Assembly: GCF_014201715.1 (NCBI RefSeq)
Contig: NZ_JACHFD010000002.1
Location: 186,001 to 250,000 of the forward strand
DNA length: 64,000 nucleotides
Direction of reading: 5' to 3'
Source of the DNA: Haloferula luteola
GTDB taxonomy: Bacteria; Verrucomicrobiota; Verrucomicrobiia; Verrucomicrobiales; Akkermansiaceae
In this document: in pieces, positions 1 through 64,000 of the stretch
Layout of the letters: every line of letters begins with the position of its first letter
How positions within the stretch are numbered: the first letter of the stretch is position 1
Translations under genes and position numbers: made by a program
The notes under the pieces: generated by a model
Told to the model about the DNA's origin: nothing
The model's input: the letters and a program-made list of their open reading frames with translations, nothing else
The model's database searches: none

Positions 1-58
1 AGTCGGCGTTGAACTGGGTGAGGGTGGCGGGCATCACGCCCTTCCATTCGATACTCAT
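1..58 (-). CDS. Dihydrodipicolinate synthase-family protein, N-terminal fragment
   Basis: Only the first 19 codons lie in the window. The ATG is at 58 and the frame is open to the left edge. The visible start, MSIEWKGVMPATLTQF, has the strand-then-TPF-like pattern with which DapA-family class I aldolases begin. It lies 36 bp downstream of the hydroxyproline epimerase gene on the same strand. That context suggests 1-pyrroline-4-hydroxy-2-carboxylate deaminase, the DapA-family enzyme that makes alpha-ketoglutarate semialdehyde in hydroxyproline breakdown. The specific role is inference from the neighbours; the family call rests on a short segment. Confidence 0.6.
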   Translation of the reverse strand, partial: MSIEWKGVMPATLTQFNAD

Positions 59-94
59 GTCGATTGCTTACGTTGGGGATTGAGAAAGATGAGT

Positions 95-1051
95 TTAGAG
101 AAAGCTAGGAATGCCGCAGGCAAAGGGATCGGCTTCGTTGAAGAAATAGGTGGCCTCGCCGTTCACCCAGGCGCGCCCGGAGATGCGAGGAAGAATCGCC
201 CCGTCTGGGAGCAAGTCATACCGACCACAGAAAACGGTATTGAGGATCGAGGCCTGGCGCCACACCTCTCCTGGCTGGAGCCGACCCTCCGCGTGGAGGC
301 AAGCGAGCTTCGCACTGGTTCCTGTTCCACAGGGAGAGCGATCATAGGCCTTGCCGGGGCACATCACAAAATTGCGACCATCAGCCAGCTCAGGATCTGC
401 CGGAGGCCCGAACGACTCCACGTGGTCGATCTCCATGCCATTCTCACCCGTGATCCCCTGAACCGCGAGAGCGGTCTTCACCGCCCAAGTGAACTCCGTC
501 AGCTCAGCCATGTTTTCAGCCACCACCTCAGGACCCTGAGAATCGATCAGGAAAAACCAATTGCCTCCCCAGGCGATGTCTCCGCGCACCCGACCCCAGC
601 CGGGGACCTCCACCGATACGCCGCTCGCCAAGCGATAGCTCGGCACATTCGCCACTTCGACCTTACCGTCGTCACCCACAGTCGCCGTCACCACTCCCAC
701 CGGCGTGTCGATGCGGTGGACACCTGCACCGATTTTCCCGAGGTGGACAAGCGTCACCACCAAGCCGATGGTGCCGTGGATGCACATGTTGAGCGTCGAA
801 ACATTGTTGAAGAAAATGACCCCGGCGACGCAATCCGCTTCGTGCGGCTCACAGAGCAAGCCTCCGACCATCGCTTCGTGGCCGCGGGGCTCATTGCAGA
901 CGGCCTGCCGCAGCCAGTCGTGTTTCTCGCGAAAAATTCGGGCTCGATCCGCCATCGGACCGGTCCCAAGGTCCGGTCCACCGGACACAACGATGCGAGT
1001 GGGTTCCCCTTCAGTGTGGGAGTCGACAACTTTGACGGCGGGCTTTGACAT
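95..1051 (-). CDS. 4-hydroxyproline 2-epimerase (proline racemase family)
   Basis: Predicted cytosolic, cofactor-independent epimerase of 318 residues, converting trans-4-hydroxy-L-proline to cis-4-hydroxy-D-proline. Both catalytic cysteines of the family are present: Cys90 in NMCIHGTIG and Cys241 in DRSPCGTGTSAK. The second Cys argues against the dehydratase branch, which carries Thr there. The first motif reads MCIHGTIG, where the usual form is MCGHGTIG, so Ile replaces a Gly next to the catalytic residue. Length is normal for the family. It is co-directional with the DapA-like gene and divergent from the PAS-AraC regulator at 1141; a D-amino-acid dehydrogenase follows at 1907. Substrate preference (hydroxyproline over proline) is inferred from this context. 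Confidence 0.9.
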   Translation of the reverse strand: MSKPAVKVVDSHTEGEPTRIVVSGGPDLGTGPMADRARIFREKHDWLRQAVCNEPRGHEAMVGGLLCEPHEADCVAGVIFFNNVSTLNMCIHGTIGLVVTLVHLGKIGAGVHRIDTPVGVVTATVGDDGKVEVANVPSYRLASGVSVEVPGWGRVRGDIAWGGNWFFLIDSQGPEVVAENMAELTEFTWAVKTALAVQGITGENGMEIDHVESFGPPADPELADGRNFVMCPGKAYDRSPCGTGTSAKLACLHAEGRLQPGEVWRQASILNTVFCGRYDLLPDGAILPRISGRAWVNGEATYFFNEADPFACGIPSFL

Positions 1052-1140
1052 TCGAGCCCTTGTTTTATCACAGAAGTCTTGTCGAAACCGCTAGCAGAGA
1101 CTTCCGATCAGGCATAAGTCCTGCAAGCAAGGCATCCATC

Positions 1141-1893
1141 ATGAAGCCAGAATCCTCCATTCCCCAAGAATTCCAAGAAGTTGCCGGTGGATTGATCCCC
1201 GTGGACCGGCTCTTCGACGGCGTCCCCGACATCGTCTTTTTCGTCAAAGACGCCCGCGGGCGGTACGTGTCGGTCAACGATACCTTGGTCGAAAGATGCG
1301 GGCTCAAAAGCCGGCACGACCTCATCGGCCGCACCGTCGAACATGTTTTCCCACCACCCTTGGCGGGTGAATTCGCCGGCCAGGATGTCGAAGTCCTGAA
1401 AACCGGCACCCCCATCCGCGACCGGCTTGAACTCCACCTCTATCCCGGCGGCTCGTCAGGATGGTGCCTCACCTACAAAGAACCGGTCCGCGGACGCGAC
1501 GGACGCATCGTCGGACTTTGCGGCATCTCCCGGGACCTTCATGCCCCCTATCGGCAAGACGACGAATTCGGGGCATTGTCGACCGCCGTCGATCACATCC
1601 ACCGGCATTTCGACGAACCCCTCCGATTGCCCATGCTCGCCGAAATGGCAGGACTTTCGGTCTACCAATTCGACCAACGCATTCGCTCGTTGTTCCACGT
1701 CACCGCCGGCCAATACCTGGTGAAAGTCCGCCTCGACGCAGCCTGCGAGCGCCTCTCCACCACCAAAGAGCCCATCGCTCAAGTAGCGCTGTCCTGTGGC
1801 TACTCCGATCAGTCGGCGTTCTCCCGCCAATTCAAGCAGGCCGTCGGCATCAGCCCTCTCGAATATCGCAAGAGGTTTGCTGCCGCTGAATGA
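1141..1893 (+). CDS. PAS-domain AraC-family transcriptional regulator
   Basis: A 250-residue regulator. Residues about 15-130 look like a PAS sensor domain (FDGVPDIVFFVKDARGRYV, then GRTVEHVFPPP). Residues about 145-247 form an AraC double helix-turn-helix, ending in the typical GYSDQSAFSRQFK...GISPLEYRK. The start is taken at 1141 because PAS homology begins soon after; an in-frame start at 1045 would overlap the divergent epimerase gene. It sits between the divergent epimerase and the convergent dehydrogenase, so it is the probable local activator of hydroxyproline catabolism. The ligand seen by the PAS domain cannot be read from sequence. Confidence 0.85.
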   Translation: MKPESSIPQEFQEVAGGLIPVDRLFDGVPDIVFFVKDARGRYVSVNDTLVERCGLKSRHDLIGRTVEHVFPPPLAGEFAGQDVEVLKTGTPIRDRLELHLYPGGSSGWCLTYKEPVRGRDGRIVGLCGISRDLHAPYRQDDEFGALSTAVDHIHRHFDEPLRLPMLAEMAGLSVYQFDQRIRSLFHVTAGQYLVKVRLDAACERLSTTKEPIAQVALSCGYSDQSAFSRQFKQAVGISPLEYRKRFAAAE

Positions 1894-1906
1894 TCCCCTG
1901 GAGGCT

Positions 1907-3163
1907 TCAGAAACGCCCCGGAGCCATCGCCTCGATGGGTCGGAACGGGGCGTCTCCCGCCAAGAGGTCCGCCACCACCCGACCCGTGACAGGCCCGAGA
2001 CTGAGCCCCATCATCGCATGCCCAGAGGCAACGGTGAGGTTCGGCAGCTGTTTCAACCGTCCAAGGTAGGGAACTCCATCAGGAGAAACCGGCCTCAGCC
2101 CAGCCCAGGGTTCCACACTGCGGAAATCATCTTCAGAGAATTTGGGGAAATACGAGGCGACCGACTTCACGATGCCATGAACCCGCGAGGGATTGACCGA
2201 TAGATCAAGCCCCCCCACTTCCATGGTGCCTCCAAAGCGGAGCTTATTGCCCATCGGAGTGATCGCCACCTTGGCCTCCGTGAAGATCGAGCACAGTCGG
2301 GGCAGCTCCGGTGGAGAGGGCAACGTCAAGGAGTACCCCTTGCCCGCTTGGAGGGGGAGCTTGATGCCCACCAATCGCAACAGCGGAGCCGTCCACGAGC
2401 CCCCAGCAATCACGAATTCATCCGCCTCAAAAGTTTCACTCCCACCACTCACCGAGACGACCCTTCCACCGCGAGTCGCAACGCGGTCGATGGTCACGCC
2501 GCTGTGAATCTCTGCTCCTAGCGCCAGAACCCTCTTCAACATCGTCGCCATGAAGCGCGATGGATCGAGATGACAGTCTTTCGGAAAATGGACCGAACCC
2601 ACGACATCCATGGTCACTCCCGGATCCAGCTCTGCGGTGGCCTTGGCGTCCAAAACCTCTGCTTCCACTCCGATTTCGTGCGCCGCGTGGGCCATCTCTG
2701 CCTCTTCCTCGAGGCCCTTCTCCGTTTTGCAAAGCATCAGCAAACCACGATCCACCAAGCCAAAGGATTCTTCCGATTCGAGCTCCAAAAACAGTCGGCG
2801 GCTTTCCAAATTCAGGTCCCGAAGCAATTCACGGCTGGCCGCCACATGGCGTTCTGTGGCGTGTCGATAAAAGAGCCATCCCCAGCGCACCAATGACGGG
2901 TCCAAACTAGGCCGCACAAAAAACGGACTCTCTGGATTCATCATCCACCGCAACCCCTTGGAAATCATTCCCGGCGCGGCCAAAGGCACGAAGTGACTTG
3001 GGACAATCATGCCTGCGTTGCCCATCGAGCAATTGTCCCCGCCCTCAGGCTCACGCTGCACCATCGTCACGGAGTAACCTCGCTTGAGCGCGTAATACGC
3101 TGAGCACAAGCCCACCACTCCGCCGCCAACGATGCATACCCGCTTCGAATCCATATCAGGCAT
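1907..3163 (-). CDS. FAD-dependent D-amino-acid dehydrogenase (DadA-like), probable D-hydroxyproline dehydrogenase
   Basis: A 418-residue DAO-fold flavoprotein. An N-terminal Rossmann FAD site (CIVGGGVVGLCSAYYAL, residues 10-26) is followed by the DadA-like stretch CSMGNAGMIVPSHFVPLAAPG. The C-terminus carries the family pattern WAGLRPVSPDGVPYLG and then GHAMMGLSLGPVTG. DadA enzymes oxidise D-amino acids to imino acids and pass electrons to the respiratory chain. Next to a hydroxyproline epimerase, the expected substrate is cis-4-hydroxy-D-proline, giving 1-pyrroline-4-hydroxy-2-carboxylate. A second ATG lies 9 bp downstream at 3154. The gene ends 13 bp from the convergent regulator and is transcribed leftward, like the other catabolic genes. 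Confidence 0.88.
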   Translation of the reverse strand: MPDMDSKRVCIVGGGVVGLCSAYYALKRGYSVTMVQREPEGGDNCSMGNAGMIVPSHFVPLAAPGMISKGLRWMMNPESPFFVRPSLDPSLVRWGWLFYRHATERHVAASRELLRDLNLESRRLFLELESEESFGLVDRGLLMLCKTEKGLEEEAEMAHAAHEIGVEAEVLDAKATAELDPGVTMDVVGSVHFPKDCHLDPSRFMATMLKRVLALGAEIHSGVTIDRVATRGGRVVSVSGGSETFEADEFVIAGGSWTAPLLRLVGIKLPLQAGKGYSLTLPSPPELPRLCSIFTEAKVAITPMGNKLRFGGTMEVGGLDLSVNPSRVHGIVKSVASYFPKFSEDDFRSVEPWAGLRPVSPDGVPYLGRLKQLPNLTVASGHAMMGLSLGPVTGRVVADLLAGDAPFRPIEAMAPGRF

Positions 3164-3359
3164 TCTAGCTCCCGATGTCTTGTCTCCTAGCCAAGTTTTC
3201 GCCTCAGTTTCGGTCGGTTTCTAGCTCACTTCGCCCCCCTTCACCCCTACCCCCATCGCAGGGGGCCATGGGATCGCTTCCCCATACCCCCCGAATCGGT
3301 TGCCTAGTCGCCAACAAATCTCTCCACGAGGATGGTCCGAAGATCGCCCGCCCACACCC

Positions 3360-5276
3360 TCAGCGGGTCTGAAACGTCAGCACCACGATCGAATGAGCCG
3401 GCATCTCATAATCGGACTTCCTCTTCACCCCCTCCCATTTGCCCACTTCAGGGATCACCGCCACCGGCTGATCGAGGCGATTCGTCGCATCCATTCCCGC
3501 CGCCATCACCTCAGTCTCCACCGTACTATCAAGGCTACGGAATCCCTTCATCACCAGCGTCACCGTCTGCGGCTCCAACTCGGGATTCACCAGCTTCACG
3601 AACACCTTTCCATCCTCCTTGCGACGAGTCACCGAGGTGAATACCTTCGCATCCGCCGGCAACTCGGCCTTGAGGATCTCGTCACCAAAATTCGTGCTGA
3701 ACATGCGCAAGGCATAGTAGCTCGGTGAACCATAGGCCGTCACCGCATCATAACCAATCAAGTCCGGGCGCCATTGTCGCCCGTTCAAATTGACGAACAA
3801 CGGCGCATACGCCTGCATCGTCACGATGTCGGAGTTCCTTTCCATGTTGGTCATGAATGCAGCATCACCGATCGCCGCCGTCATGTTGGGAGTGGCGGGC
3901 TCCTTCGCCGAGGCAGGCTCCCAGGGAGCGAAGGGGGTTTCATGGGCCGCCCATTCGCCCACAAAAATCTCCGGTCCTTTGCGATCAAAGCCGTCGTAGT
4001 AGTCCTTGGCCATCTCCCGGAAAACCTCCGCCCGCCGGTAGAAGTGCTCATCCAGCACGTCCGGCTTGCGACTTTTCACCCATTTCTCCTTGGGCTGCTC
4101 CGATCCCACCGAGGAGATGCATTTCAACTTCGGATACTTCTTTTTGATCGCATCGTAGAACTGAGCAAACCGCCCGTCATACGATCCGGATTTGTCGAAC
4201 CAATCCTCGTTCCCAATCTCCACGTAACGCATCTTGAACGGCGCGGGATGCCCATCCTTTGCCCTCCGCGCCCCCCATTTGCTGGTGGGCGGGCCCATCA
4301 CATACTCGATCTCGTCGAGTGCCTCTTGGACAAAGGGTTCCAAATCCTTGCCCGGCGCCACGAAATCTCCCTTGAGGGAATATCCGGCATAGAGCCCGAG
4401 AACCGGCTCCGCACCCATGTCTTCACACCAAAGCAGAAATTCCATCAGGCCCATTCCATCCGAGGACCGGTATCCCCAGGGACAGGGATGGCCCGGACGC
4501 TCCGTCACAGGACCAAGGGTTTCCCACCATTTGAACCGCGTCTCAATCGTGTCGCCCTCCAAATAGTTCCCGCCGGGAAAACGCAGGAACTTCGGCTTCA
4601 TGTCCACCAGCATCTGCATCAGATCCTTGCGCAATCCATTCGGACGATCGTTCCAGGTCGGAGGAAAAAGCGATGCGAAGCCCAGCCAACAGGTTCCAGG
4701 TTTCGCCAACTCGATCTGCAGCCGGGCATCCGCCGTCGTCGGAGCATCCGCCGCAGTCTCCAAAACCAAGTCGATGGCCAGCCACTCCTCTCCGAGCGCC
4801 GGAGTCGTCGCCGAGGCATACACGGTCGCGCCGTCGTTGGAAACGAGTGAAACCTTCAGTGTGTCGTGAAAATCCTTCCCTCCCTTCACCCGCAAACTCG
4901 CGCGATATTGAGTCGCCGGATGAATGGGAATTCCCCAATAGCCCTCATTCGTCACCCCTTCCCCTGCTGCCTTCGCTTCCACGCGCAAGCTGGCCGGGAT
5001 CGCCTCATTGAAAGGTTGCGCGGCATCCAGCGAGATCACGGCGCTCCCCCACTCGCTCCAGTGCACTGCCGCTTCCGGATCATCCCGAAACGATCGATTG
5101 CGCACCAACTCGGCATAAAGGCCACCATCATAGCAAAAGTTGATTTCTTCGGTCATCAGACCGTAGTGAATCGGGCTGGCCATGGCCACGGCCTTAGAGC
5201 CATCGATGGTGAGTAACGTGGCGGCACCGGCCATCGCGGCGCTCGCCAAGAACAACAACAGGGACTGGGTTTTCAT
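3360..5276 (-). CDS. Secreted GH51 alpha-L-arabinofuranosidase
   Basis: A 638-residue exported glycosidase that would release terminal arabinofuranose from arabinan or arabinoxylan. Residues 1-20 are a signal peptide (MKTQSLLLFLASAAMAGA). Residues about 60-205 form a carbohydrate-binding-like beta domain. The GH51 catalytic barrel follows, with LRFPGGNYLEG at 231-241, the acid/base Glu357 in YVEIGNEDW and the nucleophile Glu441 in FVGEWAAHE. A beta domain closes the protein. The ATG at 5276 puts the signal peptide at the N-terminus; an upstream GTG at 5294 overlaps the stop of the GH43 gene. The two genes are almost certainly cotranscribed, 14 bp apart. Confidence 0.92.
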   Translation of the reverse strand: MKTQSLLLFLASAAMAGAATLLTIDGSKAVAMASPIHYGLMTEEINFCYDGGLYAELVRNRSFRDDPEAAVHWSEWGSAVISLDAAQPFNEAIPASLRVEAKAAGEGVTNEGYWGIPIHPATQYRASLRVKGGKDFHDTLKVSLVSNDGATVYASATTPALGEEWLAIDLVLETAADAPTTADARLQIELAKPGTCWLGFASLFPPTWNDRPNGLRKDLMQMLVDMKPKFLRFPGGNYLEGDTIETRFKWWETLGPVTERPGHPCPWGYRSSDGMGLMEFLLWCEDMGAEPVLGLYAGYSLKGDFVAPGKDLEPFVQEALDEIEYVMGPPTSKWGARRAKDGHPAPFKMRYVEIGNEDWFDKSGSYDGRFAQFYDAIKKKYPKLKCISSVGSEQPKEKWVKSRKPDVLDEHFYRRAEVFREMAKDYYDGFDRKGPEIFVGEWAAHETPFAPWEPASAKEPATPNMTAAIGDAAFMTNMERNSDIVTMQAYAPLFVNLNGRQWRPDLIGYDAVTAYGSPSYYALRMFSTNFGDEILKAELPADAKVFTSVTRRKEDGKVFVKLVNPELEPQTVTLVMKGFRSLDSTVETEVMAAGMDATNRLDQPVAVIPEVGKWEGVKRKSDYEMPAHSIVVLTFQTR

Positions 5277-5290
5277 GGATTTGCTTGGGT

Positions 5291-7102
5291 TCACTTCCCA
5301 ATCGGGATGCCTTCGCTCCCCTTGGGAAAAGGTTCGTCGAGGGGATCCATCGGCAGGATGTGACCCTCCTCATCAAACTTCATCTCCACCAAGCACACCT
5401 GCCGCCGGTATCCACTGCCGCCGGGAACGGCATGACGGTGATACGCGACGATCCACCGATCGGTCCCTGGCACATTCACCACTCCGTGGTGAGCCGTCGC
5501 CACCGCATTGCCGTGCTGGCGAAGGACAATGAAATTCTCCTGCGGGGACTCCACGGGCCCGGTCGGAGAATCCGACCACCCCCACCCTACCCGGTAATCC
5601 GGCGAACGCGCATCGTCGATGGACCACATGAAGTAGTACTTCCCCTTGCGCTTGAAGACCACAATGCCCTCACGAAACTCACGGAGGTGCATTTCCTTCG
5701 GTTCGCCCTTGAACGAGATCATGTCGTCGTTGAGCTCCCAAACCGTCGGCGTGCCATTGCCAAAATAGAGGTAGGCCTTCCCATCATCGTCGATGAACGC
5801 GTGAGGATCGATGCTGAATGTCTTGATTTCCGAATCCTTCACCAAGGGCTTGCCCAAAGCATCCTTGAACGGACCCGTCGGCGAATCTCCTACGGCCACG
5901 CCGATGTTATGCTCCCCACAGAAGTAGAAGTAATACTTCCCATCGCGCTCAATGCAGTCCGGAGCCCACGCTTTCACATTTGCCCACGAAACATCCTTCC
6001 TCAGGTCCAAGAAGACGCCTTCCTTTTTCCAGTCAACCAGGTTCTTGGATGACCAAACGGCAAACTCATAGGTGTTCCAATTCGGCCGATCCGAAGTCGG
6101 ATAAATGTAGTAGGTGTCCCCAAATGCACGAATCGAAGGATCGGCAACAAATTCATCAATCGCAGGAGCCGGCACCGACGCGATTCTCTCTTTCTCCACC
6201 GAACGCACACCTTCCAAAACCTCAGCCGAAACCGGGAGGATCGATCCGTGGCGCTGACCGGAAATCACATTGGTGGAACCACTGACATCCTGCCATGACT
6301 TCAGATCTTTCGAAGCGCGTGCGCCGTAACGATGTTCGACGTAATAATCGAAATAGACTGTCACTTCATCGTCGATCACCACCGGAGCAGGGCCTTCAGC
6401 GCGTTCCTTCTCCACCACCGGCTGGTCGACCAATCGGTAAGGGCCAAGGGGTTGGTTCGCCACTGCGGCTCGGATCGGCCCCCAAATGCCTTTTTCCTGA
6501 TCATCCGTCTGTTTCAGGAAGATCACCGACTTCCCGTTCATCGTCACCATCGTCGTGTCGATGTTGTTGAAGCCCGGGTCAAAAAAGATCTTTGGTTCGG
6601 TGAATGTCTCAAAATCGGGGGTGAGCACATACCAAGCTCGGTGCTGAGCTCCCTGCTTGCCCACCATCGGGACAGCGGAAGACCAAACGATAAGGTAGTT
6701 CTTCTCCTTCTCCAGCCAGTAGATCTCTGGCGCCCACGTGGTCTCCACCCCCTTGAGCTTCTCCGTCAGAGGAAGGAACTTCTGCTCTGACCATTCCATC
6801 AAGTCCTTCGACTTCGCGTAGCCGATGCCCTTGTCATGCCATCCGCTCGTCCACACCATATGAAACCATCCATCGGGCCCTTTGAGAATGTGGGGGTCTC
6901 GCAACAATTTGGAACCCACCTCCGGCTTCAGGAAAACGCGATCAAGGTCCGTCCAATCATGGGCGTCCTTGCTGTATGCCAGATGCAAACCGTCACCGTT
7001 GTCCCGAAAGGAAGTGAAAAGATAACCAGCGGGGGCCTCTTGGGCGGCCGCCGGAAACAAGCAAAACAGCAAAGGAACAGTGATCCGTGCGAGGTTTTTC
7101 AT
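5291..7102 (-). CDS. Secreted tandem GH43-like glycosidase
   Basis: A 603-residue exported protein made of two five-bladed beta-propeller modules. A signal peptide covers residues 1-20. Module 1, about 25-300, has LLRDPHILKGPDGWFHMVW and TTWAPEIYW. Module 2, about 315-595, has the full GH43 acidic set: Asp321 in FVADPSIRAFGDTYYIY, Asp432 in SIDPHAFIDDDGKAYLYFG and Glu478 in REFREGIVVF. Module 1 is more divergent and may be a second active site or a binding module. GH43 enzymes act as arabinosidases, arabinanases or xylosidases. With the GH51 gene just downstream, debranching of an arabinose-containing plant or algal polysaccharide is the likely role. Confidence 0.88.
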   Translation of the reverse strand: MKNLARITVPLLFCLFPAAAQEAPAGYLFTSFRDNGDGLHLAYSKDAHDWTDLDRVFLKPEVGSKLLRDPHILKGPDGWFHMVWTSGWHDKGIGYAKSKDLMEWSEQKFLPLTEKLKGVETTWAPEIYWLEKEKNYLIVWSSAVPMVGKQGAQHRAWYVLTPDFETFTEPKIFFDPGFNNIDTTMVTMNGKSVIFLKQTDDQEKGIWGPIRAAVANQPLGPYRLVDQPVVEKERAEGPAPVVIDDEVTVYFDYYVEHRYGARASKDLKSWQDVSGSTNVISGQRHGSILPVSAEVLEGVRSVEKERIASVPAPAIDEFVADPSIRAFGDTYYIYPTSDRPNWNTYEFAVWSSKNLVDWKKEGVFLDLRKDVSWANVKAWAPDCIERDGKYYFYFCGEHNIGVAVGDSPTGPFKDALGKPLVKDSEIKTFSIDPHAFIDDDGKAYLYFGNGTPTVWELNDDMISFKGEPKEMHLREFREGIVVFKRKGKYYFMWSIDDARSPDYRVGWGWSDSPTGPVESPQENFIVLRQHGNAVATAHHGVVNVPGTDRWIVAYHRHAVPGGSGYRRQVCLVEMKFDEEGHILPMDPLDEPFPKGSEGIPIGK

Positions 7103-7224
7103 GAAATCGATGCGTCAGTCGTTGTGGAGGCCACCATGAAACGTTTCCTTGGCGAATTCTATGCGTTTCCCGACGAAATCGGTCGGAATTTCCCAAAAAT
7201 GACACGAAAAACCCGCATCGCGGC

Positions 7225-7500
7225 TTAACGCCGAAACCGGAGTTCGTCCCTCAAGGCCTCCACCTCTCGCAAGAGCTCGGCAATCATCCGGATCGCCGCC
7301 CAATTCATCCGGTGATCCCTTCGCAGCCGCTCAATCTGTTGGAGAAGGCGCACCGAATCATCGTCAAACTGCATGTCGGGAGCCGACTCGACCAAGCCAC
7401 TCCGGCAATAGAACACGATTTTTCGCCGCGAACTCCCAGTCATGCGGACGACCGTTTCCAGCGAATGAAGAATATGGGGATCTGGTTCGTAGGATTTCAT
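7225..7500 (-). CDS. cbpM: Chaperone modulator CbpM
   Basis: A 91-residue protein with a MerR-type winged-helix N-terminal half (HILHSLETVVRMTGSSRRKIVFYCRSGL) and a C-terminal helix (LRRDHRMNWAAIRMIAELLREVEALRDEL). This is the layout of CbpM, the small regulator that binds the J-domain of CbpA and inhibits its co-chaperone activity. The start at 7500 is 1 bp from the cbpA stop, so the two genes are translationally coupled. The CbpM call depends strongly on this pairing; on sequence alone it would be a MerR-like small protein. Confidence 0.82.
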   Translation of the reverse strand: MKSYEPDPHILHSLETVVRMTGSSRRKIVFYCRSGLVESAPDMQFDDDSVRLLQQIERLRRDHRMNWAAIRMIAELLREVEALRDELRFRR

Positions 7501-7501
7501 T

Positions 7502-8464
7502 TCAGCCTGCCTCGGGTTGGAACGAAGAAAGATCACGCAACTGTTCCCACAGCTTGCGCTCTTGAGCTTGAATGGAGTCGGGAACTTCGATCGCCAGCAC
7601 CACATACAAGTCCCCGGGGGCGTCCTTCTTTGGAAGCCCGTATCCCTTGAGCCGAAGTTGATCCCCCGCTTGGCTCCCTTCAGGGATTTTGACCTGAATC
7701 CTCCTGCCCCCAGGCAAGGTCACAGGCACCATCGCCCCCAACACTGCATCCCAAGGAGCCACGCCCAGATCCCGATAGAGATCATGGCCGTGAGTGCGAA
7801 AATCGGGATCGGCCGCCAGGCGCACCCGCAAATACAGATCCCCTGCCTCGCCACCCTGCCAACCCGGCCCACCATGGCCAGGAACCCGCAATCGCTGCCC
7901 TTCGCGAATGCCCGCAGGAATCCGGACCTGCACCTCTTCGACACTCACGTGACCCGTCTGCGGATCCACTCTTCGCAAAGAGATTCGCCGCATCGATCCC
8001 GTCATCGCTTCCTGCAGGGTCACCATCAAGTCCCCTTCCACATCCGATCCACGAACGGGCCCCCCACTGCGTCGGAATCCCTCGGCCCGGGCTCCGTGGT
8101 GATGACCACCCCGATGGCCGGAAAAATACCGCTCAAAGAAGTCGCTGAAACCCGTTCCTCCAAATTCAAAGTCCGCAGTTTCGTCGGGAACGGATCCACT
8201 CCACGCACTCTCCCTCGGAGCCGCTCCGCCCGGCGAGTCCCAATTCGCTCCCAAGGCATCGTAACGCTTGCGCTTCTCGGGATCCCCCAGCACTTCATAG
8301 GCCTCATTGATCTCCTTGAAACGCTCTTCCGAGCCCTCCTTGTCTTTGGCAACATCGGGATGATGCTCCCGCGCTCGTTTGCGAAAGGCCTTTTTGATCG
8401 CGGGCCCATCTGCGTCCCTCGGCACACCGAGAATCTCGTAGTAGTCTCTGAATTCCACCGACAT
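7502..8464 (-). CDS. cbpA: DnaJ-like co-chaperone CbpA
   Basis: A 320-residue type-II Hsp40. The J-domain covers residues 3-70 with the catalytic HPD at 35-37 and KRKRYDALG at its end. A Gly/Phe/His-rich linker follows (about 75-135). Two beta-barrel substrate-binding domains complete the protein (VTLQEAMTGSMRRI, then GDLYLRVRL and GDLYVVLAIEVP). There is no zinc-finger CxxCxGxG region, which separates it from DnaJ proper. It stimulates DnaK ATPase and binds unfolded clients in the cytosol. The start at 8464 (MSVEFRDYYEILG) matches CbpA better than the ATG 18 bp upstream. cbpM follows at once. Confidence 0.93.
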   Translation of the reverse strand: MSVEFRDYYEILGVPRDADGPAIKKAFRKRAREHHPDVAKDKEGSEERFKEINEAYEVLGDPEKRKRYDALGANWDSPGGAAPRESAWSGSVPDETADFEFGGTGFSDFFERYFSGHRGGHHHGARAEGFRRSGGPVRGSDVEGDLMVTLQEAMTGSMRRISLRRVDPQTGHVSVEEVQVRIPAGIREGQRLRVPGHGGPGWQGGEAGDLYLRVRLAADPDFRTHGHDLYRDLGVAPWDAVLGAMVPVTLPGGRRIQVKIPEGSQAGDQLRLKGYGLPKKDAPGDLYVVLAIEVPDSIQAQERKLWEQLRDLSSFQPEAG

Positions 8465-8530
8465 GACTTGATGGAAACCCATTGCACTCCCTTGAAGACT
8501 TGTCTAACCCATGAGTCAAATTCTCCTGTC

Positions 8531-9130
8531 ATGAGATCGCTCCACCTGCTTTTTCTCCTGCTACTCAGCAGCATCGGCTCCGCCCAAGACAGGGTGATGG
8601 GGCGGGTAGAAATCGTTGAGGCAGCGCGCAGTCAAATCGGGAAGACCATTCGGTATTCACCGGACTATATGGTGATCGACTACCCGGGGGGCGATATCCC
8701 CCTCGATAGCGGCGTCTGCACCGATGTCGTCGTCCGCGCGCTTCGCCAAGCTTTCCAATTCGACCTCCAGAAGCAGGTCCACCAAGACATGAAAGCTCAC
8801 TTCTCGGCCTATCCCGCTCAGTGGGGGCTGAAACGTCCGGACCGCAACATCGACCACCGCCGCGTGCCCAACCTCGCCACCTTCTTCAAACGCCGGGGTC
8901 TTGCGATCCCGATCACCGATCGGCCCGAAGACTATCAACCGGGTGACATCGTCACCTGCACGGTGCCACCTCACCTCCCTCATATCATGATCGTGAGTGA
9001 TCGCAAAACCTCCGATTCATGTCCTTTCGTCATTCACAACATCGGTGCCGGGACTCGCGAAGATGATTGCCTTTTTGATTTCCCCATCACCGGGCATTTT
9101 CGATTCAAAGTCCCGCCGGACGGTGACTGA
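8531..9130 (+). CDS. DUF1287 family exported protein
   Basis: A 199-residue protein with a signal peptide (MRSLHLLFLLLLSSIGSAQ). The body matches the DUF1287 family, which has an NlpC/P60-like pattern: GVCTDVVVRALRQ with a conserved Cys near the start, DIDHRRVPNL-like text (NIDHRRVPN), and PHIMIVSDR with a His near the end. A peptidase or amidase active in the periplasm is possible, but no member's activity is assumed here. It starts 66 bp from the divergent cbpA start and is followed 31 bp later by a serine protease gene on the same strand. Confidence 0.8.
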   Translation: MRSLHLLFLLLLSSIGSAQDRVMGRVEIVEAARSQIGKTIRYSPDYMVIDYPGGDIPLDSGVCTDVVVRALRQAFQFDLQKQVHQDMKAHFSAYPAQWGLKRPDRNIDHRRVPNLATFFKRRGLAIPITDRPEDYQPGDIVTCTVPPHLPHIMIVSDRKTSDSCPFVIHNIGAGTREDDCLFDFPITGHFRFKVPPDGD

Positions 9131-9161
9131 TGCCTTGTGTTCTCCTGCAATCCTGGTTCAG

Positions 9162-10280
9162 ATGCTTGGCATGTTGCATCGATCCGTGCTGCTCGGCGGG
9201 TGGCTCTTGTTGATTTCCCCTTCCCTGAAGTCCGAGGAGCTCCCACCACCCACAAGTCCCAGTGGACTCTCTGAAGCGGATCAGGAGAAAATCAAAAAGG
9301 TCGTTCAAGAGCACTTCAACTCGGTGGTGCTGGTCGAAGGCGATCAATCGGCTGGGAGTGGATTCGTCGCCCACGCCGATGGCAAAACCTGGGTCTACAC
9401 GGCCGCTCATGTCTTCTGCGGAAATAAGAAACTCAGCCTGGCCACTGCCGATGGCCGCAAACTCAAAAAATTCGGCTCCTTTCAGGCCTCCCGCGACGCG
9501 GATTTGGTTCGAATCGAATTGCTGGATGAATTCGATTCGAAGGTTGAGATCGGCGATCCCGGAGTGGCGCAGGTGCAAGACCCGCTGCTCGCCGTCGGCA
9601 ACAGCGGCGGAGCCGGAGTTCTGACCGTGTTGAGCGGACAGATTCTGTCTCTCGGGCCGGCTCAGATGGAAGTTTCTGCAGGCGTCATTCAAGGGAACAG
9701 CGGCGGACCGATTTTTTCGGGCGAATCGGGAGAAGCCATCGGAGTGGTTACCCACCTCGTTGCCGCACGCGAAGACTTGTGGGCCAAGGATACCGACTTT
9801 TCCGAAGTGCGACGTTTTGCCACTCGTCTCGACCGCGCCATCGAATGGGATGAAATGCCCATCGGCCGTTTCCTCTCCGAAAAATCCCGCCTCGACGAAT
9901 TCAATCGCAATACCCAGGTGTTGTTCGCGCTCAGCGCGCTCGATCCCGGTCAGGCAGGATTGCGCCTTAACACCCGCGTGAGTGAAGAGGGCCCCACGCT
10001 CCTCAGCATTCTATCCGAAAATGAGGACAAGCGAGTGGTCAGCGAACTCATCGAAATGAATCGCAGTTTGGGAGAACGAAGCCTCCGCACTTCGGAATCG
10101 GATCTTAAAAAGCGCTTCTCGCGCTTCTACTCCACAGCACTTCGGGATCTCAATAAGGACCGGAAGGACCTCCAACCCGAAGGGTTCTCAGGATACAACC
10201 GCGCCTCCGCTCGCAATGCCTTGGAGTGGCGTGATGACGCGGTCCAACGCCTCGAGCGGGTCTCCTCCGCAATCCGTTGA
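9162..10280 (+). CDS. Exported trypsin-like serine protease
   Basis: A 372-residue protein. A signal sequence (SVLLGGWLLLISPSLKS) is followed by a chymotrypsin-fold domain with the full triad: His83 in YTAAHVFCG, Asp114 in SRDADLVRIE and Ser180 in GVIQGNSGGPIFSG. The domain ends near residue 245. The C-terminal 120 residues are helical and charged, and I recognise no domain in them. There is no PDZ domain, so it is not a normal DegP. A second start at 9171 is possible. It probably acts in the periplasm on unknown substrates, and may be cotranscribed with the DUF1287 gene. Confidence 0.85.
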   Translation: MLGMLHRSVLLGGWLLLISPSLKSEELPPPTSPSGLSEADQEKIKKVVQEHFNSVVLVEGDQSAGSGFVAHADGKTWVYTAAHVFCGNKKLSLATADGRKLKKFGSFQASRDADLVRIELLDEFDSKVEIGDPGVAQVQDPLLAVGNSGGAGVLTVLSGQILSLGPAQMEVSAGVIQGNSGGPIFSGESGEAIGVVTHLVAAREDLWAKDTDFSEVRRFATRLDRAIEWDEMPIGRFLSEKSRLDEFNRNTQVLFALSALDPGQAGLRLNTRVSEEGPTLLSILSENEDKRVVSELIEMNRSLGERSLRTSESDLKKRFSRFYSTALRDLNKDRKDLQPEGFSGYNRASARNALEWRDDAVQRLERVSSAIR

Positions 10281-10295
10281 ACCCCCTCACCAAAA

Positions 10296-10323
10296 AACCG
10301 GCTTTCCCGTGGAAAAGCCGGTT
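10296..10323 (-). terminator. Intrinsic terminator of trxA
   Basis: The 10-bp arms AACCGGCTTT and AAAGCCGGTT enclose a short loop. On the minus strand they are followed by a run of six T. It lies 27 bp beyond the trxA stop. Transcripts of the convergent protease gene may also end here, but there is no T run on the plus strand. Confidence 0.85.
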
Positions 10324-10349
10324 GGAAATGCGTTGTTTGGAATCGAGGA

Positions 10350-10670
10350 TCAGGCAAGAGCCTCCAGCTTAGCCTTCAGCTGGTCTTTGGTGACATTGGC
10401 ACCCACGATCTGATCCTTCACCTCTCCGCCCTTAAAGAAAAGCAGCAGGGGAATGCTGCGGACTCCATATTTCACGGAAAGCTCACGAGCTTCGTCCACA
10501 TTCACCTTACCTACCTTGGCTTTGCCTTCGACCTCGCCCGAAAGCTGCTCGATCACCGGGCCAATCATTTTGCAGGGACCACACCACTCCGCCCAGAAGT
10601 CCACGAGGACCGGAACGTCGGAATCGATCACCTCACTTTGGAAATTGCTGTCGTTAAGTTGAAGCGCCAT
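10350..10670 (-). CDS. trxA: Thioredoxin
   Basis: A 106-residue classical thioredoxin with the redox motif WCGPC (Cys30 and Cys33), the cis-Pro segment VRSIPLLLFFKGG and the buried Asp in LVDFWAEWC. It has no signal peptide, so it is a cytosolic disulfide reductase serving ribonucleotide reductase and other targets. It is a single-gene unit with a strong terminator. The ATG has no evident Shine-Dalgarno sequence. Confidence 0.97.
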   Translation of the reverse strand: MALQLNDSNFQSEVIDSDVPVLVDFWAEWCGPCKMIGPVIEQLSGEVEGKAKVGKVNVDEARELSVKYGVRSIPLLLFFKGGEVKDQIVGANVTKDQLKAKLEALA

Positions 10671-10732
10671 GGCCGAACCATGCCGCTCGAATGACGGATG
10701 TCAACTACCGGGGATTCCCCTCATCTTGCAAA

Positions 10733-10767
10733 AGAAAAGCCCGGCCTCCCTAGGGATGACCGGGCTT
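10733..10767 (-). terminator. Intrinsic terminator downstream of the 63-residue membrane protein gene
   Basis: Arms AAGCCCGG (10737-10744) and CCGGGCTT (10760-10767) are followed on the minus strand by a T-rich stretch. It lies 23 bp beyond the stop at 10790 and separates that operon from trxA. Confidence 0.8.
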
Positions 10768-10789
10768 GCAAGAATCGGATTGTCGAAGA

Positions 10790-10981
10790 TCACTCGCCGA
10801 GGTCGACCGGCTCATCCGCCGGGGCCTCTTCAGAATCCATCGCTTCATCGCTCCCCATATCCGAGGAGTCCGAAGCCGCTGGAGCGGAGGTGTCAGCCAT
10901 CTTGGTGTCCACCAACGAAGTGGTGAAGGTCAAACCAGCGACAGCGAGAGCAAGAACGAGTGCGATGATGGGCGGAACCAT
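10790..10981 (-). CDS. Small membrane protein with acidic tail, function unknown
   Basis: A 63-residue protein: an N-terminal hydrophobic helix (MVPPIIALVLALAVAGLTF) followed by about 40 residues rich in Asp, Glu, Ser and Ala that carry strong negative charge. The tail could lie in the periplasm or the cytoplasm. It starts 27 bp after the 213-residue gene on the same strand and shares that operon's terminator, so the two products probably work together. I recognise no family. The ORF has a clear terminator and the codon use of its neighbours, which supports it as real. Confidence 0.65.
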   Translation of the reverse strand: MVPPIIALVLALAVAGLTFTTSLVDTKMADTSAPAASDSSDMGSDEAMDSEEAPADEPVDLGE

Positions 10982-11008
10982 GAGATTCGGATTGTGAGAG
11001 CTTGGTGC

Positions 11009-11650
11009 TTAGAACAATTGGGACCACTCGACATCCTTCGGAGCGGCATCTTCATCGTGGCCGAGCCACAGTTGAGCGGTCGAAATCTGCAGGAACAAGA
11101 CCACTGCAGCGGCAACGGCGGTGAGGATCGAAAGACCGACCACCACCGGGCTGTCCACGCCTTCTTCCTCCTCCTCGTCATCCAAGGCACCCATGGTAGC
11201 CATTTGCGAGGCGGCAGGAGCAGAGGCGCCCATCGGTTGAGTGGGCGGCTGAAGCTGAACCGTGGCTTTCGGGAGGCTCGGTGAGCTCGCACCTGCGGTA
11301 GCAAGTTTGATGGTCGGAGCGGGAGCCGGAGCGGCGCCTGGGGCGGAAGGAGCCGCACCCGTATTCAGCTTGATCGTCGGAGCCGGGGCTGGGGCAGGAG
11401 CACCCGCCGGCTTGGTCGCCACAGGAGCCGCCGTCGGAGGCTTAGGAGCTGAAGGAACCGGAGCTGCCGTCGGCGGGCGAGGAGCAGCGGCCGTGGGAGG
11501 CATCGGAGCGGAAGGCTTTGGAGCCGAGGGGGCCGGAGCTGCTCCCGCAGGTGCCGAAGGGGCATCGGCAGCTTTGAGGGTCACACGGACCGTTTCCTTT
11601 TTGAGCGGGACGCTCGAAGTGTGCTTAGACGGCTGATCTTGATCGCTCAT
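11009..11650 (-). CDS. Ala/Pro-rich single-pass membrane protein, lineage-type
   Basis: A 213-residue protein. The start is taken at 11650 (MSDQDQPSKHTSSVPLKKE). Residues about 25-150 are a low-complexity Ala/Pro linker interrupted by short basic/beta segments that resemble each other: KKETVRVTLK, PTIKLNT, PTIKLAT and KATVQLQ. An acidic stretch DDEEEEE precedes one membrane helix (VVVGLSILTAVAAAVVLFLQI). A short tail ends in VEWSQLF. The layout is an unstructured cytoplasmic arm anchored to the membrane. I know no function; proteins of this general look are, to my knowledge, frequent in Verrucomicrobia. It is the first gene of an operon with the 63-residue protein. Confidence 0.75.
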   Translation of the reverse strand: MSDQDQPSKHTSSVPLKKETVRVTLKAADAPSAPAGAAPAPSAPKPSAPMPPTAAAPRPPTAAPVPSAPKPPTAAPVATKPAGAPAPAPAPTIKLNTGAAPSAPGAAPAPAPTIKLATAGASSPSLPKATVQLQPPTQPMGASAPAASQMATMGALDDEEEEEGVDSPVVVGLSILTAVAAAVVLFLQISTAQLWLGHDEDAAPKDVEWSQLF

Positions 11651-11775
11651 GGAGTGGGATTTTTGGGAATTTGAGTTTGTGTGAAAGACAACAAGCATTT
11701 GCGCCCGGGGCGTGTCAAACCTCCTTCTCACAAAGGAAGCACGGGATTTCACCCGGCCCAGCCAGCCTTATTGGT

Positions 11776-12489
11776 TTAAAAAACCACGGCATGGGGAGCC
11801 ACCAGAGTCCAGCCTGCCTCCTCCAAGCTCAGCCGCAGAAAAGTCAGCAGTTTCACCGCCGCCACCCCATCGCCATGAACGCAAAGGGTTTCCACCCGCT
11901 GGGCAAGGTCGATCGCCTGAACGAGCGCTTCCTCCGGGTCGTGAATCACCGCGTTCGGTTGACCTCGCGGCACCAGTTTCCCATCGCCACCATACCGGCG
12001 ATCGGCAAATCCCTCACGGATCACACGCAGTCCCCTCCCCCTTCCTTGATCCTCCAGCCACCCATCAGGCGGCACGGTGACTCCCGCCTCAGGAAAATGA
12101 TGCGCGACCTGATTCAAAAAAACATCGGCCCAGTCGGCAGCACCGTCCAGCTGGTGATAAAGCGCCCCATGAGCTTTCACGTGGGCGACCTCCACCCCGA
12201 CCTCCTCGGCCAATTTCCGAAATCGTGACAACTGCCGAACCAGCAGCTCCTCCAATGCACCCATCTCCATCTTCATCGGCCGACGCCCGAAATGCTCCCG
12301 ATCTTCGTGCCCCGGGTGGGCCCCCACCGCCACCCCTTGAGCTGCCGCCCACTCCATGGCCCTGCGCAGAGTCATTTCATCCCCTGCATGACCCCCGCAG
12401 GAGATGTTGACGGAAGTCGCCAACGCAATCAGGGCTTTGTCGGCATTTCCCCCTTCCCCAAGATCCACATTCAGGTCGATCCGCTGCAT
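11776..12489 (-). CDS. pxpA: 5-oxoprolinase subunit A (LamB/YcsF family)
   Basis: A 237-residue protein with the family's opening LNVDLGEGG, then NISCGGHAGDEMTL, GAHPGHEDREHFGRR, HVKAHGALYHQ and VHGDG. PxpA works with PxpB and PxpC to hydrolyse 5-oxo-L-proline to glutamate with ATP. This cleans up a product formed spontaneously from glutamine. The ATG at 12489 lies 2 bp from the stop of the pxpBC fusion, showing coupling. Longer in-frame starts upstream would run into that gene and add no family sequence. Confidence 0.93.
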   Translation of the reverse strand: MQRIDLNVDLGEGGNADKALIALATSVNISCGGHAGDEMTLRRAMEWAAAQGVAVGAHPGHEDREHFGRRPMKMEMGALEELLVRQLSRFRKLAEEVGVEVAHVKAHGALYHQLDGAADWADVFLNQVAHHFPEAGVTVPPDGWLEDQGRGRGLRVIREGFADRRYGGDGKLVPRGQPNAVIHDPEEALVQAIDLAQRVETLCVHGDGVAAVKLLTFLRLSLEEAGWTLVAPHAVVF

Positions 12490-12491
12490 GG

Positions 12492-14099
12492 CTAGGGCAT
12501 AAGAAACGACAGCCCGAGACGCAACCGCTCGAGGTCTCCCGTCAATTCCTGCCAAGCGAGGATCGCCTCATCGAGCTCCACCTCGCGGAAGTGGACCACA
12601 GTTCCCGGCCAGACTCTGGCCAAGCGTGGTAGATCCGCCGAAATCACATGAGCCACCTGAGGGTATCCCCCGAGAGTCTGGGATTCCGGCATCAGCACAA
12701 TCGGATGTCCATCCGGAGGAACTTGGATCGATCCCGCCACGACCGGCTGTGACACCATTTCGCGCCCGGCACTCTCAAGCCTCGGACCTTCGAGACGCAT
12801 CCCCATCCGATCAGATTGCCCACTGACTCGGAATGCCTTCGATAAAAAGGTTCTTCGGGTCGAGTCGTCAAACTCATGGGCTTGAACCCCGCGCAGCACG
12901 CGCACTTCGACCTCTCCGCCGGGCAATTCCAAAGGAGGCCATCCCACCCTCCAACCGCCAGGCTTGGGCACTCTCGCCTCATCCAACCCCAGCCCCAAGC
13001 GATCTCCTGCCATCAATCGCCGCCCCTGGAATCCCCCAAAGCCGGCCCGGCAATCGGTGGCTCGACTTCCCATGAATTCGGGAACTTGTACCCCCCCAGA
13101 AACGGCGATCACCCCGCGCACGGAACCCAACGGAGAGCGGAGATCGAGCACCTCTCCCGCCAAGACATCCACCATTTTTCCTCCGCCCCGCCACCCCAAC
13201 CACGCCACATGCGCCGCGCGGTCGAACCTCAACCGTGGACCACTCAAGGTCACCTCCAGGACCGCCGCATCGCCCGGATTTCCCACCATGGCATTCGCCG
13301 CAATCATCGAAACCGGATCCGCCGCCCCTCCGGGAGTCACTCCCCAGCGCCGAAATCCCTCGCGAGCTTTGCTCTGGATCGTCGTCATCGGCCCGGCCTC
13401 CAGCACCTCCACTTCACCCCGATGATTTTCAGGAATTCCTACGTCCTTGGGGAAATGAAGGCCCTCCCTCGTCGGAACAAAACGCACGCGGTCTCCAGGA
13501 TTCAGCGTACCGGGGACATCCCGGCTCCCATCAAACAAAACGAAGTCGGTTCTTCCCAGCACCCACCATCCAGCTGGCGATGCGCAGGGATAAATGCCGG
13601 CCTGAGCTCCAGCGATGGCCACCGCACCCGGCAGAACCATCCTCGGGGTCGCCTTACGGCCGAGCTGCAAAGCCTCCGGCAATCCAAGCAAATAAGGGAA
13701 TCCTGGAGCAAACCCAAGAGTCGCCACTTGAAAGACCGCCTCTGAGTGCAGGGAGACCACCTGTGACTCCGAAAGTCCCAACCGGATCGCCACTTCCTCC
13801 AAATCCGGTCCGTCCTCCCCTCCATAACGAACGGGGATCTCGATCAAACGACCTTGCAACCGATCCGCCCCGTCATCATCCGTGCTCAATTCCCTGACTC
13901 GCCTTCCCACCTCCGTCAGGTTGCCGGGATCGGTATGCACCGCCACCGTGTCGTAACTGTTCACCACATCGGTGACGCCATCGATCGCAGCAGCCCGCAG
14001 ACGTTCCGCCAACCTCAACACCCGCTGCAAATTCGCGCGGACCTCCCGGCCGGAAGTTCGAAAAAGCCATGCGGAATCACCCAGTGTTTGCCAACCCAC
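12492..14099 (-). CDS. pxpBC: Fused 5-oxoprolinase subunits B and C
   Basis: A 535-residue fusion. Residues 1 to about 220 match PxpB (KipI-like): ATLGFAPGFPYLLGLP, then PRMVLPGAVAIAGAQAGIYP and GWWVLGRT. Residues about 232-535 match PxpC (KipA-like): TIQSKAREGFRRWGVTPGG, DRMGMRLEGP and MPESQTLGGYPQVAHVI. The two are usually separate genes, although fusions occur in the biotin-dependent-carboxylase-like family. It precedes pxpA in the same transcript, so all three 5-oxoprolinase activities are made from two ORFs. The fusion is in frame, with no sign of a frameshift. Confidence 0.93.
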   Translation of the reverse strand: MGWQTLGDSAWLFRTSGREVRANLQRVLRLAERLRAAAIDGVTDVVNSYDTVAVHTDPGNLTEVGRRVRELSTDDDGADRLQGRLIEIPVRYGGEDGPDLEEVAIRLGLSESQVVSLHSEAVFQVATLGFAPGFPYLLGLPEALQLGRKATPRMVLPGAVAIAGAQAGIYPCASPAGWWVLGRTDFVLFDGSRDVPGTLNPGDRVRFVPTREGLHFPKDVGIPENHRGEVEVLEAGPMTTIQSKAREGFRRWGVTPGGAADPVSMIAANAMVGNPGDAAVLEVTLSGPRLRFDRAAHVAWLGWRGGGKMVDVLAGEVLDLRSPLGSVRGVIAVSGGVQVPEFMGSRATDCRAGFGGFQGRRLMAGDRLGLGLDEARVPKPGGWRVGWPPLELPGGEVEVRVLRGVQAHEFDDSTRRTFLSKAFRVSGQSDRMGMRLEGPRLESAGREMVSQPVVAGSIQVPPDGHPIVLMPESQTLGGYPQVAHVISADLPRLARVWPGTVVHFREVELDEAILAWQELTGDLERLRLGLSFLMP

Positions 14100-14147
14100 G
14101 CCCGCACCCTCCCCGACACCACGCCAAGATCAAGCCGTCGCTGCCGT

Positions 14148-14185
14148 AAAAAAAACTTCGCACTCGGCGCGAGCCGAATGCGAAG
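14148..14185 (-). terminator. Intrinsic terminator of the 50-residue lipoprotein gene
   Basis: Arms CTTCGCACTCGGC (14156-14168) and GCCGAATGCGAAG (14173-14185) form a 13-position stem with one mismatch. On the minus strand they are followed by eight T (14155-14148). It lies 49 bp past the stop at 14235 and ahead of the pxpBC start, so the small gene is its own unit. Confidence 0.88.
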
Positions 14186-14234
14186 CGTCATCAAACGGAT
14201 GGCACGACCTCTTCAGAGGCCCTGCATGGAGAAA

Positions 14235-14387
14235 TCACTTCGAGTAATCCACCTCAGCAGCCGGCATCTCCGAAAAGGCCGGAAGCGGGCGAAGACCAGG
14301 AGCCTTCGGCTCGCTGGTGCAGCAGCAAGAGGCACCGAGGAAAGCGAACACGGAAGCGAGAACAGCGGCAAAGATTCGGATCGTCAT
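14235..14387 (-). CDS. Tiny Cys-rich lipoprotein, 50 residues
   Basis: The ORF reads MTIRIFAAVLASVFAF, then LGASCCCTSEPK, and ends in AAEVDYSK before TGA. LGAS-C is a good lipobox, so after cleavage a mature peptide of about 30 residues with three adjacent Cys at its N-terminus would be anchored in a membrane. A strong terminator lies just downstream and the next small gene's terminator just upstream, so this is a discrete transcription unit. I recognise no family. A similar gene (39 residues, LAASCCS) lies next to it. Confidence 0.65.
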   Translation of the reverse strand: MTIRIFAAVLASVFAFLGASCCCTSEPKAPGLRPLPAFSEMPAAEVDYSK

Positions 14388-14420
14388 TGGATTTTTGAAG
14401 TTTGACTGGCCTTGCTCTCC

Positions 14421-14453
14421 AAAAATCAGGGCGGACTGTCAAGCAGTCCGCCC
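14421..14453 (-). terminator. Intrinsic terminator of the 39-residue lipoprotein gene
   Basis: Perfect 10-bp arms GGGCGGACTG (14429-14438) and CAGTCCGCCC (14444-14453) enclose a 5-base loop. On the minus strand they are followed by TGATTTTT. It lies 48 bp past the stop at 14501. Confidence 0.9.
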
Positions 14454-14500
14454 CGAATCAAGGTCATTTCCCCAGCGAGGTGCCGGGGAAACGAATGAAA

Positions 14501-14620
14501 TCACTTGGCAGGAGCCACGTAGGTCGGCGCAGCCGGGGCCGGTGAACTCGAGCAGCAGGAAGCAGCCAGGAAAGTTCCAGCGGCGGCAGCGGCAAGAAGG
14601 GCGATTTTAGCAATTTTCAT
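14501..14620 (-). CDS. Tiny Cys-rich lipoprotein, 39 residues
   Basis: The ORF starts MKIAKIALLAAAAAGTF, has LAASCCSSSPAP as a lipobox-like site and ends in YVAPAK. The mature peptide would be only about 19 residues, rich in Pro, Ala and Ser. It shares with the 50-residue neighbour the basic N-terminus, short hydrophobic core and multiple Cys at the cleavage site. A perfect intrinsic terminator follows. No function is known to me; it could be an entericidin-like toxin, a murein-linked spacer, or an abundant structural lipopeptide. Confidence 0.65.
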   Translation of the reverse strand: MKIAKIALLAAAAAGTFLAASCCSSSPAPAAPTYVAPAK

Positions 14621-14871
14621 GATCTCGTTCTGAATTCGGTTAGTTCGGTTGCGACCTGCGCACGATAGCTCAGGGTCCTCGCAGTCTAACGGGGACCCCA
14701 AACCGCGCAAGGGGAAATCAGAAACCGCTAGGCACGGAATTGCCACGCATTTTTCTGTGTTCACGAAGTTCGCTCCCCTGAATGCCAGAGGGTCCCGGAA
14801 GTCCCACGAACACACGATTCGATTGCCAGAACGCTTCCCGTCCGTATGCTGCCCGCCCTTTCGCGAAAGCC

Positions 14872-15873
14872 ATGAACGAACCGAAGAACGTCGCCATCGT
14901 CGGGGCCACTGGAGCCGTTGGCGTGGAAATGCTGCAGTGCCTTGAACAACGGAACTTCCCCGTGAAGAACCTGACCCTCCTTGCGTCCGCTCGTTCCGCT
15001 GGCAAACGCATGACCTTCCGTGGCGCCGAAATCGAAATCCAGGAGCTCACCCACGATTCCTTCCAAGGCATCGACATCGCCCTGTTTTCTGCAGGAGGCG
15101 GAATCTCCAAAGAATTCGCACCCTCCGCCGCCGCTGCCGGAGCCATCGTCATCGATAACTCGTCCGCCTTCCGGATGGAGGATGACGTGCCCCTTGTCGT
15201 GCCGGAAATCAATGGTGACCAGGCCCTCAAGGCACCTCGTGGCATCATCGCCAACCCCAATTGCTCGACCATCATCACCTTGATGGCCTTGGCGCCCCTC
15301 CACTCGGCCTTCGGACTCAAGTCGATCATCGCCTCCACCTATCAGGCAGTCTCCGGGTCCGGCGCTCAGGGCATCCTTGAATTGGAAGAACAGATTCAGG
15401 CCATGGCCAAGGGCGATCCCATCACCCCCAAGGTCTACCAACACCCGATCGTCTCCAACGTGATCCCTGAGGTCGATGCCTTCACGGAGAGCGGCTACAC
15501 CAAGGAAGAACTCAAGATGCTCCATGAAGGCCGGAAAATCCTGAACCTTCCTGAACTTCGCGTGTCCTGCACCTGCGTCCGGGTGCCCGTCGTCCGCTCC
15601 CACTCCATTTCGGTCACCGCCCAATTTGATCAGGAAGTAAGCGTCGAAGCCGCGCGCGCCGCCTACGCCGGAAAGCCAGGTGTCGCGGTTCGCGACAATC
15701 CTGCCGAACGACTCTATCCGGTTCCATTGGACACCACTGGCAAGGACGACTGCCTCGTCGGGCGTATCCGCAAGAACCTCGTCTTCAACAACGCCCTCGA
15801 TCTCTGGGTCGTCGGAGACCAGGTCCGCAAAGGCGCGGCTCTCAACGCCGTGCAGATCGCCGAACTTCTCTGA
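14872..15873 (+). CDS. asd: Aspartate-semialdehyde dehydrogenase
   Basis: A 333-residue NADP-dependent enzyme that reduces aspartyl phosphate to the semialdehyde, feeding lysine/diaminopimelate, threonine and methionine synthesis. Visible motifs: NADP loop GATGAVGVEML near the start, the SAGGGISKEFAP segment, the catalytic Cys in IANPNCSTI, substrate-binding YQAVSGSGAQG, and the late His in VPVVRSHSISV. Length is normal. The start at 14872 gives the classical MNEPKNVAIVGATG. It is followed 22 bp later by the polyprenyl synthase gene on the same strand, a chance pairing rather than one pathway. Confidence 0.96.
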   Translation: MNEPKNVAIVGATGAVGVEMLQCLEQRNFPVKNLTLLASARSAGKRMTFRGAEIEIQELTHDSFQGIDIALFSAGGGISKEFAPSAAAAGAIVIDNSSAFRMEDDVPLVVPEINGDQALKAPRGIIANPNCSTIITLMALAPLHSAFGLKSIIASTYQAVSGSGAQGILELEEQIQAMAKGDPITPKVYQHPIVSNVIPEVDAFTESGYTKEELKMLHEGRKILNLPELRVSCTCVRVPVVRSHSISVTAQFDQEVSVEAARAAYAGKPGVAVRDNPAERLYPVPLDTTGKDDCLVGRIRKNLVFNNALDLWVVGDQVRKGAALNAVQIAELL

Positions 15874-15895
15874 TCCGGCTTCATCCGCAGCTTCC

Positions 15896-16777
15896 ATGGA
15901 CCTCAAGGAATACCTCGAAACCAGCGCCGCTCAGGTGGATGCTGCCCTCGATGGCTTTTTGCCCTCGGCCAAACAGCGCCCTGCCAAGATCCATGAGGCC
16001 ATGCGCTACAGCCTGTTTGCGGGTGGCAAACGTCTGCGACCCGTGCTCGCGCTGGCCGCAGCAGAAGCCTGTGGCGGCGAGATTGAGCTCGCGATGCCCG
16101 CGGCCTGCGCGGTCGAGTTGATGCACACCTACTCGTTGGTCCACGATGACCTGCCGTGCATGGACGACGATGACCTCCGCCGAGGTCGTCCGACCTGCCA
16201 TAAGGTTTTCGGAGAAGGGATGGCCGTGTTGACCGGTGATGCTTTGCTCACGGAAGCCTTTCTCATTCTCTCCGAGACCGCCCCTACCGCACGCTACCCC
16301 CTTTCCGCATTCATCGCGGAGTTCGCCATTACAGGGGGCTCAACCAAACTCATCGGTGGACAAGTCCTCGATCTCGAAGGGGAAGGCCGGGAATTGAAGA
16401 AGGCGGAACTGGTGCGCATCCACGAGGCCAAAACGGCTGCGCTGCTGACTTCAAGCCTGCGCTTAGGAGCCATGAGCGCCAATGCCACCCCGGCAAAACT
16501 CGATGCCGTCACTGACTTCGGCTACCACCTTGGATTGGCCTTCCAGGTCATCGACGACATTCTGGACGTCACCCAAACCACCGAAGTTCTCGGCAAAACA
16601 GCGGGTAAGGATGAAGCCGTCGCGAAGGCGACCTATCCGGCGATCCTCGGCCTCGACAAGGCACGCAAAGAAGCGGCTCGATTGACCAAAAAAGCCATGG
16701 AGTCCTTGGAGCCGCTAGGCGGCAAGGGCTCAAGACTGCGCGAGATCGCCGCCTACCTCCTCGATCGGGAATACTGA
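15896..16777 (+). CDS. ispA: Farnesyl/geranylgeranyl diphosphate synthase (IspA-type)
   Basis: A 293-residue short-chain trans-prenyl transferase that condenses isopentenyl diphosphate with allylic diphosphates. The first Asp-rich motif is in SLVHDDLPCMDDDDLRRG and the second in FQVIDDILDVT; FAGGKRLRP opens the domain. Two residues (PC) are inserted in the first motif (DDxxxxD), as in bacterial type-II FPP/GGPP synthases. Length fits IspA. The product (C15 or C20) cannot be set by eye. Farnesyl diphosphate would feed undecaprenyl carriers and quinones. It shares a direction with asd. Confidence 0.94.
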   Translation: MDLKEYLETSAAQVDAALDGFLPSAKQRPAKIHEAMRYSLFAGGKRLRPVLALAAAEACGGEIELAMPAACAVELMHTYSLVHDDLPCMDDDDLRRGRPTCHKVFGEGMAVLTGDALLTEAFLILSETAPTARYPLSAFIAEFAITGGSTKLIGGQVLDLEGEGRELKKAELVRIHEAKTAALLTSSLRLGAMSANATPAKLDAVTDFGYHLGLAFQVIDDILDVTQTTEVLGKTAGKDEAVAKATYPAILGLDKARKEAARLTKKAMESLEPLGGKGSRLREIAAYLLDREY

Positions 16778-16823
16778 GAACGTCGGAGTCGAGGCCTCAG
16801 CCAGCGGCATCACCCCTGCCGGC

Positions 16824-16997
16824 TTATTGCGCCGCCTCCTCGATTTCATTGCCCAATTTCTGTACATCCCGGCCCACCCCCGCAGCGGTCGAACAGGACG
16901 TCATGGCAAACACGAGCAGGTAAAGGACGCCGAACACCACGCTCAGCCCCATCAATCGCGGACCCGAGTTGGATCGAAGGTAATCTTTAGGATTCAT
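16824..16997 (-). CDS. Entericidin-like small lipoprotein
   Basis: A 57-residue ORF with a basic N-terminal extension (MNPKDYLRSNSGPRLM), a hydrophobic segment (GVLYLLVFAM) and then TSCSTAAGVGRDVQK with an acidic helix NEIEEAAQ at the end. C-x-T-x-x-G-x-G-x-D-x-x followed by an acidic helix is the entericidin EcnA/EcnB pattern of small envelope lipoproteins, described as a toxin-antidote pair in E. coli. Here only one copy is seen and its leader is longer than usual. It is convergent with ispA. Confidence 0.72.
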   Translation of the reverse strand: MNPKDYLRSNSGPRLMGLSVVFGVLYLLVFAMTSCSTAAGVGRDVQKLGNEIEEAAQ

Positions 16998-17224
16998 CGC
17001 GGCCCGCTATCGCAAACCCTGAGCCAGAACCTGGATGTCGCATTTTCAGTGACTTCCCTCCTCGCGCTCCTCGGCGACGGTGCAAAATCGAATCCTTTCC
17101 CGTGCACTCTGCACGGAACCCACCTCTAAAGCCGTCCCCTCTCGAGGCGCCATTTCGTTGGCAGCCAAGGCGTCAGACCTCAAGCTTCGCGCATGGAGCA
17201 GTGTTTGCTGGGAATTCGCAGCAC

Positions 17225-17734
17225 ATGAAAGCTTCATCCACGAAATCCAAAGCGAAAACCACAGAAGATCTGCGCATCGGCCTCGATGCCAAACAGCGTG
17301 ATAAGGCCGCCTCCTTGCTGAAGTCGATCCTCGCCGATCAACACGTTCTCTATCTGAAAACGCGGAATTTCCATTGGAACCTTATCGGTCCCCGATTCCA
17401 TTCCCTCCACGAATTCCTCGAAACTCAATACGGCGAGCTTGCCACCGTCATCGACGCCACGGCCGAGCGGATTCGCATGCTGGGACATGTCAGCCCGGGA
17501 TCGATGCAAGAATTCCTCGATGCGGCCACCCTCAAGGAATCCTCCGGCGAGGCGATTCAGGGACTCGACGCCCTCTCGGTTCTCCGCGCCGACCATGAAA
17601 CGGTGACCCGCGACCTGCGTAAGGCCATCGAGACTCTTTCCGAGATCGGAGATGCAGGAACCGAAGATTTCCTCACCGGCCTTCTTCAGAAACATGAGCA
17701 AACCGCTTGGATGCTCCGCAGCTATGAGGGCTGA
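17225..17734 (+). CDS. dps: Dps-family ferritin-like DNA-protection protein
   Basis: A 169-residue dodecameric ferritin-like protein that oxidises and stores iron and may shield DNA. The intersubunit ferroxidase ligands are readable: His50 in NFHWNLIG, His62 in SLHEFLE, Asp77 and Glu81 in VIDATAERIR. The Lys-rich N-terminus (MKASSTKSKAKTTE) could bind DNA, as in E. coli Dps. It stands alone with its own terminator; stress induction is expected from the family, but I could not identify an operator. Confidence 0.95.
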   Translation: MKASSTKSKAKTTEDLRIGLDAKQRDKAASLLKSILADQHVLYLKTRNFHWNLIGPRFHSLHEFLETQYGELATVIDATAERIRMLGHVSPGSMQEFLDAATLKESSGEAIQGLDALSVLRADHETVTRDLRKAIETLSEIGDAGTEDFLTGLLQKHEQTAWMLRSYEG

Positions 17735-17760
17735 ACGAACAGCATCGCTCGCGTTTCCTG

Positions 17761-17793
17761 GCACCGCCGCCTCTTGGGCAGCGGTGCTGTTTT
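17761..17793 (+). terminator. Intrinsic terminator of dps
   Basis: The stem GCACCGCCGCC pairs with GGCAGCGGTGC (one mismatch) and is followed by TGTTTT. It begins 27 bp past the dps stop. Confidence 0.75.
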
Positions 17794-17941
17794 GCACGAC
17801 ATTTTGCTCAATTCGTGCATTTTGCTCCTGATTCGACGCTCCCCCTCTCTCCCAACCCGCCCTCTCCCCACTGATGATAAGCCACTTTTGCGCGAACTTT
17901 GCAAAAGGCACGCTATCTGTTGGGGAACTGCTCGCTGAACT

Positions 17942-19321
17942 ATGGACATCCTGATCATCGATGACGAACGCTCCATCCGCCTGACCACTTCGCTGGCACT
18001 GGAGAATGAGGGACACTACGTTGAGTCAGTGGACTGCTCGGAAGCAGCCCTCCGGCGGCTCCGAGAAGAAAAGTTCGACCTCATCTTCCTCGACCTTCGG
18101 TTGGGCGATGAAGATGGGCTGGAGGTGCTCCCGAGAATTCTCGAAAAGCATCCTCGGCAGCTCGTCACCATCTTCACGGCCCATGCTTCGATCGAAACGG
18201 CAGTGAAGGCCACCCAGGCCGGAGCATTCGATTATCTGGAGAAACCCTTCACTCCCGACCAGCTTCGGGCGATTCTGGTCAAGGCGAAGAAAGCCCTCGC
18301 GACTCAGGGAGAAGTCGTTCGCCTCCAGGAAACCGTCCAGGAGCTCAAATCCGAAGCGAGCCAGAACACTCCACCTCTTGACTTTGCTTCGGAGGACACC
18401 CGCACCAATCAGGAGTTTGATACCCTCTTCAGGGCGGCCGCATCCCCCGCCTCGGTTCTGATTCTCGGGGAAAGCGGCACGGGAAAAAGCGTGATTGCCC
18501 GTGAGGTGCATCATCGCAGTCACCTTCGGGAGAAACCTTTTGTCACCGTAAGCTGCCCGAGCCTTTCTCGGGAACTTCTGGAAAGCACCTTGTTCGGACA
18601 CATCAAAGGATCCTTCACGGGAGCGGTGAAAGACACCTGGGGCAAGGTTCACGCCGCGGAAGGTGGCACGCTGTTCCTCGACGAAATCGGGGAACTGCCG
18701 ATGGAAATTCAGCCCAAGCTCCTGCGGTTGCTGCAAGAGCGTGAATACGAACGCCTTGGCGAAAACAAAGTCCGCCCCGCCAACGTTCGAGTGATCGCCG
18801 CCACCAATCGCGATCTGGCCGCTCAGGTCGCCGCAGGTGAATTCCGCGAAGACCTTTACTATCGACTCAACGTCATCAGCGTCCGAGTGCCCTCCCTGCG
18901 CGAGCGGCCGAAAGATCTGGTCCGGTTTGCCGAGAGTTACCTTATCCATTTTTCCAATCAGATTGGTCGCAAGCTCCGTGGATTCAGCCCAGAGGCCATG
19001 CGGGTCATCTCGACCCATTCGTGGCCGGGCAATCTCCGCGAACTTCGCAATGCCATCGAACGCGCCACCATTCTTGCTCGTGGAGAGTGGATTGAGCCGA
19101 TCGACCTCCCCCGTCCTGAAGCCTCCGAGACCATCGCCGCCGGCAAAAGCTCCCAGGGAACGGGACCGAACGTCGGGGGCGAATTCAGCCTCGATCAGTT
19201 GGAGGAAGCCCACATGCGCCGCATCCTTGAATGGGCGCCCACCCTCCAGGAAGCGGCCTCCATTCTCGGCATCGACAAGGCCACCCTCTATCGAAAGCGG
19301 AAGCGCTTCGGCATCTCCTGA
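17942..19321 (+). CDS. algB: AlgB-like sigma-54-dependent response regulator
   Basis: A 459-residue NtrC-class regulator. The receiver domain covers 1-120 with phospho-acceptor Asp51 and Lys101. The AAA+ domain is about 150-390, with Walker A GESGTGKS at 176-183 and Walker B LFLDEIGE at 244-251. A Fis-type helix-turn-helix is at the C-terminus (LQEAASILGIDKATLYRKRK). The opening MDILIIDDERSIRLTT closely resembles AlgB. The sigma-54 contact loop reads GSFTGA (223-228) where GAFTGA is canonical. The kinase gene follows after 15 bp. It should activate sigma-54 promoters; none was identified here. Confidence 0.9.
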   Translation: MDILIIDDERSIRLTTSLALENEGHYVESVDCSEAALRRLREEKFDLIFLDLRLGDEDGLEVLPRILEKHPRQLVTIFTAHASIETAVKATQAGAFDYLEKPFTPDQLRAILVKAKKALATQGEVVRLQETVQELKSEASQNTPPLDFASEDTRTNQEFDTLFRAAASPASVLILGESGTGKSVIAREVHHRSHLREKPFVTVSCPSLSRELLESTLFGHIKGSFTGAVKDTWGKVHAAEGGTLFLDEIGELPMEIQPKLLRLLQEREYERLGENKVRPANVRVIAATNRDLAAQVAAGEFREDLYYRLNVISVRVPSLRERPKDLVRFAESYLIHFSNQIGRKLRGFSPEAMRVISTHSWPGNLRELRNAIERATILARGEWIEPIDLPRPEASETIAAGKSSQGTGPNVGGEFSLDQLEEAHMRRILEWAPTLQEAASILGIDKATLYRKRKRFGIS

Positions 19322-19336
19322 TCCTCCCTTCTTCTC

Positions 19337-21166
19337 ATGCTCCGCGCCCGTTTGTTTCTCGGCCTCCTCACCCTCGTCATCCTCCTTTGGGCGACGGGGG
19401 CGGCCGCGTTGGTCATCCTCAACGACGCCGACACTCGATTTCAGGGTCGTCTCAAGCAGGATTACCAGGCCATCGACCTTGCCCAAGGGCTCAGGTCTTA
19501 CACGTCGATGCTCAATTCGACCTACATCACCACCCTCGCAGGGCCTGCGCCCGAAACCGCACCCGATCGTCAACTTTTTGACGAAACCCGCACCAAGGTC
19601 GAAGACACCCTGCATGCCCTCCGTCTCCTCGGTGGTGGGAATGAACGATGGGAAAGCTCCCTTTCCTCGCTTACCGAAGCTTTGGGATTGTACTTTGGCG
19701 ACTACGAACGGCTGCTCACCAACGAAGTCGTGGATCGCACGGAACGCTCGGATCTCCTCAGAACCTTCGGTGCCCACACCCAGCGCATCACCGACCTCGG
19801 AGAAAGCCTGACGCACCTTGCTGAAGAACAACTCTTCAATGCCAGCCGGGCATTGGCGGCGGAATCGGGCAAAAACACTGCTTTTCTGGCAACTTTGGTC
19901 GTGCTGGGGACGGCCATGGCGGTGATGATTTACTTCCAACTCCTCCGCCATCTCGTGGAACCGGTCGTCGGGCTTCGCGACTCCATGGAACAAGTGACCA
20001 TGGGTAATTTTGAGCTCACCCTGCCCATGCCCACGGCAGGGAGTGAATTTGGATCGCTCGTGACCACCTTCAATTCAATGGCGGAAGAGTTGCGCATCCG
20101 CCGTCGTGAGACCGACGAACGACTCTTCCGGAACAACCTCGTGAATCGCGCCCTCCTCTCTGCCATCCCCTCTCCCGTGTATGTGCTCGACCTGCACGGT
20201 GACACCGTCCGCCTCAATCCTGCCGCCGAAGACCTCAACGAGTCCCTCGGTCTCGGGACGCGACTTCCCGGAAAAGTACTCCGCCTTTTCCAAAACTGTC
20301 AGCAGCAGGGTCACAACCACCTTCCTGAAGATCCTCGAGAAGCACTCCTTTTCCGGATCGATGAAAAGGAGCATTTCTTCCTCCCCCGCATCTTCCGCTT
20401 CTCCGCCGGGCGCAATGAGCAAAACCCCTACGCTGGATGGGCCGTGCTGCTGCATGATGTGACTCGCATCCGCTGGCTCGACGACATGAAGACCAACCTC
20501 CTTTCCACGGTCAGCCATGAGATCAAAACTCCGCTTACCGGGATCCGCATGGTCTTGCACCTTCTCCTCGAAGAAGAAACCGGACGCCTGTCGGACATGC
20601 AGAGAACCATGCTTTCGTCCGCAAGTGAAGATTGCGAGCGTCTGCTCTCTACCCTCAACACTCTCCTCGACATCTCCCGAGCCGAAAGCGGTTCCACTCA
20701 TCTTGATCTCCGGCCCACCAATCTCCGAGACCTCGCAGATCAAAGCATTCACCTTTTCGAGAGCAAAGCCTCCGCATCCCGCATCACCCTCCGAATCGAC
20801 GCCGCCGACAACCTCCCGCAGGTGATGGCCGACCCCATGAGAATCAGCGAGGTAGTCCACAATCTCGTCTCCAATGCCATCAAGCACAGTCCCCCTGGAG
20901 GCAACGTCGACGTCCACATCGCCCGTTCTGGGGCCGACTTTGTGAGGCTCTCTGTGCTGGACGACGGGCCCGGAGTCCCCGAGGAAAGCGAAGGTCGAAT
21001 CTTCGAACGCTTCTACCGCGCTCCCAACCAGCGCACCGACGGCATCGGACTCGGCCTTTTTATCTCCCGTGAAATCATGCGCGCCCACGAGGGACGCATT
21101 GGTCTCAGCGAACGAAACCCCGACCAAACCAGAACCGAATTCTTCATTGATGTCCCGACTGCCTGA
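19337..21166 (+). CDS. kinB: KinB-like membrane sensor histidine kinase
   Basis: A 609-residue kinase. TM1 is at about 5-28 and TM2 at about 181-203, enclosing a roughly 150-residue periplasmic helical sensor. HAMP is at about 203-257, a PAS domain at about 265-375, the HisKA H-box TVSHEIKTPLTG with His394, and an HATPase with the N-box HNLVSNAIKHS (Asn513), then DDGPGVPEE and GIGLGLFISREI. This order matches KinB, the partner of AlgB in Pseudomonas. It lies between the AlgB-like gene and a second regulator whose start overlaps its end by 17 bp, so it may have two phosphorylation targets. Confidence 0.9.
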   Translation: MLRARLFLGLLTLVILLWATGAAALVILNDADTRFQGRLKQDYQAIDLAQGLRSYTSMLNSTYITTLAGPAPETAPDRQLFDETRTKVEDTLHALRLLGGGNERWESSLSSLTEALGLYFGDYERLLTNEVVDRTERSDLLRTFGAHTQRITDLGESLTHLAEEQLFNASRALAAESGKNTAFLATLVVLGTAMAVMIYFQLLRHLVEPVVGLRDSMEQVTMGNFELTLPMPTAGSEFGSLVTTFNSMAEELRIRRRETDERLFRNNLVNRALLSAIPSPVYVLDLHGDTVRLNPAAEDLNESLGLGTRLPGKVLRLFQNCQQQGHNHLPEDPREALLFRIDEKEHFFLPRIFRFSAGRNEQNPYAGWAVLLHDVTRIRWLDDMKTNLLSTVSHEIKTPLTGIRMVLHLLLEEETGRLSDMQRTMLSSASEDCERLLSTLNTLLDISRAESGSTHLDLRPTNLRDLADQSIHLFESKASASRITLRIDAADNLPQVMADPMRISEVVHNLVSNAIKHSPPGGNVDVHIARSGADFVRLSVLDDGPGVPEESEGRIFERFYRAPNQRTDGIGLGLFISREIMRAHEGRIGLSERNPDQTRTEFFIDVPTA

Positions 21167-21776
21167 CAGCACCCGGGCCAGCGATCGCAGCCCCCTGCGA
21201 ATCCTCGTCGTCGACGACGAGCCGACTCTTCGGCTCGGCTTCGCGTATGCCCTCACCAACGCCACCACTCAGGCGGAAACCGCTTCGAATGGGGCAGAGG
21301 CCCTCGAACGTCTCGCCGAGAAGTCGTTCGACGCCGTGGTACTCGACCTCCGCATGCCGGATGTCGACGGGCTTGCTGTCATTGAAGCCCTTCGCCGGCG
21401 GGGCGATTTCACCCCTGTAATCCTGTGCAGCGCTTACATCACGGTCCATTCAGCCGTGAAGGCCATTCACCACCACGTGGTCGATTTCCTCATGAAACCG
21501 GTCAAACCCGTGGAACTGCGATCTGCAGTCAAATCCGTCATTCACCCTGGCGACTCATGGCTTGAAAAGGGACTCGCCTCCGCACGCGCCGGTCGACTCG
21601 ATCAAGCTCTCGATTTCCTCGATGCCTCCGATCAGGGAACGCTTCGTGAAAGTTCGTGGCGGCGCATTCTCAAAATCATGCACGAGCATCCCGGTGAACT
21701 CGAGCGCATCGAGTTTGAGCTTTCAGAGTCCGTCCTCGGTCAGTTGGCCCACCAAGCGGACAACGTGCGCACATGA
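21150..21776 (+). CDS. Response regulator without DNA-binding domain
   Basis: A 208-residue protein. The receiver domain (about 15-132) is complete: acidic pocket VDDEP, Asp66 in VVLDLRMPDVDG, Ser/Thr-position SAY and Lys116 in MKPVKP. The remaining 75 residues have no helix-turn-helix. They begin with a helical hairpin resembling one TPR unit (LEKGLASARAGRLDQALDFL), followed by helices rich in Glu and Arg. The output is probably protein-protein contact. The start overlaps the end of the kinase gene by 17 bp and the stop overlaps the flavoprotein start by 4 bp (ATGA), so its synthesis is tied to both. Confidence 0.85.
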   Translation: MSRLPDSTRASDRSPLRILVVDDEPTLRLGFAYALTNATTQAETASNGAEALERLAEKSFDAVVLDLRMPDVDGLAVIEALRRRGDFTPVILCSAYITVHSAVKAIHHHVVDFLMKPVKPVELRSAVKSVIHPGDSWLEKGLASARAGRLDQALDFLDASDQGTLRESSWRRILKIMHEHPGELERIEFELSESVLGQLAHQADNVRT

Positions 21777-23146
21777 AGCCCTTTCGCTTGATCGTGATCG
21801 GTGGAGGGAGCGCTGGCCATGCCGCTGCCCGGACCGCGGCGCGATTGGGGTTGGAAACACTCTTGGTCGAGGCGGCACCCACCCTCGGCGGATTGTGCAT
21901 CCTCCGGGGTTGCATGCCTTCCAAACTCCTCATCGCCACTGCCGATCGCATGCGCGAATGCCGCAGTGCCGACCATTTCGCGGTTCGAAACAGCTCTCCT
22001 CGCCTCGATGAGGCACAATTGCGGAGGCGGCTCCATCAAGTCATCTCAGGCTTTCAGGATGCGCGGCGACAAGAAATGGCGGCGGCCCCCTATCGACTCA
22101 TTCGGGATCGCGCTCAATTCATCGACCCCCATACCCTCCGTCTCGAAAACTCCGGAGACACCCTCCGAGCCGACGCTTTCATCGTAGCAACAGGATCCAC
22201 GCCGTCGATTCCTCCCATTCCTGGCCTTTCAGACACCCCCTTTTGGACCAGCGACGAGGTGACTCAATTCCCCTCCTTGCCGTCGAGCGTTACGATCATC
22301 GGCAGTGGAGCCGTCGGCATGGAATTTGCCCACCTTTATGAAGGTCTCGGCAGCCAAGTCACGGTGCTCTCCCGATCCTCACGGATTCTTTCGAAACTCC
22401 ATCCCGACCTCGGCCAAACGGTCGCCGCTGCCAGTGAGCAACGAGGAATCGACATCCGATTCCAAACGGAAGCTCAATCTGTTCGCCACGACGGCTCACG
22501 ATTTCATCTTCACCTCAGCGACGAGTCTCACCTCTGCTGCCAGGCCCTGATTCTCGCCACGGGGAGAAGTCCATCCACTTCATCTCTCCATCTCGATCAG
22601 GCCGGCCTGACCACCGACGACACAGGCCGACTGCCGATCAATGAGCTGACACAAACCTCCCAGCCGCACATCTTTGCGGCAGGCGACTGCGCTAGCCCCT
22701 TGCCCGTCGTTCACCTCGCCGTCGTTCAGGGAGAAGTCGCAGCCCACCAAGCCGCACACTTGAGAACCGATCATCAGGTGACCGATCGAAGCTGGGAGCC
22801 TCATCTCAAAATGCAGGGCATCTTTACCCATCCCGAGGTCGTTTCTCTCGGAGTGGATCCCCATGACGATGAACTGGAAAGCCAAGGTCTCCAGCAACAT
22901 CGCTACTCATTCTCCGATCTCGGAAAAGGGGAAATCCTCAACGCTCAAGGGCACATCCGATTGGTTTCAGAAAAATCAACCGGGCGGCTCGTGGGCGCTC
23001 ACGCCGTGGGCCCTGGAGTCGTCGACAGCTCCCACGTCATGCTGCTTGCCATCAAGAATCGCATGACTCTTGACGACCTTCGCCGCACTCCATTCTACCA
23101 CCCAAGCTTGGCAGAAATCTGGAGTTATGCCCTCGATTCGGACTAG
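21773..23146 (+). CDS. FAD-dependent pyridine nucleotide-disulfide oxidoreductase (lipoamide dehydrogenase-like)
   Basis: A 457-residue class-I flavin reductase. The FAD site is VIGGGSAGHAAARTAA at 8-23. The redox-active disulfide is Cys42 and Cys47 in GLCILRGCMPSK (spacing CxxxxC). The NAD(P) site is IIGSGAVGMEFAHLYE, and the FAD ribityl site FAAGDCA. The C-terminal active-site pair is in FYHPSLAEIW. It resembles Lpd/mercuric-reductase paralogues, but no E1/E2 dehydrogenase genes are near. It is translationally coupled to the response regulator, so a role in envelope redox or in signalling through the two-component system is worth considering. The substrate is unknown. Confidence 0.88.
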   Translation: MKPFRLIVIGGGSAGHAAARTAARLGLETLLVEAAPTLGGLCILRGCMPSKLLIATADRMRECRSADHFAVRNSSPRLDEAQLRRRLHQVISGFQDARRQEMAAAPYRLIRDRAQFIDPHTLRLENSGDTLRADAFIVATGSTPSIPPIPGLSDTPFWTSDEVTQFPSLPSSVTIIGSGAVGMEFAHLYEGLGSQVTVLSRSSRILSKLHPDLGQTVAAASEQRGIDIRFQTEAQSVRHDGSRFHLHLSDESHLCCQALILATGRSPSTSSLHLDQAGLTTDDTGRLPINELTQTSQPHIFAAGDCASPLPVVHLAVVQGEVAAHQAAHLRTDHQVTDRSWEPHLKMQGIFTHPEVVSLGVDPHDDELESQGLQQHRYSFSDLGKGEILNAQGHIRLVSEKSTGRLVGAHAVGPGVVDSSHVMLLAIKNRMTLDDLRRTPFYHPSLAEIWSYALDSD

Positions 23147-24210
23147 AAGCGAAGCTTGACCCCTACCGTTCCCACCTGCGCGATCCCTCGCTGGGTTCGG
23201 TACTCCTCCGTCCGCCAAGTGTGCGCATAGCTCAACTCAAGACGACGGTAGCGAACGCCAAATCCCGCATAGACTTCCGCAACAAATGGGCGTCGTTGAA
23301 TGCCCGTATTGAAGTCGCTGAACATCGGGCCATCCAGAGTCGCATCGTGCGCCACTCCTGTAAGGCTGCCGCCAGCAAGAAGAAAGACTGACCAATCGCT
23401 GTCATAGTCGAAACCGGAATTGAAATACCGGTGAGTGTACGCCGTGGGCGACAACCGAGGATCTGAAAAGTCCGGCGGCAAGTTGTATCCGACTCGAAAC
23501 ATTCCACCGAGATGCGCGTCCGTGCGAAACGTCCCCAATCTCACACCCCACTCACCAATGCCGTCCACCCGCAGGATCCCATAACCCATTTGGGCGAAAT
23601 CCAGTCGGCGCTTCTGGATGAAGCTCAAATCCACTGTCAATTCAGACGGGATCTGCTGGTCCCAACCGTTGAACTTCTCCACCCCACGCAGATCGTGAAT
23701 GAAATCCTGTGTCGCCTCAGCAAAGGAGTCAGGCCCTGTGGTCCCAACACTCAATTCAACGGAATTGAGAATACGTTCATCTTTTACATGCAAAGAAAAT
23801 CCGACCCCGGTCCATCCCGCATATCGCCTTTGAAATGGGGGCTGCGCATACGAGGCATTATCTTGAGGCGTGTACATCAGCTGAGTCAGTGAAAAGCCGT
23901 AATTGTACACGATCTGTTCGGGGTGCTCGAAACCCGTCACCTTCTGGAAAACTTCGAAACTGTCTGCATCTCCTGTGAGGCGCCTCAGGTAACGCTGAAC
24001 CCCTATCAGGTCCTCCACCCGCTCACTTCCTGAAATCCACGCCAGTCGAGCTCCATTCGTGTAGTCGCGGTCCTCACCGCCAAAAAGGTCGTTGTCCAAA
24101 TAGAAGGTCAAGTAGCCGTCATCATCAAATGTCGGATCCGGCAAAGCCGCTTGTGCCGAAATCAAGCCCATCACGCCCAAAGCTCCAAAAGTTCGCAGGA
24201 AGTTCTTCAT
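23143..24210 (-). CDS. lpxR: Lipid A 3'-O-deacylase LpxR
   Basis: A 355-residue outer-membrane beta-barrel with a signal peptide (MKNFLRTFGALGVMGLISAQA). The N-terminal YLDNDLFGGEDRDYTNG holds the Asn-Asp pair and the Thr-Asn-Gly of the LpxR active site. IHDLRGVEKFNGWDQQIPSE holds its His-Glu element. The protein ends in GVKLRF with a terminal Phe, as outer-membrane barrels do. LpxR removes the 3' acyloxyacyl chain of lipid A and depends on calcium. Its 3' end overlaps the convergent flavoprotein gene by 4 bp. Confidence 0.9.
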   Translation of the reverse strand: MKNFLRTFGALGVMGLISAQAALPDPTFDDDGYLTFYLDNDLFGGEDRDYTNGARLAWISGSERVEDLIGVQRYLRRLTGDADSFEVFQKVTGFEHPEQIVYNYGFSLTQLMYTPQDNASYAQPPFQRRYAGWTGVGFSLHVKDERILNSVELSVGTTGPDSFAEATQDFIHDLRGVEKFNGWDQQIPSELTVDLSFIQKRRLDFAQMGYGILRVDGIGEWGVRLGTFRTDAHLGGMFRVGYNLPPDFSDPRLSPTAYTHRYFNSGFDYDSDWSVFLLAGGSLTGVAHDATLDGPMFSDFNTGIQRRPFVAEVYAGFGVRYRRLELSYAHTWRTEEYRTQRGIAQVGTVGVKLRF

Positions 24211-24230
24211 TCTAACAGAAGTGCATATTC

Positions 24231-24258
24231 AAAAATGGGGGAGGCATTGAGCCTCCCC
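24231..24258 (-). terminator. Intrinsic terminator upstream of lpxR (end of the DUF1328 unit)
   Basis: Perfect arms GGGGAGGC (24238-24245) and GCCTCCCC (24251-24258). On the minus strand they are followed by CCATTTTTG. It lies about 200 bp past the DUF1328 stop and just before the lpxR start, isolating the two genes. Confidence 0.75.
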
Positions 24259-24321
24259 TTGGAGAAGTTCTCATCGGGATCTTGGCGAAGAATCTCAGTG
24301 CCGCAACCCACCCGTGGGACG

Positions 24322-24338
24322 GCGCGCTGGCAGCGCGC
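24322..24338. repeat. GC-rich palindrome
   Basis: GCGCGCTG, one base, CAGCGCGC: a 17-base near-perfect palindrome in the 196-bp stretch between the DUF1328 stop and the terminator before lpxR. A smaller CCCA/TGGG inverted pair sits 3 bp before it. It may extend the 3' untranslated region of the DUF1328 mRNA as a stable stem. Nothing else is recognisable in this stretch. Confidence 0.5.
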
Positions 24339-24454
24339 GCGCCCACCTTCGGGAGATCACAGAGCCGAAGACACCCGCCAGCAACATTTGCGATTTTAAA
24401 ATCAGCATCGCTTCAAGGAGTTTGCGGTGGAGTTCAGAATCGGTCGCTTGCTCC

Positions 24455-24625
24455 TTACGGAGTGCCCCCCCTGACAGCGCGACTGATGGCGGAAATCACC
24501 AAAAGCACGAGGAAGATCACGAAGAGCACCTGCGCCACCGTCGAGGCAGCCCCGGCAACTCCTGAAAAACCGAGCAAGCCGGCGATCAAAGCCAGCACGA
24601 AGAAGATAAGAGTCCATTTCAACAT
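24455..24625 (-). CDS. DUF1328 (YtjA-type) small membrane protein
   Basis: A 56-residue protein of two membrane helices: MLKWTLIFFVLALIAGLLGF, then GVAGAASTVAQ as the loop, and VLFVIFLVLLVISAIS, ending in RAVRGGTP. This is the DUF1328/YtjA family, often stress-induced and of unknown function. Unlike most starts in this window it has a purine-rich AAAGGAAA sequence 6 bp ahead of the ATG, so it may be strongly translated. Confidence 0.88.
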   Translation of the reverse strand: MLKWTLIFFVLALIAGLLGFSGVAGAASTVAQVLFVIFLVLLVISAISRAVRGGTP

Positions 24626-24889
24626 AAGTTTCCTTTCGTCGTTTCATGTTCGTCATCGCAGTCCCGATGCCGACCTAGCCACGACCCCCTTTTCATGCTG
24701 ATATTGAGCGTCTTGCACTGTTCGAACGATATCTCCGACGCCTTCTCAGCAATGCAATCTGCATCGTTGCCATCCCCACTCATCGTTTCTCGCAATCCGC
24801 TTTCCGCCCGTCACTCAACGCCAAGGCCAAACGCGCGGAAATACGGCCAGATACTCGACAGTCGAGAAGGGCAGGTACATCCTAGCCGC

Positions 24890-25462
24890 ATGCTTCGCCT
24901 CGCCCTTGGCGTTCTCGCCCTCACGATCAGCTGCATTTCCGCGGCCCCGGAGATTGCGGGGGTGCGGATCGCCGACATCTATCGTCAGCTCAAATCTTCT
25001 CAAGAGATCGCTATTCAAGCGGAAGCGGCAAAAACGGCCGTCGCCGAAGACCCCCGCTTTGACGCCCTCCGAGAGGTGCAGCTGCAAATGGAGGACCTCA
25101 AATCCCAGATTTCCACGCTCGAAGAAGGAGATACGGCGGCCGCCGAACGGCTGCGTCAGCAACTCATTGTGAAAAGCGACGAGGAGGTTTCGCTTCGAAA
25201 AGAAGTGATTGTTTTCCAAGGCGAGCAATTCAAGGCCATCCACCGTCGTATGGTGGACCAAATGGAGGCAGAACTTGCGAAACTCCACGCGAAAGCTGCC
25301 GAAATCGCCACCACCCACGGATACCCGTTGCTCATCGACCTCTCCGGGAAAACCAATACCACACTTCCCTTCGTCATCTATGCCAAGGATCCGGTAGATC
25401 TCACCGACCTGGTACTTGCCGATTGCGAACTCATCGATTCGACCGAAACTCCCGAACCCTGA
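24890..25462 (+). CDS. OmpH/Skp-like periplasmic protein
   Basis: A 190-residue protein with a signal peptide (MLRLALGVLALTISCISA). It continues IAGVRIADIYRQLKSS, where Skp-type chaperones have a similar opening strand, then a long charged coiled-coil (about 45-145), and closes with a strand-rich segment ending HGYPLLIDLSGK. The layout fits the trimeric, jellyfish-like OmpH/Skp fold that holds unfolded outer-membrane proteins. Similarity is by pattern only. It is followed 17 bp later by a coiled-coil membrane protein, probably in one operon. Confidence 0.65.
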   Translation: MLRLALGVLALTISCISAAPEIAGVRIADIYRQLKSSQEIAIQAEAAKTAVAEDPRFDALREVQLQMEDLKSQISTLEEGDTAAAERLRQQLIVKSDEEVSLRKEVIVFQGEQFKAIHRRMVDQMEAELAKLHAKAAEIATTHGYPLLIDLSGKTNTTLPFVIYAKDPVDLTDLVLADCELIDSTETPEP

Positions 25463-25479
25463 TCACTCCTCCCCATTTC

Positions 25480-25989
25480 ATGGAAAACTTCACCGACATT
25501 TTGAAGCAGCCCTTCGTCTGGGGCTTGGCACTTGGCCTCATCCTCGCCTTCTTTGCGTGGAAATCTGGCATTTCGACCAAGATCCGCCTGTCTCGCGACA
25601 TCCGGCGCCTCGAAAATGAACTACGCGAGCTCCAGGGCCACTTGAATACCCAGCTCAAAATCAACGCGCAGGGCAATCAATCCCTGCAGGATGAGCTCAA
25701 GACTCTCAAGGAGCAGAACGAAAACCTTCGGATCTCCAATGCCACCCTTCAATCGAAACCCGGTCGGGCTGAAGTGAAGCAATACCAGATCATGGAGGCG
25801 GCCGTTCGCCAAATGCGTGAGCAGGCGCCTGGATTCGCCCCAGCTTGGGAGAAAGCCCTGCGGGATGCAGAAAGTGAATTTGAAGCAGGCGAAAATGGTC
25901 TGCGCCGCCTCGTCCGCAAAGTCATGCCCGCCATCGGCTACCAAGCCGGCAACGGCGGTGCCGGTGACGACAAAGACGATCCCAACTGA
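25480..25989 (+). CDS. Single-pass membrane coiled-coil protein, function unknown
   Basis: A 169-residue protein. One membrane helix near the N-terminus (FVWGLALGLILAFFAW) is followed by a coiled coil (about 33-100: IRRLENELRELQGHL, then LQDELKTLKEQNENL). A basic helical domain comes next (MEAAVRQMREQAPGFAPAWE, GLRRLVRKVMPAI), with an acidic tail GDDKDDPN. It is probably an inner-membrane-anchored cytoplasmic scaffold. I recognise no family. It lies in the same direction as the OmpH-like gene (17 bp gap) and the AraC gene (23 bp gap). Confidence 0.7.
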   Translation: MENFTDILKQPFVWGLALGLILAFFAWKSGISTKIRLSRDIRRLENELRELQGHLNTQLKINAQGNQSLQDELKTLKEQNENLRISNATLQSKPGRAEVKQYQIMEAAVRQMREQAPGFAPAWEKALRDAESEFEAGENGLRRLVRKVMPAIGYQAGNGGAGDDKDDPN

Positions 25990-26012
25990 GTGTCTGCCCC
26001 GGTTCCCCAACC

Positions 26013-27167
26013 GTGAGCCCACTCCAAGCACTGCTTCACGCTCTCGACCGCTCCGCCATCGAGTGGGAAAACCGGCGAATCACAGCTCTCGAACTTCCCC
26101 CAGGTCCAAGCCTTGACGAGATCCTCGTTCTGGAAGGGCCTGGGATTTTTTTTTCTTGGGACAAGAAGGGAAAATCGCTGACGACCAGCCCGATCCTCCC
26201 AGGCCGCTGCGCCACGTCTGCCGAAGGAGGCTCCTGGCTCGCCCTCACCTGTCCCGATCAAAGCCTCATGATCGGACGCCTGAATGCCCCGACACTTTCC
26301 CTTTCCGATCCCGAGTGGATCGCAGAATTCCGTCCTCAAATTCTCGATTGGGCCACGACTCCAACCCCATGGGATCCACCAGCTCGTTGGATGGGGACCC
26401 TTGGCAAAGCAGCTCAGGCCATCCACCTGATCGTCCGACTACGACAAGCCTTGGCTGAAGCAGTCACCCTAAAATCGCATCAAGCTCCCCGCTCTCGCCA
26501 CCAAAACCTCCCGGGAGAACTCCACGAATGGCTCAATGCGCAGTGGCCGCATGCTCCGACCATCGAAGAGGCCGCAGAGCATTTCTCCATCAGTCGGCGC
26601 CACTTTTCCCGCGCGTTGGAGCAAACCAGCCACTTTCCCTACTCCCGGCATCTCGCCGTTTCCCGCAATCTCCTCGCTCGTGATCTCCTCATTCGCAGTT
26701 CGGACGGCATTAAGGAAATCGCCGCTGCCTGTGGATTTGCCGGCCATGAACCGTTCATTCGCTCTTTCAAAGAGTGGACCTCATGGACCCCTCTTCAATT
26801 CCGAAAGGAATGGCAACGCCGCCTCAAGAAACAAGCTACCTTGAAGGAGCTGTGTCAAATGGGGCCCCGCCAAAGACTCGCTCAGCAATCGGAATTCCCC
26901 ACCGAAGCCTTACCGGAGCCATTCCCTTCCTTCCATACGCTGATCGTCGCGAATCCTCACCGTACCCCGTTGGAGGTCTTCCATCATCCTTCCCCCGGCG
27001 TTCGTCACCGCATGGCACTGCTCTCCGAGGGCCAACTGCATTTTCTTCCCTCTTCCGAAGCGGGGACGATTTGGCAAATTGAGTCGCCTCACACAAATGG
27101 GCCTCAATTCTTCACCATGCCCGCCGATCACGCTGAGATCGTTCTCGAGACCACCCGTTCTTCCTGA
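26013..27167 (+). CDS. AraC-type regulator with centrally placed HTH
   Basis: A 384-residue protein; the best start is a GTG at 26013. Residues 1-165 show no known sensor domain. Residues about 168-270 are an AraC-type double HTH: IEEAAEHFSISRRHFSRALEQ, then IKEIAAACGFAGHEPFIRSF and TPLQFRKEW. Another 114 residues follow, ending in a beta-rich segment (PLEVFHHPSPGVRHRMALLSEG). AraC HTHs are normally C-terminal, so the tail is unusual. The target is unknown; it may regulate its own operon with the two upstream genes. Confidence 0.8.
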   Translation: MSPLQALLHALDRSAIEWENRRITALELPPGPSLDEILVLEGPGIFFSWDKKGKSLTTSPILPGRCATSAEGGSWLALTCPDQSLMIGRLNAPTLSLSDPEWIAEFRPQILDWATTPTPWDPPARWMGTLGKAAQAIHLIVRLRQALAEAVTLKSHQAPRSRHQNLPGELHEWLNAQWPHAPTIEEAAEHFSISRRHFSRALEQTSHFPYSRHLAVSRNLLARDLLIRSSDGIKEIAAACGFAGHEPFIRSFKEWTSWTPLQFRKEWQRRLKKQATLKELCQMGPRQRLAQQSEFPTEALPEPFPSFHTLIVANPHRTPLEVFHHPSPGVRHRMALLSEGQLHFLPSSEAGTIWQIESPHTNGPQFFTMPADHAEIVLETTRSS

Positions 27168-27172
27168 AAACC

Positions 27173-27201
27173 AAAAAGCCGCATCCTTATCGGATGCGGC
27201 T
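27173..27201 (-). terminator. Intrinsic terminator of the sigma factor gene
   Basis: Perfect 10-bp arms AGCCGCATCC and GGATGCGGCT with a 5-base loop. On the minus strand they run into TTTTTGG. It lies 25 bp past the sigma-factor stop and 6 bp past the convergent AraC gene, and may serve both. Confidence 0.85.
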
Positions 27202-27225
27202 CTGAAATGGGGTCATCTCTGAAAC

Positions 27226-28077
27226 TCAGCCGGCAGCGGCGCCGTCGGCGACCTTCGGCAGCGGGAGTTCCTTGCGGCGCAGCGCCTTGCGCATTTTCGT
27301 CAGTGCCACGTTCTGGAGCTGGCGAATCCGTTCACGGGTGACGCCAAACTCACGACCCACTTCCTCCAAAGTCATCGGCTTTTTGCCATTCAAGCCAAAG
27401 CGCTCGTCAATGATACGGCGCTCCCGCTGATCGAGGATGGCCAACAGATCGTCCAATTCTCCATGCAGGTTCTTGTCACTCAGCGCGTCGAGGGGATTCT
27501 CCGCACGATCATCGCCAATGATTTCACCATACTCGGTCGCCTCGCCTTCGTTGACTGGAGCATCGAGAGAGGTCGGGCGTTGCGAAGCCTGCTTGAGCAT
27601 CGCTAGCTTACGGCGCGGCAAGCCAATCTCATCCGCCAATTCCTCGTCGGTAGGCTCGCGGCCCAGAACCTCGGCCAACATCGTGGAGATGCGGCGCATC
27701 TTGGCGATCTTATCGACCATGTGAACAGGCAGACGGATCGTCTTGCTCTGATTGGCCAAAGCCCGCTTGATGGATTGCTTGATCCACCAGGCTGCGTAAG
27801 TGGAGAGCTTGCCTCCCTTTTCAGGGTCGAAACGCTCGACAGCCTTCATAAGGCCAATATTGCCCTCCGAAATGAGGTCGGAGAGGGGCAAACCATAACC
27901 TGCGTAGTCCTGGGCAATTTTGACCACCAGTCGCAGGTTTGCATTGATCATGTGAGTGCGAGCCGCCTTGTCTCCCTGCTGGATGCGGGCGGCCAACTCG
28001 ACCTCTTCCTCTGGAGAGAGAAGAGGAGTTTTCGAAATTTCGCGAAGGTACAGCTTCAGATTTGAGTCGCTTTCCAT
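27226..28077 (-). CDS. RNA polymerase sigma-70 family factor (group 1/2)
   Basis: A 283-residue sigma factor. Region 1.2 is SNLKLYLREISKTPLLSPEEE. Region 2 has LRLVVKIAQDYAGYGLPLSDLI and the -10 recognition helix YAAWWIKQSIKRAL. Region 3 is RRISTMLAEVLGREPTDEEL. Region 4 is MTLEEVGREFGVTRERIRQLQ, with the -35 HTH. It lacks the long region 1.1 and the non-conserved insertion of E. coli RpoD, so its size is that of RpoS/SigA-like factors. Whether it is the housekeeping or an alternative factor cannot be decided from this window. Confidence 0.92.
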   Translation of the reverse strand: MESDSNLKLYLREISKTPLLSPEEEVELAARIQQGDKAARTHMINANLRLVVKIAQDYAGYGLPLSDLISEGNIGLMKAVERFDPEKGGKLSTYAAWWIKQSIKRALANQSKTIRLPVHMVDKIAKMRRISTMLAEVLGREPTDEELADEIGLPRRKLAMLKQASQRPTSLDAPVNEGEATEYGEIIGDDRAENPLDALSDKNLHGELDDLLAILDQRERRIIDERFGLNGKKPMTLEEVGREFGVTRERIRQLQNVALTKMRKALRRKELPLPKVADGAAAG

Positions 28078-28481
28078 ATCCGTCAGTGAGGTTTAGATTG
28101 AAATGCAGGAAATCTGGTTTCCATGAGTGAAACGCCGCAGAGGGAACTTTTATTCCAAATTTCGCCTCAGAATTTGTAATCACATCGTGGTCACCGAGGG
28201 TGCCCGCTTGTTCTCGCAAAATAACCAGCAAACAACGTACCTTGGCACCGATCAGGTGTCAAACTCTCCGTGAGACCCTAAGATTAAGGCCCTTTCAGCC
28301 TTTGGGGATCCTCGCTAGCCTATCCCCGCCATCGGTCAAATCGTCCCAACTGTGGCAAAACGCAGCGGGCAAAGTGCAATCTTGTCGCACTTCACCGAGA
28401 TTTCCTGATGCTCGGGCCGATTTCCTTCCTTCCCCGCGAAAGATCCGCTTCTTTCGAACCGAACGTTAGATCCACCTCATC
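28078..28481. other. Intergenic region between divergent sigma factor and ABCG transporter genes
   Basis: 404 bp with no convincing ORF on either strand. It must hold the promoters of both genes; I could not place a confident -35/-10 pair. The only structure seen is a short inverted pair, AAGTGC (28372-28377) and GCACTT (28387-28392), about 90 bp ahead of the transporter start. Confidence 0.6.
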
Positions 28482-30191
28482 GTGCTCGAACTCCAAGACG
28501 TATGCTTTTCCATCTCCAAAGGCGGAGAAACCGTATTGTTGGTGGATCACGTTTCCATCCGCGTCCCGAAGGGCCATTTCATGGCCATCGTAGGCCCTTC
28601 GGGATGCGGTAAAACCACGCTCCTACGCACCATCGCCGGCTTGAACCCAGAGTCGGCCGGCGCCTTGTTTTGGGAGGGCCGAAATCTCTCCGAGGAGCAG
28701 GATTTTGAGCCTTCCGAGATCGGCTATGTTCCTCAGTTCTCCATCGCCTACGATCCTCTGACGGTAGACGAATCCATCGAGGCCGCCACACGTCTCCGGG
28801 TGAAAACCCGCAATGCCCAGGATCTGGACCATCGCATCGACCGGGTGCTCGAAGAAACCGGCCTCACCGCGATTGCTGACCGCCAAGTTCGGGTCCTTTC
28901 AGGAGGACAAAAGCGACGGCTGGGCCTGGCCATGGAGCTGGTATCCAATCCCAAGCTCCTCTTGTGTGATGAAGTCACTAGTGGACTCGACCCCCGGTCA
29001 GAGCGGGAAGTGGTGCGCCTCCTCCACGATCTCTCCCGACACGATGGCCGAACCGTCCTCTCCGTCACCCACTCTCTGGCTCACTTGGAACTCTACGACT
29101 CCATCCTCGTGCTGCACGAAGGAAAGGTCGCCTTCCACGGCCCGCCGGAGCTCCTTACCCACTACTTCTCCGTCGACGATACCGAAGAAATATACCCAAA
29201 GCTCGCCACACAGCCCAGCGAGCGCTGGCTGACGTCGTGGTCAAAACACCGGGAGGCCTATGAGGGCAAAATGTTGACCAGCGAGCCTCCGCTCCCTTCC
29301 GAAGTGCCAACACCCGCCGAGACCTCAGCTCTCCCCGCCCCTGGGTTTCTCGTGCAACTGGGGACTCTGCTCTCTCGACGGTGGCGGATCTTCTTCCGAG
29401 ATAAGGGACAAATCTTCCTCCAGCTGGCGATCATCGTCTGCTTTCCGATTCTCGTCACGCTGTTCTCGGACAAGGCCGAGGGCCCGATTTCAAGCTTATC
29501 CGATGCCCGCCAAGAGAGCCTCCAAGCCGAACTCCAAGAGCAACGCATGGTTCGACAAGAGCAAGTCAAGGTCGGCTCAGCGGTGAGCGGGATCATCATG
29601 TTTCAAGTCATTCTCCTTTCCCTGATGGGCTCAAACAATTCCGCCCGAGAAGTCGCGGGGGAACGACCCATCTTCGAAAAGGAGAAATTTGGAGGCCTGC
29701 GGCCCTCCGCCTACCTGGCCAGCAAGATCATCTTCCTCGGAGTTCTGGTGGTCGTTCAATCGACATGGATGGCAGCATTCGTGAACTTTTTTGGCAGCTT
29801 CCGGGGCGACTTCACCAGCCATCTGCTGTTTTTGACCTTGGTCAATGCCGCGATGACTGCGGTGTGTCTGGCCATCTCCGCCCTGATGAAAACCGCTGAA
29901 CAGGCCTCCCTGCTGTCGATCTACTTGGTGGGCTTCCAGCTTCCACTTTCAGGAGCCGTCCTTGCGCTTCCCGAACAAGTCGAAAACTGCACGCGACCCT
30001 TCATTTCTGCCTACTGGGCTTGGTCTGGAAGCGTCAGCGCGTTGGATGGTAAGGTCCTCAATGCGGTCAAGTCCGTGATCGACACCTCCCTATCCACCCA
30101 TTCATCCTGCCTGTTCACGCTGTCACTTCACGTCCTGGTCGGTCTGATTGCCGCTTCCATCGGCATTCGCCGCCACCATTGGCAACATTGA
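28482..30191 (+). CDS. ABCG-like fused ABC transporter (ATPase-permease)
   Basis: A 569-residue half-transporter starting with GTG. The N-terminal ATPase has Walker A GPSGCGKT (38-45), signature LSGGQKRRLG (139-148) and Walker B LLLCDE followed by VTSGLDPRSE. A linker (about 215-300) leads to an ABC2-type membrane domain with about six helices and the element ERPIFEKEKFGGLRPSAY. ATPase-first order and this element recall the White/ABCG family common in eukaryotes. The complete transporter would be a dimer. Two exported proteins follow at 30228 and 30657. The substrate is unknown; lipid or hydrophobic export is typical of relatives. Confidence 0.88.
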   Translation: MLELQDVCFSISKGGETVLLVDHVSIRVPKGHFMAIVGPSGCGKTTLLRTIAGLNPESAGALFWEGRNLSEEQDFEPSEIGYVPQFSIAYDPLTVDESIEAATRLRVKTRNAQDLDHRIDRVLEETGLTAIADRQVRVLSGGQKRRLGLAMELVSNPKLLLCDEVTSGLDPRSEREVVRLLHDLSRHDGRTVLSVTHSLAHLELYDSILVLHEGKVAFHGPPELLTHYFSVDDTEEIYPKLATQPSERWLTSWSKHREAYEGKMLTSEPPLPSEVPTPAETSALPAPGFLVQLGTLLSRRWRIFFRDKGQIFLQLAIIVCFPILVTLFSDKAEGPISSLSDARQESLQAELQEQRMVRQEQVKVGSAVSGIIMFQVILLSLMGSNNSAREVAGERPIFEKEKFGGLRPSAYLASKIIFLGVLVVVQSTWMAAFVNFFGSFRGDFTSHLLFLTLVNAAMTAVCLAISALMKTAEQASLLSIYLVGFQLPLSGAVLALPEQVENCTRPFISAYWAWSGSVSALDGKVLNAVKSVIDTSLSTHSSCLFTLSLHVLVGLIAASIGIRRHHWQH

Positions 30192-30227
30192 TCCCCCCTA
30201 TCCACCCTTACCCTTCACTCGCCTATC

Positions 30228-30635
30228 ATGCCTCGCCGCGCCAGTTCTGGACCCAAACCCACCCTTATCGTCAGTCTCATCGCGATCGCGGTGCTCGCCT
30301 TCGTCGGGGGCAAGGCGTGGATCGGTCAAAAGGGTTCCTCCTCGCCCCTCGACGGCGCCCCCTTGGATATGGTTCAGGTCGAAATCAATTCCAATGCCCT
30401 CCGCGGCAACAGCTACGTTGTCGATGGCATGATCGATGGAAAACTCGCATGGACCGCCGATCAGGGACAACTCATCTCGCTCCAAGTGGGCGAGAACGAT
30501 CAGGCGCGATTTCTCGGAATCGAGATCCCCGCCGAACTTTCCAAAATCAACATTGAGCGGGGCCGCCACTACGCCTTCCGCGTCCGCTTTCGGGACCGCG
30601 GCATCGCCGTCGCCGAAGCGGTCCAGCCGCTCTAA
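30228..30635 (+). CDS. Membrane-anchored small beta-domain protein, function unknown
   Basis: A 135-residue protein. A basic N-terminus (MPRRASSGPKPT) and one membrane helix (LIVSLIAIAVLAFVGGKAWI) precede a compact, probably all-beta domain of about 90 residues (MVQVEINSNALRGNSYVV through RFRDRGIAVAEAVQPL). I recognise no family. It lies 36 bp after the ABCG gene and 21 bp before the large exported protein, in the same direction. It may be an accessory subunit of that transporter on the periplasmic side. Confidence 0.7.
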   Translation: MPRRASSGPKPTLIVSLIAIAVLAFVGGKAWIGQKGSSSPLDGAPLDMVQVEINSNALRGNSYVVDGMIDGKLAWTADQGQLISLQVGENDQARFLGIEIPAELSKINIERGRHYAFRVRFRDRGIAVAEAVQPL

Positions 30636-30656
30636 AACCATCGCATCCCTCTCTCG

Positions 30657-32531
30657 ATGAAGCCGCTCTGCCTTCTTGCTGCCACCAGCTCGCTCGCCTT
30701 CTCCCAGGTCTACGTTCCCCCTCCTGCCGATCATTCGCAGGCGGACCGCACGCCACAGGACACCGTCGTCCGACGCGATTCCAAGCCGACGTCCGCCCCA
30801 CCGCTCGCCGGCAACGAGCTCCCTTTTCTGGACCCATCGAGCGAACTTGTCTCCTGGAACGGCCACAGCTGGTCCGCCACGGACAACCGACTCGTTTCGG
30901 CACGATTCGAGCGTTACCTCAATGAACCGGCGGACGATTCCGAGCAGGCAGTCGAATACCGCAAGACCATTGCCGAAATCCTCGCCTGCATTTCACCCCA
31001 CCACGAAGGAGGCCCGGATTTCTCGGGAGGAGTCGCCTTGCTCCCCCGAGCCTCTTCCTACCCGGGCGACGCCAAGCTCTGCGATTCCCTTTCCCAAGCG
31101 ATCTATGCCGCTGTCCTCGCCAAAAAGGACGTCCGCGCCACCAAGGCCTTGATGGAGGCGATGGAGCAGGAAAAACAACGGATGATCCACAATGCTGACG
31201 TCATGGCAGCAAAGACCCGTGTCAACCAGACGCGAGAGACAAAAGGAGGAAACAACGAGACGGTCACCGAAAGGGTTCCGAAAAATGGCACCGGAACCGA
31301 CTCTCTTGAATACAAGGACACCGTCAAGCGGGCCGCCGAGATCGATGCGCTCTCCAAGGCCAATCGCGCCAAAGGGGAACTTCAGATCATCCAGGCCAAG
31401 GCTCAATACCAAGCCTTGATGGTTCAGTTCTTCGGTCAACGGCGATTTGAGCACGTCCTCATGGCAGCGAGGTTCTATCATCAGGTCTTCAAGGATGGCG
31501 ACAATGAGCTGAGGATCGACAAGAACTCCGACCTTTCCAAGATGCTCCTCGAAACTTTCGGCACCAGTCCGACCGTCGCAGCTCTCGACTCTCTGGCGAG
31601 TGAGGCCATCCGAGATGTCGACAAAGGCGTCGAAGCCTTCGAATTCCTTTCGGAAAGAGGCGAACTGGAAAGTGCCTCCAAACGCCTCAGCGAAGCCTAC
31701 ATGGTCGGTGAATTCATGCCGACGATTCAGACCCTGCCCCGGGAAAAGAAGCGGAAGATCCTCGAATACGTACGAGAGTCATACAAGTTGATCGCCGCCA
31801 TTGACGCCAAGGATTACGCCACCGCCGAATCGCTGATCGATGGCCTGAAAGAAACAGCATCCGATTTTGATGCCACCAAACCGACGGCAGCGATTGCCAC
31901 CTTCACGCGGGTGAGCAACATGCACATCGATGCCGCCAAGCACGCCGCCGCTCAAGGCGACACCGACAAGGCCGCATCCGAGATCCAAAGCGCCATGGAA
32001 GTTTGGCCACAAAACCCCAAACTCGCGGAATTTGACCAACTCGTCTCTCAAAGCAGTGGCCTCACTCAGATTCGAAATGATTTCGATCGCCTGATCAGCG
32101 AGAGCAACTTTCGCGAGATTCACCGCCGCCAATATGAGATCGCACCGGCAATCCACGGGGATGCCACTCGCGAATCCGCCTTCAAACAGATCATCGGCAA
32201 TATCTTCCGCATCGACGGAGCTCTGGCCAAAGCGTCTGAGTTCGAAAAGATGGATCAATCCTATGCCGCGTGGGAGCAGCTCGCGACACTTCGGGAGGAA
32301 TTCCCAGATGACCCCAAACTTGGGCGCAAGCTCGAACAACTTGCTCCCAATGTCGCGGATTTCACCAAAGCACTCGACCAGGCCCAAACTTTCGAGAACC
32401 GAAGCGACTCTCAGGTGGGTTCCGCTCTAAGCTGGTATCTCAAAGCCCGATCCATCTACCCGGCTAGCTCGCTGGCTCAGTCTGGGATCGACCGCCTCAC
32501 CGAACAAATCCTTCCAGGGGCCACACCTTGA
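30657..32531 (+). CDS. Large exported helical-repeat protein, function unknown
   Basis: A 624-residue protein with a short signal peptide (MKPLCLLAATSSLAFSQ) and a Pro-rich start (VYVPPPADHSQAD). The body is almost entirely helical and charged, with TPR-like Ala/Tyr/Leu spacing, for example AAKHAAAQGDTDKAASEIQ and the ESLIDGLKETASDFD region. It has few aromatic beta segments and no catalytic motif I can name. The C-terminus reads ALSWYLKARSIYPASSLAQ. It is probably a periplasmic scaffold. It is the last gene of the ABCG operon, and a convergent DUF971 gene begins 23 bp later. Confidence 0.7.
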   Translation: MKPLCLLAATSSLAFSQVYVPPPADHSQADRTPQDTVVRRDSKPTSAPPLAGNELPFLDPSSELVSWNGHSWSATDNRLVSARFERYLNEPADDSEQAVEYRKTIAEILACISPHHEGGPDFSGGVALLPRASSYPGDAKLCDSLSQAIYAAVLAKKDVRATKALMEAMEQEKQRMIHNADVMAAKTRVNQTRETKGGNNETVTERVPKNGTGTDSLEYKDTVKRAAEIDALSKANRAKGELQIIQAKAQYQALMVQFFGQRRFEHVLMAARFYHQVFKDGDNELRIDKNSDLSKMLLETFGTSPTVAALDSLASEAIRDVDKGVEAFEFLSERGELESASKRLSEAYMVGEFMPTIQTLPREKKRKILEYVRESYKLIAAIDAKDYATAESLIDGLKETASDFDATKPTAAIATFTRVSNMHIDAAKHAAAQGDTDKAASEIQSAMEVWPQNPKLAEFDQLVSQSSGLTQIRNDFDRLISESNFREIHRRQYEIAPAIHGDATRESAFKQIIGNIFRIDGALAKASEFEKMDQSYAAWEQLATLREEFPDDPKLGRKLEQLAPNVADFTKALDQAQTFENRSDSQVGSALSWYLKARSIYPASSLAQSGIDRLTEQILPGATP

Positions 32532-32553
32532 TCATGGCGCCGACGCGGCTTGT

Positions 32554-32859
32554 TCAGTTTTCGGCTGCAGCCGCCAGCTGGCGCAAAAGAGGATAGCTGT
32601 AAATCCCTGTGGAGTGGCCATCCGCCCATCGGATCTGCAAACCGTATCCTCCCACGGTCTCCATCCCGGTCACTTCGCATCCCCGATCCCCAATGGTGCT
32701 TGCCGGCACCACCACGCGCCCCAATGCATCGGGTTCGCCCTGACATTGCGCACACGGGCAAGCACGACGAAGCAAAAGGAGAGGTATGTACGCTTCGATG
32801 CCGTCGTCGAAAGCCAAGGCCAATTCACTGCCAATGACGGCGGTATGTTCCAGTTTCAT
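32554..32859 (-). CDS. DUF971 family protein
   Basis: A 101-residue protein with the DUF971 pattern: LRRACPCAQCQGEPD with a Cys pair, followed by YGLQIRWADGHSTGIYSYPLLRQL. The fold is also found at the N-terminus of gamma-butyrobetaine hydroxylases and in proteins linked to iron-sulfur metabolism; the Cys set may bind metal. The ATG overlaps the yggS stop by 4 bp (ATGA). It is thus the third gene of the prc-yggS-DUF971 operon. Confidence 0.9.
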   Translation of the reverse strand: MKLEHTAVIGSELALAFDDGIEAYIPLLLLRRACPCAQCQGEPDALGRVVVPASTIGDRGCEVTGMETVGGYGLQIRWADGHSTGIYSYPLLRQLAAAAEN

Positions 32860-33545
32860 GCCGGATAAAATCGATCTCCAAAGATTGCCGAGCCCACACG
32901 AACCAAAGTCGCACCCTCGGCGATCGCCACTTCGTAGTCCCCACTCATCCCCATGGAAAGCTCGGGCAATGCATGGCCAGAGCTTTCCTGCAGCTCATCT
33001 CGCAACTCGCGCACCTGCCGAAACCATTTCGCGGCCATCGCCGAACTTGCTTCTTCCGGTGGAATCGCCATCAGACCTTGCCATTGAAGATGCTCCAATG
33101 CCATCAGCTCGGCAAACTCCCCGTGAAGGGTTTTGATGGGAAAACCTCCCTTCGAGATCTCCCCGGCAATATTGATCTCCAAAAAAACCTTCGGTCGCAC
33201 GCCCATCTCGTCGGCGATTCGGTCAATATGTCGCGCCAATCGGAGGGAACTCACGCTGTGAATCACGGAGAATGCTTCCAGCACCTTCCTCACCTTGTTG
33301 CGCTGAAGAGTTCCAATGAAATGCCACTCAATATCTGAGGGCAACTCCCTGATCTTCGCCTCTGCCTCTTGCTGGCGACTCTCTCCGAAACTTCTCTGAC
33401 CTGCCTGGTAGGCCTCTTGGATGCTCTCCCAACCAAAGGTCTTCGATACGGCAAGAAGCTGAACTTCGTCACGCGCCCGCCCTCCTTGGTCACAGGCGCG
33501 ATCCATTCGACTTCGAATCTCCCGAAGATGATCGACGATGGGCAT
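32856..33545 (-). CDS. yggS: YggS-family pyridoxal phosphate homeostasis protein
   Basis: A 229-residue single-domain PLP protein. Lys35 in LLAVSKTFG is the cofactor lysine. IEWHFIGTLQRNKVRKVL, VFLEINIAGEISKGGF and LSMGMSGDYEVAIAEGATLVRVGSAIFG are family landmarks. It controls free PLP and amino/keto-acid balance and has no known catalytic turnover. The start at 33545 shares a base with the prc stop (TAATG), favouring coupled translation. Longer in-frame starts upstream lie inside prc and are rejected. Confidence 0.95.
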   Translation of the reverse strand: MPIVDHLREIRSRMDRACDQGGRARDEVQLLAVSKTFGWESIQEAYQAGQRSFGESRQQEAEAKIRELPSDIEWHFIGTLQRNKVRKVLEAFSVIHSVSSLRLARHIDRIADEMGVRPKVFLEINIAGEISKGGFPIKTLHGEFAELMALEHLQWQGLMAIPPEEASSAMAAKWFRQVRELRDELQESSGHALPELSMGMSGDYEVAIAEGATLVRVGSAIFGDRFYPA

Positions 33546-35803
33546 TACCGAAGATTCGACGACTTCAGCATCCCTGCCATTTTTGCGTCCCGAGTCACGT
33601 CGATGAGATCCCCTAAAACCGACAATGCTTCGCGTTTGAACGGATCCAAACCACTGGGCCACTCTGGAGTCGTATCGAGTTCTTCAGTCTTATCCTTGGC
33701 CCGGCGCATATTGCCGCTCGCCTCCTCCGTCGGATCAAAGAGCTTCAACGCCTGCTCCTCATTGGCATCGTCCAAAGTGAGCTTGTAGAAAGTGAATTGC
33801 TTCTTGTCGCCTTCCTCCATCGTGGCAAAGCGCTCCCGGCGTTCAGCATTTCGTCCCTTCTGCAACTTGTCCGCGTCGGCCAATTCTGCTTGGCGTGTCG
33901 CCAACACAAGAGAAACGTCATTGCCCTCGCGCCGCTTTTTCTCACGAGCCACATCCTCAAGGATATAACTGAAGTCCTTCGACGCCTCGACACGCTTTTC
34001 GCTGAGTTCCTGCAATCGAGGAACGAACAAGTTCGCCTTGGGCATCGGATCAAATCCAGGAGCAGGACGAATCACATCGTGATCCAAGGCGTGGTCCAGG
34101 TACTTTTCGCCGATCTCCAGGGCATCCATGAGGCTGGGCAAAAGGACGTCTGGAATCACTCCTTGGTTTTGCGTCGAAGAACCCGAGGGACGATAGAATT
34201 TCTGGATCGTCACCTTCAAGGTCCCCGCCCGACGGCTTTCGGCAAAAAGCGGCATGTGACGACCGATATCCATCGGCTGCTGCACCGTTCCTTTTCCAAA
34301 TGTGGAAGATTCGCCTACGATCACCGCCCGGTTGTCATCTTGCAAAGCACCGGCAAGAATCTCACTTGCAGATGCGCTGCTCTTGTCCACGAGAACCACC
34401 ATCGGGCCGGAATACATCGGACGCCGATTGTCCGATTCCTTCACCTGCACCTGACCCAAAGTGTTCTTCACTTGAACGACAGGAAGCCGATTGGTGAAGA
34501 AGCCGGTCATCCTCCGAACTTCTTCGAGGGAACCGCCACCGTTGTTTCGAAGATCCAACACCAGACCGTCGATTTTCTCGTCAATCAATCGCTGCAACAG
34601 GACCTCGACGTCGGTAGAGCAACGAGTATCGCCTGCATCAAAATCCGCGTAGAATGAAGGAAGCGTGATGAAACCAATCCGCTGTTTTTCTTCCTCCTTG
34701 CCAGCGACATCGATCACCTCAGCCGTGGCCTGCTCATCCTTAAGCTCCACCTTGCCTCGCTGGATCACGATCATTTGCGTCTCCCCGGGAACTCCTCCAG
34801 CAGGCTCCACCTTGAGCCTCACTTCACTTCCCTCGTTCCCGCGGATCAGATCGACCACTTTGTCGATCTTCATGAACATGATGTCGACCATGTCCTCTGG
34901 TCGCCCCGAATTCGTCGGATCCACGCCCACCACCCGATCATTCAAACGGAGTTCCCCGGCACGGTCCGCTGGGCCATTCACCACAATGCCCATGATCTTG
35001 GTCGCCCCATCCTCTTCGGCTTGGAGCAAGGCGCCGATCCCCACCAGCTGATTCCGCATATCATCTCGGAAGCGCTCCATCTGCTTGAAGCTGAGATAGT
35101 CCGTATGCGGATCAAAGGTCTTGGCAACGGCACTCAGAAAGTACGTCGCGACGTCATCCGAATCCACGTCCTTCACCGAATGAAGAAACCTCTCATAGCG
35201 CAGCTTGATCTTGTCCTCGGGACTCCGTTCGTCTTTGAAAAGATCCTCTTTGGACTGCTCCTTCGCCAGCTTCATCAGCATTTCGCGACGCAGCTTCTCA
35301 GAAAGAAGCGACTCCTTGATCTGCTTACGAAACAGGTCTTCCGCTTCCTTTTCATCCTTCGGCCATGCTGCATCCTTCCGTGTGCGCATGATCGTTTCAG
35401 GTTGGGTGAAATCGAACTCATCCCCCGAAAGGAGCTCGTTGGCCTGGGCAACACGAGCTTCCACGCGCTCCACAAAGATCTGATAGATGTCGTTTGCGGC
35501 ATCCATGCTGTCCTCTTCTAAAAGCATCGAAGCCAATCGTTCACCGTACTCCGATTGGAACCGGTCGACGTCCTTTTGGGTGAAGTAAATCCGTCCGTAA
35601 TCGAGATCCCGAAGGTAGGTTGCCAAAAAGTCGTCGCTCAGTTCTTTGAAGGACTGATTCGCTCGATCAAAGTGGCTGTTCTGGAGCATGATCGCCATCT
35701 GGCGTCCCACCTTGTTGAAATCCGTTTGCTCCGCACAGGCCACCTGGGTTCCGGCCAATGCCAACGAAAACGCGGCGGCCACTTGTGATTTCAGTCCGAA
35801 CAT
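33545..35803 (-). CDS. prc: Tail-specific (C-terminal processing) protease, S41A family
   Basis: A 752-residue Prc-type periplasmic protease. After a signal peptide (AAFSLALAGTQVACA), residues about 30-220 form the Prc N-terminal helical domain (DYGRIYFTQKDVDRF). A PDZ domain is at about 240-350. The S41 core has Ser478 in SSASASEILAGAL and Lys504 in STFGKGTVQQP; one extra Ser makes the Ser-Lys spacing 26, against 25 in E. coli Prc. The C-terminal DUF3340-like domain is helical. It trims C-termini of envelope proteins and hydrolases. It is first in the operon with yggS and DUF971. Confidence 0.94.
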   Translation of the reverse strand: MFGLKSQVAAAFSLALAGTQVACAEQTDFNKVGRQMAIMLQNSHFDRANQSFKELSDDFLATYLRDLDYGRIYFTQKDVDRFQSEYGERLASMLLEEDSMDAANDIYQIFVERVEARVAQANELLSGDEFDFTQPETIMRTRKDAAWPKDEKEAEDLFRKQIKESLLSEKLRREMLMKLAKEQSKEDLFKDERSPEDKIKLRYERFLHSVKDVDSDDVATYFLSAVAKTFDPHTDYLSFKQMERFRDDMRNQLVGIGALLQAEEDGATKIMGIVVNGPADRAGELRLNDRVVGVDPTNSGRPEDMVDIMFMKIDKVVDLIRGNEGSEVRLKVEPAGGVPGETQMIVIQRGKVELKDEQATAEVIDVAGKEEEKQRIGFITLPSFYADFDAGDTRCSTDVEVLLQRLIDEKIDGLVLDLRNNGGGSLEEVRRMTGFFTNRLPVVQVKNTLGQVQVKESDNRRPMYSGPMVVLVDKSSASASEILAGALQDDNRAVIVGESSTFGKGTVQQPMDIGRHMPLFAESRRAGTLKVTIQKFYRPSGSSTQNQGVIPDVLLPSLMDALEIGEKYLDHALDHDVIRPAPGFDPMPKANLFVPRLQELSEKRVEASKDFSYILEDVAREKKRREGNDVSLVLATRQAELADADKLQKGRNAERRERFATMEEGDKKQFTFYKLTLDDANEEQALKLFDPTEEASGNMRRAKDKTEELDTTPEWPSGLDPFKREALSVLGDLIDVTRDAKMAGMLKSSNLR

Positions 35804-35824
35804 AGAATGGAACTTGGGAAAGAG

Positions 35825-35877
35825 GTCTCAGGAGCGTCGCACACCACCTCGGCTTGTCGAACCCAAAACCCTGAGAC
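35825..35877. repeat. 8-bp inverted repeat in the gap upstream of prc
   Basis: GTCTCAGG (35825-35832) and CCTGAGAC (35870-35877) are exact inverted copies 37 bp apart in the 89-bp gap between the PDZ gene's 3' end and the prc start. It could be an operator or a long-loop stem in the prc leader. There is no T run on either side. Confidence 0.35.
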
Positions 35878-35892
35878 GTTTCCTAAGAAGCG

Positions 35893-36582
35893 TCACGAAC
35901 TTGGGTTTTGTCTCGCGGCCTCTTCCTTCAACCACTGAGAGAAGCGCGCTTCCTTCGCCTCCTCCTCCCTCGCAGGATCAAGCGCACCATCCAGAGTGGG
36001 AACACTCCACGGATGTCCGCTCAAGACGACCTCCCACTCCTTCATTTCCCCATCTCTTGAGACCCAAAGGTGGACTCGATCACCCGGACTCAGTTTGGAA
36101 ATCATTTCCCGAAAAACAGAGCGGGCTGTTGCTCCCCCAACCTCCTTATCCTCGACCTTAAGAATCAGGTCCCCAGGCATCAAACCCGCCTTCTCTGCTG
36201 CCAACCCAGAAACTGTCCCGTCGATTCGAACCCCATCAGGATCAAGTCCCATGACAATTCCCAGAAAGCCCGGACCATCACCCTGAAGCTGCTCCAAAAT
36301 GACTTCTCTCACCGTCACCCGGATCCATGTCCGAATCTCAGGATCGGGCTCCAAAGTGGCCATTTCCAGCAGAACGCCTACTCGAGCGTCCTTCTTCTCC
36401 CGAAGCCACCGATCGAGAGCCTTTTGACCAGCAATGCGGATCGGGTACTGCTCACTCCCCAACTGCTCGCAAATCGCTGGGGGGATTTTCTCACCTCCAA
36501 GAACAAAGCAAGGGATCCCCGCCATCGCGAAGATCCCTCGAAATAGGGCGCGGAGCCAAAATCTGGCCCAGAGCGACTTCAT
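35893..36582 (-). CDS. Exported PDZ-domain protein
   Basis: A 229-residue protein with an N-terminal hydrophobic segment (WLRALFRGIFAMAGIPCF). A helical region of about 80 residues resembles a HEAT-like unit (YPIRIAGQKALDRWLREK...RTWIRVTVREVI). A PDZ domain (about 105-195) has GFLGIVMGLDPDGVRI, KAGLMPGDLILKVEDKEV and VHLWVSRDG. There is no protease domain. It begins 7 bp after the Wza-like gene ends, so it belongs to the exopolysaccharide operon rather than to prc, and may recruit or recognise a processed envelope substrate. Confidence 0.8.
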   Translation of the reverse strand: MKSLWARFWLRALFRGIFAMAGIPCFVLGGEKIPPAICEQLGSEQYPIRIAGQKALDRWLREKKDARVGVLLEMATLEPDPEIRTWIRVTVREVILEQLQGDGPGFLGIVMGLDPDGVRIDGTVSGLAAEKAGLMPGDLILKVEDKEVGGATARSVFREMISKLSPGDRVHLWVSRDGEMKEWEVVLSGHPWSVPTLDGALDPAREEEAKEARFSQWLKEEAARQNPSS

Positions 36583-36589
36583 CACGGCA

Positions 36590-37153
36590 TCACCGCCCAA
36601 AGATGTTCTTCTGAGGAACTTCGATAGTGTCGTTCGGCTCAACCGCCACCGTCTTCGAAGCAATTTCCGTCAAATCATACTCTTTGACCTTCCCGTCTCG
36701 AAGAAGGCGAACCCGGTGCATGCTACCAAATTCATTCGCTCCTCCTGCGGCCTGCACGGCGTTGTAGAGGGTAAGACCGCGGAAATACTTCACAGGTCCT
36801 GCCTTCCGAACGTAACCACCCACCGTCAGCATCAGTTCGGTAAGCGTTTCATCGCTGCTCGAAATGACTTGGATCGTCGGGCTGGTGTAGATCTTTGCAG
36901 CCCGATAACTGGCCTCGATACTCTGCGCGAGGGCCTCGGGACGAAGTCCAGCAGCCCGAACATTTCCGATGTAAGGCATCCGAACGTAGCCACCCTCAGA
37001 CACCGGGTAGGTGTTGTTGACCCGGGCCGCCTCTTCCGGCGGCACCCCGACGATACGGATCTCAATTGCACGCCCAGCCTGAATCGTCGTCTGTGCCTGA
37101 AGTTGGTGCCCAAAGGCGACAAACAAACAGAGGAGAGTAAGAAGAAATTTCAT
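36590..37153 (-). CDS. Polysaccharide export protein (Wza-like)
   Basis: A 187-residue protein with a signal peptide (MKFLLTLLCLFVAFGHQLQA). The Poly_export domain has GRAIEIRIVGVPPEE, YPVSEGGYVRMPYIGNVRAAG and LAQSIEASYRAA. An SLBB-type unit follows (LTVGGYVRKAGPVKYFRGLTLYNA is the region; key elements are GGYV, RKAGPV and AAGG). It is about half the length of E. coli Wza and lacks the C-terminal membrane helix and a lipobox Cys. It is probably the periplasmic part of an export conduit, completed by the beta-barrel at 39508. Confidence 0.85.
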   Translation of the reverse strand: MKFLLTLLCLFVAFGHQLQAQTTIQAGRAIEIRIVGVPPEEAARVNNTYPVSEGGYVRMPYIGNVRAAGLRPEALAQSIEASYRAAKIYTSPTIQVISSSDETLTELMLTVGGYVRKAGPVKYFRGLTLYNAVQAAGGANEFGSMHRVRLLRDGKVKEYDLTEIASKTVAVEPNDTIEVPQKNIFGR

Positions 37154-37189
37154 ATTTTGAGAATCTAGAGGTTTCGGACCAACCGCCCA

Positions 37190-39355
37190 TCAGTAGAGGT
37201 CGTCCTGATCCTTGGAGGAGGAGCTTCTTCCCGATCCGTCGGAACCTGCCACAGACTTTGGCTTCGCGCCACCCGAAGGTTGAGGCGAATCCGATGGAGC
37301 GTAGTAAGTGTAATAGCTCGTGTAATATTGATATTGGCTATCGCTGCGGACATCCACGTTGTTCAGAACCACGCCAATCACGTGACCGCCCACCCCTTCA
37401 ACGGTCGACTTGACTCTTTGAAGCATGTTGCGCGGAAGCTTGCGATGCTGGACCACAATCATCGTCAAATCCACCTCACTGGCCAAAACCGATGCATCGC
37501 TCACCCCAAGGATTGGCGGGGAGTCGACCAATACCAGGTCAAACCGTTGCTTCACATCCTGAATCAGTTCGGACATGCGGCGCGAGTTCAAGATCCCAGC
37601 GGCATCGGCCGGAAGGATCCCCGAAGGCATGAAGTAGAGATTATCGACCGGAGTCTGCAGGATCACATCCTCAAGCATCAGGTCCGTGGTGAGGTAATTG
37701 GTGAGGCCCACCGAATTGTTGATGTCGAAGAATGTATGAAGTCGCGGACGACGAAGGTCGGCGTCGATCATCAGCGTTGTGTAGCCGCCTTGCGCACAAA
37801 TGTAGGCCAGGTTGACAAGAGTCGTCGACTTCCCTTCACCGGCTCCACCAGAAACCACTGTAATCGCATTGTCTTCAGGGTTCTTGCGATTGAACTCGAT
37901 GTTGGTTCTGAGGATCCGGTAAGCCTCCGCATCGGGGCTCATGCCACTCTGCTTGTAAAGCACACCCACATCCTTCGGAATCACCGCCAAAACGGGAACT
38001 TGGAGATAGCGCTCCACGTCTTCCAAGGTCTTCACGGAAGTATCCAGATACTCAAGGAGGAACGCGATCCCCACTCCGAAAATCAAACCTACAATCGCGC
38101 CCAGAGCCAAATTCAAGGTGACGTTGGGAACGACAGGCGCCTGAGCTTCCACAGGTTCTTCGTGAACAATCACTGGGTCCTCCGAAATTCGGCGCTGCAT
38201 CTGCTCGCCGATTTCTTTGATCTTCAGATCTTCGAGGAGCGCTTGCGCTGTTTCGAAATCGGCCCGGGCATCATCAAAGCTCTGACGGGCAATCCCCATG
38301 GTCACGGCTTCGTCCTCTTTTTCATTCGCCGCTTTCTTCAGTCCTTCTGCCTGCCGTTTGCTCAACTCGAGCTGGGCATTCAAAGTTTCACGCAAGGCGA
38401 CCACCCCGTCTTGAAGTTGGCTCCACAAACCATCCAACACCTCCTTTTGCTGCCTCACGTTCGGGTGATTCTCACCCAATCCACCCGCCTTGAGAGCATC
38501 CAAGGTGCGCTGAGCCTCCAAATACTGAGGGTGCAGGGTACGAATCACGTTCTCCGGAAGATTCAAGCCCGCAGCATAGGTCATCAATTGAGGCCCCGAG
38601 TAACGAAGCAGCGTCTCAATCTGACTCTCCAAACGCACCTTCTCCGCCTCAAGCTCCGCATACCGTTGGGCAGCCACACGAGCATCGTCGATTTCGTTGT
38701 AGGCCTGACCCTGGCCGGAACGCGTCGGCACATAAGGAATGCGTTCGGTCCGAATGAGAGTGGTGAGAGCCCGTCGTTTTTCCTCCACCAGGTCCTCTTG
38801 AGCAATCACAGCCTCACGCAACTCGGCCAAGGCTTGGTCGGATCGCTTGTTCTCCAGCTCAGCACGACGGAGGCGGTAGGCCTTTGAAACCCGCTCGGCA
38901 ATCATCCTGGCATCACGAGGGTTGGAAGCGCGCACCTTGATCTTGATGAGCTCCGTGCCACGAATGTTCTCTGCATCAATCATTCCCGCAAGCGACTGCC
39001 GAACTTCCTCACGATCAAGGTTCCAGTGATTCGTCAGATCCAATTCATCAATCACGATGTCCAGAGTCTTCTGGGCGGTGATGACCTCAAACTCCGTTTG
39101 AAGGAAGGACTGGGTGACTGCAGATGCCGTTCTTGAGACGATCCCTGGGAGCACTTCCAATGAAGGAGCACTCGATCGCACCTGTAAGGTGGCCGTAGAT
39201 TCATACTTCTTGGGCATCACGTAGGTGATCACCAACGCGGTCATGAAGACCAAGAGGAAGGCCAACAAGATGATCCCGTAGCGATTTCGGATCACCTGCC
39301 AGTAGTCGACGGCGTGGAGGCCAGCCTCAGCGCTCTGCGAATTTGGAGAACTCAT
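37190..39355 (-). CDS. Polysaccharide co-polymerase / bacterial tyrosine autokinase
   Basis: A 721-residue Wzc-like protein. The Wzz domain is framed by TM1 (about 27-47) and TM2 (about 413-435), with a long periplasmic coiled coil between. The kinase domain has Walker A GGAGEGKST (503-511), Walker A' LMIDADLRRP (528-537) and Walker B LVLVDSPP (607-614). A C-terminal tyrosine cluster lies at 675-685 (YQYYTSYYTYY), where autophosphorylation would occur. It controls chain length and export of an exopolysaccharide. The start at 39355 is preferred; an in-frame ATG exists at 39388. Confidence 0.93.
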   Translation of the reverse strand: MSSPNSQSAEAGLHAVDYWQVIRNRYGIILLAFLLVFMTALVITYVMPKKYESTATLQVRSSAPSLEVLPGIVSRTASAVTQSFLQTEFEVITAQKTLDIVIDELDLTNHWNLDREEVRQSLAGMIDAENIRGTELIKIKVRASNPRDARMIAERVSKAYRLRRAELENKRSDQALAELREAVIAQEDLVEEKRRALTTLIRTERIPYVPTRSGQGQAYNEIDDARVAAQRYAELEAEKVRLESQIETLLRYSGPQLMTYAAGLNLPENVIRTLHPQYLEAQRTLDALKAGGLGENHPNVRQQKEVLDGLWSQLQDGVVALRETLNAQLELSKRQAEGLKKAANEKEDEAVTMGIARQSFDDARADFETAQALLEDLKIKEIGEQMQRRISEDPVIVHEEPVEAQAPVVPNVTLNLALGAIVGLIFGVGIAFLLEYLDTSVKTLEDVERYLQVPVLAVIPKDVGVLYKQSGMSPDAEAYRILRTNIEFNRKNPEDNAITVVSGGAGEGKSTTLVNLAYICAQGGYTTLMIDADLRRPRLHTFFDINNSVGLTNYLTTDLMLEDVILQTPVDNLYFMPSGILPADAAGILNSRRMSELIQDVKQRFDLVLVDSPPILGVSDASVLASEVDLTMIVVQHRKLPRNMLQRVKSTVEGVGGHVIGVVLNNVDVRSDSQYQYYTSYYTYYAPSDSPQPSGGAKPKSVAGSDGSGRSSSSKDQDDLY

Positions 39356-39401
39356 GAATGTGGATTGGGGGTATTTGCCTAAACCCAAGGCAGCTTATCA
39401 A

Positions 39402-39439
39402 ACGAAAAACTCCCGCAATGAAGATCATTGCGGGAGTTT
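39402..39439 (-). terminator. Intrinsic terminator of the beta-barrel gene
   Basis: Perfect 14-bp arms AAACTCCCGCAATG (39407-39420) and CATTGCGGGAGTTT (39426-39439), with a TTTTT run on the minus strand. It lies about 68 bp past the stop at 39508 and just before the autokinase start, so the two genes are separate units unless there is read-through. Confidence 0.93.
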
Positions 39440-39507
39440 GGTAAATTGCGCGAATTGGAAAGCTGTCGAAAAAATTTAAGCGACGTTAACCAATTAGCAG
39501 GATTCCA

Positions 39508-40755
39508 TTAGAACTCGGCGCGAACTCCAACGCTCACCCGGTTACGATCGTAGGAGTAGCCCACGAAGTCCGAGTTGCTGTCGGTGTAGTTGTAGGACAC
39601 GGTGCCATAAAGGGAATCCGTGAACTTGACGGACAAGCCGAGGTAAGCATTGACGAGATCTTCATCAATCCCACTCAGAGTTGCAGCGCCAGCGCCCGCC
39701 ACCAAGCGACCGTCATCGAACTTGGCAGTGATGTAGTCAACACCCCCAAACACGCTCAGCATGGGCGAGATGGCATACTCACCGGTGATCCCCAGACGCA
39801 TGGTGCGGCGGTCATCGAAGTCATAAAGCGGACCGAGCGGAGCCGTTTGACGAACCGTATCGTAAACTTCGGACCCATACCGGGCGAATCCGCGAATGGA
39901 GAAGACATCGTTGATGCGAGAACGAAGGGCGACTTCCACGAACGGGCTGGTGCCATCGCTACCATTGACCGCGTCCGTCTCACGAACTTGAGCACCACCA
40001 CGGGCGATCAAAATGGTATTCGGGCTGAAGCGATGCTCGAGACCGAGGAGGAAGTAGTGAGAGTCCGAGTCGGCTGCGAGACCATCGGCATCAGTCTGCG
40101 AATAGCGGTAATCAAAGGTCACCACCGACTGAGGAGTCAGCTGGTAACGGAATTGTTGATAGAGACCCCAGATCGTGCGATCCGAATTCGAAACGTTGTT
40201 TTCGTAATCGAGGATCGAGAAGTTGAAACCGGTGTAGGTTGCAAGACGCTCGGTCCAGCGGTAGCCGATCGAGTTGTCGGTCTGAGCGTAGAGGTAAGCA
40301 TCAAGCTGACGCGAGGAAGCGAATCCGTAAGCGTAGTCAGGCTCAAGCTCGTAGGAAACAAAGTTCCGGCTGCTAAAGCGAAGACGCTCGTTGAAACGGT
40401 GAGTCCAGTTCACACCCACTCGAGTTTGTGGGTAGAGATCGTCGGTGCCGGCAGCGGCAGGCTCATCGATGTAGTAGATCAGACCGAGGCGAGCGTAGAC
40501 ATCGAGAGTCGACTGCGGAGTGATGTTCACGAACGACACACCCACATAGGGGTTAAGGCTGAAAGCCTCGTCATTGGCACCAGCGCCAGTGGCGGTCGGC
40601 GATACATTGTCGTCCCACACTGCATTCATGCCCACCACCCACTTGAGGGGAAGGCTTTCCTGAGCTTCGGAACCGATGTAGTAGAGACCCTCAGCGGCAG
40701 AAGCAACGTTGAGCGCTGCTGCAGTCGCAAGAAGGGCGGCAAAATGGGATTTCAT
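39508..40755 (-). CDS. Outer-membrane beta-barrel protein of the exopolysaccharide locus
   Basis: A 415-residue protein with a signal peptide (MKSHFAALLATAAALNVASA). The body is a series of about 16-18 amphipathic strands with alternating aromatic residues (STLDVYARLGLIYYI, RWTERLATYTGFNFSIL, SLYGTVSYNYTDSN), ending in VGVRAEF with a terminal Phe. This matches the putative beta-barrel porin-2 type barrels found beside exopolysaccharide genes. It has no plug or TonB box. It is probably the outer-membrane pore for the polymer handled by the Wza/Wzc-like proteins. Confidence 0.82.
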   Translation of the reverse strand: MKSHFAALLATAAALNVASAAEGLYYIGSEAQESLPLKWVVGMNAVWDDNVSPTATGAGANDEAFSLNPYVGVSFVNITPQSTLDVYARLGLIYYIDEPAAAGTDDLYPQTRVGVNWTHRFNERLRFSSRNFVSYELEPDYAYGFASSRQLDAYLYAQTDNSIGYRWTERLATYTGFNFSILDYENNVSNSDRTIWGLYQQFRYQLTPQSVVTFDYRYSQTDADGLAADSDSHYFLLGLEHRFSPNTILIARGGAQVRETDAVNGSDGTSPFVEVALRSRINDVFSIRGFARYGSEVYDTVRQTAPLGPLYDFDDRRTMRLGITGEYAISPMLSVFGGVDYITAKFDDGRLVAGAGAATLSGIDEDLVNAYLGLSVKFTDSLYGTVSYNYTDSNSDFVGYSYDRNRVSVGVRAEF

Positions 40756-40785
40756 ACTGTAGATGGAAAATTAAGTTGGCAAAGC

Positions 40786-40805
40786 GAGGGGCGGAATCGC
40801 CCCTC
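40786..40805 (-). terminator. Hairpin downstream of the Cys/Pro-rich protein gene
   Basis: Perfect 8-bp arms GAGGGGCG and CGCCCCTC with the loop GAAT. On the minus strand it lies 23 bp past the stop at 40828, but only a weak T-rich stretch follows, so it may terminate partially and let some transcripts run into the barrel gene. Confidence 0.55.
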
Positions 40806-40827
40806 AGATCATTGCAAAATCAGGATC

Positions 40828-41430
40828 TCAGGAAGGCATGTAGTAGAAATCCGTGTAGGTCGAAGGGGGCGTCACCGGAGGAAGGATCACCGGAGGAACG
40901 ATTTGGATCGGACCATCGGTCGAAGGACCCAAAGGAATCAGACCATTGCCACCAGGACCGCCAGGCGTCGGACCCACTGGGCCTTGACCAGGGAAATCGA
41001 GAGGATTCCAAGCTGGCTTCACTTCCACCGGAGTCTTCGGATCCTTAGAATCACTCATCACGGGCTCACCGCTACCGGGATCGATGCGGGCCATGACCAT
41101 CTGAACTTCGTTGATCGAGTCAGGTGCCACGGCAACGGCGCACTGAGCGACCATGCGGACTTGGTCAGGAGCCGAAGTGCCGGCCACCTCGACGATGGCA
41201 GCCACCGTCTTGGCATCTGCCTCCGAGGCAGAAATAGCAGCCTTGACGATTTCGCAGGCGCAATCGGGGCTGGCGGCCACTTGCTTTTCCACCACTTCCA
41301 AAACCTTGGAAGCATCGGCGGACACAGCGTGCTTAACGGAAACGGAAAGCTCGACGCAATCCGCCGCGGAAGCCGCATGCGCGCCAAGGGCGGCTGCAGC
41401 CAGAATCAGGAGGCGAGACGTTGATTTCAT
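40828..41430 (-). CDS. Exported Cys/Pro-rich protein of the exopolysaccharide locus, function unknown
   Basis: A 200-residue protein with a signal peptide (MKSTSRLLILAAAALGAHAASA). A helical domain (about 24-115) contains four Cys (ADCVELSV, SPDCACEIV and MVAQCAVAV), likely forming two disulfides. The second half is Pro/Gly-rich (GPVGPTPGGPGGNGLIPLG, then VPPVILPPVTPP) and ends in YTDFYYMPS. I recognise no named family. It lies just before the outer-membrane barrel on the same strand, and may be a periplasmic or surface partner of it. Earlier in-frame starts overlap tRNA-Gly and are not credible. Confidence 0.72.
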   Translation of the reverse strand: MKSTSRLLILAAAALGAHAASAADCVELSVSVKHAVSADASKVLEVVEKQVAASPDCACEIVKAAISASEADAKTVAAIVEVAGTSAPDQVRMVAQCAVAVAPDSINEVQMVMARIDPGSGEPVMSDSKDPKTPVEVKPAWNPLDFPGQGPVGPTPGGPGGNGLIPLGPSTDGPIQIVPPVILPPVTPPSTYTDFYYMPS

Positions 41431-41457
41431 GACGCTTATTGTAGAGAGATGGTTGAT

Positions 41458-41531
41458 TGGAGCGGGTAGCGGGAATCGAACCCGCATAGCTAGCTTGGAA
41501 GGCTAGAGCTTTACCACTAAGCTATACCCGC
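41458..41531 (-). tRNA. tRNA-Gly (UCC), CCA encoded
   Basis: On the minus strand: acceptor GCGGGTA pairs with TACCCGC; D-arm GCTT/AAGC; anticodon stem CTAGC/GCTAG with loop CTTCCAA, giving anticodon TCC; T-stem GCGGG/CCCGC with TTCGATT. Discriminator T is followed by an encoded CCA at 41460-41458. Confidence 0.97.
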
Positions 41532-41679
41532 GCTCTTGGATGTCCCGTTACTAACCGCTTCGACCTTCACCCGGCAAGGCTTTTTTCAAAATGAACGGGG
41601 GTTTTTAAGGTCGTTCGCCCAATCGCAAAAACTCATTGATTTCTTGGAAGGTGAACGCTACCCCCCTGCCCGCCGACCT

Positions 41680-41753
41680 GCGGGTGTAGTTCAATGGTAG
41701 AACGCGAGCTTCCCAAGCTTGAGGCGTGGGTTCGATTCCCATCACCCGTACCA
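41680..41753 (+). tRNA. tRNA-Gly (CCC), CCA encoded
   Basis: Acceptor GCGGGTG pairs with CACCCGT (a G-T closing pair at the end); D-arm GTTC/GAAC; anticodon stem CGAGC/GCTTG with loop TTCCCAA, giving anticodon CCC; T-stem GTGGG/CCCAT around TTCGATT. Discriminator A is followed by CCA. It ends 12 bp from the convergent glycosylase stop. Confidence 0.95.
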
Positions 41754-41764
41754 GCGTCGAACGC

Positions 41765-42331
41765 TCAAAATGCGCGGCTGAGATAGGCGGAACCCGCCTC
41801 CCCAAATCTCCAAGGGAGATCCACCGCTCGGCGGATTCCAATTCTTGGACCTGCCACGACGCGTATGTTTTCCGAGGAGACCGCCAATCCACGTTTCTCC
41901 TCCGAGAGAAAACAGGATCCGTGAGCCGACCCCTCAATACCAAGGGCTTGACAGAGCCTGCCGGGGCCTGAGCACAGCTCTCGATCTCTCCTCCCGCCAC
42001 GACGTTGCCGCATCATTTCCAATCCTGTTCGCGGCTCAAGGGCCCGGAGAAGCACAAAGCCTGAGCCATCGGCGTCACGCGTCAGAATATTAAAGAGCCA
42101 GTGGACCCCGTAGTTGAGGTAAACATAAGCCGCACCCGGAGGATGATTCTCCACAAATGTCCGAGCTGACGGCCGAAAGAAGGTATGGCATGCCGGGTCC
42201 CCTCGATCCGAGTACGCCTCGGTTTCGACAATTTTTCCCGAGCAGCCATCCCATCGAAACTCCGCTCCAATGAGATCCCGGGCGCAGTCCACGGGAGAGC
42301 GTTCGAAAAACTTCTCCCTAAGGGCGCTCAT
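41765..42331 (-). CDS. mpg: Alkyladenine (3-methyladenine) DNA glycosylase, AAG/MPG family
   Basis: A 188-residue base-excision repair enzyme. Typical elements are RDLIGAEFRWDGCSGKIVETEAY with the catalytic Glu, AYVYLNYGVHWLFNIL with the intercalating Tyr region, VLLRALEPRTG, and CSGPGRLCQALGI. It removes alkylated and deaminated purines. Length is usual for bacterial members. It is first in a leftward order behind the Nif3-like gene (3 bp gap), so the two are cotranscribed. Confidence 0.94.
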   Translation of the reverse strand: MSALREKFFERSPVDCARDLIGAEFRWDGCSGKIVETEAYSDRGDPACHTFFRPSARTFVENHPPGAAYVYLNYGVHWLFNILTRDADGSGFVLLRALEPRTGLEMMRQRRGGRRDRELCSGPGRLCQALGIEGSAHGSCFLSEEKRGLAVSSENIRVVAGPRIGIRRAVDLPWRFGEAGSAYLSRAF

Positions 42332-42334
42332 TTT

Positions 42335-43090
42335 TCAAAGTCCCGAGGGATGATCCAAAAATTGCGTTTCGAGAGAAAACTTCCGTCCCAGCTCCGCGAC
42401 CAGTCGCCTGACCCCAAAGGTCTCGGTCGCGTAATGACCCGCATAGAACACATTGACTCCCAATTCTTCGGCCAACGGAAAACTCCAATGGGGGCCCTCA
42501 CCGGTAATCAAGGTCCGTACGCCCCTCTCTGCTGCCTCAGCGATTTGAGAGCCCGCTCCTCCCGTGCAAAGGCCCACCAATCCCAAATCTTCCGGCCCGC
42601 CTGGACAGACGTGAACAGGCCCAGCCACCGCGGTTTCGAGGCGTTTTCGCAAATCTTCGCGATGACTTTCCATTTCCCCAAGCAAGCCAATCGGTAGCCC
42701 TTTCCACTCAAGAAAGGAACCCGTCACCTGCAGTCCGATCGCTTGAGCCAAAAGGATATTATTCCCCCATTCACCATGCACATCCAAGGGCAGGTGGGCC
42801 GAATAGACCGCCAGCCCGCCCTCGATCGCTGTCTTCCATTTGCGATAGTTTCCCCCGACCAAAGGACGTGCACCCTGCCAAAAAAGCCCGTGATGCACGA
42901 CGAGGAGATCCACATCCTGCCGAACGGCCTCTTCCATCACCGGGAGCGAGGCATCGACCGCAGCGGCCACTCGCAGGACCGGACGATCATTCTCAAGTTG
43001 GAGTCCATTGACGGCTCCCGAATAATCCGGAATTTCGCGAATTCGTAGCTCGCGGTCCATCCATTCACAAACATCGGCCAAATCCGGCAT
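42335..43090 (-). CDS. Nif3-like dinuclear metal centre protein
   Basis: A 251-residue protein of the Nif3/YbgI family, which forms hexamers with a di-metal site. Metal-ligand motifs are LLVVHHGLFW, YSAHLPLDVHGEWGNN and FYAGHYATE. LVGLCTGGAGSQIAEA and LITGEGPHWSF are further conserved stretches. A GTP cyclohydrolase-I-like or hydrolytic role has been suggested for the family, but none is established. It lies 14 bp after the pseudouridine synthase gene and 3 bp before mpg. Confidence 0.92.
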   Translation of the reverse strand: MPDLADVCEWMDRELRIREIPDYSGAVNGLQLENDRPVLRVAAAVDASLPVMEEAVRQDVDLLVVHHGLFWQGARPLVGGNYRKWKTAIEGGLAVYSAHLPLDVHGEWGNNILLAQAIGLQVTGSFLEWKGLPIGLLGEMESHREDLRKRLETAVAGPVHVCPGGPEDLGLVGLCTGGAGSQIAEAAERGVRTLITGEGPHWSFPLAEELGVNVFYAGHYATETFGVRRLVAELGRKFSLETQFLDHPSGL

Positions 43091-43104
43091 GCGCCCTCTC
43101 TAGT

Positions 43105-43878
43105 CTAGGCAGCACCCAGAAACCGAGCCAAATCCCTCGCCATCGGACACTCCCAACGATGGACCTCACCTTCCCACTCGAGTGCCAATTCGGCGGCGTG
43201 CAATGCCTGTCGGCTCAACAGCAGAGCCCGCGCATGAACCTCATCCAGCCCATCCTCCATTTGGGCTAAGTAGGCGGATCCATCCGTCCCGTAAATCTTG
43301 TCCCCCACCAAGGGATGCCCCACATGCTCCAGGTGAGCCCGGATTTGATGGGTCCTTCCCGTCTCTGGAACACATCGGAGAAGACAAAATGGACGAGCTT
43401 CTTTCTCAAATCGTTTCAACACACGAAAGTGAGTCGTCGCTGGCTTCCCACCAGGATCCACACACTGCCGAAGCCATATTCGGCTCTCCTTCACCTCCCC
43501 CGCTCTTCGCAAGGGACCGTCCACCACCATTTCGTCCCATGATGGCCAACCGTGAGAAATCGCGTGGTAGCCCTTGAAGGCGGTTCGACTCGCCAAGGGC
43601 ACCGACAAGGCTTTCGCCGCGGCAGCGTGCTTGGCCACCAAGACCAAGCCACTCGTTTCTCGATCAAGACGCGTCAAGATCGACAGCCCTCCCCTCCCTC
43701 CTGCCAGCTCCGCGGCCAGCAGCACTTCAAGTCCGCTCAGCAATGTCGGCTCCCGACTGCCATTCGCCGGGTGCACCATCAAAGGCGCCGGCTTGTCGAC
43801 AACGATCCAATCCGGTGACTCGTCGATCACCTGAAAATCACAAATCGCCCGCACCCCCGGGATTCTCCGCAGCGCCAC
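43105..43878 (-). CDS. RluA-family RNA pseudouridine synthase
   Basis: A 257-residue enzyme with the catalytic Asp72 in ILTRLDRETSGLVLVAK (the usual text is HRLDxxTSG; here Thr replaces His). It also has VVDKPAPLMVHPANG, GRTHQIRAHLEHVGHPLVGDKIYG and ALHAAELAL. There is no N-terminal S4 domain. It isomerises uridines in rRNA or tRNA; the exact site cannot be told. It heads the leftward operon with the Nif3-like and mpg genes and is divergent from lpxC-fabZ by 70 bp. Confidence 0.93.
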   Translation of the reverse strand: MALRRIPGVRAICDFQVIDESPDWIVVDKPAPLMVHPANGSREPTLLSGLEVLLAAELAGGRGGLSILTRLDRETSGLVLVAKHAAAAKALSVPLASRTAFKGYHAISHGWPSWDEMVVDGPLRRAGEVKESRIWLRQCVDPGGKPATTHFRVLKRFEKEARPFCLLRCVPETGRTHQIRAHLEHVGHPLVGDKIYGTDGSAYLAQMEDGLDEVHARALLLSRQALHAAELALEWEGEVHRWECPMARDLARFLGAA

Positions 43879-43948
43879 GCCCGACTCAACCCTGCGTTTC
43901 CAGAATTTTGCACTTTGATCTTAGCCTCCGGAAGTTTCCCCTCCTCCC

Positions 43949-45262
43949 ATGTCCGCCGCCGCGCAACACACTTTGGCGTCCTCCGCCACCCTTGAGGGCA
44001 CTTCGCTCCATACTGGCTCCAAGGTCACCCTTACGTTGAAGCCTGCCCCGGTGAATCACGGCTTCAAGTTCCGCCGGACAGATATCCCTGATCAGCCTTT
44101 CATCGATGCCGACGTCGACAAGGTCCAGACGGTCGAGCGGGCCACCACCCTCGCGGAAGGCTCGGTCAAGGTCCACACCGTCGAACACGTTTTATCCGCA
44201 CTTTGCGGCATGGGGGTGGACAACGCCATCATTGAGATGGACGCCAACGAGCCCCCCATTGCGGATGGCTCATCCCTCCCATTCGTGGAGCTGATCAAGA
44301 AGGCTGGCATCGTCCCTCAAGATGCTCCTCGCAAAACGTGGGAAATTCGTGAACCGATTCATCTCGAAACCGGCGACGGGTCCTTGCTGACCATTGTTCC
44401 TTGTAAGACCTTTCGGGTGTCCGTCACGAACATCGGACCTGAGGGTCGCTTCACCCAGTATTTCTCATCGGAGGTCACTCCTGAGACCTATGAAGCCGAG
44501 ATCGCGCCCGCCCGGACCTTCGTCTACTACGAGGACGTCAAACCGCTCCTCGACAAAGGGCTGATCAAAGGAGGTTCACTCGAAAACGCCGTCGTGGTGC
44601 GGGGCGATCAAGTCATGAGCAAAGAGGCCGTTCGCTTCCCCAACGAATTTGCTCGCCACAAAGCGCTCGACGTCATCGGCGACCTCATGCTCTCCGGCAA
44701 ACGCATCCTCGGCCACGTGATTTGCGTCAAACCGGGGCACGGCCCGAACACCAAGCTCGCAGCCACGCTCAAGCGGGAATACTCGCGCATGCGTTCCCTG
44801 GCCGCCCCCTTCGCCATTCCCTCCGGAGAAGCGGTGCTCGATATCAACGACATCCTCAAGATTCTTCCTCACCGCTACCCCTTCCTCCTCGTCGATCGCA
44901 TTGTCGACTTCGTCGGTGACACCAAATGCGTCGGCATCAAAAACGTGACCATGAATGAGCCCTTTTTCCCTGGGCACTTCCCGGGCCACCCGATCATGCC
45001 AGGCGTTCTCCAGCTGGAAGCCATGGCTCAAGTCTCCAGCGTGCTCATGCTGAGAAAACCTGAAAACGCCGGAAAGATTGGCTACTTCATGAGCGCCGAC
45101 AGCGTGAAATGGCGGCGCCCGGTTCTCCCCGGCGATACCCTCTACATCGAATCGGAAGTGATGAAAATCCGCGGTTCGATTGGCTCAACACGCTGCCGGT
45201 GCTTGGTCAATGGCGAGGTCGCATCAGAAGCAGAACTCAAGTTCGCTCTGGTCGACGCTTGA
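43949..45262 (+). CDS. lpxC-fabZ: Bifunctional LpxC deacetylase / FabZ dehydratase
   Basis: A 437-residue fusion. Residues 1 to about 285 are LpxC, the committed step of lipid A synthesis, with zinc ligands His80 in [10 protein letters not shown], and His237 and Asp241 in [12 protein letters not shown]. Residues about 298-437 are FabZ, 3-hydroxyacyl-ACP dehydratase, with His343 in [10 protein letters not shown] and Glu357 in LQLEAMAQ, spaced as in E. coli. Joining the enzymes that compete for hydroxyacyl-ACP balances lipid A against phospholipid. Such fusions are known in Bacteroidetes and some PVC bacteria. A clear terminator follows. Confidence 0.97.
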
Positions 45263-45310
45263 CCAGTCGTTGGCTTCGCCAAGCGCAAAGCCCTTCTCCT
45301 TCGTTCCAAG

Positions 45311-45342
45311 AAACGGCTTCCTTCATGGGTCGCCGTTTTTTT
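45311..45342 (+). terminator. Intrinsic terminator of lpxC-fabZ
   Basis: Arms AAACGGC (45311-45317) and GCCGTTT (45332-45338), followed by a continuing T run to 45342. It lies 49 bp beyond the stop. Confidence 0.8.
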
Positions 45343-45386
45343 ATGAGCCTGGCTCCATTCGGAGGACAGAACGAAGGACGCGTCGT

Positions 45387-45590
45387 TCAAACGCTTAGCC
45401 AAATTCCCACACTCAGGAGAGACAGCAGCGCAGAAAGGAACAGGCCTCCAACGACCCACAACATCCGTCCCAACTTTGCCTCAACTTCCGGCGACGCCGC
45501 TCGGGAAACGGGCCCTCCTGCGCGCAACGCCGCCGACTGCGCCGCCGCGTATGCGGAGCGATAATCGTGGAGATCAGAGGAACGGGTCAT
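45387..45590 (-). CDS. Small single-pass membrane protein, function unknown
   Basis: A 67-residue ORF: a polar N-terminus rich in Ala and Ser (MTRSSDLHDYRSAYAAAQS), then a helix MLWVVGGLFLSALLSLLSVGI at the C-terminus. It is convergent with lpxC-fabZ and begins after a low-G leader region. It resembles a tail-anchored small protein. Support is ORF integrity and the clear membrane segment only. Confidence 0.5.
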   Translation of the reverse strand: MTRSSDLHDYRSAYAAAQSAALRAGGPVSRAASPEVEAKLGRMLWVVGGLFLSALLSLLSVGIWLSV

Positions 45591-45861
45591 GCCGGGAATT
45601 TGTTTTGCGAGTCCTTATTACCAATCGGACCCGGGAATCACCAATTCCAAATATTAACAATTTCCAATCCTACGCGATCACGTAGCCCGCAACCTAACCG
45701 AAATAATCCACACAATAACCTCCAAACAAGCAAGTCACAACAAAACCGCCATCGCCAGCCATCACTTCACAACGGAACAGTCTCTAAAAAATTTTCACCT
45801 CCCCAACGTCAATGGGAGCAGCGGGAGGCTCAAGTTTTAGGCAATTCGTCCTTTTTGACGC
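45591..45861. other. Compositionally distinct intergenic region
   Basis: 271 bp between the nitrilase-fusion stop and the small membrane protein start. The plus strand is rich in A and C and poor in G over about 45620-45800, with AT content visibly higher than in the flanking genes. No ORF, tRNA or strong hairpin was found. It may be the 5' leader of the 67-residue gene or an untranslated RNA. Confidence 0.5.
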
Positions 45862-47406
45862 TCAAAGGTGCCCTTCTTCGACACCGGCTTGGATCATTTC
45901 ATTGGAAAGCTTTGCCTGAAACTCGAAGAGGTCTCTTCGCCGATCATTCACCGGGGTCACCGATCCACTTTGCCGAGATCGATAAAGATCGGAAATATCC
46001 ACATCCGTCACCAGCATCGTCTCCACGTTGGCATCCGCCTGAGCCTGAATTCCGTCCCGAGCAAATTCGAAATCACTTGGGGTGAACACCGCCGCCCTTC
46101 CGTAATGGATGTCCATCGCAGGCACGTCCGGCAAATTCCCGACAACCCCCGCCGTCACCACATAGATTTGGTTCTCGATCGCTCGAGCCGCTGCACAAGT
46201 GCTGACCCGCAGGTAGCCCTGACGATTGTCCGTGCAGTAAGGCACAAAAAGAATCTCCACTCCGCGATCTGCCAGATACCGGGTCGCCTCGGGAAACTCC
46301 ACGTCGTAGCAAATCAGCACGCCAATCCGTGCTTTCGGGGTCTGCACCACCACCATGGAGTCGCCTCCGGTGATTCCCCACCAGGTCCGCTCACTCGGTG
46401 TGATGTGGAGCTTCGGTTGGGAAACATGGGTCCCGTCCGGCTTGAAAATCATTGCCGTATTGAAAAGACGCCCATCCTTCTGGGCGACCGGATGAGATCC
46501 GGCAATCAAATACAAACCCTGCTCTCGGGCCAGCGTGCTCATCAGTTCCACAAACTGATCCGTGAATTCCGATAGCTTCCGAATTCCTTCGCGAGAACCC
46601 ATCGGTTCCAAGCCACTCAACAACTGGACCGTCAAAAACTCCGGGAACACCACGAACTCGGCACCATAATCCTCTCCAGCAGTCTCGACGAAATAGCGCA
46701 CTTGGTTCGCGAAATCCTCAAATCCATCCAACTTCCGCATCTGATATTGCACGCATGCCACACGAACCTTGGTGTCGTCTTCCTCCTTCGCCTGATACTC
46801 CGGATTGATCCATTCGATCAGGCTCGCAAAATCCTTCGATTTCGGGTCGCGAATGTAGTTGGGCATCACCCCCCGCACCGCGAAACCCTGAGAGATCTGA
46901 AACCCCAGTACCGGGTCTTGGATTTTTCCATCCTGAACCTGCCAAACGTATTCCTCCGGCGTAAGCCTGTCCGCATACTCGGAGTATCGCGACAAACGCC
47001 CTCCTGCGAGGATCCGTCGCAAATTCAGACGCCGACAAAGCTCTCTTCGCGCTTCGTAGAGGACCTTCCCAATACCCCGCCCCCGAAGATTCGGGTCCAC
47101 ATACACCTCAGCTCCGTAGAGAGTGTCTCCTTGGGGGTCGTGATTGTAAAAATATCCATCGTCGGTGATCCCATAATAGGTATGGGCGCGAAGAGGATTG
47201 CGGCCCATTGAGACGATCAACGAAGAGGCCACTCCCACGATTTTCCCCTCGGCCTCCGCAATCAGCTGCCCTTCTTCAAAAACGTTCAAGTGGGAGCGCA
47301 ACTCGCTTTCCTCCCAGGCTCCATCCGCCGCCATCATGGCGGGGAAACACCGGCGATGCAGCGCAATGATGGCGGGAATATCATCCACCCGTGGGTTACG
47401 CACCAT
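45862..47406 (-). CDS. GNAT acetyltransferase-carbon-nitrogen hydrolase fusion
   Basis: A 514-residue two-domain protein. Residues 1 to about 200 are a GNAT acetyltransferase with the acetyl-CoA loop RGRGIGKVLYEAR (108-120). Residues about 215-510 are a nitrilase-superfamily amidohydrolase with the catalytic triad Glu256 (VVFPEFL), Lys332 (QPKLHITPSER) and Cys366 (VLICYDVEFPEA). This fusion is known in several bacteria; the substrate is not set. The start is taken at 47406; an upstream TTG gives a longer frame with a non-conserved extension. It lies 87 bp after the ABC permease gene on the same strand. Confidence 0.88.
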   Translation of the reverse strand: MVRNPRVDDIPAIIALHRRCFPAMMAADGAWEESELRSHLNVFEEGQLIAEAEGKIVGVASSLIVSMGRNPLRAHTYYGITDDGYFYNHDPQGDTLYGAEVYVDPNLRGRGIGKVLYEARRELCRRLNLRRILAGGRLSRYSEYADRLTPEEYVWQVQDGKIQDPVLGFQISQGFAVRGVMPNYIRDPKSKDFASLIEWINPEYQAKEEDDTKVRVACVQYQMRKLDGFEDFANQVRYFVETAGEDYGAEFVVFPEFLTVQLLSGLEPMGSREGIRKLSEFTDQFVELMSTLAREQGLYLIAGSHPVAQKDGRLFNTAMIFKPDGTHVSQPKLHITPSERTWWGITGGDSMVVVQTPKARIGVLICYDVEFPEATRYLADRGVEILFVPYCTDNRQGYLRVSTCAAARAIENQIYVVTAGVVGNLPDVPAMDIHYGRAAVFTPSDFEFARDGIQAQADANVETMLVTDVDISDLYRSRQSGSVTPVNDRRRDLFEFQAKLSNEMIQAGVEEGHL

Positions 47407-47493
47407 CAACGGGCCCTGATTCGTCTCATACTCCTTCGGCAACACGCCCGCAGGCTCGCGGCAAATTCGACAAACTGCAAGCGGACCCAAGCG

Positions 47494-49179
47494 TCATTCT
47501 TTCTCTCCCGACTCCAACATGATTTGCGCCATGCGCTGACGACTGGCGCGAAGCGATACCGCCCCCCAGACGGCTGCGAACCCCGCCAACATGCCCCAAA
47601 AGGCGCAGGCTCTGGGCACCGCTCGAGCCACCGACGCAGGCAACTCAGCAATTTGCAACAGACTGCCTGCAGCATAGACGGGCAATGTCATCGGCGACGC
47701 CCCCATCACCCAAACCGCCGTTGGCCACCACGAATCACTGATGGAACCCAACACCGCTCCCACCATCAAAGGCACCGCTCCCACCAAAATCGCCGCCATG
47801 AACACGGCACGCCTCCCATGCAATTCAAGAAGCGCTTGGAACCCCCAAGCGAGGGCCAACAGCAATCCCACCATCCAGCCCGCCACCGACTGGGGAACGA
47901 CCTGACCCGGAAACCAGTCAGATTCCACCACTCGCTGAGTGAAAACAAACCAAGCCGTGGCCCCGGCCAGCGCCATGATCCCGATCCAACCAAAACTCGT
48001 TGCCGCATCTCCGCTCCAAGGCAGTCGACTCCGACCTTGTTTCACGGCTCTCCGCCATCCTGCAAGCTGACGATCTGGCGACGGCGTCACCATCAGCGCA
48101 AATCCATACAACAGCACCAACGAAAACAACCCATAGATACCCGAGAGCCAAACCGCCTCAAATTTCTCTGGAGCCCGATCCGGCATCATCGGAATCAAAC
48201 GTCCCATTCCGCGGGACGGGAAAAGACCGCCAGTTCCAATTTCCGGCAGCGCCGTTCCCAGCAGCAGAACTTGGATCCAAATGAAAAAACCTGTCGCCCA
48301 GGTTTTGCCCAGCAGGTGCGATTCCGTACGCTCCCACCGTCGACACAGCATCCGCAAAAACGTCAGCATCAAACCCAATTGAGAAAAAACGGTGAACCAG
48401 GCCTCGGAGAAATCGAGATTGAAAAACTTCACCGTCGGCAGCCATCGCTGGCTTAATTTCACCATCGATGCCGGCACCTCCGGTAACAACGAGGGGAGTG
48501 ACTCTTCGAAAATCGGTACGATCGTCAGGTATTTGAAGGTCACCAGCCCGAGTTTGGCAAGCTGAGGCACCACCGTATAGAGGCCAAATACCAGCCCGAT
48601 CGAGGTGAGAAAGGCCCAACGCCGATTCTTCACCACCATCCCCGTCACCAGTCCCGTGAAGTGATACAAAAGCGCCGAAGAGATCAGCACCGCATACAGT
48701 CGCATCCAAACCACGGGATCCACCCCGCCCTTGACCAATCCCCACAGCGAAAACGGAAAGGTGACGGCGAACATCGCCCACTCCCGCACCGGCAGTCCGA
48801 ATAGAAACCCCAGCACCTTGGCCAAGGGCGACATCGGCAGAAGCCGCTGATAATCGATCACCCCTTCATCGCGCTCTCCCGTCATACCACCCGCCACTTG
48901 TGCGGTGCCCAATGCAAAAAGAATGACGCATTGCAGCACCATCAAGGGGATCAACGGAGTTCTCTCCGCATCCATCGGATCATAATCGGTCCGGTTGAAT
49001 CCAATCGACCGACACAACGCAAAAAGAAAGCCGGCACCAAGCACCGCAAGAAACACCCCGACCCCTCCCCCCCTCAGCCTCAACCGCGAACACGCGTATC
49101 GCCGGAAAATCGGGTTCACCGGAATGGCCCACCACCCATGCCGCCTCGGGCGAAGGGAAATCATGTCTTCTTCGCTCAT
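47494..49179 (-). CDS. ABC-2-type exporter permease
   Basis: A 561-residue polytopic membrane protein with about 12 hydrophobic helices, for example LMVLQCVILFALGTAQVAGG, then SSALLYHFTGLVTGM, FWGMLAGFAAVWGAV and others. The pattern GERDEGVIDYQRLLPMSPL after an early helix is typical of large ABC-2 permeases. It overlaps the ATPase gene by 4 bp (ATGA) and so forms one transporter with it. The substrate is not predictable from sequence. Confidence 0.85.
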   Translation of the reverse strand: MSEEDMISLRPRRHGWWAIPVNPIFRRYACSRLRLRGGGVGVFLAVLGAGFLFALCRSIGFNRTDYDPMDAERTPLIPLMVLQCVILFALGTAQVAGGMTGERDEGVIDYQRLLPMSPLAKVLGFLFGLPVREWAMFAVTFPFSLWGLVKGGVDPVVWMRLYAVLISSALLYHFTGLVTGMVVKNRRWAFLTSIGLVFGLYTVVPQLAKLGLVTFKYLTIVPIFEESLPSLLPEVPASMVKLSQRWLPTVKFFNLDFSEAWFTVFSQLGLMLTFLRMLCRRWERTESHLLGKTWATGFFIWIQVLLLGTALPEIGTGGLFPSRGMGRLIPMMPDRAPEKFEAVWLSGIYGLFSLVLLYGFALMVTPSPDRQLAGWRRAVKQGRSRLPWSGDAATSFGWIGIMALAGATAWFVFTQRVVESDWFPGQVVPQSVAGWMVGLLLALAWGFQALLELHGRRAVFMAAILVGAVPLMVGAVLGSISDSWWPTAVWVMGASPMTLPVYAAGSLLQIAELPASVARAVPRACAFWGMLAGFAAVWGAVSLRASRQRMAQIMLESGEKE

Positions 49180-50141
49180 CGCTTTCGATTGGATTCCGCC
49201 ACCTCCACGAGGATTTCTTCAAAGGAAGACTTTCGTTCTTCAAAGCTCACCATCCGAAAACCTGCCATCACCAGACCCGCCATCAGCTCAGCCTGGTGAT
49301 CTTCCTCTCCTGCAAATGCCAGCGTTAGGCTCTCTCCTTCTCGCGCGATCGCTTCAATTCCAGGCTTTCCCTGCATCCAATCGGCCGCCGCCTCGGCTTG
49401 CGATACGAACTTCATCGTGAGTCGCCGCCCCCCATTCCCCATCAATCGCCGCACCTCTTCCGCCGTTCCCGCCGCTAGCAGCTTCCCTCGATTCATCACG
49501 CACAACGAAGTGCACATCTCAGCCAGCTCGCTGAGGATGTGCGAACTCACAAACACGGTTGCTCCCGTTTTCACCAACCGTCGCAGCGCGTCTTTGAGGT
49601 CACGGCGAGCCAACGGGTCCAGTCCACTCGCGGGCTCATCCAAAATCATGACCCTCGGCCGATGCAAAAGCGTCTTCGCCAGCACCACCCGCTGAGTCTG
49701 ACCTCGCGAAAGCTTTGCACACCAAGCCTTTCGCTGCTCGGTCATTCCGACCTCCTCCAAGCACTCCGCCACCCGATCCCGCTGTTGTTGGCGAGTCCCC
49801 AGCCCATAGGCAGCCGCATGAAATTCGAGAAACTCTCCCACCTTGAGGTCGGACGGCACGGGTGCCAGATCAGGCATATAGCCGACGATCCGTCGCGCCA
49901 TCTCGATGTCCTCCTGAATATCCACCCCATCGAGAAACACCTCTCCATAGGTCGGCTCCATCAAGGTCGCCAAAACTCGAAAGGTGCTCGTTTTCCCCGC
50001 CCCATTCGGACCCACCAATCCAAATACTTCTCCCGCAGGAACTTGGAGCGACACGTCGTCGACGGCGACAAAGTCTCCATAGTCGACCCTCAGGTCCCGG
50101 ATCTCAATGGCGGTCCGTCGCGTCTCGGGTTTCGTTTGCAT
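49176..50141 (-). CDS. ABC transporter ATP-binding protein
   Basis: A 321-residue ATPase: Walker A GPNGAGKT (44-51), signature LSRGQTQRV, Walker B VMILDEPASGLDP and the switch His in VFVSSHILSELAEM. The C-terminal 90 residues form the extra domain common in ABC-2 drug, antibiotic or polysaccharide exporters (GGRRLTMKFVSQAEAAADW). The start at 50141 overlaps the stop of the upstream LxxxQ protein by 1 bp (TGATG); a TTG at 50147 is less likely. It couples with the permease at 47494. Confidence 0.93.
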   Translation of the reverse strand: MQTKPETRRTAIEIRDLRVDYGDFVAVDDVSLQVPAGEVFGLVGPNGAGKTSTFRVLATLMEPTYGEVFLDGVDIQEDIEMARRIVGYMPDLAPVPSDLKVGEFLEFHAAAYGLGTRQQQRDRVAECLEEVGMTEQRKAWCAKLSRGQTQRVVLAKTLLHRPRVMILDEPASGLDPLARRDLKDALRRLVKTGATVFVSSHILSELAEMCTSLCVMNRGKLLAAGTAEEVRRLMGNGGRRLTMKFVSQAEAAADWMQGKPGIEAIAREGESLTLAFAGEEDHQAELMAGLVMAGFRMVSFEERKSSFEEILVEVAESNRKR

Positions 50142-51085
50142 CACCAATCAAATGCGTCCCAATCCGCAGGCAAAGTCAGACCAAACTCCCCCATTTGCTC
50201 GTTCATTTTCGCACGCTCTTCCTCTTTGAAGGCTTCATAGGCGGCCCTCTGTCCCGGTGATAGGGCCTCGATCACCGCCTGCTCCCGATCCACTCCCACT
50301 TGCGGAGTGATGATTCCCTCCGACCCCTCAAATTGCATCGAGTTCTCATAGTCCGGCGATGCGGCCGCCATGACCCCAAAGAGCAGATCCCGCTGTCCGT
50401 CGTCCAAGCCCACCACTCGATCCAATCGCTCCACCCTCATATCCGCAAAATCTTGGACCCTTCCGGCCTTTTCATGCAGCCGATCCGAACGGAACTGCGC
50501 CCCTGCCTCTCCTTGAAGGATCCCGCCCATGAACTCGTCCAAGCCCTCATCTGCCCGTGCTTCCATCGACGCCTCCATCAAGTCTTCCATCGACGCTCCC
50601 TCACGCGAGGCCAGATCCACCCACCTCTCTGCCTGATCCTGCGCATGCTGCTCGAACCAGGATTTCAAGCGTGCCGCTTGATCGTCGTTGAGACCATATT
50701 TTCGCGTCAATTCTCCCGCCAATGCATCATATTGCCGGGCCAATCGTTTGGCGTGGATCCGTTCGAAAAACGGCGCCAAATCCCGCGTCAACGGTTGCGT
50801 CGCCCGCAGAAGCTCATCCGGAGTGACTTTCCCTCCATCTCGGATCCGCTGGGCCAAATCCCCGATCCCTTCCCTTAGCGTTCGGCCGCGATGATCGGTG
50901 CGCCCCATGGCCTCAAAAGCCACAATCCGATTTTCGGCCTTCTTGAGTGCCGCTTCCAACTCCACCACGCGCTCTTCAGGTGAACCTTCCTCTCCCGGTA
51001 AGCTATCGCGGAACAAAGACAGGCCGACCGCTCCCACCACGATGCCCACAAACAAGGGCACGATTGATTTCAACGTCGCTGCCAT
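50141..51085 (-). CDS. Membrane-anchored protein with repeated LxxxQ motifs
   Basis: A 314-residue protein: one N-terminal helix (VPLFVGIVVGAVGLSLF), a coiled coil (about 33-65), then a charged helical domain. Within it, three segments share the pattern Leu-x-x-x-Gln at the start of a helix: YGLNDDQAARLKSWF, VGLDDGQRDLLFGVM and ALSPGQRAAYEAFK. This resembles the LTxxQ element of Spy/CpxP chaperones, but the protein is larger and anchored. The gene is first in an operon with an ABC-2 exporter, overlapping its ATPase gene by one base. It may sense envelope stress or cargo for that exporter. Confidence 0.7.
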   Translation of the reverse strand: MAATLKSIVPLFVGIVVGAVGLSLFRDSLPGEEGSPEERVVELEAALKKAENRIVAFEAMGRTDHRGRTLREGIGDLAQRIRDGGKVTPDELLRATQPLTRDLAPFFERIHAKRLARQYDALAGELTRKYGLNDDQAARLKSWFEQHAQDQAERWVDLASREGASMEDLMEASMEARADEGLDEFMGGILQGEAGAQFRSDRLHEKAGRVQDFADMRVERLDRVVGLDDGQRDLLFGVMAAASPDYENSMQFEGSEGIITPQVGVDREQAVIEALSPGQRAAYEAFKEEERAKMNEQMGEFGLTLPADWDAFDW

Positions 51086-51208
51086 AAGTTCTCAAGAAAC
51101 GGGATGCTTCATGAATCCCTAGCGAACCTGCGATGAATTTTACGCAAATCCAATTCCCATCCGCGGCCCTCACGAACTCTCCACTTGCGATCCGACCCGG
51201 TCGATCCT

Positions 51209-52132
51209 TCAACGCATCACCACCTGCGACTCCACCCTTTGGCCCGAGCTTACCACAGCACCTTGCCAGACCACCGAGTCGACCACCACTGCCCCCGCCT
51301 CCACCACCGCCCGCGGTCCGATCACCGACCGCTCGACCACTGCATGAGGCGAAATGGTCGCGGTTTCATGAATCGCATCCGACAATGCCAGTTCGCGATG
51401 GGCAGCCAAATAGCTGGCCTCATCTCCAAGATCGAACCAATCGCCCTCATCCAGCAGGACACCGCCAATTCGGCCGCGCTTCGCCAGCTCAAGAAATGCC
51501 GGAATCACCGAAACCTTGCCCTCGGGAATCTGCCCCAAAAGCTCAGGAGAAAAGCAATACACCCCGCTGAAATGATGCGTTCCGTGGCCTCGACCGATCC
51601 GATTTCGGATATCGACCACCTGCCCGTCCTCAAAAGCAATGTGACGCCCCGCCCCCTCCGACCGCAGTGCCAACGTCACCCCATTCCCCGATTGCTCATG
51701 AGCCTCGATCAACCGCTCAAGCGGCATGGTCGAGAAAATATCCCCATTGTGCACCAACACATCGTCGCCACCAACCCAATCGGCAATATTCCGGATCCCG
51801 CCTCCGGTCTCCAGCAGATCCGGCTCAGAGAAAAGGTGAGTCGACCTCCCAGCCCAGTCCCCGACCATGGAAAACAACCCGTTCCCTCCCCGAAGTTCCG
51901 ATGGCTTCCAGCCTCCTCTGCACGGCACTCCCCACTCGGGATCCTGCCACTTTTCCGGCAAGTGATGGGTATTCACGGCAAACGCCTCGATCCCCGCCGC
52001 CATGCATCGTTCCGCCGCCCAACCCACCATCGGCTTATGGAACAACGGAACCAGCGGCTTCGGCAACCCATGCGTCAGCGGCTGCAAGCGGGTGCCCAAG
52101 CCGGCACCGAGGAGGAAAGCTTTGCGGATCAT
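51209..52132 (-). CDS. Sugar-1-phosphate nucleotidyltransferase with left-handed beta-helix tail
   Basis: A 307-residue enzyme. The N-terminal Rossmann-like domain has the pyrophosphorylase signature GAGLGTRLQPLTHGLPKPLV, metal Asp in VLVHNGDIFS, and LETGGGIRNI. The C-terminal about 45 residues are hexapeptide repeats (AVVERSVIGPRAVVEAGAV). Such enzymes activate glucose, mannose or MurNAc phosphate for cell-wall or exopolysaccharide synthesis. The closest pattern is the MurU/mannose-1-phosphate type. The start at 52132 is chosen because MIRKAFLLGAGLG is the conserved opening. There is no obvious operon partner. Confidence 0.88.
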   Translation of the reverse strand: MIRKAFLLGAGLGTRLQPLTHGLPKPLVPLFHKPMVGWAAERCMAAGIEAFAVNTHHLPEKWQDPEWGVPCRGGWKPSELRGGNGLFSMVGDWAGRSTHLFSEPDLLETGGGIRNIADWVGGDDVLVHNGDIFSTMPLERLIEAHEQSGNGVTLALRSEGAGRHIAFEDGQVVDIRNRIGRGHGTHHFSGVYCFSPELLGQIPEGKVSVIPAFLELAKRGRIGGVLLDEGDWFDLGDEASYLAAHRELALSDAIHETATISPHAVVERSVIGPRAVVEAGAVVVDSVVWQGAVVSSGQRVESQVVMR

Positions 52133-52220
52133 GTCGGATTCACCATGAAGGAAAAACACTCACGACCTCAAAACCAGGCTTTCACCCCGTCCCGTTGGGT
52201 CGCTTAGAGATCTCCGCCGA

Positions 52221-53423
52221 TCAGAAATCCAACCCGAGGAGATGCTTCGCCGCCTGTGCCACGTCCTTGTCCCCACGACCGGAAAGGTTCGCGATCAGGA
52301 TTGAGTCCTTCGGCAAACTGCCCGCCATCTTTGAAACATAAGCCATTGCGTGCGAGCTCTCAAGCGCCGGCAAAATGCCTTCGCAGTGAGCCAATTCCTT
52401 GAATGCCGCCAAAGCTTCGTCGTCCGTCGCAAACGTATACTCCGCACGACCGATCTCTTGCAAATAGGCGTGTTCCGGACCGATCGCCGCATAATCAAGG
52501 CCCGCAGAAATCGAATGCGTCAGCTCAATCTGACCGTCGTCGTTGGCCAACAGCCAAGTTTTGGTACCTTGGAGGACTCCCAACTTTCCACCCTGGAAGC
52601 GTGCCGCGTGCTTCTCCGGGAGAATTCCGAGGCCCCCTGCTTCGACGCCCACCATGCGCACATCAGCGTCGTCGAGAAACGGGTGAAACAAGCCGATCGC
52701 ATTCGATCCCCCACCCACACAGGCCACCAGCAAGTCAGGAAGTCGACCCTCTCGCTCCAAAATCTGCTGCCGGGCCTCGAGACCGATCACCCGGTGAAAA
52801 TCCCGCACCATCATCGGGAAAGGATGAGCACCCAGTGCCGAACCGAGGATGTAGTGCGTATGATCCACCGTCGAGACCCAATCGCGCATGGCCTCATTCA
52901 CCGCCTCCTTCAGCGTGGCCTGCCCTGCCGTCACGGCACGGACTTCGGCACCCATCAGCTGCATCCGCGCCACATTCAATGCCTGGCGTTCCATGTCCAC
53001 CTTGCCCATGTAGACCACACACTCCATGCCGAACCGTGCACACACGGTGGCTGTCGCAACCCCATGCTGACCCGCCCCCGTTTCCGCAATGATCCGTTTT
53101 TTGCCCAGACGCTTCGCCAACAGGATCTGACCGATCGCATTGTTGATTTTATGGGCACCTGTATGCAGCAAGTCCTCCCGCTTCAGATAAATCTTCGCGC
53201 CACCCAGACGCTCAGTCCAGCGCTCGGCAAAATACAGCGGCGTGGGCCGCCCACAGTAGTGCGTCAGAAGATCATCGAGTTCCCTCTGAAACTCCGGATC
53301 CTTCCGTGCCGCGGCATAGGCTTCGGAAAGCTCATTCAAAGGTGCCATCAAGGTTTCCGGCACGAACATGCCTCCGAACTTTCCAAAGTGTCCGGTGGCG
53401 TCTGGCATGGTGGTCGCTGGCAT
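52221..53423 (-). CDS. trpB: Tryptophan synthase beta chain
   Basis: A 400-residue PLP enzyme joining indole and serine to make tryptophan. The internal aldimine Lys92 is in [28 protein letters not shown] binds the PLP phosphate, and [12 protein letters not shown] is the serine-binding loop. Length and motifs fit TrpB1. A second ATG 15 bp downstream (MPDATGHFG) is an equally good start. No trpA or other trp gene is nearby, so its alpha-subunit partner is encoded elsewhere. The leader contains a hairpin with T run 42 bp ahead of the ATG. Confidence 0.96.
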
Positions 53424-53797
53424 CGCGCCGGGACGAAAACACAGCCACGCCGGCAAATCAGCTGAAAAAAGCGGGCGCTGTCCCCCCCCCTGCGCTCGCG
53501 CTTCTGGCAGCGGCCCGGAACGAACGGAATCCCGTGAATCACGCGTCCATCGAAACCCCATCCCGATGAGATGGCCCCTTTGACAGAACCCCTCGCTCGG
53601 CGGTGGCGGAGAGAATCTCGACTTCACGGCATTCCACCCACCTTGAATGAAGAGATGGATTCCAACGAATCCCTCGGGAAGAATCCCTCTTCCCCGATTT
53701 CATCCGCCCTTCCCCTTTACAACTCGGCGGGACCCTGCGAAACACCCAGAAATTTAGCCGCAACCTGCTCTGCGACTGAAGAAACGACCGCCACGCC
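53424..53797. other. Divergent promoter region of trpB and carB
   Basis: 374 bp without a credible gene, although the trpB frame stays open through it on the minus strand. It holds the trpB leader hairpin (53465-53499) and a run of nine C (53482-53490). A TTGACA hexamer at 53580-53585 has no good -10 partner. No lysine, T-box or PyrR-type leader was recognised. Confidence 0.55.
53465..53499 (-). promoter_or_regulatory. Possible attenuator/terminator in the trpB leader
   Basis: On the minus strand GCGAGCGC (53499-53492) pairs, with one mismatch, with GCGCCCGC (53478-53471), enclosing a loop with nine G. Six T follow (53470-53465). This is the shape of an intrinsic terminator placed 42 bp upstream of the trpB ATG. 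No leader peptide with repeated Trp codons is evident, so control by tryptophan is only a guess. Confidence 0.4.
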
Positions 53798-57007
<3,210 letters not shown>

Positions 57008-57010
57008 TCG

Positions 57011-57472
57011 ATGCGCCTGCTCCTTTGGCTTTTCCTCTGGGTCTTCGCCGCGTGCTCGCACACGGCGATTTCCCCGCTCTCCGATCCTCAAGGCAACCTG
57101 GTTGTCCTTGAGGTTCCCAAAGCGAGGCCCGGCAAGGAACCCGACTCCAAAGTCCTGGAAAAGGTCTTCAGTGACCTCGCCAAGCCCTTCGAAACCCGAG
57201 CTTGGCCCCTCCAACACTTTCAGGAGTTCGACCTTAGTTCCGATCACGCCGAAGTTCTCGTCGCCGGTCCCATGGGCGACCTCGAAACCCTATCCGGGCG
57301 GTCCTTCGTCGGCATCCTCCCCCTCGTCGCCCTGCGCTCCAATCAAAGTGCTGAATCGACCGAGAATGCCCTGCGTTCCGTGGCAGCAGAAATCCATCGC
57401 CAAGCCCTCCGCAGTGGGCTGCGCTCGGTCCGCGTCGATGACCTCAAGGAGGAGAAGAAGCCAAAGGCATGA
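57011..57472 (+). CDS. Putative lipoprotein, function unknown
   Basis: A 153-residue protein starting MRLLLWLFLWVFAACSHTAIS, where FAAC is a lipobox. The body alternates strands and helices (NLVVLEVPKARPG, HAEVLVAGPMG, STENALRSVAAEIHRQAL) and ends with a basic/acidic tail. I recognise no family. It starts 3 bp after carB and overlaps the next gene by 4 bp (ATGA), so it is translationally linked to a second small lipoprotein. Confidence 0.7.
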   Translation: MRLLLWLFLWVFAACSHTAISPLSDPQGNLVVLEVPKARPGKEPDSKVLEKVFSDLAKPFETRAWPLQHFQEFDLSSDHAEVLVAGPMGDLETLSGRSFVGILPLVALRSNQSAESTENALRSVAAEIHRQALRSGLRSVRVDDLKEEKKPKA

Positions 57473-57927
57473 AACCCCTTGCCTTGGCGTTGTTCCCAGC
57501 CCTGTTCGTATCCTGTGCGGCACCACCGTCAGGCAGCACGGACCCGGCCCGCGTCCGTCCGCTGCTCATGGGAACGTGGACCAGCCACCGGAGCGAAGGA
57601 AGCACCGCCATCTACATGGAAAAAACCTTCCATCCCGATGGCACCGCCAACGGCTTCATCGACATCCGCTCAGGCACCGGAAATACCTCCCTGCTGCTGC
57701 CTCGAGTGCCCTTTCAGAGCCGCTGGAAATTCGATGCGGAGGGTGACCTCGTGACCTATGACATGCGCTCCGAAGTGATCGGCTTCTTCGAGCCGGGAAA
57801 ATCGACGCACGATCGCATCCTTCGAACCCAACCGGACCGAATCGATTTCATCTCAGGGGAAACGGGCGATCGCTTTTCCTTCCATCGCAAGCAGCCGAAG
57901 AGAGCCCCCACGAGTTGGTCTCTCTGA
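57469..57927 (+). CDS. Putative lipoprotein with small beta-barrel-like domain
   Basis: A 152-residue protein: signal MKPLALALFPALFVSC with FVSC as lipobox, then LLMGTWTSHRSEGSTAIYM, FHPDGTANGFIDIRS, SRWKFDAEGDLVTYDMRSE and GDRFSFHRK. The order of strands (LxGTW start, then F-x-x-D-G) resembles lipocalin-like ligand-binding barrels, but this is pattern similarity only. It overlaps the preceding lipoprotein gene by 4 bp. Confidence 0.7.
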   Translation: MKPLALALFPALFVSCAAPPSGSTDPARVRPLLMGTWTSHRSEGSTAIYMEKTFHPDGTANGFIDIRSGTGNTSLLLPRVPFQSRWKFDAEGDLVTYDMRSEVIGFFEPGKSTHDRILRTQPDRIDFISGETGDRFSFHRKQPKRAPTSWSL

Positions 57928-58008
57928 GCACCCCTCCCGCAAATCTGTTGGGGGCGCTCGATCCGTTGGATTGACGCCACGGGACGATCCCGATACGGCT
58001 CGCCCCTG

Positions 58009-58881
58009 ATGACTGCGCGTCTTTGGATCTCCCTCTTTCTTGGCCTTGTCTCGTTGGCCTGCCCCGCCCTCGCTCAGGTGACCGTCGATATTCGCCTCGA
58101 GAAACGGAACTATCTCGCCGGGGAATCCATTCCGCTGAGCGTTACTGTGACCAACCTCAGCGGCCAGGAGCTGGCCTTTCAAGGCACCACTGAAACCAAT
58201 TGGATCGATTTCATGGTCAACTCCACCCGTGGAGTTCCTCTCACCCCGCTCGCGAAGCCAGCCTTTGGGGCGGTTCGAATCCCTACCGGCAAGGCCCTGA
58301 CCCGCACCATCGACCTCGCCCAGCTCTATGCTCTCGATGATCTCGGCAATTTTTCCGTATACGCCATCGTCCGCCTTCCAGGACAAGGCACCAATGGCTT
58401 CCAATCCAATCGCCACCTCTTCACCGTCAACACCTCCCAACCCTATTGGAAACAGGTGGTCGGAGCCCCAGGAAAACGGGGCGGACAAAACGAATTCCGC
58501 CTCATCCAATACAACAATACCGGGAAGAACCAGCTCTATGCTCAGCTGGCCGATGCCCGCACCGGAAAAATCCTGCGCACCCATTACCTCGGCGATGTCC
58601 TGATGCTTCGCAAACCAAGCGTCACCATCGACTCGTCGCTCAACATGCATGTCCTCTTCATGATGTCCCCGAAGTTTTGGGGGCATGCCACCATCGCGCC
58701 TGATGGCCGCTTCCTCGGTCGTGAACTTTACCAACCCGCCGGCGGGGATCCCGTGCTCGCCCAAATGACCGATGGCAGCATCAAAACTCTCGGAGGCATC
58801 CTTTACGACCGCAAGGCCGCCGAGGAAGCACGCAAAGCGACTCGAAAAGCGTCAGACCGTCCCGCATTTCTTTACGAATAA
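58009..58881 (+). CDS. Exported Ig-like domain protein, function unknown
   Basis: A 290-residue protein with a signal peptide (MTARLWISLFLGLVSLACPALAQ). Residues about 25-140 are an immunoglobulin-like beta domain (KRNYLAGESIPLSVTVTNL) recalling BsuPI-type or invasion-like domains. Residues about 145-270 are further strands with FRLIQYNNTGKNQLYAQ and HYLGDVLMLRKPSV. A basic helical tail (RKAAEEARKATRKAS) ends the protein. No catalytic motif is seen. A possible role is an envelope or surface accessory protein; it stands alone between two unrelated genes. Confidence 0.65.
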   Translation: MTARLWISLFLGLVSLACPALAQVTVDIRLEKRNYLAGESIPLSVTVTNLSGQELAFQGTTETNWIDFMVNSTRGVPLTPLAKPAFGAVRIPTGKALTRTIDLAQLYALDDLGNFSVYAIVRLPGQGTNGFQSNRHLFTVNTSQPYWKQVVGAPGKRGGQNEFRLIQYNNTGKNQLYAQLADARTGKILRTHYLGDVLMLRKPSVTIDSSLNMHVLFMMSPKFWGHATIAPDGRFLGRELYQPAGGDPVLAQMTDGSIKTLGGILYDRKAAEEARKATRKASDRPAFLYE

Positions 58882-58960
58882 TCGTCACAACCGACGAAAT
58901 TCTTTACAAATCGACGGAAGTTTTTAATAAATCTGAACCTTTTCGAATCCTTAACCAACC

Positions 58961-59563
58961 ATGAAGACTCTGCTCCGACTTGCCGCGACGCTGGCGGCAT
59001 TGGCGTTTTTCACCGGCGCCGCCCAAGCGAAGTACTTCCGGACCGTCGTGATCGATCCCGGTCACGGAGGCCACGACAAAGGGGGCCAATGGGGCCTCGT
59101 GTATGAGAAGCATCTCGCGCTCGACACCGCCGCACGGCTCGAAAACGAACTCCGCAAGCGGGGCTACAACACCGTGATGACTCGGCGCAGCGACTACTTC
59201 ATCTCGCTGCCTGAACGCGTCCGCATCACCAAAAAATATTCGAACGCCATCTTCGTCAGCGTTCACTACAATTACACGTGGAAGCAAGAAGTCTCCGGGC
59301 TCGAAACCTTCTTCAACAACGGTGACAGCTTCAATCTCGCGCAGCAGGTCCACAACGGCATGATGCGCAAGGTCCGGACCAACAATCGTGGGGTCAAGTT
59401 TGCCCGCTTTTACGTGATCCGGCACAACACCTGCCCCGCCATCCTTGTCGAGTGCGGCTTCGTCAGCAACCCGACAGAGCGCTCTCGCATGAAGTCGGCT
59501 TGGTGGCGCCAGTCCTTGGCTGAAGGAATGGCCGATGGGATCGATCGTTACCGCAAGCTGTAA
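58961..59563 (+). CDS. N-acetylmuramoyl-L-alanine amidase (Amidase_3)
   Basis: A 200-residue exported zinc amidase that cuts the amide between MurNAc and the stem peptide. A signal peptide (MKTLLRLAATLAALAFFTGAAQA) is followed by VVIDPGHGGHDKGG (zinc His), the Glu in YEKHLALDTAARLENEL, FVSVHYNYTWK (zinc His) and the catalytic Glu in ILVECGFVSN. It lacks an AMIN domain, so it is a minimal enzyme. The usual SIHANA reads SVHYNY here. It is probably involved in daughter-cell separation or wall turnover. Confidence 0.9.
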   Translation: MKTLLRLAATLAALAFFTGAAQAKYFRTVVIDPGHGGHDKGGQWGLVYEKHLALDTAARLENELRKRGYNTVMTRRSDYFISLPERVRITKKYSNAIFVSVHYNYTWKQEVSGLETFFNNGDSFNLAQQVHNGMMRKVRTNNRGVKFARFYVIRHNTCPAILVECGFVSNPTERSRMKSAWWRQSLAEGMADGIDRYRKL

Positions 59564-59623
59564 CTTCCCATAGCACCGCAAGCCCCCCTTGCGAGTCATT
59601 CCCCGCCCCGCTAGCCTGATTCC

Positions 59624-61102
59624 ATGGCATGGGTGACGGCACAGGAAATGAGGGCCCTGGAAGCCCGGGCCTTTTCATCAGGCGTGGATCCCGGTGCCCT
59701 GATGGACCGAGCAGGAATCGGCATCGCCCGCCACCTACTTGCCCACTTTCCCACCCCCGGCCACGCGGTCGCCTACCTTGGCAAAGGCAACAATGCGGGC
59801 GATGCAATCGTGGTTCTCGAGCAGCTTTTCGCTCACGGGTGGTCCATCGATTTCCGGGCTTCTCACCCTCAAGAAGCGTGGAGTGAGCTCACCCAGCAAC
59901 GTTTCCAGCGCCTCCACTCGGCACTCTCGAATCCCTGCCCCTCCGCTTCCCGCCCCGGCCCCTTGCTCCTCCTCGACGGATTGCTGGGCATCGGAGCCCA
60001 CGGAGAAATTCGCGAACCCCTTCTCTCCCTCTCTCGAGAAATGCAGCATCTCCGGGAGACTGATGGGGCCATCGTCGCCGCCATCGACCTCCCCTCCGGC
60101 CTTGATTCCGATCAGGGCATCCCCAGCAAAGGCGCCGTCATTGCCGACCTCACCCTCACCGTTGGAGTTCCAAAAAAAGGCCTGCATGCCGATTCCGCCA
60201 ACGACTCGGTCGGTCGCCTCTTCCTGGTGCCTCTCTCGGAGCTGCGCCCGCCCGCCGACCGCCACCCCATCTGGAGTTTTCCCTCCACCCATCCGTGCAG
60301 ACTTCCGCCACGGCCCCATTCATTTCACAAAGGGGATGCCGGGCGAGTCGCCGTTCTTGCCGGCTCCGTCCATTTCAGCGGTGCCGCAACCCTTTGCGCA
60401 ACGGGTGCCCTCCGAGGTGGCGCTGGCCTCGTGACTCTTTTTCTCGATCCAGACAACCCTGCTCAACCTCCCCCCGAAATCATGACTCGGAGGATCGGCT
60501 CGCGCATAGAAGCAGCTTTCAGCGCTCGTGCCGATGCCCGTGTCCTCGGTCCTGGCCTCGGGGAACTGACACCCCCGCAAGCGCAAACCCTGCTCCGCCA
60601 CCTGAGCGATGACAGCGTCCCTCTCGTGCTCGATGCCGATGCCCTCAACCTGATCGCCGCCACCACCTCACTCGATCTCCTGGCGCCCCATCATCTCATC
60701 ACTCCCCATCCTGGGGAATTCGCCCGCCTCGCACCCGATCTCGCTCAGCTTCCCCGCCTCGAAGCCGCTCGCCGCTTCACGCAACGCCACCCCTGCCACC
60801 TCCTTCTCAAAGGCACGCGCACCCTCATCTGCCAACCGGGAGGCGAGCTGCACATCAATCCTACCGGCCATGCTGGCATGGCCACCGGGGGCCAAGGAGA
60901 TGTCCTCGCCGGAGTTTGTGGAGCCCTTGCCGCTGCCGGCCATTCCCTCGCCGATGCCGCCATCCTTGCCGCTTGGCTCTGCGGTCGTGCCGCTGAGCGC
61001 GCCATCACCTACGGCTCCGAAAGCGAACAAAGCTGCAGCGCCTCCGACACCCTGCACCATCTCGGCGGCGCCTTCCTGGATTGGAAACAAGTTCGGCGCT
61101 AG
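59624..61102 (+). CDS. nnr: Bifunctional NAD(P)H-hydrate epimerase / ADP-dependent dehydratase
   Basis: A 492-residue repair enzyme for hydrated NADH and NADPH. The N-terminal YjeF epimerase domain (about 1-205) has LMDRAGIGIARHLL, YLGKGNNAGDAIVVLEQL and AIDLPSGLDSDQG. The C-terminal ribokinase-like dehydratase domain (about 220-490) has HKGDAGRVAVLAGS, VLGPGLGEL, PLVLDADALNLI, LITPHPGEFARL and NPTGHAGMATGGQGDVLAG. The layout and length match the classical fused Nnr. It stands alone upstream of the YhaM-like gene (79 bp gap). Confidence 0.95.
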   Translation: MAWVTAQEMRALEARAFSSGVDPGALMDRAGIGIARHLLAHFPTPGHAVAYLGKGNNAGDAIVVLEQLFAHGWSIDFRASHPQEAWSELTQQRFQRLHSALSNPCPSASRPGPLLLLDGLLGIGAHGEIREPLLSLSREMQHLRETDGAIVAAIDLPSGLDSDQGIPSKGAVIADLTLTVGVPKKGLHADSANDSVGRLFLVPLSELRPPADRHPIWSFPSTHPCRLPPRPHSFHKGDAGRVAVLAGSVHFSGAATLCATGALRGGAGLVTLFLDPDNPAQPPPEIMTRRIGSRIEAAFSARADARVLGPGLGELTPPQAQTLLRHLSDDSVPLVLDADALNLIAATTSLDLLAPHHLITPHPGEFARLAPDLAQLPRLEAARRFTQRHPCHLLLKGTRTLICQPGGELHINPTGHAGMATGGQGDVLAGVCGALAAAGHSLADAAILAAWLCGRAAERAITYGSESEQSCSASDTLHHLGGAFLDWKQVRR

Positions 61103-61181
61103 ACCCTCGGTGCTCCATGCACCCTCCACCCAAGCCTGGATCGCGCCTCGACTCTCTGCTGGCCACGTGGATGCTGACGGC

Positions 61182-62213
61182 ATGGATTTCCCCAATATCG
61201 CCGAACTCAAACAACAAGCAGGCGAATCCCCCCAACGGTTCACTCTGGATGCCGAGCTCCAGTCGCGCAGTGAACGACAAACCAAAACCGGAAAGCCCTA
61301 TCTCGTCCTGACCTTCGCCGATTCGACAGGCAGCTTTGCTCTCAATGCCTGGTCGGACGCGCCTCTCTTTGAAGCCGCGTCTGGATTCAAAGATGGAACC
61401 GCCCTGCGCCTTGATGCCGAATGGACCCAGAATTCCTATGGTCTCAATGCAGCCAATCTTCATTGGGAACGTCTTCAAGGAACGGACCTCGAGGCCTTCT
61501 ACACAGGGGACCCCGAGACCCGCGCCCGCCAACAGGTCGCCTGGGAAAACATCACCACCCTCCTAGCCACCCTCCATGATCCGCGCCTTGCAACACTCTG
61601 CCGACACTTTCTGGAAGAATTCGGTCCCCGTTTCCGCCGTACCGCCGCGGCACGCCGAAATCACCACGCACGCCGCGGCGGCTTGGTCGAGCACGTCTCG
61701 CAAATGATGCGCGCTGCCGATGCGATCTGTGGGGTGTATCCCGAGTTGCATCGCGACCTCATGTTGGCCGGGGTGCTCTTTCACGACTGCGGCAAACTCT
61801 GGGAAAACCCCTATCCAGAAACCGGCTTTGCTCAGGGACAAACCCTCTACGGGGAAATGCTCGGTCACATCCCGCTTGGCATCGAACTCGTCAACAAGCT
61901 CTGGCACGACATCCTCGATCTCCCTGAAGCACAAGCTTGGCTCACCGAAGATCCCCCAAGCGAAACCGTGCGCCTCCACTTACTCCACCTCATCGCTTCG
62001 CACCACGGCGCCTACGAGTTCGGGTCCCCTACCTTGCCTCGAACCCCTGAGGCGATGGCCCTGCATCACATCGATAACCTCGACGCCAAGCTGGAAATGG
62101 TGAAAGACGCCTACGCCGAAAGCACGCAAATCGTCCCCGGTATCTACGAAAAACGCTTTCCCCTGCCCGCCAATCTCGTCGAACCCCTCCCCCATTATCT
62201 CCCGCCGACCTGA
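61182..62213 (+). CDS. YhaM-like HD-domain 3'-5' exoribonuclease
   Basis: A 343-residue protein. The N-terminal OB-fold, about 15-100, has SRSERQTKTGKPYLVLTFAD and FALNAWSD. The C-terminal HD hydrolase domain, about 120-330, has HHARRGGLVEHVSQMM (His), AGVLFHDCGKLWENP (HD) and LHLIASHHGAYEFGSP. This OB-then-HD order is that of YhaM and related 3'-5' exonucleases. The start at 61182 (MDFPNIAELKQQ) is chosen; a longer open frame upstream overlaps nnr. recO begins 5 bp after it ends. Confidence 0.87.
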   Translation: MDFPNIAELKQQAGESPQRFTLDAELQSRSERQTKTGKPYLVLTFADSTGSFALNAWSDAPLFEAASGFKDGTALRLDAEWTQNSYGLNAANLHWERLQGTDLEAFYTGDPETRARQQVAWENITTLLATLHDPRLATLCRHFLEEFGPRFRRTAAARRNHHARRGGLVEHVSQMMRAADAICGVYPELHRDLMLAGVLFHDCGKLWENPYPETGFAQGQTLYGEMLGHIPLGIELVNKLWHDILDLPEAQAWLTEDPPSETVRLHLLHLIASHHGAYEFGSPTLPRTPEAMALHHIDNLDAKLEMVKDAYAESTQIVPGIYEKRFPLPANLVEPLPHYLPPT

Positions 62214-62218
62214 TCACC

Positions 62219-62800
62219 ATGGAGCCCACGGAAGGCATCATCACCCGCCTCACACCGCTCACCGAAACGAGCTTGATCGTCCATTGGTTCACCGAAGATG
62301 CGGGGCTGATCAAAACGGTCGCCAAAGGTGCGCGCCGCCCCAAAAGCCCCTTCGCCGGGCGGCTCGACCTGTTCTTTACCTGCTCGCTCCTGTGGTCCCC
62401 GTCCCGGCGCAGTGACCTGCACACCCTGCGCGAGGCCATCCCGAGCACCACTCGGTCAACGATTCGCCAAAACTACACAGCCACCCTCCTCGCCGCCTAT
62501 TTTTGCCGTCTCCTCGAGCACGCCGTGGAAGGCGATCACCCCGAACCGGAACTCCACGATTTGCTCCGCCGAGCCCTCGATCATGTCGACACGTCCGGTG
62601 CTTCCCTGCGTGCATTGACCCATTTTGAAAAGGAACTGGCACGCATTCTTGGGCTGGCATCCCCCCGAATCCGGGCGGAAACCGTTTTGCGTGAAGCACT
62701 CGGAAACCTTCCACCTCAGCGCGAATCGTTGCTTGCAACATTCGCACCCGACCGGAGTTTCCCCTTTCCAGAGCACCCTTCCGACCGTAACAAACTCTAA
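62219..62800 (+). CDS. recO: DNA repair protein RecO (short form)
   Basis: A 193-residue protein. The N-terminal OB-fold has the family opening EGIITRLTPLTETSLIVHWF and GLIKTVAKGARRPKSPFAG. A helical C-terminal domain (about 85-170) follows, with THFEKELARILGL. It loads RecA onto SSB-coated DNA with RecR. At 193 residues it is shorter than the usual 230-270, and it has no four-Cys zinc site in the C-terminal part. Family placement is by the N-terminal half. It overlaps nothing and is 5 bp from the YhaM-like gene. Confidence 0.88.
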   Translation: MEPTEGIITRLTPLTETSLIVHWFTEDAGLIKTVAKGARRPKSPFAGRLDLFFTCSLLWSPSRRSDLHTLREAIPSTTRSTIRQNYTATLLAAYFCRLLEHAVEGDHPEPELHDLLRRALDHVDTSGASLRALTHFEKELARILGLASPRIRAETVLREALGNLPPQRESLLATFAPDRSFPFPEHPSDRNKL

Positions 62801-62819
62801 CGATCCCATCCTTCCTCCC

Positions 62820-63707
62820 ATGGACTCTGCCACCCAAAACCTGCTTCAGCTCCTTCGCGAGCGAGTTCAAACCCTCCTCGCCCAGAAGAATTATGATGAA
62901 GCCGTGCACGCCGCCAGTGCCGCGGTGGAGAAGGCCCAACAGACCCTTTCCGGAGATCCAGACAGCGTCGATGCCTTCGTCGGTGCCCTGGAAGTCCGAG
63001 CTGAGCTGTTTCGCTCGTTGCAGCGGTTTCAGGAGGCCAAGGAAGATTACAAGCAGGCGATCGACCAACTCGACAGCCGTGAAGACCGCCTCCACCAAAT
63101 GGCACGTCTGCACGCGACTTACGGAGCCCTCCACGACGAACTGGGACAACCCGAGCGCGCCGCAGAACTCTGGACGACGTCTCTCGATATCTTTGAAAAA
63201 GCCGATCCCCCGGCCCCTCTCGACGTCATCTTGATGGCGAACAACCTCGCCTTCCTCATGAAGTCGCAAGGCAATCTCGACGACGCAGAGACCTACTTCC
63301 TCAAGGCCCTGGAAATCTCCCATAAAACTCTCGGCTCCGATCACGAGGAAACCGCCACCGTCTCCAACAATCTCGGGGCCCTCTACCTTTCCTCCGGATA
63401 CTATGAGCAAGCCCGGGAAATGCACATGATGGCCCTGGAATCTCGCCGCAAGACACTCGGAGATCACCATTCGGACACCGCCCAATCCCACAACAACCTC
63501 GCCTTGGCGCTCCTGGAGACCGGCGATCGCTCATGGGCGCGGCGCCACTTTGAGAAATCGATGTCCATCTACGAGGACCTCGGACGAGCTCACCTGGCGG
63601 ACCTGGAAGCCGTCTCCGCCAACTACTGCCAATTCCTGCGCGAAGAAGGAGAAGAAGGATCTGCCGCAAGAGTCGAGAACCTCGTCAGGGAGATCGCTGC
63701 CGGCTGA
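62820..63707 (+). CDS. Tetratricopeptide-repeat protein
   Basis: A 295-residue cytosolic protein without a signal peptide. After an N-terminal helix (LLQLLRERVQTLLAQKNYDEAV), several TPR or kinesin-light-chain-type repeats can be seen: ANNLAFLMKSQGNLDDAETYFLK, SNNLGALYLSSGYYEQAREMHM and SHNNLALALLETGDRSWARRHF (each about 42 residues apart). It is a protein-interaction scaffold of unknown partner. It lies 19 bp after recO in the same direction. Confidence 0.88.
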   Translation: MDSATQNLLQLLRERVQTLLAQKNYDEAVHAASAAVEKAQQTLSGDPDSVDAFVGALEVRAELFRSLQRFQEAKEDYKQAIDQLDSREDRLHQMARLHATYGALHDELGQPERAAELWTTSLDIFEKADPPAPLDVILMANNLAFLMKSQGNLDDAETYFLKALEISHKTLGSDHEETATVSNNLGALYLSSGYYEQAREMHMMALESRRKTLGDHHSDTAQSHNNLALALLETGDRSWARRHFEKSMSIYEDLGRAHLADLEAVSANYCQFLREEGEEGSAARVENLVREIAAG

Positions 63708-63721
63708 TCGAATCCGCGGAA

Positions 63722-64000
63722 TCAACGAGCCCCTCGAAACGGCTCACCCAACACCCAACGCCGGGCGATTTCTGGATCGCCGGTGATGGGGCCATGCACG
63801 CGGTATTGAGACCGCCGCAACACCTCTGCCCGGTCTTCCGGCTCGTCCACCACACACCACGGCTTGGAGCCCGACGAATGGACGAAGTGAAACTCGCCAT
63901 TCCCGACAATCAGGAAGCCCACATGCGTATCGAGACCCACGATCCGAATGCCCGGCTTCTCGCCTTTCACCTCTTTGGCAAACTCTGCGTAGTCGATCCC
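63722..64000 (-). CDS. Right-edge gene fragment, possible NlpC/P60-like protein
   Basis: The last 92 codons of a leftward gene that starts beyond the window. It reads GIDYAEFAKEVKGEKPG, then GLDTHVGFLIVGNGEFHF, VHSSGSKPWCVVDEPED and ends in RWVLGEPFRGAR. His near a Gly-Phe strand followed by HSS recalls the second half of NlpC/P60-like or permuted papain-fold hydrolases, in which the Cys is further N-terminal. The catalytic Cys, if any, is out of view. The gene is convergent with the TPR gene, with a 14 bp gap. Confidence 0.5.
   Translation of the reverse strand, partial: GIDYAEFAKEVKGEKPGIRIVGLDTHVGFLIVGNGEFHFVHSSGSKPWCVVDEPEDRAEVLRRSQYRVHGPITGDPEIARRWVLGEPFRGAR

Follow-up and report, generated by a model that had tools for sequence, protein, structure and literature searches.

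What do two neighbouring genes for membrane proteins of no assigned role bind: each other, or a common cytoplasmic partner? Both answers were offered by the original prediction for a gene pair in the window, by which we mean the whole 64,000-nucleotide stretch of Haloferula luteola DNA analysed here (contig NZ_JACHFD010000002.1, positions 186,001 to 250,000). Of its two halves we favour the second, the common cytoplasmic partner. On sequence comparison, the larger protein is a member of an unnamed protein family that is kept in many Verrucomicrobiota, often beside trxA. Two points go beyond the prediction, namely a hidden partner that is usually a bare helix of 24-28 amino acids, and a long-lasting link to trxA.

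The KETVR protein and its relatives

The two open reading frames lie on the minus strand, 27 nt apart, just as predicted: a protein of 213 amino acids (11009..11650, stop codon included), which we call the KETVR protein, and a microprotein of 63 amino acids (10790..10981) that begins M-V-P-P and continues with a helix and an Asp/Glu tail. Upstream on the same strand, positions 11776-14099 hold two ORFs that are perhaps putative 5-oxoprolinase genes and that we take to be YcsF/LamB-like and biotin-dependent carboxylase-like. On the other side, an ORF on the plus strand (9162-10280) with a GNSGGPI motif, presumably a trypsin-like protease, converges with trxA.

All segments named for the large protein are present, each on the minus strand: the KKETVRVTLK block (11573..11602, residues 17-26), the motifs PTIKLNT (11360..11380, residues 91-97) and PTIKLAT (11297..11317, residues 112-118), both of a class enriched over shuffled sequence, the KATVQLQ motif (11249..11269, residues 128-134), a DDEEEEE patch (11162..11182, residues 157-163) ahead of a predicted transmembrane helix (11063..11149, residues 168-196 of the AlphaFold2 model), and a C-terminal WSQLF (11012..11026). 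The last is a lineage form of a W-x-x-L-F end that is common in the family of the window and was unseen in the sister-order proteins described below. AlphaFold2, supplied with 33 homologues, predicted a single confident helix at residues 168-196, with block pLDDT values of 79-93 over most of its length; the remainder was modelled as coil with pLDDT mostly below 70 (mean for the protein 60.9). The model places no strands in the linker, and we have dropped the suggestion that the repeated segments are beta motifs; the large protein is, as modelled, a long linker predicted to be disordered, followed by one predicted membrane helix. Because no signal peptide was noticed, the N-terminus is long and disordered and few residues follow the helix in the sister order, the basic threonine motifs are probably cytoplasmic; the acidic tail, which in an Akkermansia-like genus comes after the large-protein helix, would lie on the far side of the membrane.

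Known families gave no name to this protein, in agreement with the claim that it has no assigned role. The window protein matched 0 Pfam-A families at E <= 1, its one NCBIfam match (NF049986, 11.7 bits) lies below the curated cut-off of 50, and a member from the sister order matched 0 Pfam and 0 NCBIfam families. A literature search limited to one open-access library found nothing in print on the KETVR protein, and the same holds for the part of a paper on PVC signature proteins that was available to us (PMC3444138).

How far is the sequence conserved? In an alignment of 33 homologues, drawn from 40 loci (window included) found by a looser KETVR motif, K18, E19, T20, V21, R22, T24 and L25 are invariant, a constancy that is overstated because the named-locus, anchor and sister-order sets were all filtered by forms of the KETVR block. 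Further along the same 33 rows, T92 and L95 as well as A129, T130 and V131 are each found in at least 90%, and L133 is invariant. A fairer guide to the constancy of KETVR comes from three sources. A search of 97 genomes gave large-protein matches at E <= 0.001 in 63. In one locus (L068) the KETVR block is missing and TIKI, TIAL, KATVQL, the helix and a WGQLF end are kept. Finally, none of the 13 loci read in an Akkermansia-like genus (g3), out of 18 genomes with a match and beside 5 further genomes without one, has the block, and the Thr-hydrophobic copies remain. With these two exceptions, the segments are kept in the large majority of the relatives read, which agrees with the original prediction.

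The lineage, too, was placed correctly, as named homologues include Akkermansiaceae, Luteolibacter, Haloferula and Rubritalea. The 80 named loci, picked by a KETVR-containing pattern and 75 of them with enough sequence, include several from the same genomes as the earlier sets under other names. Of 387 genomes of the phylum searched with a profile, 38 match at E <= 1e-5, the Akkermansia-like genus included. With a short-motif (KETVR) profile, 102 of 116 genomes of a sister order, believed to be Opitutales, match at E <= 0.01 and 95 of 116 at E <= 1e-3; the same kind of search gave one convincing family member outside the class (L233). From these 102 genomes we read 29 high-scoring loci, of which contig ends cut 3, leaving 26 usable. 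The sister-order protein is shorter and ends soon after the helix; the loci read keep KKETVRINLPPKP (in one case KKETVRITLPPKP), usually with PTIKLP, PTIKIP or PTVKIP. The second Thr of the KETVR block is Asn in 28 of the 29 proteins, the first Thr having been demanded by the filter in this set.

Further paralogues of the large protein were considered and dropped. The genome of the window itself contains one match (E 1.7e-12), the next scoring E 3.2 and 7.6; the readable second matches elsewhere (L266, L271) are unrelated, and others, L267 and L269 among them, gave no recoverable frame. In four loci (L060, L061, L159, L171) the N-terminal block is itself repeated (VTSAVPLKQETMRVTLK), with two or three occurrences.

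Threonine motifs and their possible readers

The cytoplasmic linkers of the 75 homologues contain 306 copies of T-[IV]-x-[LIV] against 13.8 +- 3.5 expected from 500 composition shuffles, a contrast that measures enrichment and not independent events because the linkers are related. Each protein carries 2 to 6 copies, and Leu ends 295 of the 306. The serine version of the motif is depleted (3 seen, 7.2 in shuffles), and all 40 anchors, window included, carry Thr at the first position, where the filter allowed Ser or Thr.

FHA domains recognise phosphothreonine and fall into pTxxD and pTxxI/V classes, according to the part of the source available to us (PMC6468809). By sequence, ETVR[VI] fits the pTxxI/V class and TIxL fits it more loosely: the motifs have a Thr, seldom replaced by Ser, with a hydrophobic residue at +3, the cited rule naming Ile or Val and the residue here being mostly Leu. 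We tentatively propose, as a possible explanation of these sequence patterns, phosphothreonine-FHA docking. Hanks-type kinases would phosphorylate the threonine motifs of the cytoplasmic N-terminal part; FHA domains, notably those of single-helix FHA proteins of the same genomes, would then bind the phosphorylated motifs; and the large protein would serve as a multivalent dock, gathering its FHA partners into clusters at the inner membrane.

Are the components of such a system present? Among 20 hand-picked genomes, 19 have FHA domains and all 20 have Hanks kinases (Pkinase, 2 to 23 matches per genome), and FHA was found in 3 of 12 hand-picked contrast genomes without a strong motif match. In each of the 19 FHA-bearing genomes at least one FHA ORF continues past the domain into a hydrophobic stretch (best 19-residue mean 1.96 to 3.38), just as the linker of the KETVR protein is followed by one, and two such FHA ORFs carry T-[IV]-x-[LIV] in their own linker (KTIVL, QTVIL). 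In three genomes, that of the window (G000) among them together with G050 and G043, the sole FHA match consists of an FHA domain, a linker, one hydrophobic stretch and a short tail; these FHA-helix ORFs are L281:1214-1894 (G000 C1 near 36600), L282 and L283. Across the phylum sample of 387 genomes, all 27 with a motif match at E <= 1e-3, one of which (G301) is unconfirmed as a real family member, have FHA, compared with 293 of the 360 others, a co-occurrence that is weak evidence because most genomes of the phylum sample have FHA anyway (320 of 387) and relatedness inflates the count.

Several observations speak against docking by FHA domains. One genome of the Akkermansia-like genus (G205) has a homologue (E 4.1e-11) without an FHA hit; conversely, G104, whose best motif match has E 0.049, encodes an FHA protein that carries a helix at its C-terminal end (L310); Leu at +3 departs from the Ile/Val of the cited rule; and the KETVR block is missing from L068 and the Akkermansia-like genus. 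The docking explanation also accounts for nothing about trxA. The part of a paper that we consulted for a kinase consensus (PMC4389566) contains none.

The same motifs could also work without phosphorylation. Under this alternative, which we hold to be possible and give somewhat less credence, Thr-Ile/Val-x-Leu would be a short linear motif that adds a strand to one folded cytoplasmic partner, such as a division, wall or secretion factor. The alternating hydrophobic pattern, the basic or proline neighbours, the many copies and the presence in several orders would all suit such a role, and it corresponds to the common cytoplasmic partner of the original prediction; however, it leaves the rarity of Ser unexplained save by the beta-branched shape of Thr, and no candidate partner was found.

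The trxA neighbour

In the window, the gene 3' of the microprotein on the minus strand encodes a thioredoxin of 106 amino acids with a WCGPC site (trxA, 10350..10670), matching PF00085 at E 8.7e-31 and TIGR01068 with 120.5 bits, above the equivalog cut-off of 96.8. Is this neighbour shared by the relatives? Mostly recognising trxA by a WxxWC frame instead of a profile, we found such a frame within 800 nt downstream in 68 of the 75 named loci. Clustering of 53 loci with long flanks placed a trxA cluster on the same strand in 48, the next presumed real gene family reaching 19, after clusters of 40 and 21 loci had been set aside by eye as antisense-looking frames. In the sister order trxA is the first larger downstream ORF in all 26 usable loci, at gaps of 11-135 nt and always with WCGPC; it lies directly downstream in five members of the class (L197, L200, L203, L224, L229) and 326 nt downstream in L233. 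The Akkermansia-like genus, which has lost both the KETVR block and the microprotein, keeps it in 13 of 13 loci read. The most conserved neighbour is trxA.

A third alternative builds on this linkage: the large protein would tether thioredoxin to the membrane or regulate it, with the Thr motifs or some other stretch of the disordered part binding TrxA without a disulphide and keeping it close to membrane clients. The persistence of trxA across all these sets is what such a tether would lead one to expect, yet we judge it rather unlikely. The 75 cytoplasmic linkers contain no Cys, and trxA was unseen nearby in 7 of the 75 named loci, in L068 and in the four f4 genomes read (4 of 4). Moreover, a separate promoter seems to drive trxA in the order of the window. 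Of 68 loci, 62 have a TTGAC[GA] box in the 110 nt ahead of trxA, compared with 81 of 1360 shuffles, and a terminator test gave a modest signal in the gap between the microprotein and trxA (19 of 52, against 3 of 52 gaps before the microprotein and 11 of 156 shuffles). The window itself has a terminator-like hairpin with a T-run after the microprotein (10729..10767, minus strand, -22.2 kcal/mol), which is absent from the stock scan list, and a TTGACA box 16 nt from a weak CATGGT box (10677..10704, minus strand), a possible promoter of trxA, although the stock promoter scan listed no site in the window. Because of this box and the hairpin lying between, trxA is probably transcribed on its own in the order of the window, and a plain operon of KETVR gene, microprotein and trxA was dropped for this order on the terminator test and the box. 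If phosphothreonine-FHA docking holds, the genetic link of trxA would perhaps reflect a shared condition, and TrxA would probably not be a subunit.

The region between the genes shows a further regularity. In L099, L101, L105, L139, L159 and others, a GC-rich hairpin has a 3' arm that runs into TTGACG just before trxA (GGCTCTTGACG), a hairpin abutting a -35-like box; of 68 loci, 39 carry CTCTTGAC no more than 110 nt from trxA.

The microprotein

In 71 of the 75 named loci the large gene is directly followed by a hydrophobic ORF of at least 18 amino acids; 58 of these ORFs pass a strict rule, and the other 13 were accepted by eye on relaxed criteria (some of only 19 amino acids, one with a GTG start). 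The ORF is missing in L120, L147, L161 and L170. It is present by eye in 38 of 40 loci of a further set that includes the window (missing in L056 and L061, L068 being unjudged), family f4 has it in all four loci that could be read (L092, L093, L191, L195), and it is absent from the 13 loci read in the Akkermansia-like genus and from all 26 usable sister-order loci. In the order of the window the pair usually co-occurs, as predicted, with the Akkermansia-like genus as an exception. Among the 58 strict ORFs, 3 exceed 30 amino acids and 52 are 24-28 amino acids long, so short that gene callers probably skip them. Against SpoIIIAH-like (PF12685) the small protein scored 12.5 bits, below the cut-off of 30.6.

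The Asp/Glu tail is real in the window. It recurs in L031, L032, L034, L045 and L053, all of the genus of the window, and in 3 of the 58 strict ORFs; it is a trait of part of this genus and is not general. In 12 of 13 loci of the Akkermansia-like genus it is instead the large protein that ends in an acidic tail, which hints that the C-termini of the two proteins may have related functions and face one side of the membrane.

Mutual binding by opposed charge, in which the acidic tail of the microprotein would hold the basic motifs of the large protein, is very improbable. The genes are adjacent and the charges are opposed in the window, but 55 of the 58 strict ORFs have at most 30 amino acids, 49 of these 55 are without any Asp, Glu, Lys or Arg, and in the likely topology the membrane would separate the tail from the motifs. 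That the small ORF is a chance reading frame, as its very short length and a pN/pS of merely 0.69 in a wide set might suggest, can hardly be credited, since the strict rule was passed by 58 of 75 loci against 7 of 1500 shuffles, pN/pS is 0.38 in a close set (14 rows, 4 duplicates) and the wide-set value in frame contrasts with 1.08 and 1.33 in shifted frames; on these substitution ratios, the microprotein is under purifying selection. In the phosphothreonine-FHA docking that we prefer, the microprotein helix may pack against the anchor and tune assembly or stability.

Taken as a whole, we picture an inner-membrane signalling module of Verrucomicrobiota with an anchored, disordered phosphothreonine display, anchored FHA readers and, in one order, an extra transmembrane microprotein subunit of 24-28 amino acids, the locus usually lying beside a thioredoxin gene; in this complete form it is rather unlikely. 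The locus gives a concrete test for phosphothreonine docking at the membrane in these bacteria, and for the targets of their Hanks kinases.

How does this arrangement compare with known systems? Type VI secretion offers one parallel in TssL, a membrane protein whose N-terminal part is cytoplasmic. According to the part of the source available, an N-terminal phosphothreonine of this protein is bound by an FHA domain (PMC3953482). In contrast to TssL, the large protein displays many motif copies in a linker predicted to be disordered, and the likeness lies in the proposed mechanism. Among small membrane proteins, PsaJ (photosystem I subunit IX, PF01701) matched one microprotein of 26 amino acids at E 0.024, with 15.5 bits below the cut-off of 22.4; it differs in context and lineage, and we judge the match a chance hydrophobic likeness. 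Similar in size and in its one hydrophobic helix is the short membrane protein YohP (27 amino acids), as described in the part of the source that we could consult (PMC7549839). Unlike YohP, the microprotein described here has a conserved upstream partner gene and, in one lineage, an Asp/Glu tail.
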